Part shown: positions 1 to 57,045 of the stretch, one piece after another
Layout: every line of letters starts with the position of its first letter
How positions within the stretch are numbered: the stretch's first letter is position 1
Source: Nitrospirota bacterium
Lineage (GTDB): Bacteria; Nitrospirota; Thermodesulfovibrionia; Thermodesulfovibrionales; Dissulfurispiraceae
Length of the DNA stretch: 57,045 bases
NCBI GenBank assembly: GCA_021791055.1
Contig: JAJYXI010000039.1
Span: forward strand, 1 to 57,045
Reading direction: 5' to 3'
Translations under genes and position numbers: made by a program
Notes under the pieces: generated by a model
Seen by the model: the letters and a program-made list of their open reading frames with translations, nothing else
Told to the model about the DNA's origin: nothing
Databases searched by the model: none

Positions 1-129
1 GGTAAGTTGGGCATAAAGGCTCGCAGAACAAAAGAGGTTAGATAAAGGGACTAAAGGCTGGAAGAACACCACAACTTTAACAGATTGTAACTTTTAGCTT
101 GATAAACTTCGTTAGAAGAGGAGGTGTGT

Positions 130-612
130 ATGGAAATAAAAACAGTTAGGGTTAATATTCCTGAGGGCTGTAACATAATCCTCGGCCAGACGCATTTTAT
201 AAAAACAGCAGAAGATCTATATGAGATAATTGCAACTACTGTTCCTCAGGCAAGGTTTGGAATAGCCTTTACAGAGGCTTCGGGGCCATGTCTTATAAGG
301 ACTGAAGGCAATGATGACGAACTCATAAGCACATGCGTAAAAAATCTTCAGGACATCGGCGCAGGTCATGTATTCTGTATATTATTGAAGGATTCGTTTC
401 CGATAAATGTCCTTAACCCCATAAAAAACTGTCCCGAGGTATGCAGGATATACTGCGCTACTGCAAATCCGCTTGAGGTGCTTGTTGCCTCAACAGAGCA
501 GGGAAATGGTATCATAGGCGTTATTGACGGCTTCCCGCCAAAGGGCGTGGAAACGGCTGAAGATAAAAAGAACAGGAAGGAGTTTTTGAGAAAGATCGGG
601 TATAAACTTTAA
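130..612 (+). CDS. Adenosine-specific kinase (DUF355 family)
   Basis: A compact 160-residue soluble protein that I recognise as the adenosine-specific kinase/DUF355 family (PF04008), common in archaea and anaerobic bacteria. The family is full length at about 160 residues. Features seen are the N-terminal strand region (IKTVRVNIPEG), a Gly-rich central stretch (ARFGIAFTEASGPCL) and the C-terminal GIIGVIDGFPPKG segment typical of the family. An in-frame GTG lies at 124, but the ATG at 130 is preceded by a strong AGGAGGT at about 119-125, so ATG is preferred. No partner gene is evident; the vapBC pair follows after 59 bp. Family assignment is from memory of the consensus; the physiological role of this family is poorly defined. 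Confidence 0.75.
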   Translation: MEIKTVRVNIPEGCNIILGQTHFIKTAEDLYEIIATTVPQARFGIAFTEASGPCLIRTEGNDDELISTCVKNLQDIGAGHVFCILLKDSFPINVLNPIKNCPEVCRIYCATANPLEVLVASTEQGNGIIGVIDGFPPKGVETAEDKKNRKEFLRKIGYKL

Positions 613-671
613 AGACAATCTATGAAACTAAAATGTTTGACAATTAGTTTAACAACAAGTAAAATAAAATT

Positions 672-893
672 ATGAAAATAGTTGCTGTCAGAGTGCCGGA
701 AGAAATTAAAAAAAAGATGAAGGATGTTCCTGAAGATTGGAGCGGGTATATCAGGAAGGCGATTGAAGACCGCATTGAGCGGGAAAAAAATAAAAAGATA
801 TTAAAGGATTTAAAAAAACTCTGGAAGGGTATGCCAAAGACTCCAAAAGGGTTTGGCGCTAAAAGCGTAAGGGAAGATAGAGATAGTGGTTAA
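672..893 (+). CDS. vapB: VapB-type antitoxin
   Basis: A 73-residue, strongly basic and acidic protein that begins with a short beta strand (MKIVAVRVPEEI) followed by helices, the arrangement of ribbon-helix-helix antitoxins that bind their own promoter. The C-terminal half is lysine rich and probably wraps the toxin. Its 3' end overlaps the downstream PIN-domain toxin gene by 8 bp, which is the usual antitoxin-then-toxin order with translational coupling. The assignment to VapB rests mainly on this neighbour. Expected role: neutralises the VapC ribonuclease and autorepresses the operon together with it. Confidence 0.8.
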   Translation: MKIVAVRVPEEIKKKMKDVPEDWSGYIRKAIEDRIEREKNKKILKDLKKLWKGMPKTPKGFGAKSVREDRDSG

Positions 894-1281
894 ACTGGTT
901 GCTGATGCAAGCGTATTAAGCGCATTTTTCCTTGATGAAGAAGACGGGCAAAAGATACAGCAACTTATCGAATCCGATGCAATATTCTATGCCCCATCTT
1001 TCTGGAGATTTGAGGTTTCCAATGCGATTTGGAAAAGAAGGGAAATACCGGGGAATATAGCGGAAGGGTTGATAGAGGATGTATGGGATTTTACAGTTTA
1101 TGAAGAATTGCCGACAAAATGGGCTAAAGAAGCATTTCATATCAGCAAGGAATACAACCTTCCATTTTATGATTCCTCTTACATAGCCATGTCAATATCC
1201 TTTAATATCCCGTTATGGACATTTGACAGGCTTCAATCCGATATAGCTGTTAAGACAGGAGTATCTTTATGGGGGAAATGA
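886..1281 (+). CDS. vapC: VapC-type PIN-domain ribonuclease toxin
   Basis: A 131-residue PIN-domain protein. The acidic metal-binding residues expected of the family are visible: D7 in the N-terminal VADAS motif, E43 (RFEVSNAIW), D96 (FYDSSYIA) and D114/D119 near the C terminus. PIN toxins are Mg-dependent endoribonucleases, often cleaving tRNA or rRNA. Translation appears to start at GTG 886, inside the last codons of the antitoxin gene, consistent with coupling. All catalytic acids are present, so the toxin looks intact. The pair sits just upstream of a restriction-modification locus, a common place for toxin-antitoxin modules. Confidence 0.88.
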   Translation: MVKLVADASVLSAFFLDEEDGQKIQQLIESDAIFYAPSFWRFEVSNAIWKRREIPGNIAEGLIEDVWDFTVYEELPTKWAKEAFHISKEYNLPFYDSSYIAMSISFNIPLWTFDRLQSDIAVKTGVSLWGK

Positions 1282-1381
1282 AGATATGGTATATGGAAAG
1301 ATTAGAAAAATCATGCGATGAAAGAATTATCTGAAAATCATGTTGAAAAGATTATAAGATATTTAGAAAAAGGCAGAGGAT

Positions 1382-3022
1382 ATGGCAACTTTAAATTTTA
1401 AGGGTAAGAGTTTTGTTCAGAATCATCACCTGTCGGTGAAGTATCATCAGCTTGTTCCTAAGAAAGACAAGAGTCTAACCGATAAAGTCAGTCTTAATGA
1501 CAATCTCATAATCCACGGCGACAATCTTATTGCATTGAAAGCCTTGCTTCCCACCTATGCAGGAAAGGTAAAGTGCATCTACATTGACCCGCCGTATAAT
1601 ACAGGTAATGAAAAATGGGTTTATAACGACAACGTCAACAGCCCGATGATGCAGGAGTGGCTTGGGAAGGTTGTGGACAAGGAAGACTTCACCCGCCATG
1701 ATAAATGGCTCTGCATGGTGATGCCAAGATTGAAATTGCTTAAAGAATTACTTAGAGATGATGGGATTATTTTTATTTCAATAGATGAAAATGAGCAACA
1801 AAGGTTAAGACTGCTGATGGAAGAAATATTTAATGACAATCACATTGTTACTTTTGCTTGGACAGGGCGTAGCGGAAAGGGCGGGACGACTACACAAGTG
1901 GAAATGAATCATGAGTACATAGAGTGTTTTGGCAAAGTTTTCAATAAAGTAAATATTAAACCAGTAACAAGGATTCAACCAGAGGGAAAATATCGGGATA
2001 AACAGGGTAGCTATTCACGTGAAAGGCTGAGACAATGGGGACAGGGAGATAGGCGAGAAGATAGGCCGCGTATGTACTTTCCTATACCAACTCCAGATGG
2101 AGGCGAGGCTTATCCGATCCGTCCGGATGGCTCTGAAGGACGATGGAGATTTGGTGAAGGTACCGTTTTTAAAATGTTGGAAAATGATGATCTTGATTTC
2201 GAAAAAAACGGAAAAGGTATTTGGGAAGTTTTTAGAAAAATAAGAGCGGGGCAAGAACGAATATCTGCAGCGGATAGCTTACTTGATGCAGTGGGAACTG
2301 CATCGAGTGGAACAATCGAATTAAAGCGAATCTTTAATGGCAAAAAAGTTTTAGAAACTGTAAAACCTTCCAGCCTGATTAAACATTTAATAGACTTAGC
2401 TACATGGGAAGATAAAAACGCTATCATCCTTGACTCTTTCGCAGGCTCCGGCACGACTGCCCATGCTGTGTTGGATTTAAACAATGAAGATGGCGGCAAC
2501 CGAAAGTTTATCTTAGTCGAATGTGAAGACTATGCAAACAAGATTACGGCTGAGAGGGTAAGGCGGGTTATTAAGGGAGTTAAGACAGCAAAAGATGAAA
2601 AGCTCAAGAAGGGGCTTGGCGGTACATTTAGCTATTTTGAACTCGGTGAGCCAATTGAGATGGAAAGTATATTGGAAGGCAAGAAGCTGCCTGATTACAT
2701 GGAGCTTGCGCGGTATATTTTCTACACAGCCACTGGAGAGGAGTTTAATCCCAGTAAGGTAAAACAGAGCAAGAACTTCATAGGCGAGACAAAGGACTAT
2801 GAGGTTTATCTCTTTTATGAGCCTGATATTGAGAAGCTAAAGAAATTAGCCCTTACTCTTGATACGGCAAAGAAATTAGGCTCGTTCACTGGAAAGAAGC
2901 GATTGGTCTTTGCCCCTGCAAAGTATCTTGACCTTAATGATGCAGACTTAATCGACAAGCATGGATTAAAAGGAATCGAATACTGTCAACTGCCGTTTGA
3001 GATTTATAAAATGAGGGGATAA
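1382..3022 (+). CDS. mod: Type III restriction-modification methyltransferase (Mod), N6-adenine
   Basis: A 546-residue site-specific DNA adenine methyltransferase. The catalytic DPPY motif is at residues 69-72 (IDPPYNTGN) and precedes the AdoMet-binding FAGSG motif near residue 355 (DSFAGSGTTAHAV), which is beta-class order and typical of type III Mod subunits. The variable segment between them (about residues 150-330) should hold the target recognition domain. The conserved N terminus (FKGKSFVQNHH...YHQLVP) matches this Mod subfamily, supporting the start at 1382, although the only purine-rich stretch (GAGGA) sits just 1 nt before the ATG. The cognate res gene lies 4.7 kb downstream, separated by five other genes. 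Mod methylates one strand of an asymmetric site and is also needed for cleavage by Res. Confidence 0.92.
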   Translation: MATLNFKGKSFVQNHHLSVKYHQLVPKKDKSLTDKVSLNDNLIIHGDNLIALKALLPTYAGKVKCIYIDPPYNTGNEKWVYNDNVNSPMMQEWLGKVVDKEDFTRHDKWLCMVMPRLKLLKELLRDDGIIFISIDENEQQRLRLLMEEIFNDNHIVTFAWTGRSGKGGTTTQVEMNHEYIECFGKVFNKVNIKPVTRIQPEGKYRDKQGSYSRERLRQWGQGDRREDRPRMYFPIPTPDGGEAYPIRPDGSEGRWRFGEGTVFKMLENDDLDFEKNGKGIWEVFRKIRAGQERISAADSLLDAVGTASSGTIELKRIFNGKKVLETVKPSSLIKHLIDLATWEDKNAIILDSFAGSGTTAHAVLDLNNEDGGNRKFILVECEDYANKITAERVRRVIKGVKTAKDEKLKKGLGGTFSYFELGEPIEMESILEGKKLPDYMELARYIFYTATGEEFNPSKVKQSKNFIGETKDYEVYLFYEPDIEKLKKLALTLDTAKKLGSFTGKKRLVFAPAKYLDLNDADLIDKHGLKGIEYCQLPFEIYKMRG

Positions 3023-3062
3023 ATATGAGAGATGAAGTTAATTGATGCAAGGAGGTAATAGA

Positions 3063-3365
3063 ATGATAGTGAAAAATAGGATTATTGAAGCGATCAAGTC
3101 AAAGCGTAAGGTGGAATTGAACTACAAAGGTGAAGGATACAGAATCGTTTGTCCTCATGCAATTTATATTAGTACTACAGGGAAAACTCTTATAGACGCT
3201 TATCAACTTTCAGGGTATTCAACTCATTTTGAAAAAATACCCGATTGGAGGCAATTTGACATCGAAAAAATAACAGCATTCAAAGATTTGGATGATACAT
3301 TTAACATAGCTCCTGGATATAACCCTTTGTCGGATAAATATTCTAATGCAATTACAAAGATTTAA
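3063..3365 (+). CDS. Small protein of unknown function (possible WYL-like fold)
   Basis: A 100-residue soluble protein. The segment ...AIKSKRKVELNYKGEGYRIVCPHAIYIS... resembles the beta-strand core of WYL domains, which in larger proteins sense ligands and regulate defence genes (here VELNYKGE...RIVCPHAI in place of the canonical W-Y-L). The resemblance is weak and no helix-turn-helix is attached. ATG 3063 is preceded by AAGGAGGT at 3049-3055 with 7 nt spacing, so it is preferred over the upstream TTG/ATG at 3042/3045. It sits between mod and the GIY-YIG-like gene, 9 bp before the latter, so is probably co-transcribed with them. Confidence 0.5.
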   Translation: MIVKNRIIEAIKSKRKVELNYKGEGYRIVCPHAIYISTTGKTLIDAYQLSGYSTHFEKIPDWRQFDIEKITAFKDLDDTFNIAPGYNPLSDKYSNAITKI

Positions 3366-3374
3366 TACATTAAT

Positions 3375-3833
3375 ATGCAGAGATTTAAAATTAACTTTGA
3401 TAAATATCAAGATTTTGAATTAAGAAATATCAAACCCTTAATGGGTATATGCGGACTTTATTTCATTTTCTTGAAAAAGGCTGAGATACCATATCCTTTT
3501 CGGAAGTCGAAGTTAATATATATAGGCATGAGTGAGAAGAAAACTAATAGTATAGGCAAAAGACTTTCAGACCACTTTGAGGGCATATCTGGAAACGAAG
3601 GCATTGTTAATTATAAAAATACAGAGGGGCTTTATTTTACATATCTGAATTTTGAAATGCTTAAGCAGATATGGAAACACCGGATAGAGGATTTAGAAAG
3701 TTATTTCATACTCGATTTTGTCAGTAAATACGGCGTTTATCCAATCTGCAACAACAAGAGCGGATTTGAGATTAAAAAACATGATGTGCCGGTAACTCTT
3801 GAAGTTGACTGGAAGTATTTTGAAAAGAGGTGA
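3375..3833 (+). CDS. GIY-YIG-like nuclease-fold protein
   Basis: A 152-residue protein with what look like the signature elements of the GIY-YIG fold: a GLYFIF strand near residue 31 (for GIY), LIYIGMSE near residue 55 (for YIG), a following IGKRLSDHF helix with the conserved basic residue, a Glu in the IEDLES helix near residue 111, and a terminal Pro-x-Cys-Asn-Asn motif, where an Asn is normally conserved. GIY-YIG proteins are metal-dependent endonucleases found in homing, repair and restriction. The start codon has no obvious ribosome-binding site. It lies in a run of five genes inserted between mod and res, and is followed 6 bp later by a 62-residue protein. Whether it is an active nuclease is inference. 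Confidence 0.6.
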   Translation: MQRFKINFDKYQDFELRNIKPLMGICGLYFIFLKKAEIPYPFRKSKLIYIGMSEKKTNSIGKRLSDHFEGISGNEGIVNYKNTEGLYFTYLNFEMLKQIWKHRIEDLESYFILDFVSKYGVYPICNNKSGFEIKKHDVPVTLEVDWKYFEKR

Positions 3834-3839
3834 TGAATT

Positions 3840-4028
3840 ATGACGAATCAAATTAAGAGCGGACAGGAAATACTTGATGAATTCTTCTCTCAAATAGCGA
3901 ACATTGAAGGCGTAGATCAGGATGTTGCTGAGATTGTTTTGAAGTTGTATCAAGAAGACAAGCTGACAAATATAAATCTATCAAACGAGTTGGGCAAGAT
4001 AAGAGAAAAGAAAGAAAATGAAAGTTAA
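3840..4028 (+). CDS. Short protein preceding the SMC-like ATPase
   Basis: A 62-residue, mostly helical, acidic protein with no recognised domain. It has a good ribosome-binding site (GAGGTGA just upstream of the ATG), and its 3' end overlaps the start of the large ATPase gene by 11 bp, which indicates translational coupling and likely physical partnership. The sequence has hydrophobic residues at helical spacing (AEIVLKLYQE), so a small adaptor or coiled-coil partner is plausible. I do not recognise the family. Confidence 0.55.
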   Translation: MTNQIKSGQEILDEFFSQIANIEGVDQDVAEIVLKLYQEDKLTNINLSNELGKIREKKENES

Positions 4029-6444
4029 AAGCTTTGAAATAAGCGGTCTTAGGGGAGTCAGAAAAGATATTAGTATAGATTTTGATTCATCTAAGTCAAT
4101 CCTCATTTACGGGGATAATGGCAGTGGTAAAAGTTCTATAACCGATGCCTTTGAATGGTTCTACTACGATAAGATAGAGCATCTTTCGTCAGAAGAAATA
4201 GGAACAAAGGGGGTTGCCGCTCTGAGAAACATTTTTTTATCAGATAGTGAAGATGCCCATGTGGGGGTAAACTACCCGGACTCAAAATGCGACTCGATAA
4301 AGAAATTATTTTATAAAAAAACAAAATTAACCAGTGAGTATTCAAACCCTTCTCAGAATTTTAAAGATTATCTAAACGCATCTTTAAGAGAAAATCTTAT
4401 TCTTAGATATAAGGATTTATTGAGATTTATTTTATCTACCAAGGCACAGAAGCTCGAAGAAATTTCTCAGATAATAGGTTTTTCCGAGGTATCAAAGATA
4501 AAGGGTGTCTTAAAAAAAGCTGATAATGATTTGAAGAAAGAACTAAAAATAAAAAATTACAACAGTCATATAGGTATTAAACAAAATCAGATAATGACAC
4601 AAGTTAATCAGGCTATTTGGAATGACGAACAATATCTTGATGCAATAAAAAATTTAGTAGCCCCTTTAAAACTTTCTGTTGAAGTCGCAGATAGTTCAAG
4701 CATTGATAAGATTTTGGAACTTCTAAAGAAACCGGAAGATAAAGAGGCTATCGCATGGCAGCTTTCATATGAAAAAGTTATTGAGAACTTGAATAGCTTT
4801 AAGGCATCTTTTAATAATATTTGCTCGGCTTACAAAACATTCTATGAAAAGTGTCAGCAGATTGCAAAAGATCAAGACAAGCTCAAAAAAATAAGTCTTG
4901 AGCCATTATTATCACAAGGACTTTTGATTCTTGAAAAAAGAATGTATGAAGATGATCAGTGTCCCCTTTGCCTGCAAGATAAAAGCAGAGAAGAATTAAT
5001 TGATGAGTTGAGAAAGAGAATTGAAGAACTAACTTTCGTTAAAAAAGAAAAGGACGCAGCAGAAGAGGGAAAAAGTACAACGCAGCGAATTATTCAAGGA
5101 GCCTTAACAGAGATAGAAAATGCTTTAAAAGAGAAAAGTTTACTTTTAGAGGAAAATACCGAATTACAAAAAGAGATTGGACAAATAAAAGGGACAACTT
5201 CAACTGCATTGGATAAAATCAAAAAGGCATCCCTTTCAGAACCTGAACTAATTAATAAACCCGAGGATTTTATCGGCTTAGATATAACCACAATTCAAAA
5301 CTTAATTTCTGTCCTTGCAGCTAAGAAAGAAAAGATAATTACGGGGAAGAAAGACGACCTCACATTCACTGTCTATAGCAAAATATTCTCCGTCCGGCAG
5401 TCTTATAATGAGATCAAAGCCTTGAAAAAGGCTTCGGAAATTCTTGCACAACAGCAGCAGTCTATGGAACTTATTTATAACGAATTTGTAAAAAAGCAAA
5501 GAGAAGGGCTTTGCTCGTTTTTAGAGTCCATATCAACAGACATCAATGATCTCTATTTATTCATGAATGACTCTGAAAATGTCAGCGAAATAGAACTTGT
5601 TCCTCTGGATGAGGATGACGAGTTTGTAGGCATAACCCTGCAATTTAAATTTCACGGCAAACCAGAATCGCCGCCCCATAAATATTTAAGCGAATCTCAT
5701 TTGAATTGCCTTGGAATATGTTTGTTTTTAGCATCCGTAAAAGCTTTTAACAAGCTCAATAGGTTTATTATCCTTGATGATGTCATATCCAGCTTCGATA
5801 CGAATCATCGTACACGCTTTGCAAGACTCTTGGCAGAAAGATTCAGTGATTACCAGATATTTCTTTTTACCCATGAAAAAGACTGGTTTGAGCTTGTCTC
5901 AAATATGGTCAAAGGGAAAAACTGGCTAATAAAGAAAATGTATTGGGATCATGAAAATGGAGCTACGATAGAGCCACCGCCATTTACTCTTAAAGAAGAA
6001 ATCGAAAGCAAACTGAAGAAGTCTGATACCACAGGCTTGGGGAATTCTATTCGAATCTATCTTGAGCACCTACTAAAAGAGATATGTCATGGACTGAAAG
6101 TGAAGGTAGAATTTCGGTTTAATGAACATAATGAAAATAGAATGTCGCATGAATTGCTTTCTGAACTAAAAAGCAAAATTAAAGATAGAAAATGTGAGAT
6201 TAAAGATCATGCTGTCTTTGATAGACTCAATGCCTCAATGTTTCTTGGCAACCGAACATCCCATAGCAGTTCTTTTACTGAAAGCATAGATGACCTTAAA
6301 GTATTTTACAGTGATGTTCAAGAACTTGAAAAAATATTCAGATGTTCTCAATGTGGTAATCTTGTCTCAAAGAAGCATTACGACAATGTAGGCGATAAGG
6401 TGAGGTGCTCATGCGGTGGACTGCAATACACATGGAAGAAATAG
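4018..6444 (+). CDS. SMC/Rad50-like AAA ATPase with Cys-pair hook and C-terminal zinc ribbon
   Basis: An 808-residue P-loop ATPase of the SMC/RecF/Rad50 type. The Walker A motif is at residues 32-40 (GDNGSGKSS), an ABC signature-like LSESH is near residue 560, and Walker B (ILDDVISSFD) near 585, followed by a FTHEKDW switch region. In between are long charged, helical segments and a Cys-Pro-Leu-Cys pair (C315/C318) in the position of a zinc hook. The C-terminal region ends with a CxxC...CxC zinc ribbon (C776, C779, C797, C799). No Toprim or HNH domain is visible. Such ATPases commonly pair with a nuclease in phage-defence systems (Lamassu, Septu, RloC-like), and here a GIY-YIG-like protein and a PD-(D/E)xK protein flank it. 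The exact system is not one I can name. Confidence 0.78.
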   Translation: MKVKSFEISGLRGVRKDISIDFDSSKSILIYGDNGSGKSSITDAFEWFYYDKIEHLSSEEIGTKGVAALRNIFLSDSEDAHVGVNYPDSKCDSIKKLFYKKTKLTSEYSNPSQNFKDYLNASLRENLILRYKDLLRFILSTKAQKLEEISQIIGFSEVSKIKGVLKKADNDLKKELKIKNYNSHIGIKQNQIMTQVNQAIWNDEQYLDAIKNLVAPLKLSVEVADSSSIDKILELLKKPEDKEAIAWQLSYEKVIENLNSFKASFNNICSAYKTFYEKCQQIAKDQDKLKKISLEPLLSQGLLILEKRMYEDDQCPLCLQDKSREELIDELRKRIEELTFVKKEKDAAEEGKSTTQRIIQGALTEIENALKEKSLLLEENTELQKEIGQIKGTTSTALDKIKKASLSEPELINKPEDFIGLDITTIQNLISVLAAKKEKIITGKKDDLTFTVYSKIFSVRQSYNEIKALKKASEILAQQQQSMELIYNEFVKKQREGLCSFLESISTDINDLYLFMNDSENVSEIELVPLDEDDEFVGITLQFKFHGKPESPPHKYLSESHLNCLGICLFLASVKAFNKLNRFIILDDVISSFDTNHRTRFARLLAERFSDYQIFLFTHEKDWFELVSNMVKGKNWLIKKMYWDHENGATIEPPPFTLKEEIESKLKKSDTTGLGNSIRIYLEHLLKEICHGLKVKVEFRFNEHNENRMSHELLSELKSKIKDRKCEIKDHAVFDRLNASMFLGNRTSHSSSFTESIDDLKVFYSDVQELEKIFRCSQCGNLVSKKHYDNVGDKVRCSCGGLQYTWKK

Positions 6445-6561
6445 AGAAATAAGAAAGTAATGTCCATTGCCGTTGACAACCCGATCCTGAACTCACGGCT
6501 CGGATATTGAGGCAAAATTACGGGACGAGGGGAGAGAGATAACGGAGGCAGGAGAAAAGTT

Positions 6562-7701
6562 TTGAGCGGGAAAATGAAACACAGCAAATATACCACGCTG
6601 TTTAAACGTCTTGCTGAAATTATCCATTCTGCAAGGGCAACCGCTGTTCGGCAGATCAACAAGACCCAAGTGCTTGCATATTATGAGATCGGCAGAGAGA
6701 TTGTTGAGTTTGAACAGAAAGGAAAGGCAAGAGCGAAATATGGAGAGAGGCTTCTTATAAAATTATCCGATGATTTAACACAGAAGTTTGGAAGGGGATT
6801 TTCTGTTGACAATCTGCAATTAATGAGAAAATTCTATGCGGTCTATTCGGAAAAATTCCAGATGGTGTCTGGAAAATCCCCAATTCGTCAGACACTGTCT
6901 GACGAATTTGTTAAGACTCAAAAATCCGAGACAGTGTCTCGTAAATCTGAAATTCGTCAGACACCGTCTGTTGAATTTAACCCCGAGCTTTCATGGTCTC
7001 ACTATTGCGAGTTGCTGAGCGTTGAAAATCCTCTTGCCCGTTCATTCTATGAAAAAGAGGCTGTAAACAATAACTGGTCTTTCAGAGAACTCAAAAGGCA
7101 AATCAACTCACAGCTTTTTGAACGATTGGCCTTGAGCAAGGATTCCTCTGCTGTAATGAGGCTTGCTAAAAAAGGACATTCAATCGAGGCACCGGAGGAC
7201 GCCATAAAAGATCCCTATGTTCTGGAATTCCTGAACCTCAAAGAGGAAAGTGTATATACGGAAAGCAGGCTCGAACAGGCAATAATAGACAATCTTCAGA
7301 AATTTTTACTAGAAATGGGCAAAGGGTTTGCTTTTGTTGCACGCCAGAAACGAATTACTGTCGGCAATCGCCATTATTATGTAGACCTTGTTTTTTATAA
7401 TCGCATCTTGAAATGTACAGTTCTCATTGACCTGAAAATAGATGAACTTAATCATGCCGACATTGGCCAGATGAATTTCTATCTGAATTATTTCAAGGAA
7501 AATGAAAAGGAAACAGGTGAAAATGACCCTATCGGGCTTATTCTGTGCGCTAAAAAAGATGAGGTTTTTGCAAAATATGTCCTGGGGAATTTGAACAACA
7601 AGATATTTGCTTCAAAATACAAGCTTGCACTTCCCACAGAAAAAGAGCTATCAAGAAAAATTAGGTCATTGCATCTTTTAGAAGGGCAAAATGGAACTTA
7701 A
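6562..7701 (+). CDS. DUF1016/YhcG-family PD-(D/E)xK nuclease
   Basis: A 379-residue protein with the DUF1016 N-terminal helical domain (YEIGREIVEFEQKG...YGERLLIKLSDDLTQKFGRGFSVDNLQLMRKFY) and a C-terminal PD-(D/E)xK nuclease domain; the metal-site candidates are D275 (YVDLVFY) and D290/K292 (LIDLKI). YhcG-type proteins are frequent near restriction systems. The linker at residues 90-135 is a locally repeated, palindromic sequence insertion between the two domains. TTG 6562 is used because GGAG lies 7 nt upstream; ATG 6574 is the alternative. The gene's 3' end overlaps res by 11 bp, so the two are coupled. The 117-bp gap before it, after the ATPase gene, holds no obvious terminator. Confidence 0.85.
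   Translation: MSGKMKHSKYTTLFKRLAEIIHSARATAVRQINKTQVLAYYEIGREIVEFEQKGKARAKYGERLLIKLSDDLTQKFGRGFSVDNLQLMRKFYAVYSEKFQMVSGKSPIRQTLSDEFVKTQKSETVSRKSEIRQTPSVEFNPELSWSHYCELLSVENPLARSFYEKEAVNNNWSFRELKRQINSQLFERLALSKDSSAVMRLAKKGHSIEAPEDAIKDPYVLEFLNLKEESVYTESRLEQAIIDNLQKFLLEMGKGFAFVARQKRITVGNRHYYVDLVFYNRILKCTVLIDLKIDELNHADIGQMNFYLNYFKENEKETGENDPIGLILCAKKDEVFAKYVLGNLNNKIFASKYKLALPTEKELSRKIRSLHLLEGQNGT
6882..6940 (+). repeat. Perfect palindromes inside the DUF1016 linker
   Basis: Within the coding sequence there is a 27-bp perfect palindrome at 6882-6908 (arms AATTCGTCAGACA and its complement around one central base), followed by a 13-bp palindrome GAGACAGTGTCTC at 6928-6940 and a further partial copy of ATTCGTCAGACA at about 6951-6963. 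The encoded linker therefore contains two imperfect copies of a K-S-x-IRQTxSxEF unit. Confidence 0.85.
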
Positions 7702-10204
7702 GGAATATCAAAAGAAGACCTTAGACAAGGTTAAGATTTATCTTGATTCCCTTGCCGAATTTAAGGGCAAGTATGAAAAGGCGATAGCTGTTGATCCTGA
7801 TCTCGCAATAGACTTTCCTTTCAAGGCATGGGAAAAGGTTATTGGAACATCTTATCACTCAAGCAAGAACGGCCTCGGTGAATACCTGCCTGATTTTTAC
7901 CTCAAAATCCCCACAGGCGGTGGAAAGACCATTCTTGCCTGCCATGCCATTGACCTGATTAACAGGATTTATTTAAAGAAGCAAACGGGCATTGTCCTTT
8001 GGATAGTGCCGACGACCCAAATATACAGGCAGACGCTTTCCAGTCTGAAAAACAGAGAACACCCTTATAGACAAGTATTGGACATCTCAAGCGGTGGAAG
8101 AACTTTGATTTTAGAGAAACTGGATAAGTTCACGCCTTTGGATGTGGAGGAAAATCTTGCAATAATGCTTTTGATGCTTCCCTCTGCAAGCAGGCAGAAC
8201 AAGGAGACATTAAAAGTCTTTAAGGACAGCGGCGGCTTTACGGAATTTTTTCCAGATGAAGCCAATATTGAAAAACAACGAAACCTTCTGGAGAAATTCC
8301 CGAATCTTGATTTTTTTGGAAGGGAAAGTGATTTCTTCGGCAGGATGGCAAAGACATCTCTCGGGAATACCCTGAGACTACTTAAACCCATAATCATTAT
8401 TGACGAAGGCCATAAGGCTTATACTGAAACAGCCCGTGATACAATCAGAGGTTTCAACCCTTCAATAATTGTTGAACTCTCTGCCACTCCGCCAAAAAAC
8501 ACAAACCTTCTGGTAAACATCAGCGGGCAGGCTCTTAACAGAGAGGAAATGATTAAACTTGATTTGAACATCATCAATAAATCAAGTCCTGATTGGAAAG
8601 ACATAATGCTTGCCTCAAAAGAGAAAAGGGATTATTTAGAGGAAAAGGCAAAGGAATATGGAGCGAACACCGGCGAATATATACGCCCCATCTGTCTGGT
8701 CCAGGCAGAAAGGACAGGTAAAGAGCAGAGGGGAACAAAATATATACATGCAGAGGATGTCAGAGAATATCTGATTAAACAGTGCGGTGTATCAGAAAAT
8801 GAGATAGCTATCAAAAGCAGTGAAAAAGATGACATAGAAGGCATAGACCTTTTAAGCCGTGATTGTGAGATCAGGTATATTATTACCAAACAGGCGCTTC
8901 AGGAAGGATGGGACTGTGCCTTTGCATATATCCTTACGATATTGACAAATCCGGGTTCACAGTTAAGTATCACTCAGTTGGTAGGAAGAATTCTCAGGCA
9001 GTATAAAGCCCGCAAAACCAAAGTCAAAGACCTTGATGAAAGCTATGTCTTTTGCCATAGGCCGAAAGCAGGCGTTCTTTTGGAGAGCATCAAGAAGGGT
9101 TTTGAGGTGGAGGGATTGGGTGACCTGGCTTCAAGAGTGACTGTTAAAGAGGGTGATTCTGCATCGGAGAACGCTACAAAGGAAAAGACTGTCAGGTATA
9201 GGGACAAATTCAAGGTCTTTGAGGGCAAAGTCTATCTGCCGAAATTTGTGATTCAGGAAAACGGTGGCTGGCGTAATGTTAACTATGACATGGATATTTT
9301 AATCGGGATAGATTGGAATGATGCCGATTTGACTGTAATCAAGAATATTGTGCTTGGAGAAATAACAACACAGGATCAGGAAATTGCCGTGGGCCTAAGT
9401 GAAGACGTGACTGAACTTATTGAGGAAAGAGGACGGTTAACAAGGCGCGGAGGATTAAAGCTTGACCATGTTCTTATGACAAGGCAGTTGCTGGATATTA
9501 TCCCCAATCCCTGGATTGCCCATGATATCGGGAAAGAGGTTTTGGATGCTTTGCTGAAGAAAAACAGTAAGGAGAAAGTTACAAATAACCTTGCGTTTAT
9601 TATTGAAGAGACTCGCAAGCATCTGATAGCTGAACGTGACAGGTTATCTGAGAAAATATTCAGAGATTTGATTGACAAGAAAAAGCTCTGGTTTTTTCTT
9701 CTTGCCGATAAGGGAGGTTATGAACTTCCACCAAGTATAACGGTGAAAAAGAGCAGTAGAAAGCTTATCAGGGATGATCATTCTGAAGTTCAAAGGAGTC
9801 TTTTTGATTACATCCCTGAAGAAGAATTTAATGAAATGGAAAAATCCATTGCGATATATCTTGATGAGCAAGAAAAGCTTTTATGGTGGTACAGGAATCT
9901 TTCAAGACAGGATTACTACATTCAGGGATGGCGCAAGCACAAAATATATCCTGATTTTATTTTTACGAAGGCTGATGATACAGGCAGAGATTTCAGCACG
10001 GTCTATGTTGTTGAAACAAAGGGCGTTCATCTGAAAGAGTTTGAAGATACTAAGTATAAGAGAAACGTTTTTAAGTTTTGCAATGAATTAGGCAAGAAAG
10101 TAGAATGGAAAGATCTGAATAAAGAATTTTCAAAGGGGATAGAATTTCAGGTGATAGATGAAAAGGAATGGCAGAGACGAATAAATGAGATATTCGGGGT
10201 TTAA
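7691..10204 (+). CDS. res: Type III restriction enzyme Res subunit (helicase-nuclease)
   Basis: An 837-residue superfamily 2 helicase/nuclease. Walker A is near residues 72-80 (IPTGGGKT), the DEAH-type Walker B near 237 ([10 protein letters not shown]), motif III is LSATPP near 260, motif VI is in the QLVGRILRQ segment near residue 435, and the C-terminal endonuclease motif is YPDFIF...VVETKG (about 753-778; D754, E775, K777 as candidates). Length is a little shorter than the classic 970-residue Res but complete in motifs. It works with Mod: ATP-driven translocation between two head-to-head unmethylated sites leads to cleavage. It overlaps the DUF1016 gene by 11 bp, so the locus reads as one transcription unit from mod to res. 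Confidence 0.9.
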
Positions 10205-10257
10205 TTTTCATAGAGATTTCAAATCAGAGATTGAGGCAAGATTGGAGGGGTAAAAAT

Positions 10258-10578
10258 ATGCTGCCAGAGCTTAAATACGATGAAAAGGGGCTTATTCCTG
10301 CCATAATTCAGGACGCTGAAAACGGCGATGTGCTGATGATGGCATATATGAATGAGACTTCTCTGAAAATGACCATCGATACAGGGTTTACGCACTTCTG
10401 GTCAAGGTCGAGGCAGAAGTACTGGAAAAAGGGCGAGACTTCAGGGAATGTGCAGGAGGTAAAAGAGATATTCTATGACTGCGATGCGGATACGCTTTTA
10501 ATCAAGGTTAAACAGCACGGCGGCGTGGCGTGTCATACAGGGAATAGGACATGCTTTTACAGGAAGATAGAAAGGTAA
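10258..10578 (+). CDS. hisI: Phosphoribosyl-AMP cyclohydrolase
   Basis: A 106-residue HisI enzyme, the third step of histidine biosynthesis, hydrolysing phosphoribosyl-AMP to the ProFAR precursor. Seen in the sequence: the [16 protein letters not shown] motif and the metal-binding DCDADTLL and [13 protein letters not shown] segments, with the conserved Asp and Cys residues that hold zinc and magnesium. The length matches the stand-alone cyclohydrolase without a HisE domain. ATG 10258 follows GGAGGGGT and is preferred over an in-frame ATT/ATG farther upstream at 10231. It marks the return to housekeeping genes after the restriction locus. Confidence 0.95.
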
Positions 10579-10619
10579 CAACAAGAGAAGTCGCTCCAAG
10601 CAAATGCCTTTCTTGTTGT
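10578..10619 (+). terminator. Hairpin after hisI
   Basis: Perfect 9-bp arms ACAACAAGA (10578-10586) and TCTTGTTGT (10611-10619) flank a 24-nt loop directly after the hisI stop codon. There is no T tract, so termination is uncertain; it could be an RNA-stability structure between hisI and the HIT gene. Confidence 0.4.
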
Positions 10620-10660
10620 AATGATTTTATCAGAGAATTTTGCTATCAGGAGGCAGATAG

Positions 10661-11005
10661 ATGAGTGATTGCATATTCTGTAAGATTATTGATAAGAAGA
10701 TACCTGCCAGGATAGTCTACGAGGACGAACACGCCCTTGCCTTTGAGGATGTAAACCCACAGGCACCTGTTCATACCCTTGTGATTCCGAGGAAGCATAT
10801 ACCAACGCTCCTCGACATTAAAGAGGAAGACAATAACCTCATCGGCCATCTGGTGAAGGTTGCAAATAAGATTGCCAATGACAAGGGCATTGCAGAGAGG
10901 GGGTTCAGGGTTGTGACTAACTGCAATCCAGAAAGCGGGCAGACGGTTTACCACATCCATCTCCACATCCTCGGCGGACGTCAGATGCACTGGCCTCCGG
11001 GATAA
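10661..11005 (+). CDS. HIT-family nucleotide hydrolase (HinT-like)
   Basis: A 114-residue histidine-triad protein. The catalytic HIHLH triad lies at the C terminus (VYHIHLHILGGRQMHWPPG), with the N-terminal CIFCKIIDKKIPA segment that carries a Cys pair in many HinT proteins. HinT enzymes cleave nucleoside phosphoramidates such as adenylated lysine. Full length for the family. The preceding AGGAGG (10648-10654) supports the ATG at 10661. It is 5 bp upstream of the Nudix gene, suggesting co-transcription. Confidence 0.95.
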   Translation: MSDCIFCKIIDKKIPARIVYEDEHALAFEDVNPQAPVHTLVIPRKHIPTLLDIKEEDNNLIGHLVKVANKIANDKGIAERGFRVVTNCNPESGQTVYHIHLHILGGRQMHWPPG

Positions 11006-11010
11006 GGCAT

Positions 11011-11580
11011 ATGGAAACCATTGGGAAAAGGACCGTCTGGGAAGGCAAGTTCATCAGGGCATTAATCCTTACTTACAAAGACCATTCAGGAAACTTAAGG
11101 AACTGGGAGGCTGTTGAAAGGGTAAACTGTAATGGAATTGTCGCTATTGTCCCTGTAACAACAAAAAGCGAACTCCTTCTGATAAGGCAGTTCAGGCCTG
11201 TTGTGAATAATTTCGTCATAGAGTTTCCTGCAGGACTTAATGATAAAGGTGAAAGCCTTGTTGATGCTGCAAAAAGGGAGCTGATCGAAGAGACGGGTTA
11301 TACTGCGGATGAGTTTATATTCCTTTCTGATGGGCCTTTGTCATCAGGCCTGTCAGCAGAGATATTAAGCGTATTCATGGCAAAAGATGCGGTCCCTGCC
11401 GCAAGTGAGATGAAACAGCAGTATCCTGCAGAGGAAACCGAGAATATAGAGATAATAAAAACGCATCTGTCTGAATTGTATGATGCCCTCGAAGCCTTCC
11501 GTAAAAGGGGAGATTACATAGACCTTAAAATATACGGGCTTGTGGAGATGGCAAAAGATAGGCTAAAGGTTAATGGCTAA
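11011..11580 (+). CDS. Nudix hydrolase, ADP-ribose pyrophosphatase type
   Basis: A 189-residue Nudix hydrolase. The Nudix box is clear at about residues 76-100 (GLNDKGESLVDAAKRELIEETGY), with the REUxEE core intact. The family cleaves ADP-ribose and similar nucleoside diphosphate sugars to AMP. Start ATG 11011 lies 5 bp after the HIT stop. The last few codons and stop fall inside a heptamer-repeat element (AAAGG...), so the C-terminal tail (MAKDRLKVNG) may have been reshaped by that repeat. Exact substrate is inferred from similarity to NudF-type enzymes. Confidence 0.88.
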   Translation: METIGKRTVWEGKFIRALILTYKDHSGNLRNWEAVERVNCNGIVAIVPVTTKSELLLIRQFRPVVNNFVIEFPAGLNDKGESLVDAAKRELIEETGYTADEFIFLSDGPLSSGLSAEILSVFMAKDAVPAASEMKQQYPAEETENIEIIKTHLSELYDALEAFRKRGDYIDLKIYGLVEMAKDRLKVNG

Positions 11581-11654
11581 AGGCAAAGGGCAAAAAGCAA
11601 CGACAATTAAAAGTATAATCTATAACCTTTCGCCCTTCGCCTTTTGCCTTTTTT
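11574..11654. repeat. Heptamer-period inverted element between convergent genes
   Basis: The left part (from about 11574) reads CTAAAGG-CAAAGGG-CAAAAAG, and the right part (11626-11654) CCTTTCG-CCCTTCG-CCTTTTG-CCTTTTT: tandem 7-bp units in opposite orientation. It spans from the Nudix stop to the ferredoxin stop and ends in a T run, so it could also act as a bidirectional terminator for the two convergent genes. Confidence 0.6.
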
Positions 11655-11835
11655 ATTCAAACTTTATTGCTTCGACAGGACAGATGTTTGCTGCTTCCTC
11701 GCAGTCGCAGGTGTTGCACTTATCCGGTCCGATAACCCATGCCTTGTCATCTCTGAGTTCAAATACCTCCGGACATACCTCAACGCATGAGCCACAGCCA
11801 ATGCAAAGGTCCATATCAACTGTTGGTGTTGCCAT
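11653..11835 (-). CDS. Small ferredoxin, 4Fe-4S
   Basis: A 60-residue single-domain ferredoxin. The cluster ligands are C11-x2-C14-x2-C17-x3-C21-P in CIGCGSCVEVCPEVF near the N terminus and the single Cys-Pro in ANICPVEAI near the C terminus; an extra pair (CNTCDC) lies between, in the place of the degenerate second cluster. This pattern is that of monocluster ferredoxins of the Thermotoga/Desulfovibrio type. A CAGGAGGT ribosome-binding site precedes the start on the minus strand. It is transcribed toward the Nudix gene and carries low-potential electrons in the cytoplasm; its redox partner is not shown. Confidence 0.93.
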   Translation of the reverse strand: MATPTVDMDLCIGCGSCVEVCPEVFELRDDKAWVIGPDKCNTCDCEEAANICPVEAIKFE

Positions 11836-11964
11836 AGAAAACCTCCTGAAAAATTTTAATTTTAAATATTATAACAAAATGCACATCTAATATCCTATGA
11901 TAAAAATCAGGTTTTCTGAAAAATTTATTTGATTTTGGGCCTCATTTTGAGGATAATTTAAAAC

Positions 11965-12037
11965 AGTATACGAGTGTATGGGCAAATGGGTAGATGAGTC
12001 CGTTTACCTATCTACTCATAAACTCATTTACTCATAT
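11965..12037. repeat. Octamer-period palindromic element upstream of proA
   Basis: Left arm (about 11967-11999) repeats an 8-bp unit of the kind TATGGGCA-AATGGGTA-GATGAGT, and the right arm (12003-12037) repeats the complement: ACTCATAA-ACTCATTT-ACTCATAT. The arms pair imperfectly over about 25 bp, and the whole element could fold as a long hairpin in the proA leader. Function unknown. Confidence 0.7.
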
Positions 12038-12057
12038 GCTTGAGAATGGAGGTTGCA

Positions 12058-13314
12058 ATGGACATAAAGCAGTTTGTTCTAAATAAGGCAAAGGAAGCCA
12101 AAGAAGGTGCGCGGAGCCTTGCGAAGACATCAGCGAGGCAGAAGAATTCCGCTCTTATAAAAATGGCAGAGGCCCTGAAAAACAGGACAGAGGAGCTAAT
12201 TTCCGAAAACAGAAAGGATATAGAATATGCCGGGGAAAAAGGGCTTTCAAAGGCGCTTATCGACAGATTAACCCTTAATGAAAAGCGGATAAATGAGATG
12301 GCACAGGGTCTTGTGGAAGTCTCCCAATTGCCTGACCCTGTCGGTGAGGTAACGAGGATGTGGCAGAGGCCGAACGGCATGACTGTCGGCAAGATGAGGG
12401 TCCCGATAGGTGTTATAGGAATAATTTACGAAGCGCGTCCTAATGTTACGGCAGATGCAACGAGCCTGTGCCTGAAGGCAGGCAATGCGGTTATACTCAG
12501 GGGCGGCTCCGAAGCCATAAATTCAAACAGGGAAATTGTCAACATCCTGAGGGCTGTTGCAAAGTCAGAGGGCATCCATGAAGGCGCTATCACTTTTATC
12601 GACATTCCTGACAGGGAAGCTATAATGGAGCTGTTGAAGTTGGAGGGGATTGTTGATCTGATAATCCCTCGCGGAGGAGAAGGACTTATCAGGGCGGTCA
12701 CAGAAAATTCCCGGATTCCCGTGCTTAAGCATTATAAAGGTGTATGTCATGTGTTTGTGGACAGGGATGCTGATTTGATAATGGCAGAGGAGATCTGTTT
12801 CAACGCAAAAGTACAGAGACCCGGCACCTGCAATGCAATGGAGACAATGCTCGTTGATGAAGCCATTGCCGAAGGATTTTTGCCAAAGATGCTCAAGAGA
12901 TTAGAAGATGCAGGAGTTGAACTGAGGGGCTGCCCGAAGACAATATCCATTTACCCTGATATAAACGAAGCTAAAGAGGAAGACTTCTATAATGAATATC
13001 TCGACCTGATTTTAAATGTCAGGGTTGTCAAGGACATGGAAGATGCAATGGATCATATTGCGAAATACAGCTCTGCCCATTCCGATGCCATAGTTACAAT
13101 GAATTATGACAGAGCAATGAGATTTTTGAGAGAGGTCGATTCATCCGCTGTGCTGGTTAATGCATCTACAAGGCTGAACGACGGATTTCAATTCGGCCTC
13201 GGCGCAGAAATAGGGATATCCACGGATAAGATACATGCAAGGGGGCCCATGGGACTTGAAGAATTGACCTGTACAAAGTTTATAGTGCTCGGCAGCGGCC
13301 AAATCAGAGAGTAG
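12058..13314 (+). CDS. proA: Gamma-glutamyl phosphate reductase
   Basis: A 418-residue ProA, the NADPH-dependent second step of proline biosynthesis from glutamate. Recognised by the long co-linear similarity: the [20 protein letters not shown] segment, the [10 protein letters not shown] motif, the catalytic Cys in [14 protein letters not shown] and the [23 protein letters not shown] motif (here VNASTRFxDG-type). GGAGG 5 nt before ATG 12058 sets the start. No proB is next to it in this window. The start lies just after an octamer-repeat palindrome and the stop is followed by another, so the gene is flanked by this repeat family on both sides. Confidence 0.96.
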
Positions 13315-13316
13315 GC

Positions 13317-13405
13317 AAGTAAATGAGTGAATGGGTGAAAGGAAACATATACGAGACATTTCTCTTGCTCATTAACTCATACACTCATTTGCCCATATAC
13401 ATATT
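13317..13405. repeat. Octamer-period palindromic element after proA
   Basis: Immediately after the proA stop: left side GTAAATGA-GTGAATGG-GTGAAAGG (about 13319-13342), right side TGCTCATT-AACTCATA-CACTCATT-TGCCCATA (about 13366-13405). This is the same 8-bp period and CTCAT/ATGAG core as the element upstream of proA, with an unrelated loop between the arms. Confidence 0.7.
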
Positions 13406-13424
13406 TTAAGAGGAGGAAACTAAA

Positions 13425-13703
13425 ATGTCTGAAAAGTTGAGTTATGAGGAGTTTGTAAAAAAGGCGATAGTCAGTCTCAGGAAAGAGGGATATAAAGGCA
13501 TACATACTGTTTATTCAGGCTTTAATGATGCATTCAAAAAGTACTTTACCGGGGAAGACCCCATAAAGATAACCAATCAGCTTGCTTCGGAGGGAAAGAT
13601 AGTTATAAGGCCTGTTAAGGGCGGCGTAATGCTTTATCTGCCTGAAGAGGCGCCTGCATCAAGGACGCGGGGAGAAGATGCGCTGGAAAAGATGGGGCTT
13701 TAG
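13425..13703 (+). CDS. Conserved small protein, function unknown
   Basis: A 92-residue soluble protein with a good AGGAGG ribosome-binding site. The sequence suggests a helix-turn-helix-like or winged-helix fold (YEEFVKKAIVSLRKEGYKGIHTVYSGFNDAFKKYF...ITNQLASEGKIVIRPVKGGVMLYLPEE: helices then a beta wing), but no family is recognised. Its stop is only 2 bp before the nadD start, so it is in the same transcript. Confidence 0.6.
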   Translation: MSEKLSYEEFVKKAIVSLRKEGYKGIHTVYSGFNDAFKKYFTGEDPIKITNQLASEGKIVIRPVKGGVMLYLPEEAPASRTRGEDALEKMGL

Positions 13704-13705
13704 GG

Positions 13706-14332
13706 TTGAAATTAGGAATTTTAGGCGGTACATTTAATCCTGTACATTTCGGGCATTTAAGGGCTGCCGAAGAGGCGAGATTCAGAGTTAATCTTGATAA
13801 GGTCATTTTTATGCCTTCCGGGAATCCTCCTCTTAAGGCGCTGGATTTAATAGATGCATCGCACAGGTACACGATGACAAGGCTCGCAACCGCATCGAAT
13901 GTGAATTTTGTCGTCTCTGATATAGAAATAAGGCAGACAGAAAAATCATATACAGCAAACACCCTTCAAAGGCTTCGAGAGATATATCCGGAGGACGAGC
14001 TCTTTTTTATCTTAGGGATAGACGCCTTCTTGGACATACCCAATTGGTGGCAGCCAGAGGCGCTGATAAGTATGATTGATTTTATAGTAGTGGCAAGACC
14101 TGGTTTTGATTTGATGGATATCTTGAAATCACCATATGTTCAGAGTGCGGACAGTGAATTAAATCAATTTCAATTGAAAAGCGGAAGAAAGGCATTTGTT
14201 CTTCAGATGACACCTCTGGGCGTATCATCCACAGACATAAGGAGACTTTTAAGGGAGGGCAAAAGCATCAAATACCTTTTGCCGGAGAAGGTGGAAGAAT
14301 ACATATACACACATAACCTGTATCATCCATAG
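13706..14332 (+). CDS. nadD: Nicotinate-nucleotide adenylyltransferase
   Basis: A 208-residue NadD that joins nicotinate mononucleotide and ATP to make deamido-NAD. Motifs: N-terminal GGTFNPVHFGHLRAAEE (the HxGH nucleotidyltransferase motif) and C-terminal VSSTDIRRLLREG (the ISSTxIR motif). TTG at 13706 is the only start that keeps the first GILGGTFNP strand, and lies 2 bp after the previous stop. The stop codon is followed at once by a heptamer repeat that separates it from the histidine kinase gene. Confidence 0.93.
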   Translation: MKLGILGGTFNPVHFGHLRAAEEARFRVNLDKVIFMPSGNPPLKALDLIDASHRYTMTRLATASNVNFVVSDIEIRQTEKSYTANTLQRLREIYPEDELFFILGIDAFLDIPNWWQPEALISMIDFIVVARPGFDLMDILKSPYVQSADSELNQFQLKSGRKAFVLQMTPLGVSSTDIRRLLREGKSIKYLLPEKVEEYIYTHNLYHP

Positions 14333-14373
14333 CCTATTGCCTATTGCCTCTCGTATCCTGTATCCTGTATTTT
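14329..14373. repeat. Heptamer tandem repeats between nadD and the kinase gene
   Basis: From the nadD stop to the kinase start the DNA reads as 7-bp units: GCCTATT twice, GCCTCTC, GTATCCT twice, GTATTTT. It fills the whole gap; no classic ribosome-binding site for the kinase is visible inside it. Confidence 0.7.
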
Positions 14374-15486
14374 ATGGTTTCTCTCGAGGCAGTTTTTAAT
14401 AATCTGGATGAGGCTGTCTTTTTATTTGATAAAAAAGGAAGGCTAATTTTCATAAATAAGGCAGGAGAGGAATTCTTAGGCAGGAGCTATAAAGAGATAG
14501 AACACAGGCAGTTTAGGTATTTGTTCTCTGATGCAAAGGACATTGCGATGCTTGTTCAGAAAACCATAACCGAAGGCCGTTCATTTAATTGCAAGGAAAT
14601 GGAAGTCGATATAGGCAGGGCTGCCAACATAGACCTTAATCTCTCGCCATTCTATTCGGATTATGACAGCACAGAAACCCGCAAGACCTCGTGGGGAGTC
14701 AGCGGCGCAATTTTATGTATAAGAGAGAATCTTACGCTGACAGAGAGGGAGGATTATCACTTCGATTCCCTTCTTTACCTGCTCGGCTCGATTGCCCATG
14801 AAATAAAGAATCCGCTGAGCGGCATAAAAGGGGCGGCACAGATATTGAGGGCAAGCGCCGAGAATTCCGAGGCTGAAGAGTGCCTGAATTTGATATTGAA
14901 GGAGACGGACAGGCTTAATTCTGTTTTGCACAGTTATTTGACGATGACGAGGACGCCTGTTTTCAACCAACTGAACATTCATGAGGTTATAGAGCATGCT
15001 CTGAAAGTGATGAAGACATCTATCGAAGAGAAAAAGATTGCGGTGAATAAATCTTATGACCCAAGCCTTCCGAATATTGCCGGAGATGAAAGCAAATTGC
15101 TGCAGGTATTCATAAATCTTCTTAAGAATGCAGTTGAGGCGATGAAGACATCTAAAAACAGGACGATGAGAATCTCCACAAGGCCTTCCAATGAATACAT
15201 GGTAATTTATGAAAAGAGGGGCGCCGGTAAAAAAGACACAAAGACAAAGAAGCAGAGGTGGGTTGTTGTTAATATAGAAGATACAGGTGCCGGCATACCC
15301 AGAGATGAGATTAATAGGATATTTTTGCCGTTCTATACAAAAAAAGACGGGGGCAGCGGTCTCGGTCTGGCGCTTTCAAAAAAAATAGTAAGAGACCACG
15401 GAGGCATTATAAAGGTCAAGAGCAAGGCGGGCGCTGGAGCAGCATTCAGCATATATCTGCCTTTGCAGGTGACGAGTGAGAGGTAA
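14374..15486 (+). CDS. PAS-domain histidine kinase, NtrB-like
   Basis: A 370-residue soluble sensor kinase: an N-terminal PAS domain (about residues 1-115), a HisKA domain with phospho-acceptor H142 in SIAHEIKNPLSG, and a HATPase domain with the N box (FINLLKNAVEAM), G1 (DTGAGIP) and G2 (GGSGLGLALSKKI) motifs. The lack of membrane segments and the pairing with an adjacent sigma-54 activator resemble GlnL/NtrB. ATG 14374 is chosen because the in-frame upstream TTG would encode only repeat-derived sequence. The stop sits 4 bp before the regulator start. The signal sensed is unknown; nitrogen control is an inference from the family. Confidence 0.85.
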   Translation: MVSLEAVFNNLDEAVFLFDKKGRLIFINKAGEEFLGRSYKEIEHRQFRYLFSDAKDIAMLVQKTITEGRSFNCKEMEVDIGRAANIDLNLSPFYSDYDSTETRKTSWGVSGAILCIRENLTLTEREDYHFDSLLYLLGSIAHEIKNPLSGIKGAAQILRASAENSEAEECLNLILKETDRLNSVLHSYLTMTRTPVFNQLNIHEVIEHALKVMKTSIEEKKIAVNKSYDPSLPNIAGDESKLLQVFINLLKNAVEAMKTSKNRTMRISTRPSNEYMVIYEKRGAGKKDTKTKKQRWVVVNIEDTGAGIPRDEINRIFLPFYTKKDGGSGLGLALSKKIVRDHGGIIKVKSKAGAGAAFSIYLPLQVTSER

Positions 15487-15490
15487 TAGT

Positions 15491-16879
15491 ATGAGCAAGA
15501 AGATATTAACTATAGATGACGATGAGAGCGTAATCTGGGTTGTAAAAAAGGCGCTTGAACCGCTCGGTTATGAGATAGAGGCAAAGACCAATATAAGGTC
15601 AGGCATAAAGGCAATTGATAAATTTAAGCTAATACTCCTTGATCTTATGCTCCCTGATGGAAGCGGAATGGATGCCCTGAAGGAGATAAGGGTTTTCAAT
15701 CCCGATGCCCTTGTTGTTATGGTCACAGCGCATGGAAGGATGGAGAGCGCCATTGACGCAATGAAGGAGGGCGCCTATGACTATCTTGAGAAGCCATTCG
15801 ACATTGAAGAGCTCAAAATAACGGTGGAAAAGGCATTCAGGGACATAGCCATGAGGGAAGAGCTGCTCAAATTGAGGCAGGGCAAAGAAGAGGCAATACC
15901 CTTTCAGATAATCGGTAAATCCAAGAGCATGCTTAAGGTATTTAAGGAAATAGGCAGGGTCGCTCCAAAGGATGTGACTGTTCTAATCTCAGGAGAGAGC
16001 GGCACAGGCAAAGAGCTTGTCGCAAGGGCTATACACAATAACAGCAGGAGAAAATTCGGGCCGGTTGTAGCCATAAATTCAGCCTCAATCCCAAAGGAGC
16101 TTATGGAGGCTGAATTATTCGGATGGGAAAAGGGGGCGTTCACAGGTGCGGTCGGAAAGACAGCAGGAAAGATTCAGGCTGCTGATGGAGGCACAATTTT
16201 TCTCGATGAGATTTCGGAGCTTGATATTGACCTTCAGGCAAAGCTGCTCAGATTCCTTCAGGAGCAGGAGTACAGCCCTCTCGGAAGCAATAAGATTATA
16301 AAGGCAGATGTCAGGATAATAGGAGCCACTAACAAAGACCTTATGGAATGTGTAAAAAACGGTCTTTTCCGGGAGGACTTATACTACAGATTCAATGTTA
16401 TTGAAATAAAGCTCCCTCCGCTTCGGGAAAGAAAAGAGGACATCATCCCCCTTGCACAGCACTTCCTCAAGGAGTCTGTCAGGGCATTTGATCTGCAGCC
16501 AAAGGATTTTTCAAAAGACGCAGAAAAGGCCCTTGCAGGGTACAACTGGCCGGGCAATGTCAGGGAACTCGAAAATACCGTTAAAAGGGCGTCGATACTC
16601 TCAAAAGGGAGCCTTATAGAGAGAAGGGATCTGTTTTCCAACGATTATGCCGCATGCTCCGTAAAGGAATTTCTTGAAGGAAAGCTTAATGGCTTTCTTC
16701 ATAAAATGAAAAAGCTCGAAAATTCAGACCTGTACGGAACTGTGATATCGGAGGTCGAAAAGGCGCTGTTCAGCATCGTACTTAAAGAGACCAACGGCAA
16801 TCAGGTCAGGGCTGCAAAGGTGCTTGGAATTAATAGAAATACCCTTAATAAAAAGATGAGGGAGTATAAGCTTATCTGA
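15491..16879 (+). CDS. Sigma-54-dependent response regulator, NtrC family
   Basis: A 462-residue activator with receiver domain (phospho-acceptor D51 in ILLDLMLPDGSG), AAA+ domain (Walker A GESGTGKE; GAFTGA loop that contacts sigma-54) and a C-terminal Fis-type helix-turn-helix (QVRAAKVLGINRNTLNKKM). In the conserved ELFGHEKGAFTGA segment the His is Trp here (GWEKGAFTGA), which is unusual. It should drive ATP-dependent open complex formation at sigma-54 promoters, on phosphorylation by the kinase just upstream. ATG 15491 follows GAGAGGT by 6 nt. Confidence 0.92.
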   Translation: MSKKILTIDDDESVIWVVKKALEPLGYEIEAKTNIRSGIKAIDKFKLILLDLMLPDGSGMDALKEIRVFNPDALVVMVTAHGRMESAIDAMKEGAYDYLEKPFDIEELKITVEKAFRDIAMREELLKLRQGKEEAIPFQIIGKSKSMLKVFKEIGRVAPKDVTVLISGESGTGKELVARAIHNNSRRKFGPVVAINSASIPKELMEAELFGWEKGAFTGAVGKTAGKIQAADGGTIFLDEISELDIDLQAKLLRFLQEQEYSPLGSNKIIKADVRIIGATNKDLMECVKNGLFREDLYYRFNVIEIKLPPLRERKEDIIPLAQHFLKESVRAFDLQPKDFSKDAEKALAGYNWPGNVRELENTVKRASILSKGSLIERRDLFSNDYAACSVKEFLEGKLNGFLHKMKKLENSDLYGTVISEVEKALFSIVLKETNGNQVRAAKVLGINRNTLNKKMREYKLI

Positions 16880-16898
16880 GGTCCCCCTCTGGAAAATT

Positions 16899-16920
16899 CT
16901 CACAAGAAATTTCTGGTGAG
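16899..16920. promoter_or_regulatory. Near-perfect 22-bp palindrome upstream of rpsF
   Basis: CTCAC-A-AGAAA/TTTCT-G-GTGAG: two 11-bp halves with a single mismatched pair. It lies between the regulator stop and the rpsF promoter -35 box, so could be a binding site or a weak hairpin. No T run follows. Confidence 0.45.
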
Positions 16921-16926
16921 TCCTGA

Positions 16927-16956
16927 TTGATTTTAAAACGCTAAATATGTTATAAA
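16927..16956 (+). promoter_or_regulatory. Sigma-70 promoter for the rpsF operon
   Basis: TTGATT (16927-16932), an 18-bp spacer and TATAAA (16951-16956), about 97 bp before the rpsF start. The leader then contains a GCCCTT...AAGGGC hairpin near 17009-17031, in the place where S6:S18 autoregulatory leaders occur in other bacteria; I cannot confirm that motif here. Confidence 0.55.
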
Positions 16957-17052
16957 ATATAGCTTTGTTCAAAAATTTTCTGTGAAAATTCCTGAACATT
17001 GTCTCCATGCCCTTCCTTTGTGAAAGGGCTTTAAATCCATGTGGAGGTGTCC

Positions 17053-17439
17053 ATGAACATCTATGAGAATGTAGTTATTTTAAACCCGTCCCTCAACGAA
17101 GAGGAGATGAAGTCCGCTGTCGATAAGATCACAGACCTTATAAAAAATTCAGGTGGTGATGTCCTTAAGATCGACAACTGGGGAAAGAAGAAACTCGCAT
17201 ATGAGCTTAATAAACAGAGAATGGGAGTTTATGTGATATTCCTGTTCAAGTCGCCTGCCCCGGTCGTAAAAAAGATAGAGGATTATTTTAAGGTCTTTGA
17301 TCCTGTTTTGAAATTTATGGTTGTAAAACTCGGCAAAAAGCAGATAGCCGCACTGCCAGAAAATTTGGCAAAAAATGTGGCAGGGATTCCTGCTGCGTCT
17401 CAGGAGACAGCATCGAGCGAACAAAAGGCAGGAGCCTGA
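17053..17439 (+). CDS. rpsF: 30S ribosomal protein S6
   Basis: A 128-residue S6 with the family N terminus YENVVILNPSLNEEEM and the central WGKKKLAYELNKQRMGVYVIFLFKSPAPVVKKIED segment. S6 binds 16S rRNA as a heterodimer with S18, whose gene is in the same operon. ATG 17053 follows GGAGGTG; the in-frame GTG at 17041 lies in the ribosome-binding site and is rejected. The acidic/alanine-rich C-terminal tail (about 25 residues) extends past the core fold. The stop overlaps the ssb start by 1 bp. Confidence 0.97.
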   Translation: MNIYENVVILNPSLNEEEMKSAVDKITDLIKNSGGDVLKIDNWGKKKLAYELNKQRMGVYVIFLFKSPAPVVKKIEDYFKVFDPVLKFMVVKLGKKQIAALPENLAKNVAGIPAASQETASSEQKAGA

Positions 17440-17840
17440 TGTTTAACAGGATAATATTGATAGGCAATCTCACAAAAGACCCTGATGTGAGGTATACGCC
17501 GGGAGGAACTCCGGTGACAACCATGAGGCTTGCTGTGACATCCAAATACAAGCAGGGCGATGAGATGAAGGATGATACCCTTTTTATAGATGCCGTTGTT
17601 TTCGGGAGGCAGGCAGAAAGCTGCGGCCAGTATCTGAGCAAGGGCAATCCGGTGCTTGTGGAAGGAAGGCTCAGGGAGAGGAAGTGGGAATCCGAAGGGA
17701 CTCAAAAAAGCAAGTTTGAAGTGATAGCAAGTAGTGTTAGATTTCTGCCGAAAAGGGAATCCCGACAGGCCGGAGCAGGAGAGTCAGGCATCTCTGACAT
17801 TACACCTCCTGATGAGATTACAGACTTAGAACCATTTTAA
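17439..17840 (+). CDS. ssb: Single-stranded DNA-binding protein
   Basis: A 133-residue SSB with an N-terminal OB fold (MFNRIILIGNLTKDPDVRYTP...FGRQAESCGQYLSKGNPVLVEGRL) and a short linker ending in an acidic tail (ITDLEPF) equivalent to the DDIPF partner-binding tip. It protects ssDNA and recruits repair and replication proteins. Location between rpsF and rpsR is the classic operon order. The linker is shorter than in E. coli SSB. Confidence 0.96.
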   Translation: MFNRIILIGNLTKDPDVRYTPGGTPVTTMRLAVTSKYKQGDEMKDDTLFIDAVVFGRQAESCGQYLSKGNPVLVEGRLRERKWESEGTQKSKFEVIASSVRFLPKRESRQAGAGESGISDITPPDEITDLEPF

Positions 17841-17846
17841 TTTAAA

Positions 17847-17910
17847 CAGTGAACAGTGTCAGTGATTAGTGTCAGTAACTGACACAGACACTTAAAACTG
17901 ACACTGATTA
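17847..17910. repeat. Inverted tandem repeats between ssb and rpsR
   Basis: Left arm repeats GTGAACA-GTGTCA-GTGATTA-GTGTCAGT; right arm carries the complement (ACTGACAC, ACTGACACTGATT). The two sides can pair around an AA centre near 17878. It belongs to the same kind of short-period junction element seen elsewhere in the window. Confidence 0.65.
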
Positions 17911-17925
17911 AAGAAAGGAGATAAA

Positions 17926-18150
17926 ATGCAACAGAAGAGATTTCAGAGGAGAAAGTTCTGCAGGTTTTGTGCAGACAAGGTGGCTTTTATAGATTATAAA
18001 GACATCAAAATACTGAAAAGCTATATGACCGAGCGCGGCAAGATACTTTCGAGGAAGATGACAGGCACATGCTCTGAACACCAGAGAGAGCTGACAGTAG
18101 CAATTCAGAGGGCGAGAAATATAGCGCTTCTTCCGTTTATGGAAAGGTAG
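17926..18150 (+). CDS. rpsR: 30S ribosomal protein S18
   Basis: A 74-residue S18 with the conserved basic core ([40 protein letters not shown]) and C-terminal [22 protein letters not shown]. It has the zinc-type Cys set (FCRFC near the N terminus and C near residue 47), the C+ form of the protein. AAAGGAG precedes the ATG. It is the third gene of rpsF-ssb-rpsR; the next gene begins 1 bp after its stop. rplI, the usual following gene, is not present. Confidence 0.97.
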
Positions 18151-18151
18151 T

Positions 18152-18433
18152 ATGCGAATACCTAAGAGCTGGGTGCCATCCATAGCAAAGCGGATTGTTG
18201 ATAATCTCATAAAAAAAGAGCTCATAGAGCCAACCATTCCTGTCAGCATCCTTATGGAAGAGACAGAAAAGCTGCTCACTGAGGAGCTTATGGTCGAGGA
18301 CAGACTTAATGACGAGGTACGCCAATTTCTCAGGAAATACGAATCTGAGATAGAAAAGGGAAGACTCGATTACAGAAAGCTCTTTGATATGACAAAACAG
18401 AAACTGGTGAAAGAGAGAAATATCGTATTATGA
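18152..18433 (+). CDS. DUF507 family protein (first copy)
   Basis: A 93-residue DUF507 protein (PF04368), a helical family of unknown function found in Nitrospirota, Aquificota and deltaproteobacteria. Features: basic N terminus (RIPKSWVPSIAKRIVDNLIKKELIE) and helical LNDEVRQFLRKYESEIEKGRLDYRKLFDMTKQKLVKER. Direct attachment to rpsR suggests a link to translation or ribosome function, but that is only context. The stop overlaps the next ATG by 4 bp. Confidence 0.8.
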   Translation: MRIPKSWVPSIAKRIVDNLIKKELIEPTIPVSILMEETEKLLTEELMVEDRLNDEVRQFLRKYESEIEKGRLDYRKLFDMTKQKLVKERNIVL

Positions 18434-18708
18434 TGCTTTCTGATGATAAAATAACCCACATGACCCATGTGCTGCTCAAGGGCTTGATGGATAAGGGCCT
18501 GATAACCCTAAAGGAAGACGACGGCCTGCTCAGAAGGGAAATAAAGAGAACCATAATAAATGAATTAAAGATAGGCGAAGACATTGATGTTGCAGTAAGA
18601 AGAAAGCTCCAGTCCTTCTCCAAGAAGCTTGTTGATGGAAGCCCTGAATGGGAAGTCCTTTACAGGAAGTTTTACGAAGAAGAGGAAGTGAAGAGAGGAA
18701 GAAGATAA
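18430..18708 (+). CDS. DUF507 family protein (second copy)
   Basis: A 92-residue paralogue of the preceding gene, overlapping it by ATGA. The same pattern is seen: two helices, then an RxxLQSFSKKLVDGSPEWEVLYRKFYEEE segment matching RQFLRKYESEIEKGRLDYRKLFDMT of the first copy. The two proteins probably form a heterodimer or arose by tandem duplication; both arrangements are inference. Confidence 0.78.
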   Translation: MMLSDDKITHMTHVLLKGLMDKGLITLKEDDGLLRREIKRTIINELKIGEDIDVAVRRKLQSFSKKLVDGSPEWEVLYRKFYEEEEVKRGRR

Positions 18709-18711
18709 ACA

Positions 18712-18738
18712 CTGGAGTAATGGAGTATTTGGAGTAAT
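18712..18738. repeat. Octamer repeat TGGAGTAA upstream of the HNH gene
   Basis: CTGGAGTAA-TGGAGTAT-TTGGAGTAATG: the unit contains both a GGAG ribosome-binding core and an ATG, and the last copy supplies the probable start signals of the HNH gene (ATG 18737). Confidence 0.65.
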
Positions 18739-19024
18739 GCGGTTTGTTTCAGAAGTTGCGGATGAGGATATAAAGAGAGAGCGAAGAATAGCCCGCGAGC
18801 TTCGCAAGAGCAGTTGGTGGAAGAGAAAATGTGCAGCAGGCAGGTGCTACTACTGCAATACAAAGGTCCATCCAAAGGATCTCACCATGGATCACATTGT
18901 CCCGATTATCAGGGGCGGCAGATCGACAAAGAGCAATATTGTCACAGCCTGCAAGGAATGCAATACCAAGAAAAAATATATGCTTCCCATGGAATGGGAA
19001 GAGTACCTTAATGGTCTGAATTAA
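18737..19024 (+). CDS. HNH endonuclease domain protein
   Basis: A 95-residue HNH protein. The HNH motif is visible as CYYCNTKV...LTMDHIVPIIRGGRSTKSNIVTACKECNTKK, with two CxxC zinc pairs (residues about 34-37 and 75-78) and the catalytic DHI. The C terminus (YMLPMEWEEYLNGL) is typical of the small stand-alone HNH family encoded near ribosomal or DNA-metabolism genes. HNH proteins cut or nick DNA; the biological role is not known. A strong terminator follows the gene. Confidence 0.88.
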   Translation: MRFVSEVADEDIKRERRIARELRKSSWWKRKCAAGRCYYCNTKVHPKDLTMDHIVPIIRGGRSTKSNIVTACKECNTKKKYMLPMEWEEYLNGLN

Positions 19025-19028
19025 GCCT

Positions 19029-19060
19029 AAGCCCTGCTCCGGCTCAAGGCAGGGCTTTTA
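19029..19060. terminator. Intrinsic terminator, probably bidirectional
   Basis: Perfect 9-bp stem AAGCCCTGC (19029-19037) / GCAGGGCTT (19049-19057) with an 11-nt loop and a short T run on the plus strand. It separates the HNH gene from the convergent minus-strand gene that starts its stop codon at 19065. Confidence 0.8.
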
Positions 19061-19064
19061 ATTT

Positions 19065-19529
19065 CTATCTTCTCCATCCAGACCATGCAGGGATGCCATT
19101 TTCATCCCTGAGCTTCAGAACATTATCGCCTTTTTTCACCTCTGCAGCGATAATGGCAGGTTTGCCCATCATTGTCACCCTTGATCCTTTGACCTCAATT
19201 TTATCGTCCTTTTCTATCTTTGTGTCGAGTCTCTCTACATACCAGCCCGGGCCGAGGTGCACCGATATGGTCTCTTTTTCTGTTTTTAACTGAAGGTGGA
19301 CGCCATAAGACATTCCTTTCATCGGTGTGATCCTATGAACCAATTCGACTGTGCCTGATATGGTTTCTACTGTTGCAGGGTTATACATTCTCTGATACTG
19401 CGTTCCCATTCCCCATCCGCCGCTTCCGCGCCAGCCTTTCCATCCTTTCATTGGCTGTGCAAAGGCAAGTGAAGCAGCCAGAACCAATGATACTGCCACC
19501 AATAAACTTAAAACTTTTCTCGTTCTCAT
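19065..19529 (-). CDS. Exported protein of unknown function
   Basis: A 154-residue protein with a clear Sec signal peptide (basic MRTRK, hydrophobic LLVAVSLVLAASLAFA, cleavage after AFA). The mature part has a Trp/Gly/Met-rich start (KGWKGWRGSGGWGM) and a beta-rich domain with repeating ETISGTVELVHRIT / KTEKETISVHLGPGWYVE / KIEVKGSRVTMMGKPAIIAAEV strands that resembles an OB-fold periplasmic protein. Aromatic and Met-rich segment could bind copper or another metal, which is speculation. AGGAGGT precedes the start on the minus strand. It is not obviously part of the ars operon. Confidence 0.7.
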   Translation of the reverse strand: MRTRKVLSLLVAVSLVLAASLAFAQPMKGWKGWRGSGGWGMGTQYQRMYNPATVETISGTVELVHRITPMKGMSYGVHLQLKTEKETISVHLGPGWYVERLDTKIEKDDKIEVKGSRVTMMGKPAIIAAEVKKGDNVLKLRDENGIPAWSGWRR

Positions 19530-19660
19530 AACTACCTCCTCGAGCCGGGTTTGATTTAATTAAAGAATAGCACTTTCTGTCGTTCAACTACACCTTGGAA
19601 ATGCAACTGATATGCCAGGTTATGAAGCCTTTAAAATCAAACTGTTTGAGGACTTGTGTT

Positions 19661-20740
19661 TTACAAAGGCATTGAGTCTGTTATTTTGCAGTATTCGTCT
19701 TTGAAGTATTTCCTCTGAAAATATCTGGCAACATTTACGAGCCCTATTAAGACAGGCACCTCTACAAGCGGCCCTATGACAGCGGCAAAGGCTGCGCCGG
19801 AATTAATTCCAAATACTGCTACGGCAACGGCAATGGCGAGTTCGAAATTATTGCTGGCAGCAGTGAAGGAAAGGGTTGCTGTCTTTTGATAATCGGTCCC
19901 CAATCTTTTGCTCATATAAAATGACACGAGGAACATGACAACAAAATAAATGAGCAGCGGAATTGCAATGCGCACCACATCCAATGGGAGTTTCACAATG
20001 TAATTACCTTTCAAAGAAAACATCACTACAATGGTGAACAATAAGGATATTAAAGTAATGGGGCTTATCTTTGGAATAAATACCTGCTCATACCACTGAC
20101 GGTTTTTTATTTTAATCAGGCTGAATCTCGTTATCATCCCGGCTATGAATGGTATTCCGAGATAAATAAAAACACTCTCTGCAATCTGCCCCATTGTAAT
20201 TTCCACCACAGCCCCCTTAAGACCGAACAACGATGGAAGTATTGTTATGAAGATATATGCATAAACCGAATAAAAGAGAACCTGAAAAACGGAATTAAAT
20301 GCAACAAGCCCGGCAGCATACTCCGGGTCGCCGCATGCAAGGTCATTCCATACTATGACCATTGCAATGCATCTTGCCAGCCCTATCATGATAAGTCCCA
20401 CCATGTATTCAGGATAATTTGGCAGTAAGGCTATTGCCAGCAGAAACATCAGCACAGGACCGATTATCCAGTTTTGAATAAGGGACAGGCCCAATACCCT
20501 TTTGTTCTTGAATACCTCTCCGAGTTCCTCATATTTCACCTTTGCAAGTGGAGGGTACATCATGAGGATGAGGCCGATTGCAATAAGGATATTTGTTGTG
20601 CCGACCTGAAATCTGTTTATAAAACCCTCTATATCCGGCATTAGATACCCCGTTACCACGCCAACAGCCATGGCGCTGAATATCCAGAGGGTAAGGTATC
20701 TGTCCAGAAAGGAGAGCCTTTTGCCATCATTTTTAGTCAT
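19661..20740 (-). CDS. acr3: Arsenite efflux transporter, ACR3 family
   Basis: A 359-residue membrane protein with about 10 transmembrane segments of the BASS/ACR3 type. The family motif [21 protein letters not shown] is present, including the functionally required Cys (C124) in transmembrane segment 4. It exports As(III), driven by the proton gradient. It is the last gene of a minus-strand operon (permease, thioredoxin-like, arsR, acr3), which supports arsenic efflux rather than bile-acid or other BASS substrates. The start lies 6 bp after the arsR stop. Confidence 0.95.
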
Positions 20741-20746
20741 AATGTT

Positions 20747-21124
20747 TTACCTCCCGCAGCATCTGCTTTTGTTTTTAATTGGAATAACCTCTGCCTTAGC
20801 GCCTTTGTTTTTCAGGAATTTATCCAGCCTCTTTTTGTCTTCCATTACTCCGCTTTCAGAAACTTTTTCGAGCACAGAGAGGACTAAAAACCTCTTAAAC
20901 ATATCGGAGTCGTCAATTCTGTAATGTATCCACTTCCCCTGTTTTCTGTCCTTAATCAGTCCTGCGTCTTTCAGTACGCCGAGATGAAAGGATACCTTCG
21001 GCTGTATCATGTCGAGAGCAGCAACGATGTCGCACACGCATAGTTCGCCGTGCTCAAGGAGCTTTAGTATCCTGAGCCTTGTTTCGTCTGAGAGGGCCTT
21101 GAATATGTTCAGTAATTCCTGCAT
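20747..21124 (-). CDS. arsR: ArsR-family metalloregulator
   Basis: A 125-residue winged-helix repressor. The As(III)-binding ELCVCDIV motif (C29 and C31) sits in the recognition region as in classic ArsR (alpha3 type), with the helix-turn-helix at QPKVSFHLGVLKDAGLIKDR. The C-terminal extension ends in CCGR, which may add a third sulfur ligand. It should repress its own operon until arsenite or antimonite binds. A palindrome overlapping the operon promoter at 22357-22384 is the likely operator. Confidence 0.95.
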   Translation of the reverse strand: MQELLNIFKALSDETRLRILKLLEHGELCVCDIVAALDMIQPKVSFHLGVLKDAGLIKDRKQGKWIHYRIDDSDMFKRFLVLSVLEKVSESGVMEDKKRLDKFLKNKGAKAEVIPIKNKSRCCGR

Positions 21125-21125
21125 G

Positions 21126-21365
21126 TTACATCTCCGATTTTATTAGTTCTTTGACCTTGTCTGGACTCGGCAAAGGCTTGCCCGAATGCTTGAGCTTCCC
21201 ATTGACCACAAGGCCAGGGGTTGACATAGTGTATTTCATGATTTCCATCATGTCTGAAACCTTCTCAATATTTGCATCAATGCCCAGTTCCTTCATGGCT
21301 TTTTTTGCCATCTCTACCATCTTTTCGCAGTTCGGACAGCCCGGACCTAATACCTTGATTTCCAT
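21126..21365 (-). CDS. Thioredoxin-like small redox protein
   Basis: A 79-residue protein of the redox-active disulfide protein/thioredoxin-like family. The active-site CPNC follows VLGPG near the N terminus (GPGCPNCEKM), and a later STPGLVVNGK stretch carries the cis-Pro. These proteins are often encoded next to ArsP-like permeases and ArsR and may deliver reducing power for arsenic handling. Start chosen at MEIKVLG because the upstream in-frame MRYFKQRFK lies within the preceding permease gene and has no ribosome-binding site. Confidence 0.85.
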   Translation of the reverse strand: MEIKVLGPGCPNCEKMVEMAKKAMKELGIDANIEKVSDMMEIMKYTMSTPGLVVNGKLKHSGKPLPSPDKVKELIKSEM

Positions 21366-21378
21366 TTTAAACCTCTGC

Positions 21379-22329
21379 TTAAAGTATCGCATTAAACAAA
21401 TAGCCCACGGCTATTATTGTTACGGTCATTATCCCTGCAAAGACTCCGAGCAAGGGAATCTTCAATACCTTTCTCAAGATTATCATCTCCGGAAGCGAAA
21501 GCGCAGTCACAGCCATCATAAATGCCAGCACAGTTCCTACACTCAGTCCTTTCTCCATCAATGCATAGACAATCGGAAGGACCCCTGCTGCATTGGAATA
21601 AAGGGGAACTCCCAATGCCACTGCAACAGGCACGGCAAAGGGATTTCCTTTGCCTGCATAATTTGCCAGAAAATCCTGAGGCACATAACCATGTATAAAA
21701 CCACCTATGCCTATGGCTATTATGATAGAAAGCCATACTTTTTTCAGGATGTCTGTTGTATTCCATTTTGCGTACTGAAGCCTCTCTTTGAATGCCTGCT
21801 TTAATATCTCCTGCTCCTGTCCCGCGTGGAATTTGTAAACATATTCCTCGACCCATTTTTCGAGCTTGAGTTTTCCGATGATGAATCCTCCGAAGATGGC
21901 AACAAGGAGTCCTGTCCCCATATATATCGCTGCAATCTTCCAACCAAAAAGCCCCCAGAGCAAAACAACCGCTACCTCGTTTACCATTGGTGATGATATT
22001 AAAAATGAGAATGTTACACCTAAAGGCACTCCTGCCTCTACAAAGCCAATAAAGAGCGGCACTGCCGAGCATGAGCAAAAAGGTGTGACGACTCCAAGCA
22101 ATGCTGCGAGGATATTACCTATAAACTCTTTTTTATGCGAAAGGATCTTTTTTGTCTTCTCCGGAGGGAAGTAGCTCCTGATTATGGATACGACGAATAT
22201 GATGACCGAAAGAAGCAGGAATATCTTTATAGTGTCATATATAAAGAATTCTGTGGCATCTCCGAGCCGTGAGCCTTGATCGAGCTTTATGAGGCCATAT
22301 GTAACATATGATGCAAACTCTTTCAGCAT
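21379..22329 (-). CDS. ArsP/DUF318-family permease
   Basis: A 316-residue membrane protein (PF03773, permease). About 8 transmembrane segments; the family motif TPFCSCSAVPLFIGFVEAGVPLGVTFSFLISSPMVNE is intact, including the Cys pair that binds organoarsenicals in ArsP. It is the promoter-proximal gene of the arsenic operon and its 3' end is followed by the thioredoxin-like gene after 13 bp. Function as an exporter of methylated or trivalent arsenic is inferred from family and context. Confidence 0.88.
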   Translation of the reverse strand: MLKEFASYVTYGLIKLDQGSRLGDATEFFIYDTIKIFLLLSVIIFVVSIIRSYFPPEKTKKILSHKKEFIGNILAALLGVVTPFCSCSAVPLFIGFVEAGVPLGVTFSFLISSPMVNEVAVVLLWGLFGWKIAAIYMGTGLLVAIFGGFIIGKLKLEKWVEEYVYKFHAGQEQEILKQAFKERLQYAKWNTTDILKKVWLSIIIAIGIGGFIHGYVPQDFLANYAGKGNPFAVPVAVALGVPLYSNAAGVLPIVYALMEKGLSVGTVLAFMMAVTALSLPEMIILRKVLKIPLLGVFAGIMTVTIIAVGYLFNAIL

Positions 22330-22356
22330 TTAATGCTCCCTGAATAGCATTGCTTT

Positions 22357-22390
22357 AAACATATAAACAAAATTTGATATGTTTTGTCAA
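22357..22390 (-). promoter_or_regulatory. Ars operon promoter with probable ArsR operator
   Basis: On the minus strand, TTGACA (22390-22385), a 17-bp spacer and TTTATA (22367-22362). Overlapping it is a dyad with perfect 8-bp arms AAACATAT (22357-22364) and ATATGTTT (22377-22384) separated by 12 bp. AT-rich interrupted dyads over the -10 region are typical ArsR sites. Confidence 0.65.
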
Positions 22391-22405
22391 GACCTTAATC
22401 CGTAA

Positions 22406-22763
22406 TTAAGGAGTCGGCAAACAGTCTTCAAAGCCTTTGCAAAGTCTTCATTCATGTGCAATCGAAAGATTATAAACGCTTCATCTTATATATGCCATAG
22501 TAGTAGATGACGGATACAAGACAATGCTTCAACCCAACCTTATGTGCAAAGTCTTTTCAGACTGTCTGCCGACTCCTTCTTATAGCATATCGATTATGCA
22601 GGGCAGGTATGCGTAAAAAGCCTTTATCCACAGGAGATCGAACTATGTTGTCTTGTTCTTGTCATCTACTACATTGCTCACCCCGTGAATGAACACTTAT
22701 AATCTTTCGCATGCACATGAGCAGTGCTTATAAAGGCTTTTGGAGCATGCCTGCCCTGCATAA
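22406..22763. repeat. Interleaved inverted repeats (four arm pairs) in a 500-bp gap
   Basis: The gap 22391-22832 contains no supported gene. It holds four long imperfect inverted pairs: A 22406-22440 with A' 22546-22581; B 22452-22475 with B' 22697-22721; C 22499-22525 with C' 22647-22672; D 22594-22627 with D' 22730-22763. The order is A B C A' D C' B' D'. A:A' and D:D' are compatible with each other, and B:B' and C:C' are nested, but the two sets cross and cannot form together. Function unknown. Confidence 0.75.
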
Positions 22764-22832
22764 CATTGCGAACTAAGGTAATGATTGCCCTTTAATCGCA
22801 ATTTTGTTGTACAATTAAAAAGGTAGAAGACG

Positions 22833-23966
22833 GTGACCAACCTTTATCAAATTTTTTTCCTTAACCTTGCCCTGGGCCTAATATTGGGCTTTGTATTCCA
22901 CAGGTCCGACCTCTGCATGGCCGGAATGTTCCGCGACATATTTCTCCTGAAACGCACCTTCCTGCTCAGGATACTCTACTTGCAGGTGATTGCTACAATG
23001 GCGCTCTTCTTTATTGCAAAGAAAGCAGGGCTCATCAGCCTCTATCCCCCTCCAAATCTCAACATCGCATCGCTTGGAACACTGGCCGGAGGCATGATAT
23101 TCGGAATAGGGATGGTGCTGGCAGGGGGTTGTGTAATAGGAACACTTTATAAAATGGGCTCCGGAAGCATTATCAGTATTATTGCATTTGCAGGGCTTAT
23201 TATCGGAAGCGCTGTTTTTGCAGAGTTCTATCCATTCTGGGCAGAGTTTTCAAAAAGAACCAGGGTCTCTGAAGCTGTATTGCTGCCGCAGCTTATCGAT
23301 GAACATTTTCTTATGTTCCCCATCCTGTTTATATCATCAATGCTTATTTTCAGATGGATGCGCTCCAAAAAATTGCATCAGAAGGCCTATGCAGAGGGGT
23401 ACATCCATCCGTGGAAGGTTGTAATTATCATTGCCCTTTTAAATTTGATCATTTATATAAGCTCCGATATGCCCATGGCTGTCAGTACAGGATATTCAAA
23501 GATCGCTGCATATCTGGAAAAGATCCTTGTTCCGGATCATTTTGAGACTGTAGCATTTTTTAAAAAGGAATCATATTCTGTTTTACATCCGGCCAGTAAG
23601 TCTTTAATTGCAGGCGGCCCTGGTGCTAAGTTTGATCACATATCCTCTACCGAGATTTCCCTCATTCTCGGAGTCATATTCGGGTCTTTTATATCCGCAG
23701 TCTCAATAGGAGAGTTCAAACTGACCTTAAGTACGCTTCCCCCTCCGGGACAGAATATATCCGCCTTATTGGGTGGCATATTACTTGCTTTAGGTTCGAG
23801 GATGGCAGGGGGATGCAATGTGAAGTTTCTAATGAGCGGTCTTCCCCTGCTCTCTATCCAGGCATTCCTGTTCCTCTTCGGGATGCTGCCGGGTGCATGG
23901 GTTGGAACCTATTTATTTAAAAAATTTATTATCAGCTATGGCAGGGAGGGCAGTGATGGAAAATGA
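22833..23966 (+). CDS. YeeE/YedE-family sulfur transporter
   Basis: A 377-residue membrane protein with about 9-10 transmembrane segments and the YeeE/YedE signature: HRSDLCMAGMFRD near residue 24, GIGMVLAGGCVIGTLYKMGSGS near 90, and the repeat ALGSRMAGGCNVKFLMSGLPLLS near the C terminus. The Cys residues within the GGC motifs relay thiosulfate or sulfane sulfur in characterised YeeE (TsuA). The next gene is TusA-like and overlaps by 11 bp, the usual YeeE-TusA pairing. GTG start at 22833; the -35/-10 elements are not clear. Confidence 0.9.
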   Translation: MTNLYQIFFLNLALGLILGFVFHRSDLCMAGMFRDIFLLKRTFLLRILYLQVIATMALFFIAKKAGLISLYPPPNLNIASLGTLAGGMIFGIGMVLAGGCVIGTLYKMGSGSIISIIAFAGLIIGSAVFAEFYPFWAEFSKRTRVSEAVLLPQLIDEHFLMFPILFISSMLIFRWMRSKKLHQKAYAEGYIHPWKVVIIIALLNLIIYISSDMPMAVSTGYSKIAAYLEKILVPDHFETVAFFKKESYSVLHPASKSLIAGGPGAKFDHISSTEISLILGVIFGSFISAVSIGEFKLTLSTLPPPGQNISALLGGILLALGSRMAGGCNVKFLMSGLPLLSIQAFLFLFGMLPGAWVGTYLFKKFIISYGREGSDGK

Positions 23967-24234
23967 AACAGTGATCAATCTCGATGTAATAAGCCTGGAT
24001 ATTCGGGGACAGATATGTCCTGCATGCCTTCTCATTTCCTTAAAGGAGATCAATAAACACAAAGGACTCCTGAGAAACGGCGAGGCAAACCTGATCGTAA
24101 GGACAGACCACAGGGATGCCACAAGGACTATTCCCGATGCGGCTGTTGCCATGGGGTATGCGGTCTCTGTGGAAAAGAAAAAGGGATACTATGAGATTAC
24201 AGTAGGGCGAAAAGATGAAGACCAGAAGGCATGA
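23956..24234 (+). CDS. TusA-like sulfur carrier
   Basis: A 92-residue TusA/SirA-fold protein. The active-site region reads DIRGQICPACLLIS, with C21 in the position of the TusA sulfur-carrying Cys; the usual Cys-Pro-x-Pro is Cys-Pro-x-Cys here, giving a second Cys (C24). The rest follows the TusA fold (EINKHKGLLRNGEANLIVRTDHRDATRTIPDAAVAMGYAVSVEKK). ATG 23956 is preceded by GGGAGGG and overlaps the YeeE stop by 11 bp; its own 3' end overlaps the kinase gene by 20 bp. It probably accepts sulfur imported by YeeE. Confidence 0.85.
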   Translation: MENETVINLDVISLDIRGQICPACLLISLKEINKHKGLLRNGEANLIVRTDHRDATRTIPDAAVAMGYAVSVEKKKGYYEITVGRKDEDQKA

Positions 24235-25492
24235 CAACCACATAAGTATTCCGGTAGAAAGTGAAGATGCGGAGAGGAAGAATGCTATCCTTCTTCAATA
24301 TATCAAAGAGAAGGTAAACCAACTGCTGCAGATTATGGGTACAAAACCCCTGAGGGATGAAGAGCTTAATGACGAGAGTCTTATTGCCATAGACCCGATA
24401 GGCATCATCGCAGAATCCTTTGAGCAGGTGCTCGAGCATCTGAAGGAGAGCAACAGGCAGTTGCAGCTTGCGAGGGATTATCTGCAAGCTGTCTTTGATA
24501 CTGCCGGCGTGGGTATATCCATCATTGATCGGGACTTGAGAATTATCAAATGCAATGAAAAACAAAAAGAGCTTCTGGTAGCCGGTGTATCGCACATAGA
24601 AGGCAAACATTGCTATGAGGTTTATTGCGGAATAGACTCGCCTCCTTTGATATGCCCTGCCATAGAGACCCTGGAAATGGAGCGCCCTGTCTTTTTGAAA
24701 GAGGTAACCAAAAAGGGAAGGGTTTTTCAGATTGTCACATCCCCTCTTAGAGACAGTGCTGGAACAATCACAGGTGTTATTGAAGTATCCTTGGACATGA
24801 CAGAGAAGAAAAGGGCAGAGGAGGCAATGTGTCAGGCAGAAAAGCTGGCTGCTGTAGGGCAGCTTGCAGCAGGTATTGCACACGAAATAAACAATCCCCT
24901 CGGTAATATCCTCGGCTATGCCAAACTCCTCCTTATGGATCAATCCATTACAGAGGCACAGGGTGAGAAATTGAAGGTTATCGTAGAACAGGCAAACAAG
25001 GGGGGTCAGATTATCAAAGGGCTTCTGGAGTTTTCACGTCAAAAAGTGCCTGTTTTTGAAAAGGTTTCCCTTAACGAATGTGTTGAGAATGCCCTTCGGT
25101 CTCTGGGAAAAGGCAACAGTATAAGGGTTGTAAAGAGATTGGGCGATATTCCTTATGTGATGGCTGATCCGAGACAAATGGAACAGGTTTTCCATAATAT
25201 CCTTCTCAATGCCATACAGGCATTAGAGGGTAGTGGAGCAATAGAGATAGAAAGCAAGGTTATAGGCGGCTCAATAGAAGTTTCAGTAAGAGACAGCGGT
25301 CCGGGCATACCCAGAGAGCATTTGAGCAGAATCTTCGAGCCCTTCTTTACCACAAAGCCGGTGGGAAATGGCACCGGACTCGGCCTCAGCATCTGTTCCG
25401 AATTGGTGAAGAAGCATGGAGGTTCTATATTCGTGGAGAGTGAAATCGGCGGGGGGACCACATTTTCTATCATAATACCCATAGGGAGGTAG
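24215..25492 (+). CDS. PAS-domain histidine kinase
   Basis: A 425-residue soluble sensor kinase: helical N terminus, PAS domain (about residues 85-195), HisKA with H223 in GIAHEINNPLGN, and HATPase with DSGPGIP and GTGLGLSICSELVKKHGG. The PAS domain contains three Cys (C133, C138, C147; CYEVYCG...CPAI), a pattern suited to a redox or metal-thiolate signal. It overlaps the TusA-like gene and is followed 2 bp later by a sigma-54 activator, so it probably reports sulfur or redox state and controls the downstream sigma-54 operon. Signal identity is inference. Confidence 0.87.
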   Translation: MKTRRHDNHISIPVESEDAERKNAILLQYIKEKVNQLLQIMGTKPLRDEELNDESLIAIDPIGIIAESFEQVLEHLKESNRQLQLARDYLQAVFDTAGVGISIIDRDLRIIKCNEKQKELLVAGVSHIEGKHCYEVYCGIDSPPLICPAIETLEMERPVFLKEVTKKGRVFQIVTSPLRDSAGTITGVIEVSLDMTEKKRAEEAMCQAEKLAAVGQLAAGIAHEINNPLGNILGYAKLLLMDQSITEAQGEKLKVIVEQANKGGQIIKGLLEFSRQKVPVFEKVSLNECVENALRSLGKGNSIRVVKRLGDIPYVMADPRQMEQVFHNILLNAIQALEGSGAIEIESKVIGGSIEVSVRDSGPGIPREHLSRIFEPFFTTKPVGNGTGLGLSICSELVKKHGGSIFVESEIGGGTTFSIIIPIGR

Positions 25493-25494
25493 GC

Positions 25495-26832
25495 TTGTTT
25501 GATATTCTGGCAATAGAAGATGACCGGAGAATGAGGGAGCTCTTAATGGAGATACTCAGCCGTGACGGATGCTCTGTATTTACTGCAAAGAACGGGGAAG
25601 AAGGACTTGATTTTCTTGAGAGAAGGAATTTTGATCTTGTTATTACTGACCTCAAGATGCCTGATATAGACGGCATTACCATCCTCTCAAGGGCACGGGA
25701 GATCAATCCCGAGAGCCTGGTCATAGTAATCACCGCATACGGGACAGTGGAGTCCGCCATTGAGGCCATGAAATTAGGAGCCTATGACTACATCCAGAAG
25801 CCATTTGAGCCCGAGGAGCTGATGCTGGTTATAAAGAAGGCATTGGACTATAAAAGGCTCGCCGATGAGAACTTAAGATTATCAAGTCAGCTTGAGTCCT
25901 GCAGGTCAGAGGAACTGATAGGCACAAGCCCATCAATGGCGGAGGTCAAGAAACTTGTGGAGAGGATTGCGCCCCTCGACACCACTGTAATCATAGAAGG
26001 AGAGACAGGGACAGGGAAAAACCTTGTGGCAAAGACCATCCACAGGATAAGCAAAAGGTCATCCGGAAAATTTCTGAGCATAAACTGCGGGGCACTCACA
26101 GAGACACTCCTTGAATCAGAGCTATTCGGACACGAAAAAGGGGCATTTACCGGCGCCATAAAACAGAAGCAGGGCCTTTTTGAGGCTGCCCATGGGGGAA
26201 CACTATTCCTTGACGAGATAAACAATGCAAGCCTCAACATGCAGATAAAGCTCCTCAAGGTGCTGGAGGAAGGAAGGATTATGCGCATTGGCTCCACGGA
26301 ATCCGTGCCTGTGGATGTCCGCATCATTGCTGCAAGCAATATCCCCCTTAAAAAAGAGGTGGACGAAGGCAAGTTCAGGCAGGATCTGTACTATCGCCTT
26401 AAGGTGGTGACTGTTACCATGCCCTCCCTAAAGGAAAGGCGCGATGATATACCCCTTTTGGCACACCACTTCCTCGACAGGTATCGCGAGAGATTCGGCA
26501 AGGAGATTCAAGGCTTCACAACAGAGGCAATGGATACACTTCTGACATATGACTGGCCGGGCAATGTCAGGGAACTGGAACATGTCGTCGAGAGATCTGT
26601 TATCTTAGAGTATGGTAAAAAGATCGGTATATCTTCCCTTCCGGCAGAACTCCGTTCCCGGCCAAAAGAGATGGTATCGCCAAAAGGCATCATGCGGCTT
26701 GAAGATATGGAAAGGCAATTAATCCAATCCGCATTGAGGTTCTTTAACGGCAAAAGGGATTCGGCTGCCCGTGCACTCGGCATCAGTCTGACCACCCTCT
26801 GGAGAAAGCTCAAGAAATATAATCTCGACTGA
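25495..26832 (+). CDS. Sigma-54-dependent response regulator, NtrC family
   Basis: A 445-residue activator: receiver with D52 (VITDLKMPDIDG), AAA+ domain with EGETGTGKN Walker A, full ELFGHEKGAFTGA loop, GTLFLDEINNAS Walker B, and a C-terminal Fis-type helix-turn-helix (RDSAARALGISLTTLWRKLKKYN). TTG start at 25495, 4 nt after GGGAGGT. It follows the PAS kinase by 2 bp and lies 81 bp upstream of a near-consensus sigma-54 promoter, so it is the obvious candidate activator of the sulfur operon that begins at 26971. Confidence 0.93.
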   Translation: MFDILAIEDDRRMRELLMEILSRDGCSVFTAKNGEEGLDFLERRNFDLVITDLKMPDIDGITILSRAREINPESLVIVITAYGTVESAIEAMKLGAYDYIQKPFEPEELMLVIKKALDYKRLADENLRLSSQLESCRSEELIGTSPSMAEVKKLVERIAPLDTTVIIEGETGTGKNLVAKTIHRISKRSSGKFLSINCGALTETLLESELFGHEKGAFTGAIKQKQGLFEAAHGGTLFLDEINNASLNMQIKLLKVLEEGRIMRIGSTESVPVDVRIIAASNIPLKKEVDEGKFRQDLYYRLKVVTVTMPSLKERRDDIPLLAHHFLDRYRERFGKEIQGFTTEAMDTLLTYDWPGNVRELEHVVERSVILEYGKKIGISSLPAELRSRPKEMVSPKGIMRLEDMERQLIQSALRFFNGKRDSAARALGISLTTLWRKLKKYNLD

Positions 26833-26912
26833 TATTTCTTTCACTTTGAAATAATCTTTCGTTTTGAAATGCTCACCAATCAAACTTTTTAGGAATATCA
26901 CCATTTTTTCTC

Positions 26913-26928
26913 TGGCATACCTATTGCT
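26913..26928 (+). promoter_or_regulatory. Sigma-54 promoter of the sulfur operon
   Basis: TGGCATACCTATTGCT matches the -24/-12 consensus (GG and GC dinucleotides with correct 12-bp phasing). It lies 43 bp before the rhodanese start codon and downstream of a sigma-54 activator gene. Upstream activator sites were not identified with confidence. Confidence 0.85.
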
Positions 26929-26970
26929 TTACTGTTTTATCAATAATTTTTGCAAAGAGGGAGGTACGAG

Positions 26971-27969
26971 ATGAGTAAAAAAAGTCTATTAGCATTAGTA
27001 ATGATGGTAGCTTTTGTAGCTATTTCCGCAAATGCCTATGGATGGGCAAATCCGGATCTTCTCATGAACTCAGACGATGTGGAGAAGATTGCTGCAAAAC
27101 CTGACTGGGTAATCCTTGACTGCCGCGGTAAAGAGGCATATGGGAAAGAGCATATCCCCGGAGCCATAGTTCTTGATTGCAGGAAGGACCTGAGGGATGG
27201 GACAGAAAGGGTATTGAAGCCAGCACAGTTGGAAAAGATACTCGGGAATGCAGGCATTGGTAATGACAAGAATGTTGTTGTATATGGTGATGCAAAGGAT
27301 ATAGTCCATGCAAGTGTAGGATTCTGGATACTTGAATACATGGGGCATGATAAGACTCATTTTCTTGACGGAGGCCTCACTGAATGGAAAGCGGCTGGAA
27401 AACCTGTAACAACAGAGCCGAAGACATTACCGCCGGCAACATTCAAGGCTAAGGTTGTTCCATCAAGGTATTCCTCAACAGATGAGATTGTTAAGATTGC
27501 AAAGGGAGAGACAAAAGGTATTCAGGTTATAGATGCAAGGACGGAAAAGGAATACAATGGTAAAGAGTCCCGCTCCTTAAGGGGAGGCCGCGTTCCCAAT
27601 ACAACCATAAATGTATCCCACGAGCTTACATACGACAAGCGCACAGGAAAGCTGCTTCCTGAGAAGTTTTTAGAAAAATCTTACGGCAGTCTTGATAAGA
27701 ATAAAAGGACGGTAGGGTTGTGCCAGACAGGCTCACGCTCCACACTCACATATCTACAGTTGAGGCTTATGGGCTTTAAAGACCCTGCAAACTATGATGA
27801 TTCATGGATTGTGTACGGCAACAGCGTATATCCACCCTATCCAGTGGAGAACGAGCAGTGGATTAATATGGAAGGCCTTGTGAAAATGTCGGCAGACATA
27901 AAGAAGCTTAAAAAAGAGATCGCGGACCTGAGGAAAGAGTTAAATCTGCCGCCGAAAGAAGAGAAGTAA
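26971..27969 (+). CDS. Exported double-rhodanese sulfurtransferase
   Basis: A 332-residue periplasmic protein with a signal peptide (LLALVMMVAFVAISANAYG) and two rhodanese domains. The first (to about residue 145) has an active-site loop without Cys (VVYGDAKD), so is probably structural. The second has C251 in LCQTGSRSTLTYLQL, the sulfur-accepting Cys of thiosulfate or 3-mercaptopyruvate sulfurtransferases. A charged C-terminal helix follows (KKLKKEIADLRKEL), perhaps for oligomerisation. It is the first gene after the sigma-54 promoter. It would transfer sulfane sulfur outside the cytoplasm, upstream of the carriers and YeeE transporter encoded in the same operon. ATG 26971 follows GGGAGGT. 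Confidence 0.9.
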   Translation: MSKKSLLALVMMVAFVAISANAYGWANPDLLMNSDDVEKIAAKPDWVILDCRGKEAYGKEHIPGAIVLDCRKDLRDGTERVLKPAQLEKILGNAGIGNDKNVVVYGDAKDIVHASVGFWILEYMGHDKTHFLDGGLTEWKAAGKPVTTEPKTLPPATFKAKVVPSRYSSTDEIVKIAKGETKGIQVIDARTEKEYNGKESRSLRGGRVPNTTINVSHELTYDKRTGKLLPEKFLEKSYGSLDKNKRTVGLCQTGSRSTLTYLQLRLMGFKDPANYDDSWIVYGNSVYPPYPVENEQWINMEGLVKMSADIKKLKKEIADLRKELNLPPKEEK

Positions 27970-27988
27970 GGAGATTGCAGAGGTCGAC

Positions 27989-28537
27989 ATGGGTGAACAA
28001 ATAAAAATAGTTCCGCTTGGTGAAGTTGATGGGGGTATTATGATGGAGGTTGCAACTCAGGTCAGTATGACATTAGGAATAACCGCAATAGTTGACGAGA
28101 TGCAGCACTATCATGAATCTGCCTATAACCATCAGCGGGGACAATATTCTGCTGAAAGTTTCCTGAAATTTTTGGATGCGCCGAAGGAAGGAAGCATCAG
28201 GGTGCTCGGTATCACCGATGTTGACCTCTACATTCCGGATTTAAATTATGTGTTCGGCCTTGCAGACGAATCACGCGATGTCTCTCTTATCTCTATTTCA
28301 AGGTTTAAAAAAGGAAATGGGAAGGTGGTTGAGAGGGCTGTCAAAACTGCAGTCCATGAGCTTGGGCACACATACGGACTTGTCCATTGTCATGACAACA
28401 AATGCGTTATGTATTTTTCCTATAACCTTTCGGATACCGATTATAAGGGAAAAGAATTCTGCATTAAATGTCAGAAGACATTGGATAAAAGTAAGAATCT
28501 ATTTCGCGGGGAAACGATGTTTCCCGCGCTAAGGTGA
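27989..28537 (+). CDS. amzA: Archaemetzincin-family metalloprotease
   Basis: A 182-residue archaemetzincin. The extended zinc motif HELGHTYGLVHC begins at H123 (E124, H127 and H133 as ligands and catalytic base), followed by the structural zinc-binding CxxxxC and CxxC set (CHDNKC...CIKCQ), as in the AmzA family (HExxHxxGxxHCx4CxMx17CxxC). It is complete and apparently active. No signal peptide, so cytoplasmic. Its presence inside a sulfur-transfer operon is unexpected; role unknown. It begins 19 bp after the rhodanese gene. Confidence 0.93.
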   Translation: MGEQIKIVPLGEVDGGIMMEVATQVSMTLGITAIVDEMQHYHESAYNHQRGQYSAESFLKFLDAPKEGSIRVLGITDVDLYIPDLNYVFGLADESRDVSLISISRFKKGNGKVVERAVKTAVHELGHTYGLVHCHDNKCVMYFSYNLSDTDYKGKEFCIKCQKTLDKSKNLFRGETMFPALR

Positions 28538-28544
28538 AGGGCGC

Positions 28545-28847
28545 ATGAAACTTGGTATCTTAGTGAACACAGACAAAAACCTCGCTCATATATTGGGCAT
28601 CACAAAGGCAGCAATAGATAAGGGGCATGAGGTCATAATATTTAATATGGATGATGGGACCAGACTTCTGAGCGAACCTGCCTTCAGGACATTATGCAGC
28701 ACAAAAAGCGTTTCCATGAGCTTTTGCGACCACAGCACCCATGTCCTTAATGTATCAAAGGAAGGTATTCCTGATGAGATAGTCTGCGGCAGCCAATACA
28801 ACAATGCTGTCATGAACCATGATGCAGATAAGGTCATTGTTTTATAG
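28545..28847 (+). CDS. DsrE-like protein
   Basis: A 100-residue Rossmann-like small protein of the DsrE/DsrF-like fold (MKLGILVNTDKNLAHILGITKAAIDKGHEVIIFNMDDGTRLL). It carries three Cys (C51, C61, C81); in DsrE a central Cys carries persulfide. Start 8 bp after the archaemetzincin stop. It is the first of three adjacent small proteins (this, 28859-29140 and 29150-29320) that resemble the DsrE, DsrF and DsrH subunits of the TusBCD/DsrEFH sulfur relay. Confidence 0.7.
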   Translation: MKLGILVNTDKNLAHILGITKAAIDKGHEVIIFNMDDGTRLLSEPAFRTLCSTKSVSMSFCDHSTHVLNVSKEGIPDEIVCGSQYNNAVMNHDADKVIVL

Positions 28848-28858
28848 GGAGGACAGAA

Positions 28859-29140
28859 GTGGACGCAAAGAAAATAGCCGTAATCGTTAGGAACAGACAG
28901 TCAGAGGCATTCAGGATGAGCGTTGGTCTCACTGTCCTTGACGACATAATAGATGTTTTTATAACAGAGCCTATCAAGGATGATAAGGAGACCCTTACTC
29001 AACTTGAGGGGGTAAAGGAGATGAAGGAACTGGGCATCATAAATCTCTTCACAACTGTTAAAGGGACAGGCTTTGAATTTATAACCGTAGAAGATATGGC
29101 AGGGAGACTGCTCGAGCATGACAACATTTTGCCGTATTAG
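28859..29140 (+). CDS. DsrF/TusC-like protein
   Basis: A 93-residue protein of similar fold to DsrE (KKIAVIVRNRQSEAFRMSVGLTVLDDIIDVFITEPI...GIINLFTTVKGTGFEFITVEDMAGRLLEHDNILPY). No Cys is present, so it would not itself carry sulfur; TusC/DsrF also usually lacks the active Cys. GTG start at 28859 with AGGGAGG upstream. Position between DsrE-like and the short DsrH-like gene supports the role of a structural subunit. Confidence 0.55.
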   Translation: MDAKKIAVIVRNRQSEAFRMSVGLTVLDDIIDVFITEPIKDDKETLTQLEGVKEMKELGIINLFTTVKGTGFEFITVEDMAGRLLEHDNILPY

Positions 29141-29149
29141 GGAGGATAA

Positions 29150-29320
29150 ATGAAGGTTTTGCATCTGCTTAAATCCGAGCCTGACGAAACTACAAGGAAA
29201 ATAATGGAAATACATAAGGCAGAAAATGATGTGAAGGTCATTGACCTTACAAAGGGCGATTTTTCTTATGAGAGTATCATAGAGGACATATTTAGTTATG
29301 ACAAAGTCATATCGTGGTAA
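29150..29320 (+). CDS. DsrH/TusB-like short protein
   Basis: A 56-residue protein with the start of a DsrH/TusB-like fold: MKVLHLLKSEPDETTRKIMEIHKAENDVKVIDLTKGDFSYESIIEDIFSYDKVISW. Length is about half of a normal TusB (about 95 residues), so the family link is tentative. AGGGAGG precedes ATG 29150 by 5 nt. It ends at the natural TAA with no sign of frameshift. It completes an apparent E-F-H-like trio. Confidence 0.55.
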   Translation: MKVLHLLKSEPDETTRKIMEIHKAENDVKVIDLTKGDFSYESIIEDIFSYDKVISW

Positions 29321-29353
29321 TAAAACTGCAATAAAAAATAAAGGAGGGCAGAA

Positions 29354-29518
29354 ATGGGTGAGGTAAGGGGAGGTCTGACATTACCATGGCTTTGGGTGGC
29401 TGTTGTTATTGCCTTTTTAGCATTGGGCTTTATACTGCCACCCCTTGATAAACCATTAAGGGACCTTGCTAAGCAGGCAGAGCAGATGAAGACAATGCAG
29501 GAGACCACTTCTCAGTAA
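29354..29518 (+). CDS. Small single-span membrane protein
   Basis: A 54-residue protein with one strongly hydrophobic segment (LPWLWVAVVIAFLALGFILPPL, about residues 10-31) and a soluble, helical C-terminal tail rich in Gln, Glu and Lys. GGAGG precedes the ATG. It lies between the DsrEFH-like genes and the exported GGC-tail protein. Could anchor the sulfur-relay proteins to the membrane; that is inference. Confidence 0.6.
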   Translation: MGEVRGGLTLPWLWVAVVIAFLALGFILPPLDKPLRDLAKQAEQMKTMQETTSQ

Positions 29519-29556
29519 GACTTTTTAGACAAAATATCAATATGGAGGTATAAGAG

Positions 29557-30033
29557 ATGAAAACGAAAAAGACAATAGTATTGGCGGTTATGCTGTCACT
29601 GGCATTTTTGACAATGCCTTTGATAAGCGGAATCAAAAAGACACAGACAACGGTGTCTCTGGTATCCGAAGCACATGCCGAGGATGTTAAGGGTTTTAAA
29701 TGGATTCCGAGAAGGCCCGGGATTACAAGGGCGCAGATAGCCCTCGGAAGGGCTGTTACAATACCCTTTGAATTTACAGTTACAGAAAATGTGAAAAAGG
29801 TGAGGTTTGAATTGCCAAAGAAATTTGTAGACCTCGGCATTGATATTCTGGAAGACGAAGTGGCTGTTAAGGGCGGTAAAGCTTCGTCATCCGTGGCGTT
29901 CACTGTGCCACCTGGAAAACCATTGGGCAAGTTTGACATGGTGGTTACGGCAAAGGATGCAGCAACAGGAAAAGAGATAGGCAAAGGCACAATACAGTTT
30001 ATGCTTCTACCGCCGGGTGTAGGTGGATGTTAG
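29557..30033 (+). CDS. Exported Ig-like carrier candidate with C-terminal GGC
   Basis: A 158-residue protein with a Sec signal peptide (KKTIVLAVMLSLAFLTMPL..., cleavage probably near SEAHAE), then a beta-rich domain (AVTIPFEFTVTENVKKVRFELP...GGKASSSVAFTVPPGKPLGKFDMVVTAKD...KGTIQFMLLP). The last residues are PPGVGGC, so the chain ends in Gly-Gly-Cys. This recalls SoxY, whose C-terminal GGCGG swinging arm carries the thiosulfate-derived intermediate. The only Cys of the mature protein is this terminal one. Placement next to exported rhodanese and YeeE supports a sulfur-carrier role. SoxY homology is not established. Confidence 0.65.
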   Translation: MKTKKTIVLAVMLSLAFLTMPLISGIKKTQTTVSLVSEAHAEDVKGFKWIPRRPGITRAQIALGRAVTIPFEFTVTENVKKVRFELPKKFVDLGIDILEDEVAVKGGKASSSVAFTVPPGKPLGKFDMVVTAKDAATGKEIGKGTIQFMLLPPGVGGC

Positions 30034-30063
30034 AAGACTTCTATACCAAAGAGGAGGAACGAT

Positions 30064-31464
30064 ATGAGTGATTTCGGCATAAAAGGCTGGTGGGACTCAT
30101 GGTACAAAAAATTCTTCAGGGAAAAATGGCCTCTCTGGATAGCAGCTATATTTATGGCGCTTTCAGGGATAATAGCATACGGAGTAGCCGTATGGTCCCT
30201 GTCAAGGACGGTAACCGGAGAGAACCCTTATGATCAGGCAAAACCCCTTGGAACATTTCTCGGATTAAAGGAACTCGGAGGCATTATCAACAGCTTCTTC
30301 GGCAAGATAGGTCTGCCTCACTATCCTTTCAACGGCTATATATGGCCTGACGGGCAGACAATAAACTATTTTGTCCAGTATCCTAATCCGTTCCTTGAGC
30401 CGACAGCAGGGACTATGCTCGGCATACTCTTCGGGGGGCTTATCGCTGCACTTTTAGCAAAGGAGTTCGCACTCAAGGTGCCTCTTGACAAGACGGAGTA
30501 CGGACTTGCGCTTTCCGGCGGTGTGATGATGGGAATAGGCGCGGTCTTTATGTTCGGTTGTCCCCTGGTAAGCACAACTAATATAGGCGCCATGGGTGTT
30601 CAGGCTATTGAAATGGTTATAGGTATGACCATAGGTTCATTCTTTGGAGCAAAGATAATTATCTGGCTCGAGAAGCGAAGGCTGGCATCCCTGGCATGCG
30701 CTGCTGATGGCGCAGGCTATAGGCCATTAATGCATTTTGAAAAGACAAAGACCATATGGCCAAAGATGCCGGCCAATGCAGACGGAGGCGAACCGTTTGG
30801 CATAAGATTTCAGCCTGTAATGGCAATAATCCTTACTCTTGTCATGTTCATTGTTTTGGCACGGTTTACCAAAATCGGCTACCCTGCCCTCTCCATGTCA
30901 TTTCTGGCAGCAACACTTACGGGCTTTGCCATGCAGAGGGGAGGCATGTGCTTTGCCTATGCATACAGGGAGCCCTTTTTAACAGGCTTCAGCGATATGT
31001 CGAGGGCAATGGCGCTTCTCTACGCACTGTTGGTAATAGGTTTTCTTCCATTCAAGCTCCTTGGCTCCGTGTCCCCTGATATTGCCTATGCCGAGATATT
31101 CGCCATAAGCCCTGCCGGCATAGGGATACTCATCGGTTCAGCCCTGTTCGGACTCGGCATGGCGCTCAACGGCGCATGCGTCAGCGACAGCCTCTGGAGA
31201 ACTGCCGAGGGACAGGTAAAAATATGGGTAGGTCTCTTAACACTCATCTGCGTTTCCTCATGGTTATTCCCGATGAGGGAGGAGGCATGGTTCAAGACCA
31301 TCTTTGCACCGTACGGTTCAAAGAATATAACGGATGTGTATCTGCCCCAGATATTCGGGAGCTATCCCATAGCGGTCGTTTTTACAATAAGTGTAGTGCT
31401 TTTATGGGCGCTCGTGATGACATGGTTTGCAGGCAGGACATTCAAAAGATATATGGAAGAATAA
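30064..31464 (+). CDS. YeeE/YedE-family transporter, large form
   Basis: A 466-residue membrane protein with about 12 transmembrane segments. Two YeeE/YedE repeats are seen: GVMMGIGAVFMFGCPLVSTTNIG (near residue 165), a second with QRGGMCFAYAYREPFLTGFSDMSRA, and GLGMALNGACVSDSLWRTAEG near residue 365. Conserved Cys within these loops can relay thiosulfate or persulfide. The first repeat has GC instead of the usual GGC. It is followed 12 bp later by tusA, the normal pairing. Transports a sulfur anion, likely thiosulfate, into the cytoplasm. Confidence 0.88.
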   Translation: MSDFGIKGWWDSWYKKFFREKWPLWIAAIFMALSGIIAYGVAVWSLSRTVTGENPYDQAKPLGTFLGLKELGGIINSFFGKIGLPHYPFNGYIWPDGQTINYFVQYPNPFLEPTAGTMLGILFGGLIAALLAKEFALKVPLDKTEYGLALSGGVMMGIGAVFMFGCPLVSTTNIGAMGVQAIEMVIGMTIGSFFGAKIIIWLEKRRLASLACAADGAGYRPLMHFEKTKTIWPKMPANADGGEPFGIRFQPVMAIILTLVMFIVLARFTKIGYPALSMSFLAATLTGFAMQRGGMCFAYAYREPFLTGFSDMSRAMALLYALLVIGFLPFKLLGSVSPDIAYAEIFAISPAGIGILIGSALFGLGMALNGACVSDSLWRTAEGQVKIWVGLLTLICVSSWLFPMREEAWFKTIFAPYGSKNITDVYLPQIFGSYPIAVVFTISVVLLWALVMTWFAGRTFKRYMEE

Positions 31465-31476
31465 AAGGAGGTTAAA

Positions 31477-31713
31477 ATGACAACAGAAGCCAAAATCGAT
31501 AAAGTCCTCGATGTAAAAGGTCTGGTATGCCCGAGACCGATGGTAATGACCATGAATACATTAAAGACAATGGAAAAGGGGCAGGTTCTTCATGTTCTGG
31601 CAAATGACAGCAGCACCAAGCACAGTATCCCGGCCCTCTGCGAGAGGAGCGGCTATAAACTTGTGGAGATGAAAGACGAGGCTGGTACTATCAGCTTCAT
31701 AATTCAAAAATAA
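31477..31713 (+). CDS. tusA: TusA-family sulfur carrier
   Basis: A 78-residue TusA with the full Cys-Pro-x-Pro motif (LVCPRPMV, C18) and the conserved fold (LKTMEKGQVLHVLANDSSTKHSIPALCERSGYKLVE). It receives sulfane sulfur as a persulfide and passes it on; the preceding YeeE gene suggests it takes sulfur released on the cytoplasmic side. AAGGAGG precedes the start. It is the second TusA-type gene in the window, and unlike the first (23956) has the standard CPxP. Confidence 0.93.
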   Translation: MTTEAKIDKVLDVKGLVCPRPMVMTMNTLKTMEKGQVLHVLANDSSTKHSIPALCERSGYKLVEMKDEAGTISFIIQK

Positions 31714-31738
31714 CCGGGCAGAAGTAATTGGAGGTTCT

Positions 31739-32194
31739 ATGTATAAGAATATTTTATTGCCGACAGACGGCTCGGAACTCTCGGAGGATGCCATAAAGAG
31801 CGGTATCAGCCTTGCTAAGTTCCTTAACGCAAGGGTTACAGGGCTTTATGTAATACCAAAACCAACCTCAGGCGACATATGGGATGTATGGGCGCCTGAG
31901 AACACAGAAGAAGGAAGGATGTTCAGGACTAAATTTCAGGCATCGTTTGAGTGTATAGCAACAAGATACATATCAGTAATTGAGAATGCAGCAAAAGAGG
32001 CAGGAGTCCCCTGCGAATGCATCTATGTAACAGGCGAATATCCGTCTGATGAGATAATAAAAGCAGCAGAAGGCAAGGGCTGCGACCTCATCTTTATGGC
32101 ATCCCACGGCAAGAGAGGTATAGGTGCTATCCTCGGAAGCGTGACAACAAAGGTTTTGGCGAGTTCTAAAATTTCTGTTTTAGTGCATCGCTAA
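31739..32194 (+). CDS. Universal stress protein, UspA family
   Basis: A 151-residue UspA with the ATP-binding type motif near its C terminus (ASHGKRGIGAILGSVTTKVLASS, the Gx2Gx9GS pattern) and N-terminal NILLPTDGSELSEDAIKSGISLAK. Last gene of the operon, followed by a strong terminator. UspA proteins bind ATP and assist stress survival; no specific link to sulfur is known. Confidence 0.93.
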   Translation: MYKNILLPTDGSELSEDAIKSGISLAKFLNARVTGLYVIPKPTSGDIWDVWAPENTEEGRMFRTKFQASFECIATRYISVIENAAKEAGVPCECIYVTGEYPSDEIIKAAEGKGCDLIFMASHGKRGIGAILGSVTTKVLASSKISVLVHR

Positions 32195-32236
32195 AAGCAA
32201 GAGGCGGGACCTCAGGAACCCTCCATTCCGCCAATT

Positions 32237-32265
32237 GGGCGAACCATAGTGTTCGCCCTTTTTTT
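32237..32265 (+). terminator. Intrinsic terminator of the sulfur operon
   Basis: GGGCGAAC (32237-32244), a 6-nt loop, GTTCGCCC (32251-32258), then a run of seven T (32259-32265). A perfect rho-independent terminator after the UspA gene; the convergent trpC stop lies at its end. Confidence 0.92.
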
Positions 32266-33046
32266 AATTTTCCATTAACTCATCGATTTTTTCCCCGATA
32301 TCCGCTGCTTCCATCAATGATGTGCCGATGAGCATGGCATCAATTCCTGCGTCTTCTAATTTAATCACATCATTTCTATTCTTGATTCCGCTTTCGCTTA
32401 CAACTATTTTGTCCTTTGGTATGTCTTTCTTGAGTTTTAGTGTGGTTAATAAATCAATCTTTAATGTTTTCAGGTTGCGGTTGTTTATTCCTATAATATC
32501 TGCATCGATTAATAATGCCTTTTCTAAATCATCTTCATCGTGGACCTCGAACAATACATAAAGTCCCAATTCCTTTGCGATGTGCAGATATTCCTCTGCT
32601 TGATTTTTATCAAGTATGGCTGCAATCAAGAGTATGGCATCTGCATGATTCACCCTCGATTCGTATATCTGGTATTCATCGAAAATGAAATCTTTTCTTA
32701 ACACGGGCGTGGATGTAATGCCTTTAACTTTCTGTATATACGACAGATGTCCCTGAAAAAAATCCTCTTCCGTGAGGACTGATATGGCGCTCACAGGCTT
32801 TTCACCGTATATGTATGCTATTTTGATTGGATCAAAGTCTTTTCTGATAAGCCCCTTTGAGGGAGAAGCCTTTTTTATCTCTGCTATGAGTTTTATCTTT
32901 TCGCCATTTCTTTTTATGGCAGTTCCGAAGTCCCTTGTTTTATCTACATCCCGCAGGCGATTTTTTAGATCATTAATGGTAACGGAGCTTTTGGCATATT
33001 CCAGCCGTTCAGCTTTCTTTTTGACAATTTCATTTAAGATGTTCAT
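32264..33046 (-). CDS. trpC: Indole-3-glycerol phosphate synthase
   Basis: A 260-residue TrpC, the ring-closing step of tryptophan biosynthesis. The (beta/alpha)8 motifs are present: EIKKASPSKGLIRKDF, VLTEEDFFQGHLSYI, VLRKDFIFDEYQIYES, IGINNRNLKTLKID, VVSESGIKNRNDV and DAMLIGTSLMEAADI; the catalytic Lys in RKDFI and Glu in SESG are in place. The N terminus (MNILNEIVKKKAERLEYA) is shared by a second, truncated copy 2.2 kb downstream in the window. The gene is transcribed toward the UspA terminator. No other trp gene is next to it. Confidence 0.97.
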   Translation of the reverse strand: MNILNEIVKKKAERLEYAKSSVTINDLKNRLRDVDKTRDFGTAIKRNGEKIKLIAEIKKASPSKGLIRKDFDPIKIAYIYGEKPVSAISVLTEEDFFQGHLSYIQKVKGITSTPVLRKDFIFDEYQIYESRVNHADAILLIAAILDKNQAEEYLHIAKELGLYVLFEVHDEDDLEKALLIDADIIGINNRNLKTLKIDLLTTLKLKKDIPKDKIVVSESGIKNRNDVIKLEDAGIDAMLIGTSLMEAADIGEKIDELMEN

Positions 33047-33093
33047 CCGAAATTTTAATTGAATTTCAAAAAAGAAAACAACCTTTCTCTGTG

Positions 33094-33280
33094 ATCCAGC
33101 GATAAGGATAAGTCTCTTTCGTTCAGAAGCTCTGTTTTGACAGTTCTAATGCTCCTTTCGCTACAGCCGCAAAACTCACCCTTCGGGTTCAAACACTTGC
33201 GGCTGTTTAACGCTCCAGTTGCAAAGAACTGTTACCAAAACATCGCTATTCACTTCAGAGCCCCATCCTTATCGCTGGAT
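33094..33280. repeat. Long nested inverted repeat upstream of trpC
   Basis: Outer arms: 16 bp perfect, ATCCAGCGATAAGGAT (33094-33109) and its complement (33265-33280). Middle arms: TGTTTTGACAGTTCT (33133-33147) against AGAACTG...CAAAACA (33225-33242). Inner arms: ACAGCCGCAA (33163-33172) and TTGCGGCTGT (33197-33206), enclosing an ACCC-TTC-GGGT hairpin. These nest into one imperfect structure of about 190 bp. The gap 33047-33375 otherwise holds no gene, only a possible short fragment near 33314-33365. Confidence 0.75.
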
Positions 33281-33375
33281 TTGGGTTTCTATTTGTTGGA
33301 TTAATTTTCCTGACATATCGTGCTATGTGAGAAAGACGAACTTGCAAAATCTGAAGGGACTGATAGAATTGAAAC

Positions 33376-33804
33376 ATGCATAAAAGCAGGCTTGAAAAAG
33401 GAGGCAGGGTTGGGTACGCCATTGCGAATAGAGAATTGATAGACCATTTGAATGGCAGCAATGATGCCTATCCACTGGCAAGGACTGCAGAGGCTGCTGC
33501 CATTGCATCCCTTGAACATCTGGATAAGATAAGAGAAAGGGTTAAGTTTTTAAAAAATCAGGCAGGGGATTTTGCAAAATCATTACAGAAGCTTGGCATT
33601 AAGACATACCCTACAGAGACCTTTTTCTTTCTTGGCAGGGTGCCCATGGATGCAGACGAATTTGCAAAGGCATTGAGCAAAAGGAATATCAACATCAGAC
33701 CGATTCATCTTGAGGGCATGGAAAACAGGTTTTTAAAATTTGCAGCATCAACGACTGAGAACAACAGGATAGTCATAGAGGCGATAAAGGAGATTCTGAG
33801 ATGA
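33376..33804 (+). pseudogene. C-terminal fragment of a histidinol-phosphate aminotransferase-like protein
   Basis: The 142-residue reading frame matches only the C-terminal third of HisC/class I-II aminotransferases: (L)xGGRVGYAIANRELIDHL...AEAAAIASLEHLDKIRERVKFLKNQAGDFAKSLQKLGIKTYPTETFFFLGRVPMDADEFAKALSKRNINIRP. The PLP lysine and the large domain are missing; a full protein would be about 350 residues. No start-proximal coding remains upstream. The 3' end overlaps the methyltransferase by 4 bp, an intact junction, so the truncation is at the 5' side only. It is likely a remnant. Confidence 0.75.
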
Positions 33805-34442
33805 TAAATATATTCGATACCTTCACAGAGAAATACGATGCATGGTATGACTCAGAGGATGGAAGGCCTCTCTATGAAAGTGAATTGGGATGTTTAAAAT
33901 CCATGGTCGAAAATGCTCCTAAACCCATCCTTGAGATTGGCGTCGGCACAGGAAGGTTTGCAATGCACTTCCCTGATGTTATTGGAATTGATCCATCCCT
34001 GAATGCGCTCAGAATAGCGGAAAAACGAGGGGTGAAAATTGTGCATGGTTATGGAGAGGATCTTCCATTTGAGGATGAGACATTCGGCTGCATTCTTATT
34101 ATCGTGACATTGTGCTTTGTCGAAAATCCCCTCGATGTATTACGAGAGGCTAAAAGGGTTCTGAAAAAGAATGGCAGCATCATAATAGGTCTTGTCCCGA
34201 AGGATTCGCCGTGGGGAATATTTTACGAGGAAAAGAAGAAGGCGGGGCATCCCTTTTACAGCAGCGCAAGATTCTATACGCTGGAGGATGTAAAAGAATT
34301 ACTGCAAAAGGCAAGTCTTAAAATTTCAAGAATCAGGAGCACTTTGCTGCAAAAGCCCGATGAACCTCGAAGGGTTGAGGAGCCGGTTGAGGGCTATGAA
34401 AGGGATGCGGGATTTCTCTGCATAAAGGCAAAGCCTGAATAA
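33801..34442 (+). CDS. SAM-dependent methyltransferase (class I)
   Basis: A 213-residue methyltransferase with motif I LEIGVGTGRFA (about residues 43-53), motif II VIGIDPS, GEDLPFEDETFG and LREAKRVLKKNGSIIIG: the pattern of UbiE/biotin-type class I enzymes acting on small molecules. Complete at both ends. ATG 33801 overlaps the aminotransferase fragment by ATGA. It is flanked by two broken genes, so the original pathway may be lost; the substrate cannot be told. Confidence 0.82.
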   Translation: MINIFDTFTEKYDAWYDSEDGRPLYESELGCLKSMVENAPKPILEIGVGTGRFAMHFPDVIGIDPSLNALRIAEKRGVKIVHGYGEDLPFEDETFGCILIIVTLCFVENPLDVLREAKRVLKKNGSIIIGLVPKDSPWGIFYEEKKKAGHPFYSSARFYTLEDVKELLQKASLKISRIRSTLLQKPDEPRRVEEPVEGYERDAGFLCIKAKPE

Positions 34443-34462
34443 TTGAAAGAGTCTATGAGATT

Positions 34463-35241
34463 ATGTTTAAGGGATTAAGAAAGCACCTAAAGAAGGGCAA
34501 ACCAAGGCCCTTCATATCCTTCCAGATAGAGCCGACATCGAGATGTCAATTAAGGTGTGTCATGTGTCCGAGGACTGCCTTTCTTGATGAATGGGTATCA
34601 GGCGATATGTCCCTTTCTACCTATGAAAAAATAAAAAGACAAATATCAAGGAACTATCAGAGGCCATAGAACTTGCAAAGGACACAGGGGCGAATGAACT
34701 GGTTGCCACTAATCTTGACTATACGCCGACAAAGATTCAGGACGATTTAAAATCATTTTCGTGTGACAGGGCGAACTCCGAATTTAAAATATCCATTGAA
34801 CAGGCTGAAAAGAGAGCCGAAGGATTAAAAATGCCTTTTCGGGTTTATCCTCTCGAAATGGAGGAGGTGTTGATGTGTGAATTAAATCCATTAAAGATTG
34901 TATTCTTTTCCCACGATGGCTGTGTATCACCCTGTGTCTACCTGAATCAGACAAAAAAGGGATCAATTCAGAGGATATTCTGTGGCTCGCACTACGAAAT
35001 GCAGAGGTTATGTTTTGGAAGCATTACAGAAAGAGATTTCATGGAGGTATGGGATAGTAATGAGTATAAGGGGTTCAGAATGGCCTATGAAAATAGAATC
35101 AAACTCCGATCAAAAGGCTACATAGAATCTATCTTTGAAACCTTAGAGATAGAAAAGCCAGGGAAAGATATAAAAGAACTGCTCTCAGAAAACCCCATGC
35201 CATCTGTATGTAAGACATGTTATAAGGCTTATAACATTTAA
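34463..35241 (+). pseudogene. Broken radical SAM/SPASM-domain gene
   Basis: The first frame (34463-34669) encodes the N terminus of a radical SAM protein with the CxxxCxxC cluster motif (TSRCQLRCVMC) but then stops. The next part is in another frame from about 34630 on (NIKELSEAIELAKDTGANELVATNLDYTP) and continues through 34831-35241, with C-terminal Cys-rich SPASM features (CVSPCVYLNQ...C...VCKTCYKAY). Between LSTYEKI and NIKELSE roughly 100-150 residues of the barrel are missing. So the gene has suffered an internal deletion with frame change at about 34630-34650. Confidence 0.8.
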
Positions 35242-35259
35242 AACTAATATCAGTTTTGT

Positions 35260-35345
35260 CAGCCGTTCAGCTTTCTTTTTGACAATTGTATCCAGAACGC
35301 TCATGTGTGAAATTTTACTTAAATCGCAAAGAGAAAAACAACTTT
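35260..35345 (-). pseudogene. trpC: Remnant of a second trpC 5' end and leader
   Basis: On the minus strand from 35304 the DNA reads MSVLDTIVKKKAERL, matching the first residues of the TrpC at 33046 (MNILNEIVKKKAERL), then diverges into unrelated sequence (TKLILVLN). 28 nt (35260-35287) are identical to the true trpC start region (33002-33029), and the leader beyond the start (to about 35345) is recognisably similar. It is therefore a copy of the trpC start and upstream region cut off after about 15 codons. Confidence 0.7.
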
Positions 35346-35451
35346 CCTCTCTACTAACCGGATGTCTTCCAGACGACAGTACAGCGGTGAACATCATACT
35401 ATCCTAAAGCATGGGGATAATTAAAAGATGTAAAAGTAAGGAGGGAGGGTT

Positions 35452-36978
35452 ATGGAAAGAAAAAGTGCAAAGGTAGATGTCAGCAGCCCTCAGGCTGCAA
35501 AAGGTGTGCTTGGATATTTTATTAACAATCTGAGAGCACGTGGGAGACCGGCACGGAAAACACTTCTCGGCTATGTAGCTGCCTGGGCTGCCTGGGCGTT
35601 TATTTTGTGGGGTATAGATATTTCATCCATTATACCTACTTATTCTGCAAAGGCAGTTCTCGCAATTATTGTCTGGGCATGTATTATATGGGTGACCGAG
35701 GCTATCCCTGTTGGCGTTTCAGGCTTAATGATACCGATGCTGCTGGTGGTAACAAAGGCCGTGCCGAAGATACCGGAGGCATTCGGCGGATATGTTTTGG
35801 ATGTGAGTTTTCTGTGTTTAGGTGCATTTATATTTGGGGCTATATTGTGGTCTGCAAATCTGGATACCCGCATTGCCTTAACCGTCCTATCAAAGATGAA
35901 GTCCACCAAGGTGAGCAAGGTAATAATAGGATTGTTCAGCACCTGTATGGGTTTAGCATTAGTTATTCCTGCGGCTGTTGCCAGATCAGCTACACTTCTG
36001 CCTGTTGTCCGTGGGATTATGGAATTGTTTGGGGAGACCAAATCGGAGAGCAATGCAAAAAAGGCGATTGTAATATCCTCCCTGGTGTATGCGCCGATGG
36101 TTGGAGGCATCCTCATCCTCACTGCCCACATGCCTAATGTCATAATGGTGGGACTTTTTGACAAACAGCTCAATATACATATTTCATGGATACAGTGGCT
36201 TTGGCTTCATCTACCAATAGCTGGACTCTTCCCTATAATGTACTGGATATTGAAGTTCTTCTTTAAGTTTAAACACGTGGAGGTTTCAGGCGGGATAGAA
36301 AGAATAGAAACCGCAAAAAAAGAGCTCGGCAAAACCAAAAATTATGAATGGGTTATTCTTCTCATTTTTGCGTTTGCGGCTACAATGTGGGCACTTGAGG
36401 ATGTCCATAAGATCAAGACAGGAATGATTACTCTCATAGCACTGGGAGTATTTTTTATCCCCGGCATATTCCCCTTGAAATGGAAGGCGATAGAAAACAA
36501 GACCATATGGGGAACATGGCTGCTTCTTGGAGGTGCCCTTTCCATGTCTGCTGCCATGGGTTCCACAGGGCTCGCAAAGTATCTTGCTGCCATAATTCAC
36601 CCGGTTGTTGAAGGTAAAGGATGGATAGCCGTCCTGTTTATAATGATGTTTGCTACCCAGTTTATACGTCTCGGCATGCTGAGCAATGTGGCTGCAGTTG
36701 CGATGCTGGCACCTGTCTTATTGGAAATGGCGCCCCTTCTTAACATGAACCCTGTTGCATTTACGCTCCTGGTTGCTAATCTCGATACATTTGCATTTGT
36801 GATACCCACGCAGATTACAGCAGCCGTGATAGCGTACGGCACTGGTACCTTTTCCATGTCAGACTATGCAAAGGTAGGTCTCCCTATAATAATAATTGCA
36901 ATATTGTGGAGCATATTTGTTATGGCGCCGTGGTATGCCCTGAATGGATTTCCTGTATGGAAGCCTTTAGTGCAATAG
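35452..36978 (+). CDS. DASS/SLC13-family anion transporter
   Basis: A 508-residue membrane protein with about 12 transmembrane segments and the family signature WVTEAIPVGVSGLMIPMLLV (near residue 80). SLC13 members move dicarboxylates or sulfate with sodium. Near aprA and hdr genes a role in sulfate or thiosulfate uptake would fit, but dicarboxylate is just as possible; no residues seen here separate them. Start ATG 35452 follows GGAGGGAGG. It is followed by a hairpin and a Crp/Fnr regulator. Confidence 0.85.
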   Translation: MERKSAKVDVSSPQAAKGVLGYFINNLRARGRPARKTLLGYVAAWAAWAFILWGIDISSIIPTYSAKAVLAIIVWACIIWVTEAIPVGVSGLMIPMLLVVTKAVPKIPEAFGGYVLDVSFLCLGAFIFGAILWSANLDTRIALTVLSKMKSTKVSKVIIGLFSTCMGLALVIPAAVARSATLLPVVRGIMELFGETKSESNAKKAIVISSLVYAPMVGGILILTAHMPNVIMVGLFDKQLNIHISWIQWLWLHLPIAGLFPIMYWILKFFFKFKHVEVSGGIERIETAKKELGKTKNYEWVILLIFAFAATMWALEDVHKIKTGMITLIALGVFFIPGIFPLKWKAIENKTIWGTWLLLGGALSMSAAMGSTGLAKYLAAIIHPVVEGKGWIAVLFIMMFATQFIRLGMLSNVAAVAMLAPVLLEMAPLLNMNPVAFTLLVANLDTFAFVIPTQITAAVIAYGTGTFSMSDYAKVGLPIIIIAILWSIFVMAPWYALNGFPVWKPLVQ

Positions 36979-37001
36979 TGCTTAATATAGCCGATATTTT
37001 T

Positions 37002-37031
37002 AGGCGATGGCATTTCCTCATGCCATCGCCT
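37002..37031. other. Perfect 12-bp hairpin after the anion transporter
   Basis: AGGCGATGGCAT (37002-37013) and ATGCCATCGCCT (37020-37031) around a 6-nt loop TTCCTC. The T run lies before, not after, the stem on the plus strand, so it does not look like a standard terminator for the upstream gene. Confidence 0.6.
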
Positions 37032-37121
37032 CTGTCTATGGACAAAGTTATAAGATAGAGTTAAATTAAATATATGAATTGCGTAGCAAAAGATGTAAAT
37101 ATATTAACCCGCAGTTAATTT

Positions 37122-37811
37122 ATGGAAAAACGCTGGTATTTAAGCGCCATAGATATTATCGATGAATTGCCGGAAGGCGAAAGATCATTTTTTTACCAAA
37201 AATCACACAAGAAAAAATATTCCAGAAACAGCGTTATCTTTTCTCCAGGCGACCAGGGCAATTTAATTTATTATGTTTTAAACGGCAGGGTTAAGATCTA
37301 CAACCTTTCTGAGTGCGGAAAGGAGATCATATACTGGTTCTGCCAGCCAAAGGATTTTTTCGGCCTTGCAGAGGTTTGCGGCGGTGAGATGAGGACTGTC
37401 TTCGCAGAGGCAGTGGAGGATACCGAGGTCTTGTGCATAAATAGAACGAATTTTGAAGAACTAATCAGCAGAAGTCCTAAAATAGCCGTCTTTATTATGA
37501 GGATACTCGGCAGTAGAATAAGACAGGCACATGAGACCATAAAGGATCTTATTATATGCGATGTGCATACCCGGTTGGCTCAGCTCCTTATCAAACTTGG
37601 CCAGATATGCGGCTCACCCCACAATGGCGTTATCACAATAGAAAAGAGATTTACGCATCAGGAGATGGCAAATATGATAGGAGCCACAAGGACAACTGTG
37701 ACAGAGGTGATGAACGAGTTCAGAAGAAATGGGCTCATTGAGTGTGACGGCAGCAGAATCACCATTCTCGATTATGCAAGGCTTGTCAAACTTATAGATT
37801 CTTCTGACTAA
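37122..37811 (+). CDS. Crp/Fnr-family transcription regulator
   Basis: A 229-residue regulator: cyclic-nucleotide-type beta barrel (about residues 25-140; GDQGNLIYYVLNGRVKIYNLSECGKEIIYWFCQPKDFFGLAEV) and a C-terminal winged helix (KRFTHQEMANMIGATRTTVTEVMNEFRRNGLIE). No N-terminal Fe-S Cys set as in FNR, so another ligand such as a small redox signal or heme is possible. It precedes a histidine kinase gene, and between them lies a TAGGACA palindrome that could be its operator. Its place near aprAB suggests control of sulfur genes, as HcpR does in sulfate reducers; this is inference. Confidence 0.87.
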   Translation: MEKRWYLSAIDIIDELPEGERSFFYQKSHKKKYSRNSVIFSPGDQGNLIYYVLNGRVKIYNLSECGKEIIYWFCQPKDFFGLAEVCGGEMRTVFAEAVEDTEVLCINRTNFEELISRSPKIAVFIMRILGSRIRQAHETIKDLIICDVHTRLAQLLIKLGQICGSPHNGVITIEKRFTHQEMANMIGATRTTVTEVMNEFRRNGLIECDGSRITILDYARLVKLIDSSD

Positions 37812-37851
37812 ATTTTCTTATAGTGTCAAAAAACTTAACCAAACCTCCTCT

Positions 37852-37868
37852 ATAGGACAATATGTCCT
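37852..37868. promoter_or_regulatory. Palindromic operator candidate
   Basis: TAGGACAATATGTCCTA: perfect 7-bp arms around a 3-bp centre. It lies 26 bp before the start of the histidine kinase gene and just after the Crp/Fnr regulator gene, so is a good candidate for autoregulatory binding. The site has no strict match to FNR or CRP consensus. Confidence 0.5.
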
Positions 37869-37893
37869 ACTATAACAGGCATGAGGTGAGACG

Positions 37894-39117
37894 ATGAGTC
37901 TTCTTGAGCTTATAATAGCTCTGGCTACCGCTATCCAATTTGCAGGAGCCTTCTATGTTCTTTATCTTACCTTTAAATTCGAAGTAAAACGGGGCTGGCT
38001 CCTCATCTTTTTGGCCTTTTCCCTGATGGGCATAAGGAGGCTTACCGCTGTCGGCGTATTATATAAACCGGAAATCAGTGAGGCTGTCCGCGCATATTTC
38101 CTTGAAACCATGGCCCTTGTCATTTCTGTAGTCATCCTTCTTGGGACAAGGGCCCTTAGTAAGGAATTACGAAGATACATCAACGAGTTGAAATATACAC
38201 AGGGGAAACTTATGCAGGCCGAAAAGCTTTCTGCCCTGGGTAGGTTTACCGCAGATGTTGCCCATGAAATAAGAAACCCATTAGCCACTGTGGGTGGTTT
38301 TGCCAGACGTCTTGAAAAAAGGCTTATAAACGGGACAAGGGAAAAAGAGTATGCAGTGCTTATTGTATCGGAGGTAGACAGGCTGGAGCGGATACTCAGG
38401 GATGTTCTTACCTTTTCGAGAGAAGCAAAATTTCGCATGGACTATCACAACATAAACGATGTCATAAAGGAATCCCTTAGTGCTTTCGCCGGAATATGCA
38501 GCGAACAATCTTTAGTGGTCAGAGAGAATCTCGACACATCTATCCCCTCAGTCTTTATAGACAAAGATCACGTCAGACAGGCCATAAATAACCTTATATC
38601 CAATGCCATTGATGCGATGCCAAAAGGTGGTACCCTATCAATAGGGACGCATGTGGAGTTCTTAAACGAGATACATTATGTGGCTGTGACGGTGACTGAT
38701 ACAGGTGTTGGTATCCATGATGATAGGCTTCAGATGATATTTGAGCCCTTCTATACCACTAAAGAGATAGGACGTGGCACAGGACTTGGTCTTCCCTTAT
38801 GCAAAAAAATTATGGACGAGCACAACGGGCTAATAAGGGCAAGCAGTACTGTCGGAAAGGGGTCATTTTTCAGCCTTTATTTTCCCTATCAGAGAAAAGA
38901 GGAAGAGGTTAAAGCGAAATGCTGGGAGTATCTCAAGTGTGGTATTGAAGAAGACAAAGAAAGGACATGTCCCGCCTACCCTGATTTTGGAAGGATATGT
39001 TGGGCTATAGCCGGTACTTTCTGCGAAAAAAAGGTTCAGTGTTTTTATGCCCATAAGATTGGTGATTGCAGAAAATGTGAATTCTATCAAAAGGTTGTAG
39101 TGCGTAAAGAGTTGTAA
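37894..39117 (+). CDS. Membrane histidine kinase with C-terminal two-CW cysteine domain
   Basis: A 407-residue kinase: three hydrophobic segments (about residues 5-25, 35-52, 70-87), HisKA with H124 in DVAHEIRNPLAT, HATPase with NNLISNAIDAMP, DTGVGI and GRGTGLGLPLCKKIMDEHNG. The last 65 residues contain a Cys/Trp-rich module (CWEYLKC...CPAYP...CWAIAGTFC...CRKCEFYQ), which I recognise as a two-CW domain. This module probably binds metal or Fe-S and senses redox or gas. No response regulator follows directly, so the partner is elsewhere. It precedes aprAB-hdr by 131 bp. Confidence 0.85.
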   Translation: MSLLELIIALATAIQFAGAFYVLYLTFKFEVKRGWLLIFLAFSLMGIRRLTAVGVLYKPEISEAVRAYFLETMALVISVVILLGTRALSKELRRYINELKYTQGKLMQAEKLSALGRFTADVAHEIRNPLATVGGFARRLEKRLINGTREKEYAVLIVSEVDRLERILRDVLTFSREAKFRMDYHNINDVIKESLSAFAGICSEQSLVVRENLDTSIPSVFIDKDHVRQAINNLISNAIDAMPKGGTLSIGTHVEFLNEIHYVAVTVTDTGVGIHDDRLQMIFEPFYTTKEIGRGTGLGLPLCKKIMDEHNGLIRASSTVGKGSFFSLYFPYQRKEEEVKAKCWEYLKCGIEEDKERTCPAYPDFGRICWAIAGTFCEKKVQCFYAHKIGDCRKCEFYQKVVVRKEL

Positions 39118-39162
39118 AAATATAATCCAGCCAGGATACCTTCCATCAGATTCTTCAAAAAT

Positions 39163-39191
39163 TTAACAAACTGTCGTCCAGCAAACATAAT
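39163..39191 (+). promoter_or_regulatory. Possible promoter of aprA
   Basis: TTAACA (39163-39168), 17-bp spacer, CATAAT (39186-39191), 57 bp before the aprA start, in an AT-rich gap. Weak -35 match; listed as tentative. Confidence 0.4.
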
Positions 39192-39248
39192 TAAAGTTTT
39201 TTAGATTGTAGTATAGATTCAAGAATAATTTAAAGGAGGTTAAGGACA

Positions 39249-41081
39249 ATGAAGAAGAGTCTCCCAAAAACTATCAAAGATGTTGAAGAGGTGAGGATAG
39301 AAACCGATCTCCTCATTATCGGCGGAGGCAACTCAGGGTGTTTTGTTGCAATCGAGGCAAAGGAGAAGAATCCAAACCTCGATGTAACAATCATGGAGAA
39401 GGCGCATATCGACAGAAGCGGCGCATTGGCTGCTGGAATGGATGCCATCAATACCTATATCGGAGAAGGTGAAACTCCTGAAACGATTGTTGCATGGAGC
39501 AGAGCCCAGGTAGGCGGCGGCCCCCTGAGAGAGGATCTTGCCCTGAGTAATGCCAATATCCTCAATGAATGTGTGGAGTCTTTGGAGAAATGGGGGGTGC
39601 CTTTCAAGAAGGATGAGAAAGGAAGGTATAAGAGAAGGGGAAGATTCGATATTTCAATTCATGGCGAGCAACTGAAGCCGGTTATTGCAGAGAAGACCAA
39701 GAGTTATAATCCGCGGATTTTGAACAGAGTGGCTGCAACCAACCTTATTAAAGAAGGAGACAGGGTTGTCGGCGCAATGGGTTTTGGTATCAGGGACGGT
39801 AAATTCTATGTGATAAAGGCAAAGGCGACTGTTGTGTCAACCGGAGGCGCAGCAGGTCTCTACCGTTCAGCAACCAATGACGGTACTACTTCACATCATC
39901 AGATGTGGATGTGTCCCTTTAATGTAGGTACGGGATATGCCATGGGGGTGAGGGCCGGCGCAGAATTCACACTGATGGAACAGAGGTGGTGTGCGGCGAG
40001 GGTAAAGGACTTTACAGGGCCGGTGGATACCATATCGGTGGGTTATAAGGCAAGGATGATTAACAGCAAAGGGGAATTGATCCTTCAGGAAAGATACGCC
40101 CATTTAGGAGGGGATACGGCGCCGCGCTATATAAGGGCAAACGCGCCTATGAGTGAATGGAGCGATGGAAGAGGTCCAACCTATGTGGATACCCGCCATC
40201 TTTCTCCCGAACAGGTTAAGGATCTGAAGATAGATTATCTCAATGAGAGGCCAACCTATGTGCTTTTTTTAGCTGCAAGGGGGCAGGATCCCGCTAAAGA
40301 GCCGTTAGAAATATATGGAAGCGATCCTTATATTGTCGGAGGCCATACAGCAAGCGGCTATTGGGTTGATACTGACAGAATGGCTACCATTCCCGGGCTC
40401 TTTGCCGCGGGTGAGTGTGCAGGGGGAATGCCGAATAAATTCGTTGGTGGATGCGCTGCCGAAGGAGTTCTTGCAGCAAGAGGGGCATTAAAGTATATCT
40501 CAAGCGTTAGACACGGCGATCCTGACGAGAACCAAATAGCAGCAGAAAAGGAGAGGGTATTTTTCCCGCTGGTAAGAGGATCAGGTATGGAGGCCAAATA
40601 CAACATACCCGCAGGGCAGGACCCCCGCTGGCAGTATGACGGAGTTACCCCCGAGGAGATGGAAGAGAGGTTTCAAAGGCTTATGGACGAATACGCAGGC
40701 GGCGTAGGCCAATTTTTCAAATTCAATGAGGAGCAGCTTAACTATGCGATTAAACATATCAAGATGATGAGAGATCAGGTTAATAGACTCTTTGCGACCG
40801 ACTTGCATGATCTCGTATTAGTCCATGATGTTATTGACCGTCTTGATGTTGCGGAAGTGGTAGTGATGCATCTGAGAGAGAGGAGGGAGACCAGATGGCC
40901 CGGCTGGCAGACAAGGACGGATTACCCGGATGTGGATCCTAATCTCGACTGTTTTATCAACTCAAGAAAGAACCTCAAGGCAGGAGAGATAGAGATGATT
41001 AAGAGGCCGTATGAACAGATACTTCCGGGAGACAGGACAAAGGCACCCTCTCCTATACCGCTTTCTGCCGAGAAGGCCTGA
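39249..41081 (+). CDS. aprA: Adenylylsulfate reductase alpha-subunit-like flavoprotein
   Basis: A 610-residue flavoprotein of the fumarate reductase/AprA superfamily. The FAD motif is at residues 22-31 (LIIGGGNSGC), and similarity to AprA runs the whole length: ERSGA-type DRSGALAAGMDAINTYI, IHGEQLKPVIAEKT, the QRWCAARVKDFTGPV segment with R246/R251, GGHTASGYWV with H366, and the C-terminal TRWPGWQTRTDYPD. AprA active sites use an Arg and a His at these places. It is about 50 residues shorter than canonical AprA, and aprB follows directly. It would reduce APS or run in reverse with sulfite and AMP. No sat gene is present in the window. GGAGG precedes the ATG by 7 nt. Confidence 0.85.
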   Translation: MKKSLPKTIKDVEEVRIETDLLIIGGGNSGCFVAIEAKEKNPNLDVTIMEKAHIDRSGALAAGMDAINTYIGEGETPETIVAWSRAQVGGGPLREDLALSNANILNECVESLEKWGVPFKKDEKGRYKRRGRFDISIHGEQLKPVIAEKTKSYNPRILNRVAATNLIKEGDRVVGAMGFGIRDGKFYVIKAKATVVSTGGAAGLYRSATNDGTTSHHQMWMCPFNVGTGYAMGVRAGAEFTLMEQRWCAARVKDFTGPVDTISVGYKARMINSKGELILQERYAHLGGDTAPRYIRANAPMSEWSDGRGPTYVDTRHLSPEQVKDLKIDYLNERPTYVLFLAARGQDPAKEPLEIYGSDPYIVGGHTASGYWVDTDRMATIPGLFAAGECAGGMPNKFVGGCAAEGVLAARGALKYISSVRHGDPDENQIAAEKERVFFPLVRGSGMEAKYNIPAGQDPRWQYDGVTPEEMEERFQRLMDEYAGGVGQFFKFNEEQLNYAIKHIKMMRDQVNRLFATDLHDLVLVHDVIDRLDVAEVVVMHLRERRETRWPGWQTRTDYPDVDPNLDCFINSRKNLKAGEIEMIKRPYEQILPGDRTKAPSPIPLSAEKA

Positions 41082-41121
41082 TTATGAAACAATTAAATTT
41101 CAATAAAAGGAGGATTAAGAT

Positions 41122-41448
41122 ATGCCGCCCTATGTTGTAAAAGATAAGTGTGATGGATGTAAAGGGAAGGAGGAACCGCTGTGCGAGCAGATATGTATCG
41201 GTGACCTTATGACATTAGATACGGAGACAGGAAAGGCATACTGCAGGTCTTTGAGGGACTGCTGGGACTGCATGTCCTGCACTAAGTTATGCCCAAAGGG
41301 AGCCATCGAACAGAGGATACCTTATCAGCTCGGATACCACGGTGCAAAGCTGATTCCTATGATGGGCACCGACTCCATAACATGGACCTGTGTTGATATT
41401 AACGGCAAGGTAGAGCGATTCACATATCGTACAAGGAACAAAAAATAA
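41122..41448 (+). CDS. aprB: Adenylylsulfate reductase beta-subunit-like ferredoxin (short form)
   Basis: A 108-residue ferredoxin-like protein. Nine Cys are present (C10, C13, C21, C25, C41, C47, C50, C53, C57), enough for two [4Fe-4S] clusters with the AprB pattern KCDGCKGxxxxxCxxIC and CWDCMSCTKLCPKGAI. Canonical AprB has about 150-165 residues with a C-terminal tail that wraps AprA; here the protein ends after the VERFTYRTRNKK strand and lacks that tail. The gene lies 41 bp after aprA with an AGGAGG site. Confidence 0.87.
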   Translation: MPPYVVKDKCDGCKGKEEPLCEQICIGDLMTLDTETGKAYCRSLRDCWDCMSCTKLCPKGAIEQRIPYQLGYHGAKLIPMMGTDSITWTCVDINGKVERFTYRTRNKK

Positions 41449-41462
41449 AGGGAATATCAGAA

Positions 41463-43730
41463 ATGGGCAACGACATAAAAACAGGGATTTACCTCTGTAC
41501 ATGCAATGGAGAAATTGACAAGGTCATTGATGTTGACTCATTGGCAAAGGAGGCATCCGAGTGGCCAGGAATAATTACTGTCCACAAAGATGCCTTCCTC
41601 TGTTCAGATGACGCCATACGAAAAGTCAGAGAGGATGTTAAAGAGTTTGGGCTCGATAGGATATTGATAGCTGCATGTTCTCCTTTCTTTAAAGCGGAAG
41701 AGTTTTCCGGCCTCGGCATAAATAAATACCTTGTTGAACGTGTGAATATAAGAGAACAATGCAGCAGGGTTCATAGCAATGACCCTGAGAACGCCACAAA
41801 AAAGGCTAAAGCCATGCTGAGGGTTTTCCTTGAAAAGGTAAAATATTCTCATCCGCTACAGCTTTTACAACTTCCTTCATTGAGGAGCGCACTCGTGATC
41901 GGTGGAGGTGTGGCCGGTATAAATGCCTCGATTGATATTGCAGGGACAGATAATGAGGTGTTCCTCATTGAAAAGAATCCGTTTCTTGGTGGAAGGGTAG
42001 CAGGGTTTCATAAGTATTTCCCGCGGATGTGTCCCCCATCCTGTGGACTGGAACTCATGTTTTCAAAAATAAAAAGTAATCCCAATGTCCATGTTTTAAC
42101 CTCCTCCGAGATAGATACCATTAGCGGTTCTCCAGGTAACTTTGAGGTTTTGATAAGGACATCTCCGAGATATGTTAATGAGGTGTGTGTATTATGCGGC
42201 AAATGTCTTGAGGTATGTCCTCAAAATGCGGTTGTTTATCCGGAAGGATTTTCTTACCCGGGTATTCCTGCTATAAACAGGGAACTCTGCGCTGTGGACT
42301 GCAATAAATGTGCTGAGATATGTCCTGTAGATGCAATAGATCTCGATGAAGATGTAAAGGTGAATAATATTAAGGCAGGCGCTATTGTTCTTGCAACAGG
42401 ATGGGAGCCTTTTGATCCGGCGCCTATTACAGAACTCGGATATGGAAGGCTTGAGAATGTTGTTACGAACATGGAGTTTGAAAGGATTGCAAAAAAACAA
42501 AAAACATTTTTTGATAAGCCTAAAAGGGTGGCCTTTATCCAGTGCGTGGGCAGCCGTGATGAACGGTATCTCTCTTACTGCTCTGATGTATGCTGCATGG
42601 TGAGCATCAAACAGGCGCTTTTTCTTAAAGAAACTAACCCTGACAACGAGGTATATATATTTTATAACGACATCAGGACGCCGGGAGAGTATGAGGAATT
42701 GTATCAGAAGGCACGAAAAGCAGGGGTAATATTTATAAAGGGAATTCCATCTGAGCTGAAACAGAGTGAACCTGGGAAAATAAGCTTTTCTGTATTCGAC
42801 ACTGTGGCAGGAGAGAGGCTTGATATAACAACTGATATGGTAGTTCTTGCAACAGGTATGAAGCCTTCGCAGGGAACTATTGACCTGAAGGATAAAATCG
42901 GCATTGCTTTGAACAAAAATAACTTCATCGAATCCCATATTCAATGTTATCCGCAGGACACACAGAGAAATGCTGTCTTCAGTGCAGGCTGCTGTCGGGC
43001 GCCGATGGATGTCTCAAGGTCTATTGAAAGCGCCGGAACTGCTGCAATCAAGACTCTCCGGTTTTTCAATAATTGTATAGAGATAACTCCGGACAATCCT
43101 ATTGTTAATACATTGAAATGCGATGTCTGTAAACGCTGTATCGAGGAGTGCCCGTTTAAGGCATATTTCTTTGATGAAAAGGGATTCCCGAAATCTGACA
43201 TCATGAAGTGCCGCAGATGCGGCGTGTGTATGGGGGGTTGCCCCCTTGCTGCTATCTCCCTTGGAGAACTCTCCATAGAACAGCTTTCAGAGATGATTGA
43301 TGCCTTTGACAGGGCATATCTTGGAGAAGATGAACCTGTAATCCTCGGATTCCTTTGCAAAAACGATGCATATAGGGCAGTGGATGATGCCGGTCTGAAG
43401 GGTATTAAATATCCGCCTAATTTTTTAGGCATCATGGTTCCATGCGCAGGCGCGGTAAATGGCGCAATTATTGCGAAGACCATTTCCGCAGGGGTTGACG
43501 GAATTATAGTTGCAGGATGTCCGGACAACCAGTGCCACTATGTGCAGGGAAGCAGATTGGCAAAAGCAAGACTGACCGATATATCAAATAAGCTCAGGGA
43601 GATGTATTTAGAACCGGAAAGGGTTCGTTTCATTAGCATAAGCAGAGACGAATCTGAGAGGTTTACCGAAATAGTAAAAGAATATGTTGAGGAATTGAAG
43701 AAGATGGGCAGAAACCCATTGAGGATTTAG
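41463..43730 (+). CDS. hdrA: HdrA/QmoB-type electron-bifurcation or transfer flavoprotein
   Basis: A 755-residue HdrA/QmoB-like protein. In order: N-terminal HdrA-type domain with Cys (LCTCNGEIDK), FAD-binding GGGVAGINASIDIA (about residue 142), two 4Fe-4S motifs (CVLCGKCLEVCP and CNKCAEICP) within the FAD domain, two more (CDVCKRCIEECPF and CRRCGVCMGGCPL), and a C-terminal MvhD/FlpD-like domain with a [2Fe-2S] set (GFLCKN, VPCAGAV, GCPDNQCHYV). Such fusions take electrons to or from quinol or hydrogenase. Gene order aprA-aprB-hdrA-hdrC-hdrB suggests a soluble replacement for Qmo as electron partner of AprAB. Confidence 0.9.
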   Translation: MGNDIKTGIYLCTCNGEIDKVIDVDSLAKEASEWPGIITVHKDAFLCSDDAIRKVREDVKEFGLDRILIAACSPFFKAEEFSGLGINKYLVERVNIREQCSRVHSNDPENATKKAKAMLRVFLEKVKYSHPLQLLQLPSLRSALVIGGGVAGINASIDIAGTDNEVFLIEKNPFLGGRVAGFHKYFPRMCPPSCGLELMFSKIKSNPNVHVLTSSEIDTISGSPGNFEVLIRTSPRYVNEVCVLCGKCLEVCPQNAVVYPEGFSYPGIPAINRELCAVDCNKCAEICPVDAIDLDEDVKVNNIKAGAIVLATGWEPFDPAPITELGYGRLENVVTNMEFERIAKKQKTFFDKPKRVAFIQCVGSRDERYLSYCSDVCCMVSIKQALFLKETNPDNEVYIFYNDIRTPGEYEELYQKARKAGVIFIKGIPSELKQSEPGKISFSVFDTVAGERLDITTDMVVLATGMKPSQGTIDLKDKIGIALNKNNFIESHIQCYPQDTQRNAVFSAGCCRAPMDVSRSIESAGTAAIKTLRFFNNCIEITPDNPIVNTLKCDVCKRCIEECPFKAYFFDEKGFPKSDIMKCRRCGVCMGGCPLAAISLGELSIEQLSEMIDAFDRAYLGEDEPVILGFLCKNDAYRAVDDAGLKGIKYPPNFLGIMVPCAGAVNGAIIAKTISAGVDGIIVAGCPDNQCHYVQGSRLAKARLTDISNKLREMYLEPERVRFISISRDESERFTEIVKEYVEELKKMGRNPLRI

Positions 43731-43731
43731 T

Positions 43732-44160
43732 ATGTATAAATTTTTTGATAGAGAGAAATTGAAATACTGTTATCAATGCGGGAGGTGTTCTTCAGGATGC
43801 GATATTAACAGGCTTGATATCTCATTTCAACCCCACAGGCTTCTCCATCTCATCAGTATGGGAGCAATTGATAAAGTCTTAAAAAGCGATACCATCTGGA
43901 AATGCACCACATGTTTCACATGCTCTGAGAGATGTCCGCAGGGCATCAAAGTTACTGAGATTCTCTGGACAGCAAGGGCTATGGCTGTTAAATCAAATTA
44001 TATTCCAGAGTTGCTTATAACCCAAAAAGACATCCTGCTGAGGACAGGCAGACTTATCCCCATGGACAATAAGAAAAGGGAGAAATCCGGACTTACCGCA
44101 ATTCAAGAGGAACCTTCTGTTGTAGATAGGATATTTGAGATAGCGGAGAAGGAGAAATAG
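43732..44160 (+). CDS. hdrC: HdrC-type iron-sulfur subunit
   Basis: A 142-residue protein with two [4Fe-4S] motifs, CYQCGRCSSGCD (about residue 13-24) and CTTCFTCSERCP (about 60-71), as in HdrC. It passes electrons between HdrA and HdrB. No transmembrane part as in QmoC or DsrM, so the complex is soluble. Starts 1 bp after the hdrA stop. The C-terminal tail (about residues 110-142) is variable and charged. Confidence 0.92.
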   Translation: MYKFFDREKLKYCYQCGRCSSGCDINRLDISFQPHRLLHLISMGAIDKVLKSDTIWKCTTCFTCSERCPQGIKVTEILWTARAMAVKSNYIPELLITQKDILLRTGRLIPMDNKKREKSGLTAIQEEPSVVDRIFEIAEKEK

Positions 44161-44165
44161 ATTTT

Positions 44166-45041
44166 ATGAGATACGCTTTTTATCTCGGCTGCGCAACGCC
44201 TGTTAAGGCATTAAAATATGAGATATCCACGAGAAATCTTGCCAAAATCCTCGGCATAGAATTGGTTGATATTCCTGAATTCGGCTGTTGCGGATTCCCG
44301 GTGAAATCAATGGACTCTTTTGCCGCTCTTCTTATGGCTGCCCGTAATCTCGCAATAGCAGAAGAAAAGGGTATGGACATAATCGGTGTATGTACAGGGT
44401 GTATGGCAATCCTTTCAGAGGCAAGGGAATATCTTGAAGATGAAAAACTGAGAGGTAAAGTTAATGGAAAGTTAAAGGCCATTGGAGTAAAAGAATACAC
44501 CGGTAGAGTCAAGATCAAACATTTTGCAAGGTTTTTATATGAAGATTATAGGCTGGATCGTATAAGAGATAAAATTGTAACTCCGTTAGCGTCTTTGGAG
44601 TTTGGGATTCATTATGGATGTCATTATATGAAACCGACCCATGCTCATGGTCATTTTGATGACCCCTCAAGGCCGTTCACCCTTGATGATATTATAAGTG
44701 TTACCGGTGCAAGACCCATTAATTATCCAAATAAAAACCTCTGCTGCGGCCTGACAATAATGGGGACAGCAGAGGATTTGAGCTTCAGGCTTGCTGCTGA
44801 GAAGCTTGAATGTTTATCCAATAAAGGAGTGGACGCAATGGTGGTTGCCTGTCCTTCATGTTGTATTGCTTATGAAAACAATCAGAGATTGGCCGGAAAG
44901 AGAGCCGGAAAGGAATTCAACCTGCCCGTGCTTTATTTTACTCAGGTTATCGGACTTGCAATGGGACTCAGCGAAAAAGAGTTAGGTTTTGAGCTTAACA
45001 GGATCAAGGTTGACAGACTTGCCGAAAAGCTGATCCCTTAA
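44166..45041 (+). CDS. hdrB: HdrB-type subunit with CCG domains
   Basis: A 291-residue HdrB with two CCG-type Cys-rich domains: first GCATPVK...FGCCGFPVKSMDS...CTGCMA and second GCHYMKP...LCCGLTIMG...CPSCCIAYE. In heterodisulfide reductase these hold the noncubane [4Fe-4S] pair that reduces disulfides. It begins 5 bp after hdrC and is the last gene of the apr-hdr unit; no terminator-like hairpin is seen in the AT-rich gap that follows. Its natural disulfide or sulfur substrate is not known. Confidence 0.92.
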   Translation: MRYAFYLGCATPVKALKYEISTRNLAKILGIELVDIPEFGCCGFPVKSMDSFAALLMAARNLAIAEEKGMDIIGVCTGCMAILSEAREYLEDEKLRGKVNGKLKAIGVKEYTGRVKIKHFARFLYEDYRLDRIRDKIVTPLASLEFGIHYGCHYMKPTHAHGHFDDPSRPFTLDDIISVTGARPINYPNKNLCCGLTIMGTAEDLSFRLAAEKLECLSNKGVDAMVVACPSCCIAYENNQRLAGKRAGKEFNLPVLYFTQVIGLAMGLSEKELGFELNRIKVDRLAEKLIP

Positions 45042-45141
45042 TATTCGCACAAATCAGTTTTTGTAAAGGCTTTGAGATTTTACTTTAGCCCGAAACCTAA
45101 AAACAAGGATATTTGCTTATAATTAATTTAATATTTTTAAT

Positions 45142-45170
45142 TTGACATTTAGAGTCAGATGAATTATAAA
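45142..45170 (+). promoter_or_regulatory. Distal sigma-70 promoter of the nuo operon
   Basis: TTGACA (45142-45147), 17-bp spacer, TATAAA (45165-45170): near-consensus. It lies about 150 bp upstream of nuoA in the AT-rich gap 45042-45321. Confidence 0.7.
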
Positions 45171-45245
45171 AAACTGACTAATGTTATATTATGATTGTTT
45201 TATAATTATTTTGAGATGTAGCTGCGGCATTTTATATTTTTTTGC

Positions 45246-45275
45246 TTGACAAGTTCTTATAACTTGAAGTATAAA
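45246..45275 (+). promoter_or_regulatory. Proximal sigma-70 promoter of the nuo operon
   Basis: TTGACA (45246-45251), 18-bp spacer, TATAAA (45270-45275), 46 bp before the nuoA start. Together with the promoter at 45142 it gives tandem promoters for complex I. Confidence 0.75.
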
Positions 45276-45321
45276 TTAGGTCGTTTTGGGTGTATAGAAA
45301 AAATATACATATGAGGTGAGC

Positions 45322-45720
45322 ATGAACCCCCAGACCATAAATACAATGACACCAGGCAGTTATGTACCTACCGAGTATCTACCCATACTTATCATCATGA
45401 TGATAGCCTTTGCCTTTGGATTAGGTGCATTGCTTGTAGGCAACCTGTTCAGGCTGAGAAGGCCTTACAAAGAGAAGCTGATGCCTTACGAATCGGGAAA
45501 CCCGCCGGTAGGAGAACCGAGATACAGATTCAGCATCAAATTCTACATTATTGCTATGCTTTTTGTGATATTCGATGTGGAAGCAGTGTTCCTGTATCCC
45601 TGGGCAGTAGTGTACGACAAGATAGGACTTTATGCATTGGTGGAGATGATGCTCTTCATAGTCATATTAGTGGTTGGCTACATATACGCATGGAAGAAAG
45701 AAGCGTTTAAATGGGACTAA
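45322..45720 (+). CDS. nuoA: NADH-quinone oxidoreductase subunit A
   Basis: A 132-residue NuoA with three transmembrane segments and the conserved LRRPYKEKLMPYESGNPPVGEPRYRFSIKFYIIAMLFVIFDVEAVFLYPWA, which contains the loop that gates quinone access and the acidic residue of the membrane helix. ATG 45322 follows GAGGTG; the GTG at 45316 is in the ribosome-binding site. First gene of nuoA-L. Confidence 0.96.
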   Translation: MNPQTINTMTPGSYVPTEYLPILIIMMIAFAFGLGALLVGNLFRLRRPYKEKLMPYESGNPPVGEPRYRFSIKFYIIAMLFVIFDVEAVFLYPWAVVYDKIGLYALVEMMLFIVILVVGYIYAWKKEAFKWD

Positions 45721-45734
45721 GGAGGTGAGGGAAT

Positions 45735-46256
45735 ATGGTAATAGACGGAACAACGGCATTGGTAGAAGTGGAAGAGGGATTGAAGGTAATCCCCGGTGCT
45801 AACACCATCATAGCCAGCTTTGACAAGATAGTTAACTGGGGAAGATTGTCGTCATTATGGCCCATGACCTTTGGCCTTGCCTGATGCGCCATAGAAATGA
45901 TGACGACGGGATCGTCACACTATGATTTGGACAGGTTAGGGGTAATCTTCAGGGGCTCGCCAAGGCAGGCAGACTTTGTAATAGTAGCAGGCACAGTCAC
46001 AAAGAAAATGGCGCCCGTAGTGCGCAGAGTCTATGACCAGATGCCCGAGCCGAGGTATGTAATATCCATGGGAAGCTGCGCATGCAGCGGAGGCATATTC
46101 AATACATACAGCACAGTGCAGGGAGTGGATACATTCCTGCCTGTGGATGTGTATATACCCGGATGCCCTCCGAGGCCGGAGGCATTATTGGAAGGCATAA
46201 TTAAACTTCAGGAAAAGATAGAGAAAGAACAATTCAAATGGAGTAGATGGAGATAG
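45735..46256 (+). CDS. nuoB: NADH-quinone oxidoreductase subunit B with in-frame TGA (candidate selenocysteine) at an N2-cluster ligand
   Basis: Reading through one TGA gives a 173-residue, full-length NuoB. Codon 50 (45882-45884) is TGA, within [11 protein letters not shown]-[TGA]-CAIEMM; other NuoB proteins have a tandem Cys pair here (GLACCAIEMM), the first two ligands of cluster N2. The second Cys (C51) and the other N2 ligands, C115 (MGSCACSGG) and C144 (PGCPPRP), are present, and the frame is unbroken on both sides. A SECIS-like hairpin follows the TGA (45890-45924). TGA is used as a normal stop in other genes here. The best reading is selenocysteine at position 50; a nonsense mutation or sequencing error is the alternative. 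ATG 45735 follows GGAGGTG. Confidence 0.85.
45890..45924 (+). promoter_or_regulatory. SECIS-like hairpin after the nuoB TGA
   Basis: Stem CATAG (45890-45894)/CTATG (45920-45924), an internal loop, then a perfect 6-bp stem TGACGA (45901-45906)/TCGTCA (45912-45917) with apical loop CGGGA. The apical loop starts 22 nt after the TGA and has a G at its second position, which fits known rules for bacterial SECIS elements (16-37 nt distance, 3-14 nt loop, G in the first two places). Confidence 0.7.
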
Positions 46257-46259
46257 ACA

Positions 46260-46799
46260 ATGGAGCCAAAGGAAATAGCAGAGCTAATCAAAGACAGATA
46301 TCCTGCAGAAGTAAAGGACATCACAGAATTCCGCGGACAAGTATCAGTAGTAGTCAAGAAAGACAGAATAAAAGAGATAATGAAATATCTTCACAGTACG
46401 CCGGAATTGTACTTTGACCTCCTTGAAGACTTGTGCGGAGTAGACTATCTTGGCAAAAAAGAAGCAAGATTTGAAGTGGTTTACCATTTATATTCCATGA
46501 GACACAGACACATGATAAGGATAAAGGCAGAGGTGCCTGAAGATGACTGCGCTATAGACAGCGTAGTAGATATATGGGTAGGCGCTGACTGGCATGAAAG
46601 AGAGTGCTATGACATGTATGGAATAGAGTTCAAAGGACATCCCGACCCGAGGAGGATACTCATGCCTGAAGATTGGGAGGGCCACCCATTGAGGAAGGAC
46701 TATCCGTTAAAAGCCGACCTCGGTGAAATGGAATGGAAGGGATACAGAGAGGTGATAGAAGTAGCACAAAAGAACAAAGCATACGAGGTCGACAGATGA
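46260..46799 (+). CDS. nuoC: NADH-quinone oxidoreductase subunit C
   Basis: A 179-residue NuoC of the peripheral arm, not fused to NuoD. Features: the N-terminal ferredoxin-like region and the family signature [45 protein letters not shown]. Starts 3 bp after nuoB; the stop overlaps nuoD by ATGA. It supports NuoD and NuoB near the quinone site and has no cofactor. Confidence 0.96.
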
Positions 46800-47995
46800 C
46801 TACAGCAACAAAAGAGCTGAAGACAAAAGAGATCACCATAAGTATGGGGCCTCAGCATCCGGCCACACATGGAGTGTTGAGGCTTGTTCTTGATTTGGAC
46901 GGCGAGTCGGTAGTCAAGTGCACGCCTTATGTAGGATACCTTCACAGAGGAGTAGAAAAGCTTGCTGAAAACAGGACATACCTTTCTGCATTGCCGTTGA
47001 CAGACAGGCTGGACTACATATCCAGCATGTCGAACAATGTAGGCTACTGTGTAGCAGTCGAGAGGTTATTTGGAATAGAGCCGCCCGAGAGGGCAAAATA
47101 CATAAGGACAATAATGTGCGAAATGACGAGGATAAGCAGTCATATAATTGGCATTTCAACCCATGCTCTGGACATAGGGGCAATGACATTGTTCCTGTAC
47201 TCGTTCAGGGACAGGGAAAGGCTGATTGATTTGTTTGAGATGACATGCGGAGCGAGGCTAACAGTAAGCTATCCGAGGATAGGCGGGGTAAGGAACGATG
47301 TAAGCCAGGAATTTCTCGATAAATTATATGAATTCACCGAGGAGTTTCCGAAGATCATAGAGGACCAGTACGAGACCTTAATAGACCAGAACAGGATATG
47401 GCTTCAGAGGACAAAGGGAATAGGAGTGATAAGCGCAGAAGAGGCGATAAACTGGGGACTGACAGGGCCTACACTGAGAGGCTCAGGTGTTCCATACGAT
47501 ATAAGGAAGTATGCTCCCTATGATGCGTACGATAAGGTTGAGTTCGATGTGCCTGTAGGCAGGAACGGTGACGTGTACGACAGGTATAAATGCAGGATGG
47601 AAGAACTTAAACAGTCAAACAGGATCATAAAGCAGTGTATCGAACAGATGCCGAAGGGGCCTGTAATGGCTCCTGATGCGCCTAAATTCACATTGCCGCC
47701 AAAAGACAGGGTCCTGACAGACATGGAGTCTTTGATCCACCAGTTTGTCCTGATAACAAAGGGGCCTATAGCTGCACCTGAGGGCGAGGTGTATGCAGCA
47801 ACCGAAGTGCCAAAGGGCGAACTCGGATTTTATATTGTGAGCGACGGCAGCGGGAGGCCTTACAGAATGCGCCTTAGGGCGCCTTCATTTGTCCATGTAT
47901 CTGTTTTGCCAAGATTATGCAGAGACGCAATTTTGGCTGATGTGATTGCAAATATAGGAACTATTGATATAGTCCTTGGCGAGTGTGATAGATAA
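46796..47995 (+). CDS. nuoD: NADH-quinone oxidoreductase subunit D
   Basis: A 399-residue NuoD, the hydrogenase-like subunit that forms the quinone-binding cavity with NuoB. Recognised by [14 protein letters not shown] near the N terminus (with the quinone-contacting His), GYLHRGVEK, and the C-terminal [41 protein letters not shown] 46796 overlaps the nuoC stop; upstream in-frame ATG 46733 lies deep in nuoC and is rejected. Confidence 0.97.
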
Positions 47996-48026
47996 AAATA
48001 TCTTGAATAAGGCTTGACGGAGAAGA

Positions 48027-48491
48027 ATGTTAAACGAAAGGGTTGTAATAGAGATTAACCGGATAAAGAGCAAATATCATGATGCGCAGTCTTCTCTTTT
48101 GCCTGCCCTCTATGTTGTTCAGAGAGAATATGGGTGGTTAAGCCCTGATGCGGTAGCAGCAGTCGGAGATGTATTGAATGTTCCAAGGACGACTGTTAAA
48201 GGGGTTGCGACTTTTTATTCCATGTTCAGACATAAGCCCATGGGCAGGCATCTTATCCAGTTATGCACTAATGTAGCCTGCATGATTATGGGGGCAGAAA
48301 GGCTTGTGGATATTTTAAAAACAAGATATGGCCTTGAGCCAAACAGCACCACGGATGACGGCAGGTTCTCCCTCGTTGTTATGGAATGCATTGGTGCATG
48401 CGCCACAGCGCCTGCGATGTTGGTGGATACAGATTTCTACGACAATCTTACGGAAGAAAGAATAGCGGATATACTGGAAAATTACAAGTGA
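48027..48491 (+). CDS. nuoE: NADH-quinone oxidoreductase subunit E
   Basis: A 154-residue NuoE with thioredoxin-like [2Fe-2S] cluster N1a ligands C-x4-C (LCTNVACMIMG) and C-x3-C (CIGACATAP). Part of the NADH dehydrogenase module with NuoF. Its stop is followed by an octamer repeat that carries the nuoF start. Confidence 0.96.
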   Translation: MLNERVVIEINRIKSKYHDAQSSLLPALYVVQREYGWLSPDAVAAVGDVLNVPRTTVKGVATFYSMFRHKPMGRHLIQLCTNVACMIMGAERLVDILKTRYGLEPNSTTDDGRFSLVVMECIGACATAPAMLVDTDFYDNLTEERIADILENYK

Positions 48492-48512
48492 TGGAGTAAT
48501 GGAGTAATGGAG
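48489..48512. repeat. Octamer repeat at the nuoE-nuoF junction
   Basis: TGATGGAGTAATGGAGTAATGGAG: two full TGGAGTAA units and a partial third. The unit supplies GGAG as ribosome-binding core and an ATG; the last ATG (48507) is the nuoF start. Same unit as at 18712. Confidence 0.7.
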
Positions 48513-49766
48513 AAATTTTTACTGAAGAACATAGAAAATCCAAATTCTGCCGACATAGCCGAGTACATAAAGACCGGCGGCTATAAAGCCCTTTCAAAGG
48601 CACTGGAGTTGAAGCCATCCGATATTATCGATGAGGTCAAAAGGTCGGGATTGAGGGGAAGGGGAGGCGCAGGATTTCCTACAGGCATGAAATGGGCATT
48701 TGCTGCAGCAGACTCCAAAAAACCGAAGTTTATCCTGTGCAATGCTGATGAGGGCGAACCAGGCACATTCAAGGACAGACCAATTCTCGAAAAAAATCCG
48801 CATCTTTTAATAGAGGGAATGATTATTTCCGGGTATGCCTTGCAGGCAGAGTACGGATATATCTATCTGAGGGGAGAATACCCTGAGGCAAAGGATATAC
48901 TGGAAGATGCAATAAAGCAGGCACATGATAAAGGCTATCTTGGAGACGATGTGCTCGGCAAGGGCATAAGATTTTATCTCCATGTGCATCAGGGAGCAGG
49001 GGCGTATATATGCGGAGAAGAGACAGCACTCATAGAGTCTCTTGAAGGAAGGAGGGGACAGCCGAGGATTAAACCCCCTTTTCCTGTTAATGAGGGATTT
49101 CTTTCAAAACCTACAGTGGTCAATAATGTTGAGACACTTGCCAATATTCCTTATATTATGGAGATCGGTGCAGAGGCATACTCTAAACTTGGAAGCCCTG
49201 ATTGTCCTGGTCCCAAGCTTTATTCGGTAAGTGGTCATGTTAAGATGCCCGGAGTATACGAGCTCCCGATGGGTACGACATTAAGAGAGATTATCTATAC
49301 GCATTGCGGAGGAATCAGAGACGGCAAGAAGCTCAAGGCCGTTATCCCCGGCGGTATCTCAACCCCCATACTTCCTCCGGAAAAGATAGACTGCCCCATG
49401 GATTTTGTAAGTATGCCCAAGCATGGAAGCATGCTTGGCTCCGGCGCTGTTATAGTCTTTGATGAAACAGTAGACCTTGTGAAGGTCTGTCTCAGGGCCA
49501 TGAAGTTTTTTGAACATGAGTCATGCGGCAAATGCACTCCTTGCAGAGAGGGAGTGGGATGGCTGCGTGCAATAATCGAGAGGATATACAACGGCTCTGG
49601 AACCGAAAAAGATATAGACCTTTTGTTGGAGGTCTCTAAAAATATTACAGGCAAGACATTTTGCCCCCTCGGAGACGGTGCGGCCGGTGTTGTGCAGGGT
49701 TTTATAAAGGATTTCAGACATGAATTTGAACAGCATATCAGCAAACAGGTGAAGGCAGCGGCATGA
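48507..49766 (+). CDS. nuoF: NADH-quinone oxidoreductase subunit F
   Basis: A 419-residue NuoF that binds FMN, NADH and the N3 [4Fe-4S] cluster. Motifs: GLRGRGGAGFPTGMKW (FMN), GAGAYICGEETALIESLEGRRGQPR (NADH and FMN) and SCGKCTPCREG (N3 ligands), with a later Cys in the TFCPLGDGA segment. Start 48507 lies inside the octamer repeat. The stop overlaps nuoG by 4 bp. Confidence 0.97.
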   Translation: MEKFLLKNIENPNSADIAEYIKTGGYKALSKALELKPSDIIDEVKRSGLRGRGGAGFPTGMKWAFAAADSKKPKFILCNADEGEPGTFKDRPILEKNPHLLIEGMIISGYALQAEYGYIYLRGEYPEAKDILEDAIKQAHDKGYLGDDVLGKGIRFYLHVHQGAGAYICGEETALIESLEGRRGQPRIKPPFPVNEGFLSKPTVVNNVETLANIPYIMEIGAEAYSKLGSPDCPGPKLYSVSGHVKMPGVYELPMGTTLREIIYTHCGGIRDGKKLKAVIPGGISTPILPPEKIDCPMDFVSMPKHGSMLGSGAVIVFDETVDLVKVCLRAMKFFEHESCGKCTPCREGVGWLRAIIERIYNGSGTEKDIDLLLEVSKNITGKTFCPLGDGAAGVVQGFIKDFRHEFEQHISKQVKAAA

Positions 49767-52396
49767 TTACGGTAACCATAAACGGAAAGAAGATACAACT
49801 CGAAAAGCCTGTGACAATCCTGAAGGCAGCGAGCATGGCAGGGATAAAGATTCCGACACTGTGTCATCATGAGGCGCTTGAGTCTTACGGCGGATGCAGA
49901 CTCTGCCTTGTTGAAATAGAAAAGATGCCGAGGCTTCAGACCTCATGCACACAGTATGTAGCTGACGGCATGGTTGTCTGGACAGAGACAGAGCGTGTTG
50001 TAGAGGCAAGAAAGGCAATGTTGGAATTCCTGCTGATAAATCACCCCCTCGATTGTCCATACTGCGACAAGGCAGGGGAGTGCGAGCTTCAGGACCTTGT
50101 TGTTAAATACGGGCCATCAACAGGAAGGTTTGCCGAGGGCAAGAGGACGCATCCCGAAAGCTACGATGACCCTATTATTGTAAGGAACATGGATCGCTGT
50201 ATCCTTTGCGCAAGATGCGTGAGGATGTGCGATAAGGTGCAGTGCGCATCTGACATATCTATTACAAACAGGAGCAGTAAATCTTTTGTGGAACCTTTTT
50301 CCGGAGGCAGGTATAACTGCGAATACTGCGGAAACTGCCTGACAGTATGCCCTGTCGGAGCAATTATGTCGAGGATGCACAAGCATGCCTACAGGCCGTG
50401 GCTGATAGAGAAGGAAGTCGATACTGTCTGTTCATTCTGCGGGGTTGGCTGCTCTGTGGTTTTGCAGGTCAGGGGCAATTCCATTGTAAGGGCCGTGCCG
50501 AAAACAGGCAAAGGTCTAAATAAAGGGCTGCTCTGCAACAGGGGAAGGTTTGGTTACGACTATGTCAGCAGTCCGGTAAGGCTCGATTCTCCATTAATAA
50601 GAAGAGACGGAAAACTCCAGCGCGCCACTTGGAGCGAGGCGTTTATTTATATAGCCGGCGAGCTGAAAAGAATAAAGGAGACATATGGGGGTAGTTCCAT
50701 TGCAGGCATTGCTTCTGGAAGGTGTACGAATGAGGATAACTATGTGTTCCAGAAATTTATGAGGGTAGTGCTTGGCAGCAATAACATAGATTCTGCTGCA
50801 GGCTTTGCATATGCGCCTGCCCAGAAATTCTTTGAAAGGATATTCGGTCAGGGCGTCACGGCAAACTCCATACACGGCATATCCAATTCGGACGGTATCC
50901 TTGTTATCGGCGGAGACCCTACATCAGTAAACCCTGTGCTCGGGCTACAGATAAGGTCTGCGCATCAGAAGAACATTCCTGTAGTGACAATAGGATATAT
51001 GCCGGGACTAAAAAGATTTGCTACAAACAGGCTGATTCCATCGCCATTTGCAGAGACAGCGCTTTTGGCCGCGCTGGTTTCAGAATTAAAGAGTAAAAGA
51101 CGGCTTTCGGATGAAAAGGCTGCTTTTGCCAGAGATATAAATACGATAATTGAAAATATTCCTCCTGTTTCTCTGAACGAAGCAGGCGATGTTTGTCGAA
51201 TATCCCCAAGCGATATAAACAATACTGTGGACGCAATTTCTAATATGACGAATCCGTCAATAATTATTGGCAGGGACATTCTCCAGAGGTCTGAAGGACA
51301 TACTAATCTGCTGCTCCTTGCAGCGCTCATATATTTATTGAACGGCAGAATTTACCTCCTCTCAGAGCTTCCAAATGAGCAGGGGCTTGTGGATATGGGA
51401 TGCCTGCCTGATATGCTTCCTGGAGTTAGACCCTTAGCGGTAGACAGCTTCAGAAGGAGATACGATGAATTCTTCGGAGTCGAGGTGGCTTCGGAGCCGG
51501 GCATGAGCATCGTTGAGATGATAGATGGTGCAAATTCAAACAAAATAAAAGCCCTATATGTTATGTGCGAAGATATAGTGTTTAATATCCCAAACAGCAG
51601 ATATGTCAAGGAAGCCCTGTCCAAGTCCGAGCTTTTGGTTGTTCAGGACATTTTTATGACAGAGACAGCGCAGCTTGCAGATGTTGTGCTTCCGTCACTT
51701 TCATGGGCAGAAAAGGAAGGCTCTTATACCAACCTCGAGAGAAGAATGCAGATGCTGAAAAAGGCAGTGGATGGAAAGGGCATGGAAGATTGGCAGGCGA
51801 TTGCTGAAATCAGCAGAATGCTCGGCTTTGATATGAATTACAGGAGTCCGAAGGATGTGATGGCGGAAATAGCACGGGTTTCACCGCTTCACAAAGATAT
51901 TGCCTATGACGACATAGTTGGTGACGGATTTATGTGGCCTTACAAGGGTGAGCCTCTGAGGCACGGGATGAGCATTGAGGGCATTGATATTCCTGATGCG
52001 AAGTCTCTGCTCAAGATATCTGATAATGATAAGATTTATGCCGGCATGGAGAATCCACTCTTTTATTCCGAAAACTTAAGCAGGAATTCATCGGCCCTGA
52101 GCAGCATATCTCCAGAGCCTTATGCGAGAATCGGCAAGGCCCTGGCGACAAAATTATCTATAATTGACGGCGATTATGTGAATATATCTGCCGATGCAGG
52201 GAGTATTGAATTGTCTGCAAGGGTAGATTCCGACCTGCCGGAGAATATTGTGCTGATACCGAATAATTTTGGCGATAAAGGGATATTTAATGTTATGAAC
52301 TGGAAAATAAATCCGGTGATTAAATCCTTTGTATTGGATTGCACAGAGGTTGTGATAAAAAAGATAAAAAGTGCGGCGGAGGAGGTGTTAGCTTGA
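49763..52396 (+). CDS. nuoG: NADH-quinone oxidoreductase subunit G
   Basis: An 877-residue NuoG: N-terminal [2Fe-2S] (CHHEALESYGGCRLC), His-Cys cluster N5 (HPLDCPYCDKAGECELQ), N6 clusters (CILCARCVRMC, CEYCGNCLTVCP), an N7-type set (CSFCGVGC...GLLCNRGRFGY), then a molybdopterin-oxidoreductase-like domain. The residue that would coordinate Mo is not evident, so this is the degenerate scaffold as in other NuoG. The protein has several extra Cys near residue 180 in keeping with FdhA-like types. The stop overlaps nuoH by 4 bp. Confidence 0.95.
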   Translation: MITVTINGKKIQLEKPVTILKAASMAGIKIPTLCHHEALESYGGCRLCLVEIEKMPRLQTSCTQYVADGMVVWTETERVVEARKAMLEFLLINHPLDCPYCDKAGECELQDLVVKYGPSTGRFAEGKRTHPESYDDPIIVRNMDRCILCARCVRMCDKVQCASDISITNRSSKSFVEPFSGGRYNCEYCGNCLTVCPVGAIMSRMHKHAYRPWLIEKEVDTVCSFCGVGCSVVLQVRGNSIVRAVPKTGKGLNKGLLCNRGRFGYDYVSSPVRLDSPLIRRDGKLQRATWSEAFIYIAGELKRIKETYGGSSIAGIASGRCTNEDNYVFQKFMRVVLGSNNIDSAAGFAYAPAQKFFERIFGQGVTANSIHGISNSDGILVIGGDPTSVNPVLGLQIRSAHQKNIPVVTIGYMPGLKRFATNRLIPSPFAETALLAALVSELKSKRRLSDEKAAFARDINTIIENIPPVSLNEAGDVCRISPSDINNTVDAISNMTNPSIIIGRDILQRSEGHTNLLLLAALIYLLNGRIYLLSELPNEQGLVDMGCLPDMLPGVRPLAVDSFRRRYDEFFGVEVASEPGMSIVEMIDGANSNKIKALYVMCEDIVFNIPNSRYVKEALSKSELLVVQDIFMTETAQLADVVLPSLSWAEKEGSYTNLERRMQMLKKAVDGKGMEDWQAIAEISRMLGFDMNYRSPKDVMAEIARVSPLHKDIAYDDIVGDGFMWPYKGEPLRHGMSIEGIDIPDAKSLLKISDNDKIYAGMENPLFYSENLSRNSSALSSISPEPYARIGKALATKLSIIDGDYVNISADAGSIELSARVDSDLPENIVLIPNNFGDKGIFNVMNWKINPVIKSFVLDCTEVVIKKIKSAAEEVLA

Positions 52397-53430
52397 ATAT
52401 CGCTGAGACAATATTATTCACGGGAAGTTCCAACTGGATTCTAAACATTGTGTTTATCATCATCAAAATAGCAGTAGTCATAGGCGTTACCATGCTCCAT
52501 GTCATGTATGCCACCTATTTTGAGAGGAAGGTAATAGGTCACATGCAGATAAGGCTTGGGCCGATGAGGGTAGGATTTCATGGTGTGCTGCAACCGCTGG
52601 CAGATATGCTTAAGCTGTTTTTCAAGGAAGACATCATACCGGCTGATGCTGACAAGCCTGTATTCAAGATAGCGCCGATAATACCTGTATTTGCAACATT
52701 AAGCTCCCTTGCAGTAATACCCTTTTTTGAAGGGTTTGTAATAGCGAAGATAAACATAGGGCTGCTGTACTTATTTGCCATGTCATCGCTGGGAGCGTAT
52801 GGAGTGGTAATGGCAGGATGGGCATCGAACTCGAAGTATTCATTCTTGGGAGGCTTAAGATCATCGGCACAGGTAATAAGTTATGAGGTAGCTATGGGGC
52901 TAAGCCTTGTCGGTGTGATGATTATGGCAGGCTCGCTGAACCTGAGCGAGATAGTAAAGGCACAGCAGCAGTACTGGTACGGGATGTATCTGATACCCCA
53001 GTTTATAGCATACTTTGTATTTGTAGTGGCAGCCTTTGCAGAGACCAACAGGACGCCTTTTGACCTGCCTGAGGCAGAGAGCGAACTGGTGGCAGGTTAT
53101 TTTGTCGAATACAGCGGGATGAGGTTTGCGCTGTATTATGCAGCAGAATACATCGGCATGATAATAATGTCGAGCATAGCAGTGATATGCTTCTGGGGAG
53201 GCTGGACCCTTCCTCCTGTTATCGCTAACACCATCCCTGCATTGGCAGTGGTGCCCGGGATAATCTGGTTTTTAGGGAAGGTATATTTCCATATATTCTT
53301 GTACTACTGGGTGAGGGCGACAGTGCCGAGGTACAGGTATGACAAGTTGATGGCATTGGGCTGGAAGGTATTGATACCGTTGGCCCTGGCAAACATAGTA
53401 GTAACATCGATAGTAAAGTATATGAGTTAA
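52393..53430 (+). CDS. nuoH: NADH-quinone oxidoreductase subunit H
   Basis: A 345-residue NuoH with about 8-9 transmembrane segments; recognised by YATYFERKVIGHMQIRLGPMRVGFHGVLQPLADMLKLFFKEDIIPA and AETNRTPFDLPEAESELVAGYFVEYSGMRFALYYAAEYIGM (quinone-site and E-channel motifs). TTG 52393 is taken as start, with GGAGGTG 6 nt upstream and TTGA overlap with nuoG; upstream in-frame ATG lies within nuoG. The last codons lie in an octamer-repeat element. Confidence 0.93.
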   Translation: MNIAETILFTGSSNWILNIVFIIIKIAVVIGVTMLHVMYATYFERKVIGHMQIRLGPMRVGFHGVLQPLADMLKLFFKEDIIPADADKPVFKIAPIIPVFATLSSLAVIPFFEGFVIAKINIGLLYLFAMSSLGAYGVVMAGWASNSKYSFLGGLRSSAQVISYEVAMGLSLVGVMIMAGSLNLSEIVKAQQQYWYGMYLIPQFIAYFVFVVAAFAETNRTPFDLPEAESELVAGYFVEYSGMRFALYYAAEYIGMIIMSSIAVICFWGGWTLPPVIANTIPALAVVPGIIWFLGKVYFHIFLYYWVRATVPRYRYDKLMALGWKVLIPLALANIVVTSIVKYMS

Positions 53431-53488
53431 TGAGTAGATGTGTGGATAAGTTAACTCATTTACCCATTTACTCATCAACCCATTAACC
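53421..53488. repeat. Octamer-period palindromic element between nuoH and nuoI
   Basis: Left side TATGAGTTAATGAGTAGATG (starting within the last nuoH codons), right side ACTCATTT-ACCCATTT-ACTCATCA-ACCCATTA. The same 8-bp period and CTCAT/ATGAG core as the elements flanking proA. Confidence 0.7.
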
Positions 53489-53504
53489 TTAACGGAGTGA
53501 GGAT

Positions 53505-54065
53505 ATGACGATCAAGGACATAGCAAAGAAAGTCTTTTTGCTCGAGATACTGAAGGGCATGGCATTGACACTGAGGATGATGTTCACCCATGCAGTGACG
53601 CGGCAGTATCCGGAAGAAAAGAGGCCTCCGTTTCCGGGTTTCAGGGGACTGCATGCCCTTGTGAGAAATCCTGATGGAAATGCGAGATGCGTTGGTTGCG
53701 GGCTTTGTGCTGCCATATGCCCGTCTCAGTGCATTTATGTCTATACCAGCGAAGGTGCCGACCATGCAAAGGTTGTTGACAGATACGAGATAGAGGCATT
53801 GAGGTGCGTCTATTGCGCCTTCTGTGTTGAGGCATGTCCGTTTGGCGCAGTGGTGCTTACCGACCACTTTGAATACTCAGACTATTCGAGGGATGCCCTT
53901 TATATGGATAAAGAAAAACTCCTTTCGAACTGGGATGGATTTATGGCCGGTAAGAAAGGCGAGGAGTACTTTAAGAAGTTCTGGCGGCCAAGACTTGAAG
54001 ATTTCACAACCCCTGAAAATCAGCCGATATTCAGAGGCAGGAGGCCAGAAAATGTGGAGGATTAA
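53505..54065 (+). CDS. nuoI: NADH-quinone oxidoreductase subunit I
   Basis: A 186-residue NuoI with two [4Fe-4S] motifs (CVGCGLCAAICP and CVYCAFCVEACP; clusters N6a/N6b), preceding N2. The N-terminal helix (AKKVFLLEILKGMALTLRMMF) anchors it to the membrane arm and the C terminus is short. Upstream GGAGTGAGG gives the ribosome-binding site. Close to NuoB, the two deliver electrons to N2. Confidence 0.95.
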   Translation: MTIKDIAKKVFLLEILKGMALTLRMMFTHAVTRQYPEEKRPPFPGFRGLHALVRNPDGNARCVGCGLCAAICPSQCIYVYTSEGADHAKVVDRYEIEALRCVYCAFCVEACPFGAVVLTDHFEYSDYSRDALYMDKEKLLSNWDGFMAGKKGEEYFKKFWRPRLEDFTTPENQPIFRGRRPENVED

Positions 54066-54068
54066 GTG

Positions 54069-54575
54069 ATGCTACCCAACCTTTTTTTCGGATATTTTGC
54101 CATAGTCATGGTAGTGCTGTCTTTGTTAATCATAACGAGGAGAAATCCTGTGCACAGCGTATTATGGATGCTGGTGCTGTTTTTTCATATAGCAGGACTT
54201 TATCTGTTTTTGAATGCAGAGTTCCTGGCAGCAGTGCAGGTTATCCTGTATGCCGGAGCGATACTCGTTTTATTCCTGTTTGTCATAATGATGCTTAACC
54301 TCAAAGAAGAGATCACAGCAGAGAGATTTATAGGAGAGTGGCCCATAGGAGTTGCACTGGGCATATCTATAATTATGCTCGTATACTTTGCCCTAAGCAA
54401 ATTCATACAGGGGCCTGTCGGACAATACACCATAGAGGCGATAAATAAAGAGACGCATACAAAGACGATAGGGAGAGTGTTGTATACAGAATATCTATTT
54501 CCCTTCGAAATAGCATCATTGATATTGCTGATAGCCATAGTAGGGGCGATAGTGCTGGCAAAGAAAAGAGGGTGA
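54069..54575 (+). CDS. nuoJ: NADH-quinone oxidoreductase subunit J
   Basis: A 168-residue NuoJ with five transmembrane segments and family features FLNAEFLAAVQVILYAGAILVLFLFVIMMLNLK. The ATG at 54069 lies after a GTG at 54066 that is adjacent to the nuoI stop; either may be used. It is separated from nuoK by a palindromic insertion of about 130 bp, the only sizeable gap among these membrane subunit genes. Confidence 0.93.
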   Translation: MLPNLFFGYFAIVMVVLSLLIITRRNPVHSVLWMLVLFFHIAGLYLFLNAEFLAAVQVILYAGAILVLFLFVIMMLNLKEEITAERFIGEWPIGVALGISIIMLVYFALSKFIQGPVGQYTIEAINKETHTKTIGRVLYTEYLFPFEIASLILLIAIVGAIVLAKKRG

Positions 54576-54584
54576 CATGTTTAT

Positions 54585-54713
54585 GCAGGCGGGAAATAAT
54601 ATTTTCGCTCATTCTCGGAAGGCTTCCAAGCCTTCCTCCGAGGTTTTCGCTTACTCGGACATCCCTGTCCTCGAACCAGGAAAAAAGCCGCTCAAATACT
54701 ATATCCCGCCTGC
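54585..54713. repeat. Palindromic element between nuoJ and nuoK
   Basis: Outer arms: GCAGGCGGGAAATAATATTTT (54585-54605) against AAATACTATATCCCGCCTGC (54694-54713), imperfect. Inner hairpins: CTCGGAAGGCTT/AAGCCTTCCTCCGAG (54614-54642) and GGACA-TCCC-TGTCC (54657-54670). No gene is visible in it. The architecture resembles the elements at 22406 and 33094, with different sequences. Confidence 0.75.
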
Positions 54714-54754
54714 TTTTCGATTGGCTGTTTGAATAATATGCACATGGAGGAATA

Positions 54755-55057
54755 ATGGTACCGTTGGACTGGTATATAGGATTAAGCGCAGTAATATTTG
54801 TGATAGGAGTAGTGGGTTTTATAATCAGAAGAAACATACTCATAATGCTCATGTCGGTAGAGCTTATGCTCAACTCGGTAAACATCAGCCTTGTAGCCTT
54901 CAGCCATTATCTGCAGGATTTAAGAGGGCAGATATTTGTGTTTTTCATAATAACGGTTGCAGCAGCAGAGGCAGCCATAGGATTGGCCATATTGGTGGCA
55001 TTGTTTAAGAACAAGGCAGCAGTGCATACAGACGAAATAACAGAGATGAAAGGATGA
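54755..55057 (+). CDS. nuoK: NADH-quinone oxidoreductase subunit K
   Basis: A 100-residue NuoK with three transmembrane segments and the family core [23 protein letters not shown] (with the conserved membrane Glu of the proton path) and [25 protein letters not shown] precedes the ATG. 11 bp before nuoL. Confidence 0.95.
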
Positions 55058-55068
55058 TGGAGTGAGTC

Positions 55069-56994
55069 ATGGATAAATACTTATTAATACCGTTGTTGCC
55101 GCTTATAGCATTTACAATCAACATCATTTTTGGAAAGGGGATAATCAAAGAAAGGGCGCACTGGATAGCAATCCTCGCGGTATTGGGCTCATTCGCCATA
55201 GCAGTAAGCACATTAATAGAAGTATTGAACGGAAAGACAATCAATTATGATGTATATAGCTGGATAGTATCAGGCAGCTTCAAGGTAACAGTGGGATTCC
55301 TCATAGACCAGCTCACAGCAATAATGCTCATAGTAGTAACGAGCGTGAGCCTCCTTGTCCACATATACTCTGTAGGTTACATGCACGGAGATAAAGGATA
55401 CTACAGGTTCTTTGCATATCTGAGCCTGTTCACATTTTCGATGCTCATGCTTGTCATGGGTAACAACCTTCTGCAGCTTTACTTCGGATGGGAAGCAGTG
55501 GGATTATGCTCTTATTTTCTCATAGGATTCTGGTACGAAAAGAAGTCAGCATCTGACGCAGGCAAAAAGGCATTCATAGTAAACAGATTTGGAGACTTTG
55601 GATTTGGCATCGGAGTAATAATGATATTTTTAACACTGGGGGCACTACATTACACAGACATATTTGCTAAAGTAGGAACACTACAGGGGCAGACAATAAA
55701 CATCCTCGGATACAACATAGATTTAATAACACTAATAGCATTACTGCTCTTCTGCGGCGCAGTGGGCAAGTCAGCACAGATACCGCTTCATGTATGGCTT
55801 CCTGATGCAATGGAAGGCCCTACACCTGTCAGCGCATTGATCCACGCAGCAACAATGGTAACAGCAGGCGTATTCATGGTGGCAAGGTTTAATCCAATAT
55901 TCAGCCTTTCAGAAACAGCCATGAATGTAGTGGCACTGACAGGCGCAATAACAAGCCTCTTTGCAGCAACCATAGCATTAGTGCAGAACGACATAAAGAG
56001 GATAGTGGCATACTCAACAGTAAGCCAGCTCGGATACATGTTCCTTGCATGCGGAGTTGGCGCATACGGAGCAGGAGTATTCCATCTGTATACCCATGCA
56101 TACTTTAAGGCCCTTCTGTTTCTCGGCGCAGGAAGCGTAATGCACGCAATGGCAGGAGAGCTCGACATACAGAAAATGGGCGGGTTAAAGAAACACATGC
56201 CTGTAACATACTGGACATTTTTGATTGCATCATTAAGCATAGCAGGAATACCCGGACTTGCAGGATTCTTCAGCAAAGACGAAATCTTATGGCTTGCATA
56301 CAATCATGGAACAATCGGCAAGATAGTATGGCTGATGGGAACAGCAGTGGCAGCCCTTACAGCCTTCTACAGCTTCAGGATAATATTCATGGCATTTCAC
56401 GGCAAGTTCAGGGGAACACATGAGCAGGAGCACCACCTGCACGAATCTCCAAAGGCAATGACCATTCCTTTAATCATACTTGCCATAGGTGCAATATCAG
56501 CAGGATGGGTCGGAATACCTGCAGCACTGGGAGGAAGCAATGCAATAGCCCACTTCTTTGAGCCTGTGCTCGGACACCCTCATGTGACAGCAGCTCATGA
56601 AGAGGAATTTATGGTAATGAGCATATCCATCGTGGCAGCAATAGGAGGCATATTCGTATCATGGATATTCTATTCCTTAAAGCCAGAGATCCCTAAGACC
56701 CTTGCAGCCAAATTCAAAGGAATATACACGACATTATGGAACAAATACTATGTGGATGAGCTTTATGGCTTCATAATCGTAAGACCAACAAAATGGATAG
56801 CAAGCAATATACTTGTAGCAGTAACAGACGGAAAGATAATAGAGGGAATAGTCAACGGAGTGCCACAGGCAATAAGGAACTTCGGAGAGAGATTGAGGAA
56901 ACTCCAGACAGGCCATTTGCAGCACTATGCCGTGAGCATGGCAATAGGGCTCTTTGTGATATTAACACTGGTATTGATAGCAGCAGGAAGGTGA
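55069..56994 (+). CDS. nuoL: NADH-quinone oxidoreductase subunit L
   Basis: A 641-residue NuoL, the distal antiporter-like subunit with about 14-16 transmembrane segments and the long lateral helix at the C terminus. Recognised by GWEAVGLCSYFLIGFW, LPDAMEGPTPVSALIHAATMVTAGVF, YSTVSQLGYMFLACGVGAYGAG and KALLFLGAGSVMHA. The His-rich loop (HEQEHHLHESP, about residue 455) is a normal NuoL feature. The stop at 56992-56994 is followed 1 bp later by the next ATG. Confidence 0.96.
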   Translation: MDKYLLIPLLPLIAFTINIIFGKGIIKERAHWIAILAVLGSFAIAVSTLIEVLNGKTINYDVYSWIVSGSFKVTVGFLIDQLTAIMLIVVTSVSLLVHIYSVGYMHGDKGYYRFFAYLSLFTFSMLMLVMGNNLLQLYFGWEAVGLCSYFLIGFWYEKKSASDAGKKAFIVNRFGDFGFGIGVIMIFLTLGALHYTDIFAKVGTLQGQTINILGYNIDLITLIALLLFCGAVGKSAQIPLHVWLPDAMEGPTPVSALIHAATMVTAGVFMVARFNPIFSLSETAMNVVALTGAITSLFAATIALVQNDIKRIVAYSTVSQLGYMFLACGVGAYGAGVFHLYTHAYFKALLFLGAGSVMHAMAGELDIQKMGGLKKHMPVTYWTFLIASLSIAGIPGLAGFFSKDEILWLAYNHGTIGKIVWLMGTAVAALTAFYSFRIIFMAFHGKFRGTHEQEHHLHESPKAMTIPLIILAIGAISAGWVGIPAALGGSNAIAHFFEPVLGHPHVTAAHEEEFMVMSISIVAAIGGIFVSWIFYSLKPEIPKTLAAKFKGIYTTLWNKYYVDELYGFIIVRPTKWIASNILVAVTDGKIIEGIVNGVPQAIRNFGERLRKLQTGHLQHYAVSMAIGLFVILTLVLIAAGR

Positions 56995-56995
56995 A

Positions 56996-57045
56996 ATGTT
57001 TATTACAGGTAAGCATACGGTAAAAAGCTTTACAAATGCACAATT
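56996..57045 (+). CDS. Partial reading frame after nuoL, cut by window end
   Basis: ATG at 56996 opens a frame that runs off the window (MFITGKHTVKSFTNAQ...). nuoM is expected next, but the usual NuoM start (a hydrophobic helix) is not what is seen in these 16 codons, so it may be a different gene or NuoM may have a later start. Little can be said. Confidence 0.25.
   Translation, partial: MFITGKHTVKSFTNAQ

Follow-up and report, generated by a model that had tools for sequence, protein, structure and literature searches.

A gene encoding an exported protein that ends in Gly-Gly-Cys was found in the window, the whole 57,045-nucleotide stretch of Nitrospirota DNA that was analyzed (contig JAJYXI010000039.1). 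With moderate confidence, the protein is proposed to be a periplasmic sulfur carrier that resembles SoxY in its way of working but is not a SoxY, and that would feed the transporter YeeE and TusA. We infer the sulfur on the Cys, its donor, its hand-over and the direction of flow. The carrier reading is supported by the strictly conserved GVGGC end, by a tail more conserved than the domain that bears it, by co-occurrence with a long YeeE, and by the position of the gene in a single unit of sulfur-transfer genes that extends from a sigma-54 promoter to a terminator. The invariant cysteines of YeeE, the CPxP motif of TusA and the same end on the unrelated protein ExtH argue for it as well. The features of the locus are collected in Table 1.

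Table 1. Features of the Gly-Gly-Cys operon and of the module upstream of it (window coordinates).
Feature	Position	Strand	Basis or remark
Second, short YeeE of upstream, probably regulatory module	22833..23966	+	PF04143 1.5e-51
Second TusA-like protein, true start probably inside ORF	23893..24234	+	PF01206 1.3e-11
PAS histidine kinase	24215..25492	+	Pfam search
NtrC-type (sigma-54 activating) response regulator	25495..26832	+	Receiver domain, GETGTGK Walker A, GAFTGA and C-terminal HTH read from sequence; orthologues adjoin operon
Sigma-54 type promoter TGGCATACCTATTGC, exact box	26913..26927	+	Directly after NtrC-type regulator gene, ahead of operon
Exported two-domain rhodanese, active-site Cys252 (CQTGS), proposed sulfur loader	26968..27969	+	PF00581 5.1e-27
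Archaemetzincin-like protein	27989..28537	+	NF033823 162.8 bits, above cut-off
DsrE-like sulfur transferase (type II cluster)	28545..28847	+	PF02635 5e-4, 20.7 bits against cut-off of 22.7; two invariant Cys
DsrF-like protein (YTD conserved hypothetical)	28859..29140	+	Homologues adjoin DsrE in other YTD loci; putative DsrF by position
DsrH/TusB-like 56-aa protein (YTD conserved hypothetical)	29150..29320	+	Homologues adjoin DsrE; putative DsrH by position
Conserved 54-aa membrane protein (GGLTLPWLWVA...)	29354..29518	+	Similarity in 14/21 compared loci, one pair identical
Ribosome-binding site GGAGG of Gly-Gly-Cys gene	29544..29548	+	Sequence
Exported Ig-like protein with terminal Gly-Gly-Cys, proposed periplasmic sulfur carrier	29557..30033	+	158 aa
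Signal peptide, residues 1-41, signal peptidase I site AHA/ED	29557..29679	+	Hydropathy, Ala41 invariance
C-terminal arm MLLPPGVGGC, Cys as last residue	30001..30030	+	Most conserved 10-residue stretch
Long YeeE/YedE-family sulfur transporter, proposed acceptor	30064..31464	+	PF04143 2.3e-34
TusA sulfurtransferase (CPRP motif)	31477..31713	+	PF01206 6.4e-22; Cys18 invariant in 17/17
Universal stress protein, last operon gene	31739..32194	+	PF00582
Rho-independent terminator after operon	32237..32258	+	8-bp stem, then TTTTTTT

The reading frame starts with ATG, and a TAG stop follows directly after ...PPGVGGC, as an earlier reading made from the sequence alone had described. The signal peptide called in the same reading was borne out by a hydrophobic core at residues 6-20 (Kyte-Doolittle peak 2.41), followed by a long polar stretch and an unusually late A-x-A site before residue 42. 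All 15 full-length relatives share Ala41, and the site reads A/V-x-A in the sequences inspected. The N-terminus (MKTKKTIVLAVMLSLAF) has no twin arginine and does not carry the Tat signal of SoxY. The predicted mature protein comprises 117 residues with its sole Cys as the last one. The statement that there is only one Cys in the mature protein holds for the window protein, but not for the whole family, as a second Cys lies in the predicted mature domain of 4 of the 15 full-length relatives. The stop codon after GVGGC is TAA, TAG or TGA in different relatives, which shows that the end of the protein is real; read-through of the stop was ruled out on the same ground. A terminal Cys is rare: of the 255 other genes at the loci retrieved, a single one encodes it. 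Close orthologues of the gene showed dN values of 0.03-0.06 against dS values of 0.5-1.0, and codon changes in the tail were synonymous only. The terminal Cys is therefore not a matter of chance.

The family was searched for in 395 Nitrospirota genomes, all metagenome-assembled and all from this one phylum. Some form of the protein was present in 20 genomes, and the Cys-terminal form in 17, with 18 copies. Two of these copies are incomplete because they run into a contig edge or an assembly gap. The loci of genomes G275 and G327 are identical. All 18 copies end exactly in GVGGC before the stop codon. The sequence-only reading had let its case depend on conservation of this end among homologues, and in the Cys-form copies the conservation proved to be strict. 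Mean pairwise identity among the 15 full-length sequences was 0.95 in the last ten residues, 0.60 in the domain and 0.28 in the signal peptide. No Pfam or NCBIfam family was matched by the window protein. With Pfam, the members of the family gave only weak beta-sandwich matches (MalQ_N, Ig-like_KY, Wzt_C), a PDB sequence search with the family gave only weak, antibody-type matches, and the plasmid collection contained no match. Judged by its sequence, the protein belongs to a family that is not described in the Pfam and NCBIfam libraries. The signature MLLP[AP]GVGGC at the stop codon is now missed by annotation pipelines.

An AlphaFold2 model calculated with 29 relatives was a confident Ig-like sandwich (pLDDT 90.6), in agreement with the beta-rich domain noted earlier. 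The last strand of the model stops at mature residue 110, and residues 111-117 form a seven-residue arm. The matches listed by Foldseek and VIA-align were generic Ig-like sandwiches (Z 7.6-9.7), with no SoxY among them. The modelled SoxY of the same genome, used as a control, matched SoxY (Z 14-17), superoxide reductases (9-12) and then Ig-like domains. No match to the SoxY profiles PF13501 and TIGR04488 was obtained in Pfam and NCBIfam, and hhalign of the family against a Nitrospirota SoxY alignment gave a probability below 1%. SoxZ was not found among the neighbours of the Gly-Gly-Cys gene; it adjoins the true SoxY on another contig. Homology to SoxY is not supported, given the lack of a profile match, the generic Ig-like folds among the matches listed, and the absence of a Tat signal and of an adjoining SoxZ.

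The likeness to SoxY is nevertheless evident in the models: both proteins would be periplasmic beta sandwiches of about 115-120 residues, in which a short arm directly follows the last strand and carries a Cys next to Gly-Gly. SoxY ends in GGCGG, has a Tat signal and is accompanied by SoxZ, whereas the Gly-Gly-Cys protein has a Sec-like signal and the Cys as its very last residue in all 18 copies. As the two proteins share at most the broad sandwich class, the arm would be an analogy and not an inheritance. The structure comparison suggested earlier returned a beta sandwich with an arm, with no SoxY among the matches listed, and the claim of a SoxY analogue stands in its functional part, through the strict end, the co-occurrence with YeeE and the sulfur-transfer operon, and not as homology. 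SoxY-like proteins of other Nitrospirota (L094-L099, L103) end in VT[IV]GGC without the final Gly-Gly, and those tested score under the curated cut-off for SoxY. Chains that end in GGC therefore occur within the SoxY superfamily. The earlier remark that no other Sox genes are visible is correct for the locus, but not for the genome, in which a SoxB-SoxA-SoxZ-SoxY locus with a SoxX-like cytochrome is present on another contig (L104:3485-7369, contig C22) and which also has dsrA. Dependence of the Cys form on Sox was ruled out. SoxY was found in G000, G056 and G174 and not in G001, G015, G024 and G037; as these four relatives have the operon and no SoxY match, the operon does not depend on Sox.

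Paralogues of the protein, often located in tandem just upstream of the Gly-Gly-Cys gene, end in ECLC, ECMC or KCSC, and in three genomes the ECMC/ACMC motif of the paralogue is followed by a short extension. A third tandem paralogue, present at two loci of genome G281 (L065:8608-9105; L066:2853-3350, minus strand), ends in PAGGD and thus keeps PAGG without the Cys. This paralogue is possibly a SoxZ-like partner, and its lack of a Cys indicates that the Ig-like scaffold has a role without it, which counts against the carrier reading. An alternative to sulfur carriage is that the terminal Cys forms a structural or regulatory disulfide, either in a homodimer or with a CxC-ending paralogue or the rhodanese, and that the protein serves YeeE in assembly or docking. 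Ig-like domains commonly serve as docking modules, the structure searches gave Ig-like folds, and the tandem paralogues together with the Cys-less copy suggest hetero-oligomers. A structural disulfide, however, needs no exposed Gly-rich end with a final Cys conserved beyond the fold. The window genome has a single copy of the family and no CxC-ending partner, and the neighbouring genes encode mostly sulfur-transfer proteins. The disulfide explanation is considered improbable.

The operon has the order rhodanese, archaemetzincin, DsrE/F/H-like proteins, small membrane protein, Gly-Gly-Cys protein, YeeE, TusA and universal stress protein, with internal gaps of 7-38 nt. The Gly-Gly-Cys gene is separated by 38 nt from the gene for the 54-residue membrane protein and by 30 nt from that for the 466-residue YeeE. 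The rhodanese and YeeE genes that had been named as neighbours were confirmed by PF00581 and PF04143 matches in the same operon. Of 13 other loci, 11 have a TGGY-N7-TTGC box no more than 400 nt past the end of the regulator gene. No such box was found in the other two, L058 and L054; the regulator ORF of L054 is partial. The PAS sensor kinase contains a Cys-rich stretch, HCYEVYCGIDSPPLICPA, which is also present in relatives, and could be a sulfur sensor. The archaemetzincin-like protein is a regular member of these operons and has invariant extra cysteines.

By its gene content, the operon belongs to the YTD (YeeE/TusA/DsrEFH type II) clusters, to which it adds an extracytoplasmic part. Genes related to yedE, tusA and dsrE occur together, PF04143 and PF01206 scoring above cut-off and DsrE (E=5e-4) just under it, and the active-site Cys of the TusA CPxP motif was found in all sequences compared. 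A pair homologous to the two small, putatively DsrF/DsrH-like proteins adjoins DsrE in other loci. Elsewhere in the window genome lies another DsrEFH-YeeE locus, which is without the Gly-Gly-Cys protein, the exported rhodanese, the small membrane protein, the archaemetzincin and a sigma-54 regulator of its own.

The long YeeE has the PF04143 domain and the three channel cysteines of YeeE/YedE transporters. Cys166, Cys296, Cys372 and Cys396 were invariant in 16 of 16 sequences. In the alignment with the Spirochaeta thermophila YeeE (6leo), relative to which the halves of the protein are permuted, the first three fall on conserved cysteines. The long YeeE (E <= 1e-80; 76-98% identical where present) was found in 15 of the 395 genomes, all 15 of which also have the Gly-Gly-Cys protein. 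The nominal p-value of 2.6e-25 for this co-occurrence is overstated and is not independent evidence, because of gene linkage and of relatedness among the genomes. The co-occurrence with the rhodanese-YeeE operon that had been proposed as a check was thus observed, with G194 and G331 as exceptions: these genomes have the Gly-Gly-Cys protein without the long YeeE, and genes for an ExtH rhodanese and an ExtI porin follow, with a short YeeE-TusA pair upstream. YeeE may therefore not be the sole partner of the Gly-Gly-Cys protein.

In the proposed mechanism, the protein would be exported by Sec and would fold into an Ig-like sandwich with a seven-residue arm ending in Cys. Sulfane sulfur would be bound to this Cys as a persulfide; its probable source is the operon's exported rhodanese or polysulfide. 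The loaded arm would present the sulfur at the periplasmic mouth of the long YeeE, three conserved cysteines of which may relay it across the membrane. Cytoplasmic TusA would then take the sulfur and pass it via DsrEFH-type proteins to the Dsr pathway. Alternatively, the protein might be a periplasmic substrate-binding protein that holds thiosulfate, tetrathionate or polysulfide on its terminal Cys, as a Cys-S-thiosulfonate, and feeds YeeE with thiosulfate. Thiosulfate is imported by YeeE homologues (PMC11582611), and PMC4175335 describes thiosulfonate on the DsrE/TusA homologues of an archaeon. TusA, DsrEFH-II and DsrC of cable bacteria, however, were not loaded by thiosulfate in vitro (PMC13293266), and the rhodanese in the operon favours transfer of sulfane sulfur; thiosulfate binding is given a low probability.

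A second protein with a terminal Cys was observed in relatives. At ten loci (L060-L065, L067-L069, L073) an ExtH-type rhodanese lipoprotein is encoded in the neighbourhood, and 10 of 10 end in a Gly/Ser-rich arm with the Cys last (KTGC, NIGC, KVGC, HVGC or RVGC). The NCBIfam ExtH cut-off was passed by all four that were tested. About half of the relatives have ExtH downstream of the Gly-Gly-Cys gene; the window operon lacks it, and it was not detected in the window genome at the threshold used. ExtH shares the Gly-rich arm and terminal Cys with the Gly-Gly-Cys protein, but has an unrelated rhodanese domain and an N-terminal lipobox. Since ExtH is a sulfurtransferase unrelated to the Gly-Gly-Cys protein and shares its type of end within the same operons, the terminal Cys is more likely to be functional than structural. 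Distant ExtH-type proteins elsewhere in Nitrospirota end in a Gly-rich GC (several) or in PGY, and the arm is therefore not confined to this operon.

The similar tail of the ExtH rhodaneses, together with the PGY that replaces GC at the end of divergent ones, could also be taken to mean that the C-terminal Cys acts as a signal for sorting or lipidation. Known C-terminal sorting signals need a hydrophobic segment, and none is present after the Cys. As a cleavable export signal already exists and ExtH has its own lipobox, a sorting function is very improbable. More tentatively than for the carrier itself, the terminal-Cys arms may be a convergent device, by which the Ig-like carrier family and, in relatives, ExtH would pass sulfur by a C-terminal Cys from an outer-membrane entry (ExtI porin) to YeeE, supplying TusA/DsrEFH in dsr-bearing Nitrospirota; this broader scheme is regarded as rather doubtful.

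ExtH and ExtI (NF040901/NF040900) are known as selenite/tellurite operon proteins of Geobacter (PMC5877670), and their genes lie downstream in several relatives. The cargo could accordingly be selenium or another chalcogen and the operon a selenium/tellurium handling pathway, a reading with which SelA in the window genome and the best score of the long YeeE, obtained with the selenium YedE/FdhT model (95.7 bits), are consistent. This score is below cut-off and far under the curated value of 350 bits. The neighbours in the window are DsrE/F/H-like proteins, TusA and a rhodanese, and the functional work published on DsrEFH type II deals with sulfur. A dsrA-model match was found in all 17 carrier genomes, in 16 of them above cut-off. 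A selenium cargo is thought about as unlikely as thiosulfate binding.

Possible selenoproteins were observed in two other contexts. In the YeeE of the second DsrEFH locus, in-frame TGA codons stand in place of two of the three conserved Cys (RGRY[TGA]MNSAFRD, AVAGG[TGA]TVGH), both in the window genome (L153:3619-4710, minus strand, contig C80) and in G002 (L154:4483-5571, minus strand). Judged from these codons and from SelA in the genome, this YeeE is probably a double-selenocysteine transporter; YeeE with a single Sec is already known (PMC13188914). An Rfam scan near the in-frame TGAs found no SECIS. An ExtH-type rhodanese lipoprotein (L064:1934-3316, minus strand; also L119 and L120) has an in-frame TGA at the catalytic Cys (VY[TGA]RTG), a probable selenocysteine.

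No known protein in these bacteria accounted for the periplasmic donor step to YeeE, which the proposed carrier would fill. A dedicated carrier with a single, terminal and mutable Cys would make the YeeE uptake step directly testable and, if the carrier reading is true, the arm principle of SoxY arose on other scaffolds too. The YTD/DsrEFH type II cluster is debated, as a marker of sulfur disproportionation or as a sign of sulfur oxidation. The Gly-Gly-Cys protein is not described in the literature examined. A third conserved hypothetical protein of YTD clusters, chp3, is mentioned (PMC12998232), and an earlier mention of the Gly-Gly-Cys protein as chp3 of Umezawa 2020 is possible.

The operon resembles known YTD clusters (Umezawa 2020; PMC12998232; PMC13293266) in its core of YeeE, TusA and DsrE, its two small conserved proteins and its occurrence in dsrA-bearing Nitrospirota. 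It differs from them in a long YeeE of another orthologue group, and in the extra rhodanese, Gly-Gly-Cys protein, small membrane protein, archaemetzincin and sigma-54 regulator of its own. In cable bacteria, transfer from TusA to DsrEFH type II was demonstrated in vitro, a YeeE-like transporter was proposed as importer of sulfane sulfur, and substrate specificity was suggested to reside in the YeeE-type uptake system (PMC13293266). In Hyphomicrobium denitrificans, SoxT1A imports sulfur and SoxT1B signals its presence; it was considered conceivable that sulfur moves from the Cys of SoxY via the three cysteines in the YeeE-like SoxT1, but direct Cys-to-Cys transfer was doubted because the cysteines are about 7 A apart (PMC11582611). 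The SoxT1A/SoxYZ system is similar to the present one in that a periplasmic carrier is proposed to feed a YeeE-like importer with TusA downstream (PMC11582611), and by the same parallel the short YeeE-TusA-kinase module might signal, as SoxT1B does. The carrier of that system is SoxYZ and its regulator SoxR, whereas here the proposed carrier is the Gly-Gly-Cys protein and regulation would be by a two-component sigma-54 system.
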